A stretch of DNA of 14,735 nt from Dehalococcoidia bacterium (GTDB taxonomy: Bacteria > Chloroflexota > Dehalococcoidia > E44-bin15). The DNA is taken from NCBI GenBank assembly GCA_030638665.1, contig DAOWEF010000052.1:1-14735 (forward strand), read 5' to 3'. How positions within the stretch are numbered: position 1 is the stretch's first letter; each line of letters begins with the position of its first letter. Below the pieces are notes generated by a model, which was given only the letters and a program-made list of their open reading frames with translations, ran no database searches and had not been told where the DNA came from. Shown here in pieces: positions 1 through 14,735 of this stretch. The translations under genes and the position numbers were made by a program.

Positions 1-1
1 C

Positions 2-280
2 GACTTCATCGAGGATAGTAGCGCCTTACCACCCCCCGACGCAGCCTCTCACCAGCGTCTTAAGGAGCAGATCGACGAGGTGCTTTTCACCCTCAATCCC
101 CGCGAGCGCCGGTTGCTGCAACTGAGATTCGGGCTCGAGGATGGTCGGAGCCGCACCCTGGAGGAGGTGGGTCGCGAGGTTGGGGTCACCAGAGAGCGCA
201 TTCGTCAGATCGAGGCCAAGGCGCTGAGGAAGCTACGCCATCCCAGCCGCTCCAAGAAGCTCAAGGATTACCTGGAATAA
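2..280 (+). CDS. rpoD: Primary sigma-70 factor, C-terminal end (partial)
   Basis: This is the 3' end of a sigma factor gene cut by the left edge. The reading frame is open from base 2 and ends at TAA 278-280, giving about 92 residues. It covers the end of region 3.2 and all of region 4. The segment [15 protein letters not shown] is region 4.1, and the helix-turn-helix [20 protein letters not shown] is region 4.2, which in this family contacts the -35 element. [18 protein letters not shown] is the typical tail of RpoD/SigA. The strong match to the housekeeping group favours a primary sigma factor, but a group 2 paralogue cannot be excluded without the N-terminal part. The next gene begins one base after the stop, so the two are probably co-transcribed. 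Confidence 0.93.
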
Positions 281-281
281 A

Positions 282-875
282 TTGAACAAAAACGTCATAA
301 GAACCTTTCTCCTCACCGTGGGCGCCATCTCCGCCGGTCTACTCCTTACTGCTGGCATCGGGGGCTATTTCATCACTGGTCCGGCACCGATAGATGATTG
401 GCCAAACTGGGTGAAGCCGACCGATGAAGCGGCTACAATTCTGGACTACAAGATCACGGTGCTCGAGCAGGAGATCGATGAAGCCGCTGTGGGAGAAGAG
501 TTGACCCTGAAGCTCACTGAGGAGGAGGCAACCTCAAAGCTGGACCGGCTCGCCAGGGATGGAGAGCTCTCCGTGGAGATGGAATACATCCAGGTCTACT
601 TCAGTGATGGGATCGTGCAGACTTTTGCCCGGGTCGATATGGGTATCGATGTGCAGGTGGCTATTGAGGCCAACATAGAGGTTGAAGATGGAAGGCCTGA
701 CATAACAATTAGGCACCTCAACCTCGGTAGAATTCCGATCCCCAAGGCACTAATCAACAGTGTGATGACTGCCCTAGAGCGCGCATTGGAGGAGCGATGG
801 GATGATCTTCATTTGGAGCTACAGGAGGTCGATATCGAGCACGGCGAGATCACTATCACGCTGGTAAAAAAGTAG
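282..875 (+). CDS. Hypothetical membrane-anchored protein
   Basis: The product is 197 residues and I do not recognise a named family with certainty. Residues 7-30 form one hydrophobic segment (LLTVGAISAGLLLTAGIGG) after a short basic N-terminus, suggesting a signal anchor with the rest outside the membrane. The remainder alternates acidic helical stretches and beta-rich segments (VEMEYIQVYFSDGIVQTFARVDM; DITIRHLNLGRIPIPKALI). This pattern loosely recalls YpmS/LppM-like extracytoplasmic domains, but that is only a resemblance. The proposed start is TTG at 282, one base after the sigma factor stop, with no convincing Shine-Dalgarno sequence, so translation may depend on coupling to the upstream gene. 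No later ATG keeps the membrane segment intact. It ends three bases from the stop of ffh on the other strand. Confidence 0.72.
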   Translation: MNKNVIRTFLLTVGAISAGLLLTAGIGGYFITGPAPIDDWPNWVKPTDEAATILDYKITVLEQEIDEAAVGEELTLKLTEEEATSKLDRLARDGELSVEMEYIQVYFSDGIVQTFARVDMGIDVQVAIEANIEVEDGRPDITIRHLNLGRIPIPKALINSVMTALERALEERWDDLHLELQEVDIEHGEITITLVKK

Positions 876-878
876 CCT

Positions 879-2198
879 TCATTGAAGCATCGACCTCAGG
901 CTTCTCCCCTGTGCCATCTGCTTCATTAGCTTTTGGGTCTGGCGGAACTGGTTCAGGAGTTGATTGATCTCCTGGGGCGTGGTGCCGCTGCCTTGGGCGA
1001 TGCGGCGCCTCCTGCTCCCATCGATAATCTCCGGGTTGTGCCGCTCCTGAGGGGTCATGGAGCGAATGATCGCCTCGATCTTTTCTAGTCTCCCCTCATC
1101 TACCGCGTCAGGTGCACGGTGGGCAATGGAGGAGAGCCCGGGGATCATATCCACCAATTGGCTTAAAGACCCCATCTGCTGCATCTCGTGGAGCTGCCCC
1201 AGAAAGTCCTCCAGATCGAGGGTGGCATGGCGCACCTTTTTCTCAAGTTTCTTTGCCCGTTCCTCATCAAAGGTTTTCTCAGCCCTTTCGACTAGGGTAA
1301 GCAGATCACCCATTCCCAGGATGCGCGATGCCAAACGGTCAGGGTAGAAGGTTTCCAGGGCATCCAATTTCTCACCGGTTCCGATAAACTTAACCGGCAC
1401 CCCGGTGACCGCTTTGATGGAGAGGGCCGCCCCACCCCGGGCATCGCCATCCATCTTGGTGAGGATGAGACCGCTGAGCCCCAATTTAGCATGGAACTCC
1501 TCAGCGGCACGCACCGCATCCTGGCCAGTCATCGCATCCACCACCAGAAGCACCTCATCGGGTTTGAGTTCCCGCTTGATCTCCGCCGCCTCCTTCATCA
1601 TGGCCTCATCGATGTGGAGACGCCCCCCGGTGTCGGCGATGACCCAAGTAGCGGCCAGCTCCCTGACACGCTTCAGGGCATGGGTGCAGACAGAGACAGG
1701 CTTTGCCGAGGTATCCTCACGATAAACGGGGATCTCGAGCTCGTTGCCCAGGGTAACAAGCTGCTCGATGGCGGCGGGTCGGCGAAGATCAGCGGCAACA
1801 AGCAGCGGTCGTTGTCCTGAGCCCTTCAGATGCAGCGCCAGCTTTGCTGCGGTAGTTGTTTTCCCCGAGCCCTGAAGCCCGACGAGCATGACTATCGTCG
1901 GGGGGCGGCTAGCCGATGCCAGGTGAGTGGGAGCTCCCCCCAAAATGGAGGTAAGCTCCTCATTAACGACCTTGATTACCTGCTGCGCCGGAGTAAGACT
2001 TTCCAGCACCTCGTTGCCCAGGGAGCGCTCCCGCAATGTGGCGATAAACTCCTTCACCACCTTAAAGTTAACATCAGCCTCCAGGAGCGCCAGCCTCACC
2101 TCCCGGAGCGCCTCATCGACATCCCTTTCGGTGAGCCGGCCCTTGCTCCCCAGCCGCTTAAAAACGCTCCCCAGCCTCTCCGATAAAACCTGGAACAT
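879..2198 (-). CDS. ffh: Signal recognition particle GTPase Ffh (SRP54)
   Basis: Ffh binds 4.5S/SRP RNA and the signal sequences of nascent membrane proteins, and with FtsY delivers ribosomes to the translocon. The 439 residues match the usual full length. The N domain occupies about 1-95 (with ALLEADVNFKVVKEF). The G domain shows G1 GLQGSGKTTT at 107-116, the DLRRPAAIEQL segment near 137, G3 at 189-193, TKMDGDARGG from 247 and GTGEKLDALE from 273. The methionine-rich M domain is about 300-439 with the RNA-binding motif SRRRRIAQGSG at 395-405. G3 reads DTGGR, where the family normally has DTAGR. The ATG at 2198-2196 is preceded by AGAGGTGA at good spacing, and a promoter lies just upstream. 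It is divergent from the MBL-fold nuclease gene. Confidence 0.97.
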   Translation of the reverse strand: MFQVLSERLGSVFKRLGSKGRLTERDVDEALREVRLALLEADVNFKVVKEFIATLRERSLGNEVLESLTPAQQVIKVVNEELTSILGGAPTHLASASRPPTIVMLVGLQGSGKTTTAAKLALHLKGSGQRPLLVAADLRRPAAIEQLVTLGNELEIPVYREDTSAKPVSVCTHALKRVRELAATWVIADTGGRLHIDEAMMKEAAEIKRELKPDEVLLVVDAMTGQDAVRAAEEFHAKLGLSGLILTKMDGDARGGAALSIKAVTGVPVKFIGTGEKLDALETFYPDRLASRILGMGDLLTLVERAEKTFDEERAKKLEKKVRHATLDLEDFLGQLHEMQQMGSLSQLVDMIPGLSSIAHRAPDAVDEGRLEKIEAIIRSMTPQERHNPEIIDGSRRRRIAQGSGTTPQEINQLLNQFRQTQKLMKQMAQGRSLRSMLQ

Positions 2199-2219
2199 GA
2201 GTCACCTCTGACCAGCACC

Positions 2220-2248
2220 ATTCTAATTGGCGTAGCGCTATTAATCAA
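2220..2248 (-). promoter_or_regulatory. Sigma-70-type promoter of ffh
   Basis: Read on the minus strand, a -35 box TTGATT (2248-2243) and a -10 box TAGAAT (2225-2220) are separated by exactly 17 bases. Transcription would begin near 2213, leaving a very short leader that holds the AGAGGTGA ribosome site of ffh. Confidence 0.7.
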
Positions 2249-2270
2249 GCTATAAGCCCCTGGCTCGGTT

Positions 2271-2280
2271 ATGCTAGAAT
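2271..2280 (+). promoter_or_regulatory. Extended -10 promoter candidate for the MBL-fold nuclease gene
   Basis: ATGCTAGAAT contains TG one base before TAGAAT (2275-2280), an extended -10 arrangement about 27 bases upstream of the ATG at 2307. No good -35 box lies 17 bases upstream. An alternative pair, TTGGCG (2227-2232) and TATAAG (2251-2256), is also possible. Confidence 0.4.
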
Positions 2281-2306
2281 AGAGACAGTTACTGGCGGGG
2301 GTTATT

Positions 2307-3797
2307 ATGACTTCGCTCACCTTTCATGGCGGGGTAGGGGAAATCGGCGGCAACAAGATCCTCCTGGAGGATGGGGGTAAACGGATCTGGCTTGACTTCG
2401 GCATGAGCTTTAAACAGTCGGGCTTGTATTTTGATGAATTCCTCCAGCCCAAAAAATATAACGGGGTGGTCGATTTCCTGGAGCTGGGCCTACTGCCCTG
2501 TGTGACCGATATGGCAGGCTTCTACCGGCAAGATTATTTGTCCCACGCTGACATGCCGACCTCGCCCGACGCCGCCTACGATGGGGTTTTCTTGAGCCAC
2601 GCCCATGCCGACCATGCCAACTATATACACTTTCTGCGCTCGGATATCCCAATCCACGCCTCTGAGGTAACGAAACGCATCCTGGCATCCACGGAGGACA
2701 CCTCCAGTAGCGGGTTCAACGAATTCCTAAACTTCAAGGAAACCTTTACGCTGAGGCCAAAAAAAACGGGTGAAGGTATGATGAAACCCAAGAGCGAAGA
2801 GACGAAAGTGGCACGAGATTTCCGAGCGTTCGCCGTGGATGAGCGGGTTGCCATCGGCGATTTGACGGTGGAGGCAGTGGCGGTAAACCATTCCATCCCC
2901 GGGTCGCTGGGTTTCCTCGTCCACACACCACAGGGGGTGATCGCCTATACCGGTGATATCAGGTTCCACGGCTATGGTGGCTCTCTGACGAGAGATTTCG
3001 TAAAGCGCGCCGCTGAGGCCCAGCCCATCGCCCTCATCTGCGAGGGGACACGCGTTAAAAAAGATGCGGATGAAACTGAAAGCCTAACTGAGCAGGATGT
3101 TCAGGAGAGGGTGGCGAAAGTGGTGAACCAGACAAAGAACCTGGTCATCGCCAACTATCCGTGGAAGGACATCGAGCGGGTGAGGAGCTTCTACGAGGTG
3201 GCTAAGATGACCGGACGAAAGCTGTCGCTCAGCCTGAAACAGGCATATTTATTGAGACAACTGGAGGGCACCGATGCCGCCGCGCCTTCCCTGGGCGATG
3301 GTAACATCGTTATCTACATCGATAGGAAAAACTGGGGGTTAATCAACAAGCCTCACTATCCGCAAAACATAGTCGAGCAGGATTACAGCACCTGGGAGCG
3401 GGAGTTTTTAAGCTATCCCAACAGGGTCACCTGCGATGATATCCACCGCCACCAGAGCGATTTCATCGTCAGGATCGATTTCTTCGACCTCACTGACCTG
3501 ATAAACATCCGGCCGGATGACGGCTCGTGCTACATCCGCTCGATCACCGAGCCCTTCGATGAGGAGGGGGGAATTGAACTCGAAAGGGTGGAGAACTGGC
3601 TGAAGCACTTTGGCCTTTATCCCTATGTGCAGGTTCACGCCTCCGGCCACGCCTCGGGCCCGGAGATAAAAAGGCTGATCGAGGAGATAAACCCGAAGCT
3701 GGTCTTCCCCATTCATACGGAGCACCCGGAGCTTTTCGTTGCTCCGCCCGGTACGAGGGTCGAGATACCACAGGTAGGTAAAAGCTATCGCTTATAA
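2307..3797 (+). CDS. RNase J-like metallo-beta-lactamase-fold nuclease
   Basis: The 496-residue product is a metal-dependent hydrolase of the RNase J/CPSF branch of the MBL fold, so a nuclease acting on RNA or single-stranded DNA is likely. The metal site is visible: SHAHADH at 97-103, H195 in AVNHSIPGS, and D217 in AYTGDIRFHG. The C-terminal part has HASGHASGPEI (444-454) and FPIHTEHPELF (467-477), which match the RNase J motifs containing HxSGH and PxHxE. It is shorter than typical RNase J (about 550) and has a distinctive insertion around residues 35-95, so I regard it as a separate orphan lineage, not the standard RNase J. The start is an ATG with a modest G-rich upstream site. A Rad50/SbcC-like ATPase gene follows 42 bases later on the same strand, suggesting a shared pathway. 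Confidence 0.88.
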   Translation: MTSLTFHGGVGEIGGNKILLEDGGKRIWLDFGMSFKQSGLYFDEFLQPKKYNGVVDFLELGLLPCVTDMAGFYRQDYLSHADMPTSPDAAYDGVFLSHAHADHANYIHFLRSDIPIHASEVTKRILASTEDTSSSGFNEFLNFKETFTLRPKKTGEGMMKPKSEETKVARDFRAFAVDERVAIGDLTVEAVAVNHSIPGSLGFLVHTPQGVIAYTGDIRFHGYGGSLTRDFVKRAAEAQPIALICEGTRVKKDADETESLTEQDVQERVAKVVNQTKNLVIANYPWKDIERVRSFYEVAKMTGRKLSLSLKQAYLLRQLEGTDAAAPSLGDGNIVIYIDRKNWGLINKPHYPQNIVEQDYSTWEREFLSYPNRVTCDDIHRHQSDFIVRIDFFDLTDLINIRPDDGSCYIRSITEPFDEEGGIELERVENWLKHFGLYPYVQVHASGHASGPEIKRLIEEINPKLVFPIHTEHPELFVAPPGTRVEIPQVGKSYRL

Positions 3798-3839
3798 TGT
3801 AAATTCTTTTAGTAACACCGACCTTAGAGGAGACAAAAC

Positions 3840-5975
3840 ATGATCCCCATTAGACTTGCGCTCCGAAACTTCATGTGCTATCGGGAAGGGGAGCTCTCCT
3901 TCGAAGGGCTTCATGTGGCCTGTCTTTGCGGCGACAACGGCAATGGGAAGTCGGCACTCCTCGATGCGATGACCTGGGCGCTCTGGGGGAAGGCGCGGGC
4001 AAAAACCGATGACGAGCTGATCCACCTGGGAAGAACGGAGATGGAGGTGGAGTTCGAGTTCGCTATTCTGCAAAAAGGCCAGCAGCGCTATAGGGTAATC
4101 CGCAAGCGGACGAAACCAAGGGCAAACCGAGCGGGGCATCCCCTTCTCGACCTTCAGATAGCCTCAGACCAGGGCTTTAGGTCGATCGCTGGAAACTCTA
4201 TTCGAGAGACGGAGCAGAAGATCATCGAAATCCTGCATATGGACTACGATACCTTCATCAACAGCGTATTCCTGCTCCAGGGCCGCGCCGACGAGTTCAC
4301 CAAAAAGGAGCCGTATAAACGTAAGGAAATCCTGGGCAACATCCTGGGCCTGTCCCGCTACGATGAGCTGGAGAAACTGGCGAAAAACTACGCCAGGCAG
4401 AGGGAGGCACAGGGAAACGTCCTGCGGAGTGAAATCGAGCGTACAAAAGCTGAACTGGCGAATAAAGCGGAGTACGAGACTCAGCTCCGCGAGGTAGGAG
4501 AGGCGATCGCCGAAGTAGAAAAGGAGCGGAGGGGGTGGGAGGATAAGGTCAGCGCCCTGGCAAAGCAAAAGAACGAACTCGATTTAAAGAAAGAACAACA
4601 GGGGGAGATAGAGGGTCGCATCAAACAGGCAGGGGAAGCGATAAGCTCTTTCGAGAATCAGGTTCGAGATCACCGCCAGCGGGTGGAAAAGTACGAAAAA
4701 GTGCTCGCGGACTATGAGGAGGAGCTGGCCAAAGCCCAGGCTCACCTCGATGAGCTGGCCAAGCAGGAAAGCGAGTTAGGAGGGCGGAGGGGGGAGTATG
4801 AAAATACCTCTAATCGAATCCACCATCTCACCTCCATGAATGCCCGCTTAAAGGAAGAGATGAAGGAACTCAAAGAGAAGCTCGACATGCTGTCCCAGGA
4901 GGAGGCGAGATGCCCCTTGTGCGGCACAGAACTGGGAACAGAGGGGCGAGAGAGGATTATGTCAAACTACGAAGCTCAGGGACAGGAGAAGAAAGAGCTC
5001 TTTCGTGCCAATGAGGATGAAGCGAGAGGATTGGAAACGGAGGCAAACGCCCTGAAGCGGGATATAAGCGAACTGGAGCGGACGATAAAGGAGGGGCGGG
5101 CTCAGTGGGAGCGGCGGGCAGAGACCCTGGAGAAGGACCACATTGAGGCAGAAAGCTCCCTGCCTAAGGAACAGAAAGCATTAGCCAAAGCTGAGGAGGA
5201 CCTGGCGCGCTGGCGCTCCATCCTCGAGGCAGATACCCAACGGCGGGATTCCCTTAACGCGGAGCTTTCCATCCTCCCCGAGCTGGAAGCCAGCCTGAGC
5301 ACGGCGCAGCATGCCCTCGATGAGCTAACGCGGCGGCAGGCACATAGTCGTCAGATATTGGGAGCGGTCCAGGAGAAACTGGAGCGCTGTGCCTCCCTGG
5401 AGCAGAGCAGAGGGGAGAAGATGGCCGAGCTAGAGAATGTCTCCAAGGAAGAGAAGATATACGAAGAGCTGGCCGCTGCCTTTGGCAAGAAGGGGATTCA
5501 GGCGCTCATCATCGATACGGCGCTCCCTGAGATCGAGGAGGAGGCCAACAGGTTGCTTGCCCGGATGACCGATAACCGGATGAATGTGAAAATGGAAACG
5601 CAGCGAGCTTACAAGACCAAGAAGGAAGAGACTGTGGAAACCCTCGATATAAACATATCGGACGAATTGGGCACACGCCGCTATGAGATGTATAGCGGTG
5701 GTGAAGCGTTTCGCATCGACTTCGCGCTGCGCATCGCCCTTTCAAAACTCCTGGCACGCCGCGCTGGCGCACCCCTGCCTACGCTGATCATCGATGAGGG
5801 GTTTGGCTCCCAGGACTCCAGCGGCCGGGAGCGGCTGGTGGAGGCAATAAACTCGATTCAGGACGACTTTGAGAAGATTTTAGTCATCACCCACATCGAG
5901 GAGCTCAAGGACGCCTTCCCGGTGCGCATCGAGGTGACCAAGACGGCGGAGGGCTCGATGATCGAGGTGAGCTAG
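3840..5975 (+). CDS. Rad50/SbcC-like ATPase with zinc hook
   Basis: The 711-residue protein has the split-ATPase layout of the SMC/Rad50/SbcC group, whose members bridge and process DNA ends together with a nuclease. The N-terminal head has Walker A GDNGNGKS at 31-38 and a Q-loop glutamine at 147 (FLLQGRADEF). Residues about 175-560 are charged heptad-rich coiled coil interrupted by a zinc-hook CPLC at 358-361. The C-terminal head has the signature YSGGE at 618-622, Walker B LIIDE at 649-653, a D-loop (GFGSQD) and the H-loop histidine at 685 (VITHIEE). It is much shorter than E. coli SbcC (over 1,000 residues). The ATG is preceded by AGAGGAG at good spacing. No Mre11/SbcD gene is adjacent. 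The upstream neighbour is instead an MBL-fold nuclease. Confidence 0.93.
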   Translation: MIPIRLALRNFMCYREGELSFEGLHVACLCGDNGNGKSALLDAMTWALWGKARAKTDDELIHLGRTEMEVEFEFAILQKGQQRYRVIRKRTKPRANRAGHPLLDLQIASDQGFRSIAGNSIRETEQKIIEILHMDYDTFINSVFLLQGRADEFTKKEPYKRKEILGNILGLSRYDELEKLAKNYARQREAQGNVLRSEIERTKAELANKAEYETQLREVGEAIAEVEKERRGWEDKVSALAKQKNELDLKKEQQGEIEGRIKQAGEAISSFENQVRDHRQRVEKYEKVLADYEEELAKAQAHLDELAKQESELGGRRGEYENTSNRIHHLTSMNARLKEEMKELKEKLDMLSQEEARCPLCGTELGTEGRERIMSNYEAQGQEKKELFRANEDEARGLETEANALKRDISELERTIKEGRAQWERRAETLEKDHIEAESSLPKEQKALAKAEEDLARWRSILEADTQRRDSLNAELSILPELEASLSTAQHALDELTRRQAHSRQILGAVQEKLERCASLEQSRGEKMAELENVSKEEKIYEELAAAFGKKGIQALIIDTALPEIEEEANRLLARMTDNRMNVKMETQRAYKTKKEETVETLDINISDELGTRRYEMYSGGEAFRIDFALRIALSKLLARRAGAPLPTLIIDEGFGSQDSSGRERLVEAINSIQDDFEKILVITHIEELKDAFPVRIEVTKTAEGSMIEVS

Positions 5976-6012
5976 AGATTGACAAGAGGGCAGTTTTGGG
6001 CTTAATCTTGGC

Positions 6013-6018
6013 TACAAT
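6013..6018 (+). promoter_or_regulatory. Possible -10 box for the GyrI-like gene
   Basis: TACAAT lies 17 bases before the ATG at 6036. A consensus TTGACA occurs at 5979-5984, but the 28-base gap is too long for a standard promoter, so the pair is not accepted and the -10 remains tentative. The gene has its own strong ribosome site, GAGGAGG at about 6024-6030. Confidence 0.25.
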
Positions 6019-6035
6019 GCTCTGAGGAGGGTTAA

Positions 6036-6512
6036 ATGGCAATCGAAGTAACGGTTAAAAAAACAGAGCCGATGACGGTGGCCTTCGTCTCAATGAAGGG
6101 GCCATACAGCCTGATAGGTGAGACCTTTGGCAAGCTCTACGGCCTGATCGGGGAGAAAGGCTATGTGCCCGCTGGCCCGCCGGTGGGGGTCTATTTCAAC
6201 GCCCCGGGACAGGTTCCCGACGAGGAACTGTTATGGGAACTGCGCAGCCCCATAGCCGGGGATGTGGCCCCAGGCGGCCCCGATGAGCGTGGCCTTGGCA
6301 TTAAAAAGGTGGAAGCTACCGAGGTGGCTGCCACGATGCATAAGGGGCCTTATGATCAGGCAGGGGCTACTTATAGCGCGCTTGCGGGATGGATCGCGGA
6401 GAACGGATACGAGATTGTGGGTCCTTCGGAGGAAGTCTACCTCAGCGACCCGGGGAAGACCGCGCCTGAGGAGCTGCTCACCGAGATCCGCTTCCCGGTG
6501 AAGAAGCGATAG
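6036..6512 (+). CDS. GyrI-like small-molecule binding domain protein
   Basis: The 158-residue cytosolic protein looks like a stand-alone GyrI-like (AraC effector-binding, SHS2-type) domain. An internal duplication is plain: KGPYSLIGETFGKLYGLIGE (from about 20) and KGPYDQAGATYSALAGWIAE (from about 98). Each is followed by a GY..GP...VY...P pattern and a closing strand ending ELRSP or EIRFPV. The glutamate in TEIRFPV corresponds to the ligand-contacting acid seen in this fold. No DNA-binding domain is attached, so it is probably a ligand-binding or hydrolase-type member, not a regulator in itself. The ATG has the ribosome site GAGGAGG six bases upstream. A hairpin with a T-run follows the stop, so the gene ends its transcript here. 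The natural ligand cannot be told from sequence. Confidence 0.82.
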   Translation: MAIEVTVKKTEPMTVAFVSMKGPYSLIGETFGKLYGLIGEKGYVPAGPPVGVYFNAPGQVPDEELLWELRSPIAGDVAPGGPDERGLGIKKVEATEVAATMHKGPYDQAGATYSALAGWIAENGYEIVGPSEEVYLSDPGKTAPEELLTEIRFPVKKR

Positions 6513-6519
6513 AGGGCTG

Positions 6520-6554
6520 GGGCTTCACGGAGTGAGCCACAAAGCCCGTTTTAT
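6520..6554 (+). terminator. Rho-independent terminator after the GyrI-like gene
   Basis: GGGCTT (6520-6525) can pair with AAGCCC (6542-6547), and TCAC/GTGA pair inside it. The run GTTTTAT follows directly. Bases about 6529-6548 also resemble the right part of the repeat copy at 7877-7998 (GAGTGAGCC followed by CCCGT), so this may be a captured end of the same repeat family. Confidence 0.5.
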
Positions 6555-6764
6555 ATTCCCTGAGCTCAGTCAAGGTCGAGCACCGCAAGGAAATGAGGTG
6601 TGGAGAAGTTGATGAACGTAGCCAGAAGAAATCATACATAGTACCTATGATAAACGTAGTAGCCGGACCGCCATGACTTCCATCCAGAGCAGCGGCACCA
6701 CCATTGAGACTCTTTGTAGCACCCCCTTCCATGGCTCGAAAACATTGAATCCGAACATAATTGA

Positions 6765-6860
6765 ATATAACAGCCATATGGACGAACTCTGGTTTCGCTT
6801 AATCTGATTTACAGCCCCAGCGCCTAGCTTTGCGAAGTGTGAAGCATTCAGTAAAGCGAA
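6765..6860. repeat. Intergenic palindromic repeat, copy A
   Basis: This copy lies downstream of the DUF4870 gene. It shares AACAGCCATAT, TTCGC..AATC, AGCCCC, a core GCTTTGCGAAGT (6827-6838) and GAAGCATTCAG, in that order and spacing, with the copy at 7877-7998. The core departs at two bases from the perfect palindrome GCTTCGCGAAGC seen in the other copies. Confidence 0.72.
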
Positions 6861-6889
6861 GGGAGGCAGACATCAAGTATCCGCCTCCC
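6861..6889 (-). terminator. Hairpin, probable terminator of the DUF4870 gene
   Basis: GGGAGGC (6861-6867) pairs perfectly with GCCTCCC (6883-6889), leaving a 15-base loop. On the minus strand it lies about 40 bases past the DUF4870 stop and is followed by TTCGCTTTACT, which is only moderately T-rich. Confidence 0.4.
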
Positions 6890-6929
6890 CCTCCATTATT
6901 GTAGTGACGCCGATGCCGAGTGGTTAAAC

Positions 6930-7289
6930 CTATCGCTTTGCCGAATATTTCTCGGCCAATTCACCGGCAACCGGCAGCTTGTAGCGCTCCCCCTGATAGG
7001 CCTTCACCATGAGTATGATCCACAGCACAAAGGCAGCGATTGATATGAGCGATGCGACTACCATAAATAGAATCCCAACGTAGGGAATCCAATAGAAGAC
7101 CCACATAATGATCATAGCCACGTGTAAGGCACCGAATACAATGATGGACTGCATGGCGTGGAAGCGGACAAACTCGTCATCCTTCTCTATCAGGAAAAAC
7201 ACCAACCCGGTTACCCACCCCAGCACATAACACAGCAGTCCGGCAATATTAGGCTCAATGCCTGTACCACTCTTCTTCTCTTCGCTCAT
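6930..7289 (-). CDS. DUF4870-type small membrane protein
   Basis: The 119-residue protein has three hydrophobic segments at about 14-34, 46-67 and 70-95, and a short charged C-terminal tail, so it is an integral membrane protein. The signature between segments one and two, EFVRFHAMQS (39-48), and the overall length match DUF4870 (Tic20-like) proteins, a widespread family without an established function. The ATG at 7289-7287 has AGGGGGTGA just upstream and a strong extended -10 promoter at 7314-7322, so it forms its own transcription unit. On the coding strand the stop codon TAG runs directly into GTTTAAC, which fits the RYYYAAC pattern of integron inverse core sites. The gene lies between repeat copies at 6765-6860 and 7325-7366. 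Confidence 0.85.
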   Translation of the reverse strand: MSEEKKSGTGIEPNIAGLLCYVLGWVTGLVFFLIEKDDEFVRFHAMQSIIVFGALHVAMIIMWVFYWIPYVGILFMVVASLISIAAFVLWIILMVKAYQGERYKLPVAGELAEKYSAKR

Positions 7290-7313
7290 TCTTCACCCCC
7301 TTTCGTAATCTCA

Positions 7314-7322
7314 ATTATACCA
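7314..7322 (-). promoter_or_regulatory. Extended -10 promoter of the DUF4870 gene
   Basis: On the minus strand the sequence reads TGGTATAAT, a perfect extended -10 element, about 25 bases before the ATG at 7289. No good -35 box is present, as is common for extended -10 promoters. It abuts repeat copy B, so the repeat and the promoter may have moved together. Confidence 0.65.
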
Positions 7323-7324
7323 CT

Positions 7325-7366
7325 TTTACAGCCCCTCTTCTTAGCTTCGCGAAGCGAAACGCAAAC
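7325..7366. repeat. Intergenic palindromic repeat, copy B (short)
   Basis: TTTACAGCCCC (7325-7335) and CTTAGCTTCGCGAAGCG match copy A in order and spacing. The core GCTTCGCGAAGC (7344-7355) is a perfect 12-base palindrome. The copy lacks the left AACAGCCATAT end and is shorter than copies A and C. Confidence 0.68.
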
Positions 7367-7368
7367 AC

Positions 7369-7387
7369 GCTGTTATGTGCCGTTGCA
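7369..7387. repeat. Left member of inverted repeats flanking the thioesterase gene
   Basis: This 19-base stretch (begins GCTGTTATG, ends GTTGCA) matches 15 of 19 bases of the reverse complement of 7868-7886, and all four differences are transitions. The two copies bracket the AT-richer thioesterase gene as a unit of about 518 bases. Confidence 0.5.
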
Positions 7388-7392
7388 AGTGT

Positions 7393-7414
7393 AAAAATCA
7401 TGGAGCATTGCTCC
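7393..7414 (-). terminator. Compact terminator overlapping the thioesterase 3' end
   Basis: On the minus strand GGAGC-AAT-GCTCC (7414-7402) forms a perfect five-pair hairpin, followed by ATGA and TTTTT. The hairpin lies inside the last codons of the thioesterase gene and the T-run directly follows its stop. Confidence 0.5.
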
Positions 7415-7838
7415 CAATTTCCCACATAGAAACACCCTCCACGGTAACATATGTTCCTGTTCCAATAGCGACAAGCTCTCCATCGGAAGCCGACACTCGC
7501 ATCTCAGCTACGGAAATGCGCTTACCAGACTTCACTACCCATCCCTCTGCATGAAGTTCGCTTTCTTTCACTGGATACAATAAATGAACCTTAAATTCGC
7601 TTGTAACAACCAAAACCTCCTCCTTTTTAGCTGCTACCGCAAACCAACCAGCATTGTCTAATAGGGTAGCCATTGCTCCCCCATGAATACCCTTCCCTGC
7701 GTGATCAAGATTTGGATTGTATGGGAGCTTAAGATGCGCATGTCCTTGCTCATCGTATGAAAGGGTCATACCAAAAAATCTTGCTATCGGCGCCCCACGA
7801 AATAGTTCAATCAACTCCTGCTGCCAAGCGGTATTCAT
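7398..7838 (-). CDS. PaaI-type hotdog-fold thioesterase
   Basis: The 146-residue cytosolic protein probably hydrolyses an acyl-CoA or aryl-CoA thioester. The hallmark of PaaI/YdiI-like hotdog enzymes is visible: NLDHAGKGIHGGAMATLLDNAG (43-64), with the HGG at 52-54 and the catalytic acid D61. N-terminal PIARFFGM (17-24) and the later strands FKVHLLYPV and GKRISVAEMRV complete the fold. The substrate cannot be predicted. The ATG at 7838-7836 has GAGG about nine bases upstream. Base composition is clearly AT-richer than in neighbouring genes (for example the Lys/Val/Thr stretch around 7560-7640), and imperfect inverted repeats lie on both sides, which suggests recent acquisition. A compact terminator overlaps its 3' end. 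Confidence 0.87.
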   Translation of the reverse strand: MNTAWQQELIELFRGAPIARFFGMTLSYDEQGHAHLKLPYNPNLDHAGKGIHGGAMATLLDNAGWFAVAAKKEEVLVVTSEFKVHLLYPVKESELHAEGWVVKSGKRISVAEMRVSASDGELVAIGTGTYVTVEGVSMWEIGSNAP

Positions 7839-7867
7839 TTCCCAACCTCTTTATCGTGCTTCTTCGA

Positions 7868-7886
7868 TGCAATGACGCACAACAGC
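7868..7886. repeat. Right member of inverted repeats flanking the thioesterase gene
   Basis: This 19-base stretch (TGCAATGACGCACAACAGC) is the inverted partner of 7369-7387, matching at 15 of 19 positions. Its AACAGC end is also the left end of repeat copy C. Read in the gene direction it contains GTTGTGC, one mismatch from an integron GTTRRRY core site. Confidence 0.5.
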
Positions 7887-7998
7887 CATATCTAGCAATA
7901 GCCCAGAATTCGCCCAATCCGCTTTGGAGCCCCCTGATCCCTCAGCTTCGCGAAGCGCGAAGCATTCAGGCAAACCGAGTGAGCCGTAAAACCCGTGT
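7877..7998. repeat. Intergenic palindromic repeat, copy C (longest)
   Basis: The copy begins at AACAGCCATAT, continues through AATTCGCCCAATCCGC, AGCCCCC and the perfect palindrome GCTTCGCGAAGC (7945-7956) to GAAGCATTCAGGC, then GAGTGAGCC and CCCGTG. The left half partly mirrors the right half (GCTTTGGAGCC against the complement of GGCTCAC...GGGTTT), so the whole element could fold as a long imperfect hairpin. It separates the RRM and thioesterase genes. Confidence 0.72.
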
Positions 7999-8002
7999 CA
8001 GC

Positions 8003-8026
8003 AGAAGTTCTATGAAGAAGTTCTAT
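8003..8026. repeat. Two tandem 11-base repeats, period 13
   Basis: AGAAGTTCTAT occurs at 8003-8013 and again at 8016-8026. It follows repeat copy C and lies between it and the RRM gene stop. The unit AGAAGTTCT is itself nearly palindromic. No function is apparent. Confidence 0.6.
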
Positions 8027-8053
8027 TATGAATCTGTTAAATCTGAGGGCTAT

Positions 8054-8329
8054 TTACCAGCGCCGCCCCCCACCCCGAGGGCCTTCGGTGCGAGGGCGAG
8101 CCTCATTAACGGTAAGCGTTCGTCCTTTCAACTCCTTGCCGTTCAGTTCCGCGATCGCGGCCTCGGCCTCAGCTTGGGTGGGCATCTCCACAAATCCGAA
8201 TCCTCTCGATACGCCGCTGTACCTGTCCGTTATGATTTTAGCGGATTCAACCTGCCCGAAGGCTTCAAAGGCCTGCTTCAACTCCTCTTCGGTGAGCTCG
8301 TGTGACAAATTGCCTACGTAGACGTTCAT
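8054..8329 (-). CDS. RRM-type RNA-binding protein
   Basis: The 91-residue protein is a single RNA recognition motif with a short Gly/Arg tail (GPRGGGRRW). RNP2 is VYVGNL (3-8) and RNP1 is RGFGFVEM (42-49), whose aromatic residues stack on RNA bases. Bacterial members of this family are small single-domain proteins, often linked to cold or stress responses in cyanobacteria and others, but the role here is not known. The ATG has GGGAGGTC upstream at good spacing. The leader is likely about 105 bases if the extended -10 at 8440-8448 is used. On the coding strand ATTTAAC begins 12 bases past the stop and GTTAGGC lies 50 bases before the start; both match integron-type core patterns. Confidence 0.93.
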   Translation of the reverse strand: MNVYVGNLSHELTEEELKQAFEAFGQVESAKIITDRYSGVSRGFGFVEMPTQAEAEAAIAELNGKELKGRTLTVNEARPRTEGPRGGGRRW

Positions 8330-8369
8330 TTTGACCTCCCTGTTATCCCCATTTCTTGAACACTTATGC

Positions 8370-8440
8370 CAGAATTTCGCCTAACCTCCAAATAGTCGAA
8401 CTCTTGGCTTCGCCTAATCCGCCCAGCACCCCCTGTGCCT
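8370..8440. repeat. Degenerate intergenic repeat, copy D
   Basis: CCAGAATTTCGCCTAACC (8369-8386) matches the left part of copy C, and GGCTTCGCCTAATCCGCCCAG (8406-8426) followed by CACCCCC matches the same segment again. The copy therefore looks like a double or rearranged left half, without the GCTTCGCGAAGC core. GCCTAAC at 8379-8385 is the complement of GTTAGGC, a perfect GTTRRRY. Confidence 0.5.
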
Positions 8441-8448
8441 TTATACCA
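8440..8448 (-). promoter_or_regulatory. Extended -10 promoter candidate for the RRM gene
   Basis: The minus strand reads TGGTATAAA, with a weak -35 (TTTACT) 18 bases upstream. It shares TGGTATAA with the promoter of the DUF4870 gene. A second candidate, TTGGAG-17-CATAAG, lies nearer the gene (-10 at about 8363-8368). Confidence 0.45.
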
Positions 8449-8488
8449 CATCCCATCTAATGAGTAAAGGCCAGGTAATGGCGCGGAG

Positions 8489-9040
8489 TTACAACCCCAA
8501 TTCCTCGGCGATGCCCTTCATCGCCGCAAGCCCCAACTCGATGAACTCCTCAAGCTCGAGGCCAAGCTCGCGGCACTTGGCGATCTGCTCCCGGTTTGCC
8601 CCGGCAGCAAATCTCTTCTCGCCGAAGCGCTTTATCAGCGACTTGGTGGTGAGCCCCTCAAGCTTCTTGTCCGGGCGCACCAGAACGCCGGCAACTATGA
8701 GCCCGGTGAGGGGGTCGGTACAGAAAAGGGCCTTACCAAGCAGAGTTTCAGGGGGGATGCCGTGAGCCTCATTGTGGCATAGGATGGCTTGCGCCATCTC
8801 CTCCGAGGCACCAAGCTCCCGAGCGATGTCTGCCCCCAGCTTGCTGTGAGCACGCATGTCCCCCTCGGTGAGCTCGACATCGATGTCATGCAGCAGCCCA
8901 GTAAGCCCCCACTCCTCCCCATCCTCGCCAAAGTGTCTCGCCAGCGCCCTCATGATCGCCTCGGTGGCCAGCATATGGTTGATGAGGTTCCGATTCTCTA
9001 TATTGGCCTCGATGGAGTCCAGGGCATCGTCTCTGGTCAT
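8489..9040 (-). CDS. HD-domain phosphohydrolase family protein
   Basis: The 183-residue soluble protein belongs to the HD superfamily of metal-dependent phosphohydrolases. Metal ligands in the expected order are H22 (INHMLATEAI), H51-D52 (GLLHDID) and D109 (FCTDPLTGL), with H65 and H89 as additional histidines. The pattern and length match small HDIG-type proteins whose substrates (nucleotides, cyclic dinucleotides or others) are unknown. No second domain is fused. The ATG at 9040-9038 is preceded by GGGGAG, and a further AAGGAGGAAGG lies slightly upstream. It shares strand with uvrA, which ends about 130 bases upstream of it, but a TATAAT in that gap suggests its own promoter. Confidence 0.88.
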   Translation of the reverse strand: MTRDDALDSIEANIENRNLINHMLATEAIMRALARHFGEDGEEWGLTGLLHDIDVELTEGDMRAHSKLGADIARELGASEEMAQAILCHNEAHGIPPETLLGKALFCTDPLTGLIVAGVLVRPDKKLEGLTTKSLIKRFGEKRFAAGANREQIAKCRELGLELEEFIELGLAAMKGIAEELGL

Positions 9041-9138
9041 TTCTTTCGCTCCCCACCTTCCTCCTTATGTTGTCGACGCTTAATTGGTTGCGCAAATGCT
9101 GCCATTGCTCATGGTGATGAAGCTTATTTCTGGGTGAG

Positions 9139-9144
9139 ATTATA
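9139..9144 (-). promoter_or_regulatory. Possible -10 box for the HD-domain gene
   Basis: A consensus TATAAT reads on the minus strand about 100 bases before the HD-domain start. The only -35 candidate at proper spacing, TGGCTA, is weak. Confidence 0.35.
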
Positions 9145-9169
9145 GCCTATCAACGAAAAGATAGCCAGT

Positions 9170-12043
9170 TCAGGCTCCGGCTATTGCCGAAACCCTATCG
9201 CCTGCGTGTTTCGCCAGCACCTGGCGCAGGTATTGCCCAGTGAAGGAGCTATCGTCCTGTGCAACCTCCTCCGGCGTTCCCGTGGCGATGACATACCCCC
9301 CGCGGTCGCCCGCACCGGGGCCAAGGTCGATGAGATAGTCAGCGTTCTTGATCATATCGAGATGGTGCTCAATGAGTATCACGGTATTGCCCCCATCAAC
9401 GAGGCGATGGAGCACCCGAAGCAGGGCGGCGGCATCCTCGAAGGAGAGCCCGGTAGTCGGCTCATCGAGTATATAGAGCGTCTTCCCCGTCGAGCGCTTA
9501 GAGAGCTCGGTGGCGAGCTTCACCCGCTGCGCCTCGCCTCCAGAGAGGGTGGTTGCCGGCTGCCCCAGCTTGATGTAGCCCAGTCCAACATCCTTCAGTG
9601 TTTCCAGCTTGCTTTTCACCTTTGGAAAATGCTCAAAGAGCGAGAGAGCCTCCGCAACGCTCATCTCCAGGATCTCGGCGATGCTCTTCCCTTTGAACCG
9701 GATCTCCAGCGCCTCGCGATTATAGCGCTTCCCCTTGCAAACCTCGCAGGGGACGGTGACATCGGGCAGAAACTGCATCTCAATCTGGATATAGCCCCCA
9801 CCCCGACAGGCCTCACACCTGCCGCCCTTAACATTAAACGAAAAACGCCCCGGCTTATAGCCGCGTACGCGAGCATCGGGCACGGTAGCGAAGAGCTTAC
9901 GAATCGGGGTGAAGGTACCGGTATAGGTTGCCGGGTTGGAGCGCGGGGTGCGCCCGATGGGCGACTGGTCGATATTCACCACCTTATCGATGTGCTCCAG
10001 CCCCTCGATGCCATCGCACTCCCCAGGGCGGTCCTTGGCCTTGTAGAATATCTGGGCCAGCTTCTTATAGAGGATCTCGTCGATGAGGGTGCTCTTGCCC
10101 GATCCTGATACGCCGGTGATGCAAACGAACCTACCCAGAGGGATGGGGACATCGATATCCTTGAGGTTGTTCTGACGCGCCCCCCTTATGAGAAGGTTAT
10201 CCCCCGAGCCAAGGCGGCGCTCTTTGGGAAGTGAAATCTCCTTTCGACCACTCAAGTAATCGCCAGTGCTGGAACCTCGACAGTCCATGATCTCCACGAT
10301 GGTTCCCGTGACCACAACCTCCCCACCGTGCTCCCCAGCGCCGGGGCCCATATCGATGATGTGGTCAGCAGCGCGCATCATCGCCTCATCATGCTCCACC
10401 ACCAAGATGGTGTTGCCTAGGTCCCTCAGCTTCTTCAGGGTCTCGATGAGGCGATAGTCATCGGCGCGATGGAGCCCCACCGTAGGCTCATCGCAAATAT
10501 AGAGCACCCCCATGAGGCCGCTACCGATCTGGGTAGCCAGGCGTATGCGCTGCGCCTCACCGCCGGAGAGGGTGCTTGAGCCACGGTCGATGGTGAGGTA
10601 ATCGAGACCCACATCTTTTAAAAAGCCGAGGCGGGCGCTGATCTCCTTGAGGATCTGGCGGCCGATGAGTAACTCGCGCTCGCTGAGCAGTGGCTTTCCT
10701 TTTCCATCTCCGGCCAGTAACCCGAGCCACGCCACTGCCTGCTCAATGGACATCGCGCTCACCTGAGCGATGTTCTGGCCCCCGATTGTTACCGCAAGGG
10801 ACTCGGGATTGAGTCGCTGCCCCTGGCATACCGGGCAGGGATGTGAGGTCATATAACGCTCGATGTCCCAGCGAGTACGGTCGGACTCGGTATCGCGGTA
10901 GAGGCGCTCCAGGTATGGGATCACCCCCTCGTAACCGGTGAAATACCCCCGAACCCGGCCGAAGCGGTTTCGATGCCTAACGAACTCCCCCTCCTCGCCA
11001 TAGAGGATAAGGTTGAGGTGGCGCTCGCTTAGCTCTTTAACAAGTACGTGAAGCGAAAAGCTGTAGCGTCTCGCCAGCGACTCCAGCTGGCTAGAGTGCC
11101 AGGAAAACCAACCCCAGGGGCGAATCGCGCCCTCCACTATGGAGAGTTCTTTATTGGGAAGGACCATATCAGGGTCAATCTCCATCTTTACCCCGAGCCC
11201 GGTGCACGCTGGGCAGGCACCATGGGGGCTATTGAAGCTGAAGGTTCGGGGTTCGATCTCACCCAGGTTGATACCGCAGCGCACGCAGGCAAAGTGTTCC
11301 GAGAAGAGAAGCTCCTCGCCATCGATGACCTTGATCAGCACCACCCCACCCCCCAGCTTGAGCGAGGTCTCCACGGAATCGGCGAGGCGACCCTGTTGCA
11401 CCCGCCCCTCGATGACCAGCCTATCGACCACCGCCTCGATAGTGTGCTGCTTGTATCTATCCAGGTCGAAATCCTCGGAGAGGTCACAGACGCGCCCATC
11501 GACCCTGACCCGCACATACCCCGCCTTCCTCAGGTCCTCAAACACCCCCTGATGCTCCCCCTTTCGATCCTTGATCAAAGGGGCCATGATCATGATCCTG
11601 GTCTGAGGGGTAAGATCCAGCAGCGCATCGACGATCTGCTGCACCGTTTGCTGTGAGATCTCCTGCCCGCAATTGGGGCAGTGGGGATGACCAACCCGAG
11701 CGAAGAGCAATCTCAGATAGTCATAGATTTCGGTTGCCGTGCCCACCGTGGAACGGGGATTTCTCCCTGGTCCTTTCTGGTCGATGGAGATGGCCGGGCT
11801 GAGCCCCTCGATATAGTCCACATCTGGTTTCTCCATCCGACCGAGGAACTGGCGGGCATAGGCGGATAGCGATTCGACATAACGGCGCTGCCCCTCAGCG
11901 TAGATGGTATCGAAGGCCAGCGAGCTCTTCCCCGAGCCTGAGACGCCCGTGATCACCACCAGCTTATCCCTAGGGATGGCGACATCGATATTTTTCAGGT
12001 TATGCTCTCGGGCACCTTTAACGAATATTGTATCCAGCGGCAT
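9170..12043 (-). CDS. uvrA: Excinuclease ABC subunit UvrA
   Basis: UvrA recognises bulky DNA damage and loads UvrB in nucleotide excision repair. The protein is complete at about 957 residues. It has two ABC ATPase modules: Walker [10 protein letters not shown] near residue 33 and GVSGSGKST near 640, signatures [12 protein letters not shown] near 495 and [12 protein letters not shown] near 832, and Walker B segments YICDEPT and [10 protein letters not shown]. Zinc-binding pairs are visible: CVRC...CPAC in the first half and CEAC...CEVC near 740-770. I prefer ATG at 12043-12041 over the in-frame GTG at 12049, because AGGG lies eight bases before the ATG and the family starts near [19 protein letters not shown]. 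No UvrB or UvrC gene is in the window. No recognisable LexA box precedes it. Confidence 0.98.
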
Positions 12044-12081
12044 GACCACTGCCCTATCGGCGATGCGTTCGGTAACCCTCT

Positions 12082-12111
12082 ATTGTAACATGGGGAAGAC
12101 AAGCCAAACAA
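12082..12111 (-). promoter_or_regulatory. Promoter candidate for uvrA
   Basis: On the minus strand TTGTTT (12111-12106) and TACAAT (12087-12082) are 18 bases apart, and TG one base before TACAAT gives an extended -10. The leader to the uvrA ATG would be about 30 bases. Confidence 0.5.
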
Positions 12112-12133
12112 GCGTTATATATAGCTATTGCAT

Positions 12134-12161
12134 TTGACAAACCGAACCATTGGTGTATACT
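12134..12161 (+). promoter_or_regulatory. Strong sigma-70-type promoter of the zinc-ribbon gene
   Basis: A consensus -35 TTGACA (12134-12139) and a -10 TATACT (12156-12161) are separated by 16 bases. This is the best promoter match in the window. Transcription should begin near 12168, leaving a leader of about 150 bases. Confidence 0.75.
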
Positions 12162-12167
12162 ATTTTC

Positions 12168-12319
12168 AGGTGGACCTAGATTGGCGTTTCGGCATCACGA
12201 CCCCGGATAGACGGGTTAGCGGTTTGTTTCGGTACAAGTAAGTTAAGGCAAGCCGACAAACCAAGTCTTGAAGCTGTATCGACAAGAGGTAACCACACAA
12301 TATAGGAAGGAGGTTCGAT
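12168..12319 (+). promoter_or_regulatory. Long structured 5' leader of the zinc-ribbon gene
   Basis: The leader can form a hairpin CCCG-GATAGA-CGGG (12202-12215) and a longer one in which GGTTTGT..CGG (12221-12232) pairs with CCGACAAACC (12253-12262), with a two-base bulge. It ends with an excellent ribosome site, GGAAGGAGG (12305-12313), six bases before the ATG. I match it to no known riboswitch. Temperature- or metal-responsive control is only a guess. Confidence 0.45.
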
Positions 12320-12604
12320 ATGGCTTTCCAGGACAAGACTCTCGTGTGTCGTGATTGCGGTCGTGAGTTCACATTCACTGCTGGTGAGCAGGAATTCTAC
12401 TTGTCACGCGGGCTGCAGAGCGAACCTACTCGCTGCAAGGAGTGTCGCTTGGAGAGGCGGCGCAGTCGCTTTGGTGAAGCCCGGGAGACGCACGCCGCAG
12501 TCTGCGCCTCTTGCGGCCAGGAGTGCGAGGTCCCCTTTGAGCCCAGGGGTGATCGACCGGTATACTGTAATGAATGCTTTGCCAAGATGAGAAGTAGTCG
12601 CTAA
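12320..12604 (+). CDS. Zinc-ribbon protein with four CxxC motifs
   Basis: The 94-residue basic protein carries four CxxC pairs: C10/C13, C39/C42, C62/C65 and C83/C86. They form two likely zinc ribbons. The first (LVCRDCGREFTFTAGEQEFY...CKECR) matches the probable zinc-ribbon domain found in many environmental bacteria. The second (VCASCGQECEVPFEPRGDRPVYCNECF) matches the CxxC-x17-CxxC module common in Chloroflexota and related phyla. An arginine-rich linker (RLERRRSR) suggests nucleic acid binding, but function is unknown. A near-consensus promoter, long leader, optimal ribosome site and perfect terminator indicate a highly expressed single-gene unit. Confidence 0.88.
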   Translation: MAFQDKTLVCRDCGREFTFTAGEQEFYLSRGLQSEPTRCKECRLERRRSRFGEARETHAAVCASCGQECEVPFEPRGDRPVYCNECFAKMRSSR

Positions 12605-12620
12605 CGCTCCTACTGCTTGA

Positions 12621-12660
12621 AAGCCGAGACGCTCCCAATACACGTCTCGGCTTCTATTAT
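12621..12660 (+). terminator. Rho-independent terminator after the zinc-ribbon gene
   Basis: AAGCCGAGACG (12621-12631) and CGTCTCGGCTT (12643-12653) form a perfect 11-pair stem with an 11-base loop, followed by TTCTATTAT. It lies 17 bases past the stop and before the DUF503 start, so it also argues against any DUF503 start upstream of 12674. Confidence 0.8.
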
Positions 12661-12673
12661 CCTGGAGGGTGTG

Positions 12674-12967
12674 ATGAATATCGGTGTCTGCAAGGTAAGG
12701 CTTCGCCTGCCAGAGAACGATTCCCTCAAAGGAAAGCGACAGGTTTCCAAGCCGATCATTGCGCGGGTGAAAAACAGGTATAACGTTTCTATAGCCGAGG
12801 TCGATGATCAGGACCTTTGGCAACTCCTCACCCTGGGGATAACCTGCGTCAGCAACAGCGGGCCGCATGCCAACGAGGTCCTATCAAAGGTGGTAGATTT
12901 CATCCAGCAGAGCAAGTTTGATGTGGAAATGCTGGATTACGAGATAGAGATCATCCACGCCCTTTAA
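12674..12967 (+). CDS. DUF503 / YlxP-like protein
   Basis: The 97-residue protein starts MNIGVCKVRLRLPENDSLKGKRQ, the diagnostic opening of DUF503 (YlxP) proteins, which form a small ferredoxin-like fold. Later features are VSIAEVDDQDLWQLLTLGITCVSN and a C-terminal VEMLDYEIEII strand. In many Firmicutes and Chloroflexota the family lies near infB and rbfA, hinting at a ribosome-related role, but its function is not established. I chose ATG at 12674, not the earlier in-frame TTG at 12617, because GGAGGGTG lies just upstream, the family begins there, and the longer form would run through the terminator stem. The helicase gene starts one base past its stop, so the two are probably co-translated. 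Confidence 0.93.
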   Translation: MNIGVCKVRLRLPENDSLKGKRQVSKPIIARVKNRYNVSIAEVDDQDLWQLLTLGITCVSNSGPHANEVLSKVVDFIQQSKFDVEMLDYEIEIIHAL

Positions 12968-12968
12968 A

Positions 12969-14735
12969 ATGGAAACCTTAGCCTTTTTGGATCACCTTAA
13001 AGAACACCCCTCCTACAAGAATCAGATTGCCTATGTCGCGCAGATAGCCAGCCGCCAGCCAAGCTATGGCAAGCTGGCGGAACCCCTCCACCCCACGCTC
13101 GATAGCTACCTGGAGGCGGCACACCTGCTACCCCTCTACAGCCACCAGGCCCAGGCGATAAACGCCGCCCGCTCGGCGAAGAATGTCTTTGTTGTCACCC
13201 CATCGGCCAGCGGCAAGACCCTCTGCTACAATGTGCCCGTGCTGGATAGGGCGCTAAGCGAAAGGAGGAGTTGTGCTCTCTATCTCTTCCCCACCAAGGC
13301 GCTCGCGCAGGATCAACTCCGGGGCTTACGAGAGCTTTTCGCCATCCCCCAACTCTCCACCCCCCTCCTCCCTGGACTGGAGTGTGCCATCTTCGATGGC
13401 GATACCCCGCCAGAGGAGCGGGGCGAAATCAAGCGATCGGCACGGCTGGTGCTCACCAACCCCGATATGCTTCACCTGGGCATTCTGCCCCACCACGAGT
13501 CCTGGTCAAGGTTTCTGCGCCAGCTTCGCTATGTAGTAGTGGATGAAGCCCATATTTATCGAGGCATCTTTGGCTCCCATGTGGCCAATGTGCTGCGCCG
13601 GCTGAGGCGTCTCTGCGCCCTCTATGGGGCAAACCCCCAGTTTATCTGCTGCTCGGCCACCATTGCCAACCCCGGGGAGCATATCGAGCGGCTGGTGGGT
13701 CTCCCCTTTGAGGTAATCGATGAGGATGGCTCCCCCTACGGAGGAAAGGATTTCGTCTTCTGGAATCCCCCCATCATTGACCGGGCCGGGGCAACCAGGC
13801 GCAGCGCCAATACCGAGGCTACCTTGCTGTTCACCGAGCTGGTGAGCGAGGGGCGGCGCACCATCACCTTTACCCGGTCGCGAAAGCTCACCGAGCTTAT
13901 CTATATTTATGCCAGGGATCAATTGGCGAAGGAGAGAGCGGAGCTGGCCCAAAGAATAAAACCTTACCGCGCTGGCTACCTCCCTGACGAGCGACGTCAG
14001 ATCGAGCGCCAGCTCTTCGAGGGCGAGCTTTTGGGAGTAGTGGCGACCACCGCCTTGGAGCTTGGAGTTAATATTGGCAACCTCGATGCCACAGTGCTCA
14101 CTGGCTACCCGGGGAGCATCGCCAGCACCTGGCAGCAGGCGGGAAGGAGTGGCCGGGGAAGGGAAAGGTCGTTGAGCTTCCTCATCGCTTTGGATAACCC
14201 CCTGGACCAGTATTTCATGCGCCATCCAGAGGCCTTCTTCGGTAAAAGTTACGAACATGTCCTCATCAATCAGGCTAACCCCTATATCCTGAAGCACCAT
14301 CTCCTATGCGCCGCCTGGGAGCGCCCCCTGGATGATATAGATGAGGAAATTTTTAGCGCAAGCTTCGCCAAGGCAAGGGATGAGCTCCTGGATGAGGGGT
14401 TGCTCAGGAATCGCCAGGGGAGGTGGTACCCCTCGCCCCACGTCACCTACCCGGCCAATGAGGTTAACATCCGCTCCGCCTCCTCGGACCGCTACGCTGT
14501 GGTCGATATCTCTCAAGGGTATGAAGAGCTGGAGACAGTAGAGGCGGCGGTGGCTTTTTTCCAGATCCACCCCGGCGCCATCTACCTTCACCAAGGAGAA
14601 GCCTACCTGGTCAGCGAGCTGGACATCCCATCGCGCACTGCATATGGCCGGCCCATAGACGCCGATTACTATACCCAAACGAAAGATACCACCGACCTAT
14701 CGATCTCTAAGGTGAATCGGGGGAAGGAGGCAGGA
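12969..14735 (+). CDS. YprA-family DEAH-box helicase (partial, 3' end missing)
   Basis: The frame stays open for 589 codons from ATG 12969 to the window edge. It is a superfamily 2 helicase of the YprA/Hrq1-like group. Motifs are: TPSASGKT (77-84), PTKALAQDQ (108-116), DEAH (192-195), SAT (229-231), FTRSR (301-305), TTALELGVNIG (360-370) and QQAGRSGRGRE (389-399). The unusual SASGKT Walker A and the DEAH box with IYRG after it are typical of this group. After the helicase core comes a winged-helix-like region (about 460-560). Family members end in a cysteine-rich MZB (DUF1998) domain, which would lie beyond the edge. Members unwind DNA in repair or plasmid-related processes. There is no clear ribosome site of its own. 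Coupling to DUF503 is likely. Confidence 0.94.
   Translation, partial: METLAFLDHLKEHPSYKNQIAYVAQIASRQPSYGKLAEPLHPTLDSYLEAAHLLPLYSHQAQAINAARSAKNVFVVTPSASGKTLCYNVPVLDRALSERRSCALYLFPTKALAQDQLRGLRELFAIPQLSTPLLPGLECAIFDGDTPPEERGEIKRSARLVLTNPDMLHLGILPHHESWSRFLRQLRYVVVDEAHIYRGIFGSHVANVLRRLRRLCALYGANPQFICCSATIANPGEHIERLVGLPFEVIDEDGSPYGGKDFVFWNPPIIDRAGATRRSANTEATLLFTELVSEGRRTITFTRSRKLTELIYIYARDQLAKERAELAQRIKPYRAGYLPDERRQIERQLFEGELLGVVATTALELGVNIGNLDATVLTGYPGSIASTWQQAGRSGRGRERSLSFLIALDNPLDQYFMRHPEAFFGKSYEHVLINQANPYILKHHLLCAAWERPLDDIDEEIFSASFAKARDELLDEGLLRNRQGRWYPSPHVTYPANEVNIRSASSDRYAVVDISQGYEELETVEAAVAFFQIHPGAIYLHQGEAYLVSELDIPSRTAYGRPIDADYYTQTKDTTDLSISKVNRGKEAG

What the first reader, a model, noticed from the sequence alone, without database searches (positions are those of the whole stretch)
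6765..8450. Cassette-like array: three unrelated leftward genes separated by related palindromic repeats with integron-like core motifs
DUF4870, thioesterase and RRM genes, all leftward, alternate with repeat copies A (6765-6860), B (7325-7366), C (7877-7998) and D (8370-8440). Read in the gene direction, RYYYAAC follows DUF4870 (GTTTAAC, directly after the stop) and RRM (ATTTAAC, 8041-8035). A near match follows the thioesterase (ACATAAC). A perfect GTTRRRY (GTTAGGC, 8385-8379) precedes RRM, and near matches are GTTGTGC (7883-7877) and GTTATAT (6771-6765). The spans from near-GTTRRRY to RYYYAAC at A and C are both 165 bases, and each contains a long imperfect palindrome. This is the arrangement of gene cassettes with attC sites, or a cluster of attC sites lacking an integrase. 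Against it: no integrase in the window, no core site upstream of DUF4870, the right halves of A and C are not alike, and two genes have their own promoters. A mobile palindromic repeat (MITE or REP type) is the simpler alternative.
Basis: partly seen in the sequence, partly recalled or inferred. Interest (0 to 1): 0.72.

Follow-up and report, generated by a model that had tools for sequence, protein, structure and literature searches.

The report
Cassette-like gene hotspot without integrase
In a group of uncultured Dehalococcoidia bacteria, unrelated single genes are found behind the same core genes in different genera and carry shared small DNA motifs before and after them, much like integron cassettes but without a recognised integron integrase or standard attC sites.

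Summary
The repeats are real. The window is a Dehalococcoidia contig, and the gap between the HD and GyrI genes is one of several hotspots. Two oriented modules recur: M2 (45 nt, just upstream of a cargo gene) and M1 (hairpin-like, after a cargo gene). D is M2, A and C are M1+M2, B is M1-like.

In 15 genomes of the order M2 occurs in 14 (E <= 0.5; 13 at E <= 0.001) and M1 in 11. M2 follows the same core genes in different genera, mostly with different cargo. RRM occurs at several sites; blastn homology between copies starts at, or 2 nt inside, the finding's GTTAGGC.

Canonical attC was not found: an attC scan gives 16 hits (8 places, in 3 of 6 loci; 0.4 expected) beside IntI genes of other families, 0 in the window, 0 in 15 M1/M2 loci. 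No IntI passes the cut-off in 14 family genomes. Within the genus the shared genes keep their order; some genes or copies are lost.

Best reading: an integron-like, integrase-less cassette hotspot, turned over mainly by homologous recombination. A site-specific step at GTTAGGC is suggested, not shown.

The parts
8489..9040 (-). HD-domain gene; its 3' end is the fixed left border of the site
   Evidence: Pfam HD; upstream of M2 in 6 genomes, 3 of them one genus, by protein clustering
8440..8445 (-). -10-like TATAAA of a possible promoter lying between HD and M2
   Evidence: read by eye; prediction only
8370..8427 (-). Repeat D = module M2, with GTTAGGC core at 8385-8379
   Evidence: nhmmer E 3e-15; R2 model E 8.7e-16; this copy was among those the models were built from
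8054..8329 (-). RRM gene (cargo 1)
   Evidence: Pfam RRM_1 9.5e-26; second copy in own genome at C26 (L174) and copies at other places in G003, G004, G014
7940..7988 (-). Repeat C, M1 (hairpin-like) part
   Evidence: nhmmer E 1e-11
7870..7927 (-). Repeat C, M2 part (degenerate here, better in G001 and G002)
   Evidence: nhmmer E 1e-3; G001 7e-13, G002 1e-9
7398..7838 (-). 4HBT thioesterase gene (cargo 2)
   Evidence: Pfam 4HBT 4.4e-13; a relative lies at an unrelated locus, L049
7325..7366 (-). Repeat B: M1-like hairpin plus a stretch like the HD gene 3' end and an extended -10 (GGCTGTAAAAGTGGTATAAT); absent from G002
6930..7289 (-). DUF4870 gene (cargo 3)
   Evidence: Pfam DUF4870 1e-11
6823..6867 (-). 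Repeat A, M1 part
   Evidence: nhmmer E 6e-10
6757..6812 (-). Repeat A, M2 part, holding GTTATAT at 6771-6765
   Evidence: nhmmer E 1e-13
6600..6764 (-). 3' remnant of a DUF998 gene (cargo 4); a full-length gene stands here in G002
   Evidence: Pfam DUF998 4.3e-34 on the G002 gene
6527..6549 (-). Left arm of a further M1 (ACGGGCTTTGTGG), between the DUF998 remnant and GyrI
   Evidence: 83% match to C; M1 hairpin at this place in G003, G009 and G010
6036..6512 (+). GyrI-like gene, fixed right border of the site
   Evidence: Pfam GyrI-like 5.1e-27

Best explanation
The window holds one occupied site of a multi-site hotspot for accessory genes in Dehalococcoidia. Behind the 3' end of a core gene lies a short DNA module, M2, often with a promoter-like box before it. 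A cargo gene follows on the same strand and is often closed by a hairpin-like module, M1; then comes the next core gene. Cargo units are gained, lost and stacked over genus-level time. The joining point on the 5' side is at the GTTAGGC of M2 (suggested by RRM junctions only). The most likely motor is homologous recombination of imported or circular DNA that carries the core-gene ends and the shared M1/M2 modules; this leaves partial copies of the flanking core genes between stacked cargos. SHOWN: modules, orientation, recurrence of sites, cargo differences, partial core-gene copies, RRM at several places. INFERRED: the motor, circular intermediates, and expression from the M2-proximal promoter.
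For: Recurrent upstream genes by protein clustering: HD in 6 genomes (3 of one genus), an LsrF-like aldolase in 4, a nadB-like gene in 3, an amidase-like gene in 2. By eye, M2 in the same gap: tldD-pmbA-like (G002, G007, weak in G010), leuC-leuD-like (G013, G004), behind recR-like (G004, weak in G008). Of 35 same-strand downstream proteins 29 are singletons; the only clusters are RRM (4 genomes) and 4HBT (2) (my gene caller missed a few cargos). Orientation: next gene after M2 same strand in 35 of 42, opposite in 5, contig end in 2; of the 5, two precede the DUF998 remnant and two precede same-strand ORFs that my caller missed. Gene before M1: same strand in 21 of 23, contig end in 2. RRM homology: window-G003:C5 starts at window 8385, window-own C26 at 8383, unlike sequence to the left. 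Partial core-gene copies: nadB 3' end in G004 and G003; by eye nadC 5' end in G008 and ADH 5' end in G013; HD 3' end in G010 and G007.
Against: Homologous recombination alone does not explain why one 45-nt motif stands at many unrelated sites and in other families of the class (14 of 119 genomes, 7 outside the order). Not every occupied hotspot has the modules: several nadB and recR gaps hold cargo with M2 faint or absent. The cold-shock gene, also found at different sites, does not share the GTTAGGC border. M2 conservation runs on past GTT to GAAAT, so it shows no sharp crossover edge. Only RRM defines the border. Rates of recombination in the core genes were not tested.
Confidence: 0.47

Rival explanations
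1. Integron-like site-specific system: M2 acts like attI, M1 plus the following GTYAGGC acts like a divergent attC, and an unidentified tyrosine recombinase acting in trans joins cassettes at G|TTAGGC.
For: M2 holds three alternating half-sites (TTAGGCGAA, TTCGTCTA inverted, TTAGGCGAA) with no RNA covariation, so it is more likely read as DNA. RRM border at GTTAGGC. M1 is followed within 45 nt by TYAGGCGRA (at most 1 mismatch), at +8/+9 from its end, in 4 of 17 copies without M2 behind them, 0.27 expected from shuffles. AAC stands just before the left arm in several full M1 copies. Promoter-like box, M2, gene order resembles Pc-attI (recalled).
Against: No IntI over cut-off in 14 family genomes, and no match at E <= 1e-50 in the order members of a 294-genome class sample; weaker Xer-like matches ring in every genome and every control. 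The best IntI-like protein, in G007 (224 bits, cut-off 265), has no match at profile positions 180-234 and no M1/M2 nearby. No canonical attC. 13 of 17 M1 copies lack the motif.
Confidence: 0.25
2. M2 and M1 are expression modules (operator or leader, and 3' hairpin) of ordinary accessory genes; sites turn over as plain recombination hotspots and the modules play no part in mobility.
For: M2 sits a median 38 nt before the next same-strand start codon and, in many copies by eye (not counted), about 20 nt after a -10-like box, also in distant families. It has a near-perfect dyad (TTAGGCGAAC-N5-GTTCGTCTAT), as operators do.
Against: Across genera M2 stays with the upstream core gene, not with a downstream gene family. 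LsrF-like sites have M2 directly behind the stop codon without a clear promoter. RRM copies at C26 and G003:C5 lack the left part of M2.
Confidence: 0.15
3. Degenerate integron: cassettes of an ancient chromosomal integron that lost its integrase (CALIN).
For: Real integrons occur in the class: 3 of 294 genomes carry IntI over the cut-off, with attC-like palindromes near some IntI genes. The attC scan is not very sensitive: it found sites in 3 of 6 IntI loci, so old divergent attC could escape.
Against: M1/M2 do not resemble anything in the six IntI loci (best m1 E 0.08, best m2 E 1.4). attC scan empty in 15 M1/M2 loci. The sites are dispersed over many core operons.
Confidence: 0.08
4. Mobile palindromic repeat (MITE or REP) that happens to lie between genes.
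For: Short, partly palindromic, repeated; copy B is absent from G002 in a clean gap; one M2 (L154) is followed by a DUF772 transposase-domain gene.
Against: Few copies (0-7 M2 matches per genome, a lower bound since first-look candidates were capped); strand follows the neighbouring genes; recurrence behind the same core genes.
Confidence: 0.05

Closest known systems
Integron with gene cassettes (attI, attC, IntI)
   Same: Single genes with a 3' palindromic site, stacked head to tail, behind a fixed site; GTTRRRY-type core at the 5' border of RRM; unrelated cargo
   Different: No IntI found, no canonical attC found, many dispersed sites instead of one platform, partial copies of core genes between cargos
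CALIN (cluster of attC lacking integrase), as described in PMC9668308 (passages read)
   Same: Array without integrase
   Different: The repeats do not score in an attC scan that finds attC-like palindromes in 3 of 6 IntI loci of the same class
[quoted passage not shown]
   Same: Conserved flanking core genes, changing cargo, no mobility genes at most sites
   Different: Here unrelated hotspots share two sequence modules, and cargo units are one to a few genes
MITE/REP repeats
   Same: Short palindromic repeats between genes
   Different: Low copy number, strand follows genes, tied to cargo genes

Membership tests
Integron | Integron integrase IntI (TIGR02249) in the genome | tested here: not met
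   0 of 14 family genomes over cut-off; own genome is 67% complete, but G001, G003, G005, G007, G010 are 93-99% complete; positive control: 3 of 294 class genomes over cut-off
Integron | attC sites: paired R''/R' (RYYYAAC/GTTRRRY) and L arms | tested here: not met
   own scan, score >= 10: IntI loci 16 hits = 8 places in 3 of 6 loci, 0.4 expected; 15 M1/M2 loci 0 hits, 1.0 expected; window 0, 0.4 expected. At score >= 8 the window has 2 hits (one place, both strands; 0.6 expected), pairing ACATAAC of copy B with a GTTATGT inside DUF4870. The scan penalises unequal spacers, so a divergent form could escape
Integron | attI next to intI | tested here: not met
   M2 lies behind other genes; no M2 in the six IntI-bearing loci (best E 1.4)
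Integron | Cassette joins at G|TTRRRY | tested here: inconclusive
   RRM homology starts at or 2 nt inside GTTAGGC in two places with unlike flanks; cold-shock gene does not
Integron | Turnover of gene-plus-repeat units between relatives | tested here: met
   between genera; within genus g1 only losses (copy B, DUF998 5' part) were seen
CALIN | At least two attC sites without integrase | tested here: not met
   with the sensitivity limit given above
Homologous-recombination hotspot | Same flanking core genes, different cargo, no mobility gene | tested here: met
   HD-GyrI and nadB-nadC sites; exception elsewhere: a DUF772 transposase-domain gene behind one M2, L154
Homologous-recombination hotspot | Raised recombination in flanking core genes | not tested
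   needs many strains of one species
MITE/REP | Many copies, orientation independent of genes | tested here: not met
   0-7 M2 matches per genome, lower bound; orientation tied to genes
MITE/REP | Target-site duplication at an empty site | not tested
   only the B gap in G002 was seen; no duplication test was made

The most novel reading that the evidence does not exclude
An integron-like gene-capture system that does not use IntI: M2 is a dispersed attI-like platform behind core genes, M1-GTYAGGC a divergent attC-like end, and a housekeeping or unknown recombinase moves single-gene cassettes among many chromosomal sites across Dehalococcoidia.
Probability: 0.25. Interest if true: 0.85.

Novelty: new variant of a known kind. 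Interest (0 to 1): 0.55.

Why it matters
[quoted passage not shown] Here the hotspots carry recognisable sequence modules, so sites can be found by model search, cargo listed (defence-like and toxin-antitoxin-like genes beside metabolic ones) and junctions mapped. If a recombinase is found, it would be a second route to integron-like gene capture, in a group whose genomes here come from metagenomes.

Tried and rejected
Rfam scan of the window: 0 families. Canonical attC: not found. IntI: none over cut-off in the family, none at E <= 1e-50 in the order. M2 as a conserved RNA hairpin: two candidate helices, paired cells 225 of 306 and 201 of 272, at shuffle level (296 and 471 of 1000 shuffles reach them; double changes below the shuffle mean), so rejected. 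M1 as an RNA structure: RNAalifold gave a weak fold for the A/C copies (-5.3 kcal/mol, 21 pairs, 6 with double changes) and no pair for the wider M1 set. M2 edge as crossover: conservation does not drop at GTT. DUF998 loss as cassette excision: the junction lies past GTTATAT inside the gene, so it looks like a simple deletion. Equal 165-nt spans: off by one and not conserved. LexA box idea: literature listing only, no test. PDB search with the HD protein: two weak matches, not used. Literature: four searches on integrons or cassettes in Chloroflexi/Dehalococcoidia or without integrase showed no title or abstract start on such cassettes; two of these lists were capped (12 of 190 and 10 of 430 papers shown), so absence from print is not established. 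One script gave a faulty result through its fuzzy pattern and was redone.
Full report
SETTING. The window is contig C22 of a 688-kb, 67% complete assembly. Relatives fetched by name are Dehalococcoidia or Dehalococcoidales MAGs. The order sample holds 15 genomes, 14 of them in the window's family.

OBSERVATION. The three genes and four repeats are there. In the gene direction, A and C are two modules in a row. M1 is a hairpin-like stretch around CCAAATGCTTCGCACTTSGCAAAGC; complete copies begin AACACGGGCTTTGCGG. M2 is about 45 nt: GGATTAGGCGAACCCAGAGTTCGTCTATATGGCTGTTAGGCGAAATT. D is M2 alone. B is an M1-like hairpin followed by a stretch like the HD gene 3' end with an extended -10. A further M1 left arm lies beside GyrI.

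SAME GENUS. G001 and G002 keep HD-RRM-4HBT-DUF4870 with A, C and D in place. B is missing from G002 in a clean gap. G002 has a full-length DUF998 gene before its contig end; the window and G001 keep only its 3' end. An AhpD-like gene between UvrA and HD in G001 and G002 is not in the window. So within the genus I saw losses but no new or moved cassette, which is against a busy system.

OTHER GENERA, SAME SITE. Between HD (or UvrA) and GyrI: G003 has DUF4870-4HBT with M1 after each; G006 has 4HBT behind an AhpD-like gene, with no match to HD, RRM or DUF4870 in the 8 kb seen; G009 the RRM 3' end and M1 at its contig end; G010 a HEAT-repeat-like and another gene; G005 a cold-shock gene and an RnlA-like gene; G007 an AAA gene (HD lies on another contig, also followed by M2); G004 a transglutaminase-like gene and a methyltransferase; G008 a cold-shock gene, ABC-transporter-like genes and a 139-aa protein. 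Names such as AhpD, HEAT, ABC, nadB, nadC, recR, leuC, tldD, pmbA, LsrF, amidase, ADH, HicA/HicB and ParE are my reading of the sequences, not tool results, except where a Pfam call is cited.

MODULES GENOME-WIDE. Models of the modules, built from copies in these genomes, were searched in the order: M2 in 14 of 15 genomes at E <= 0.5 and 13 of 15 at E <= 0.001, M1 in 11 of 15 at E <= 0.01. First-look candidates were capped at 150 in many genomes, so copy numbers are lower bounds. In a class sample, with stricter filters, M2 is in 14 of 119 genomes at E <= 0.001, seven of them outside the order. For the counts I used 42 M2 and 23 M1 places (nhmmer E <= 0.002 in the fetched loci; one second, antisense call on the same M2 was dropped). 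They include orthologous copies of G000, G001 and G002, so they are not all independent. The gene before M2 is on the same strand in 36 of 42, opposite in 6; the gene after it same in 35, opposite in 5, contig end in 2. Of the 5, two stand before the DUF998 remnant and two before same-strand ORFs that my gene caller missed; one (L088) is opposite. The gene before M1 is on the same strand in 21 of 23, with 2 contig ends; the gene after it same in 18, opposite in 5, all five being GyrI. Co-directional operons raise these figures, so they are not a clean test against random orientation.

RECURRENT SITES. Of 36 same-strand genes upstream of M2, 21 fall in six clusters of more than one genome and 15 are singletons. 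Two of the six clusters are cargo of the home array in the genus. The other four are HD (6 genomes, 3 of them one genus), LsrF-like (4), nadB-like (3) and amidase-like (2). Of 35 downstream genes, 29 are singletons; a few are wrong because my caller missed the true cargo. Thus M2 follows the upstream gene, not the cargo. At nadB-nadC nearly every genus seen has other cargo; M2 scores in G001, G005 (partial) and G008, is weak in G010, and by eye faint or absent in G000, G003, G004, G006, G011 and G013. At recR, M2 is present in G004 and weak in G008 and G003, while in G005, G006, G007 and G010 I see none directly behind the gene.

BORDERS. The RRM gene recurs at other places: own genome C26 between a GNAT-like and an SMR-like gene (L174), G004 in the leuC-leuD gap (L162), G003:C5 (L163), G014 (L032). 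By blastn the window-G003 match runs from window 8385 to 8023 and the window-C26 match from 8383 to 8036. The G004-C26 match likewise starts at TAGGCGAAATT. The alignment shows unlike sequence left of GTTAGGC in C26 and G003. BLAST edges are approximate and two junctions are few. G004 keeps M2 on the left. The cold-shock gene does not show this border. Four of 17 M1 copies without M2 behind them have TYAGGCGRA (at most 1 mismatch) at +8/+9 (0.27 expected); 13 do not.

PARTIAL CORE-GENE COPIES. Between stacked cargos lie pieces of the flanking core genes: a nadB 3' piece in G004 (37 aa, 92% to the G008 query) and a decayed one in G003 (62%); by eye a nadC 5' piece in G008 and an ADH 5' piece in G013; HD 3' ends before several cargos in G007 and G010. 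This is what single cross-overs with DNA carrying such ends would leave, and it is the main reason to prefer homologous recombination.

INTEGRON TEST. IntI: none over cut-off in 14 family genomes. In 294 class genomes, 3 pass, all in other families. Around these and three partial IntI genes my attC scan gives 16 hits at score >= 10 against 0.4 in Markov controls; these are 8 places, each counted on both strands, in 3 of the 6 loci (L230, L232, L233), and none in L228, L229 and L231. Examples are 61-nt sites with GCCTAAC/GTTAGGC ends. The window gives 0 (0.4 expected) and 15 M1/M2 loci 0 (1.0 expected). At score >= 8 the window has one place on both strands (0.6 expected) and the 15 loci 8 hits (6.0 expected). 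The scan penalises unequal spacers; M1 has short left and 8-9 nt right spacers, so a divergent relative could be missed. Hence 'not canonical attC', not 'unrelated to attC'.

WHAT M2 IS. It is not an RNA hairpin by covariation. It has a dyad plus a third half-site and, by eye, often lies about 20 nt past a -10-like box (distant families). That suits a recombination site, an operator, or both; I cannot separate them here.

CARGO. Among the proteins scanned: RRM, cold-shock, RnlA-like, AAA/AbiEii-type (PADLOC HEC-01A and LmuB matches), BglII-like endonuclease, methyltransferases, MBL-fold, papain-like protease, CbiX, nitronate monooxygenase, nitroreductase, and several without a family. Among those scanned there is no recombinase and one DUF772 transposase-domain protein (L154). 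Not all cargo was scanned.

PAPERS. PMC9668308 and PMC5635113: passages read. PMC9668308 notes that integrons have been detected in Chloroflexota. Others: search listings only.

VERDICT. Real, more interesting than a MITE, not an integron by the tests run. The most likely frame is an integrase-less hotspot with shared flanking modules.

Noticed in passing
L030 1795-1915 and 5234-5291; L159 2912-3035; L191 1-96: A second repeat family (58-121 nt matches, 83-97% alike) sits at the same kinds of hotspots in G003 and G006.
   Followed up: no
window 6600-6764: Remnant of a DUF998 gene, 5' part lost just past repeat A; full length in G002.
   Followed up: partly
window 9041-9169: An AhpD-like gene stands between UvrA and HD in G001 and G002 but not in the window.
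   Followed up: no
L028 near 1965-2010 (C copy of G002): G002 carries about 45 extra bases inside repeat C that repeat part of its own left arm (GGGCTTTGCGGC), like a small tandem duplication.
   Followed up: no
L216 4839-5929 (G097): In another family M2 lies between a trpC-like and a trpF-like gene with a HicB-like cargo, so operon interruption extends beyond the order.
   Followed up: no
L228-L233: Integron integrases occur in other Dehalococcoidia families (3 of 294 genomes over cut-off), with attC-like palindromes in 3 of the 6 loci looked at.
   Followed up: partly
L092 7873-8673 and 5831-6313: G007 has an IntI/XerA-like tyrosine recombinase (224 bits to TIGR02249, cut-off 265) and what looks like a shortened copy nearby.
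   Followed up: partly
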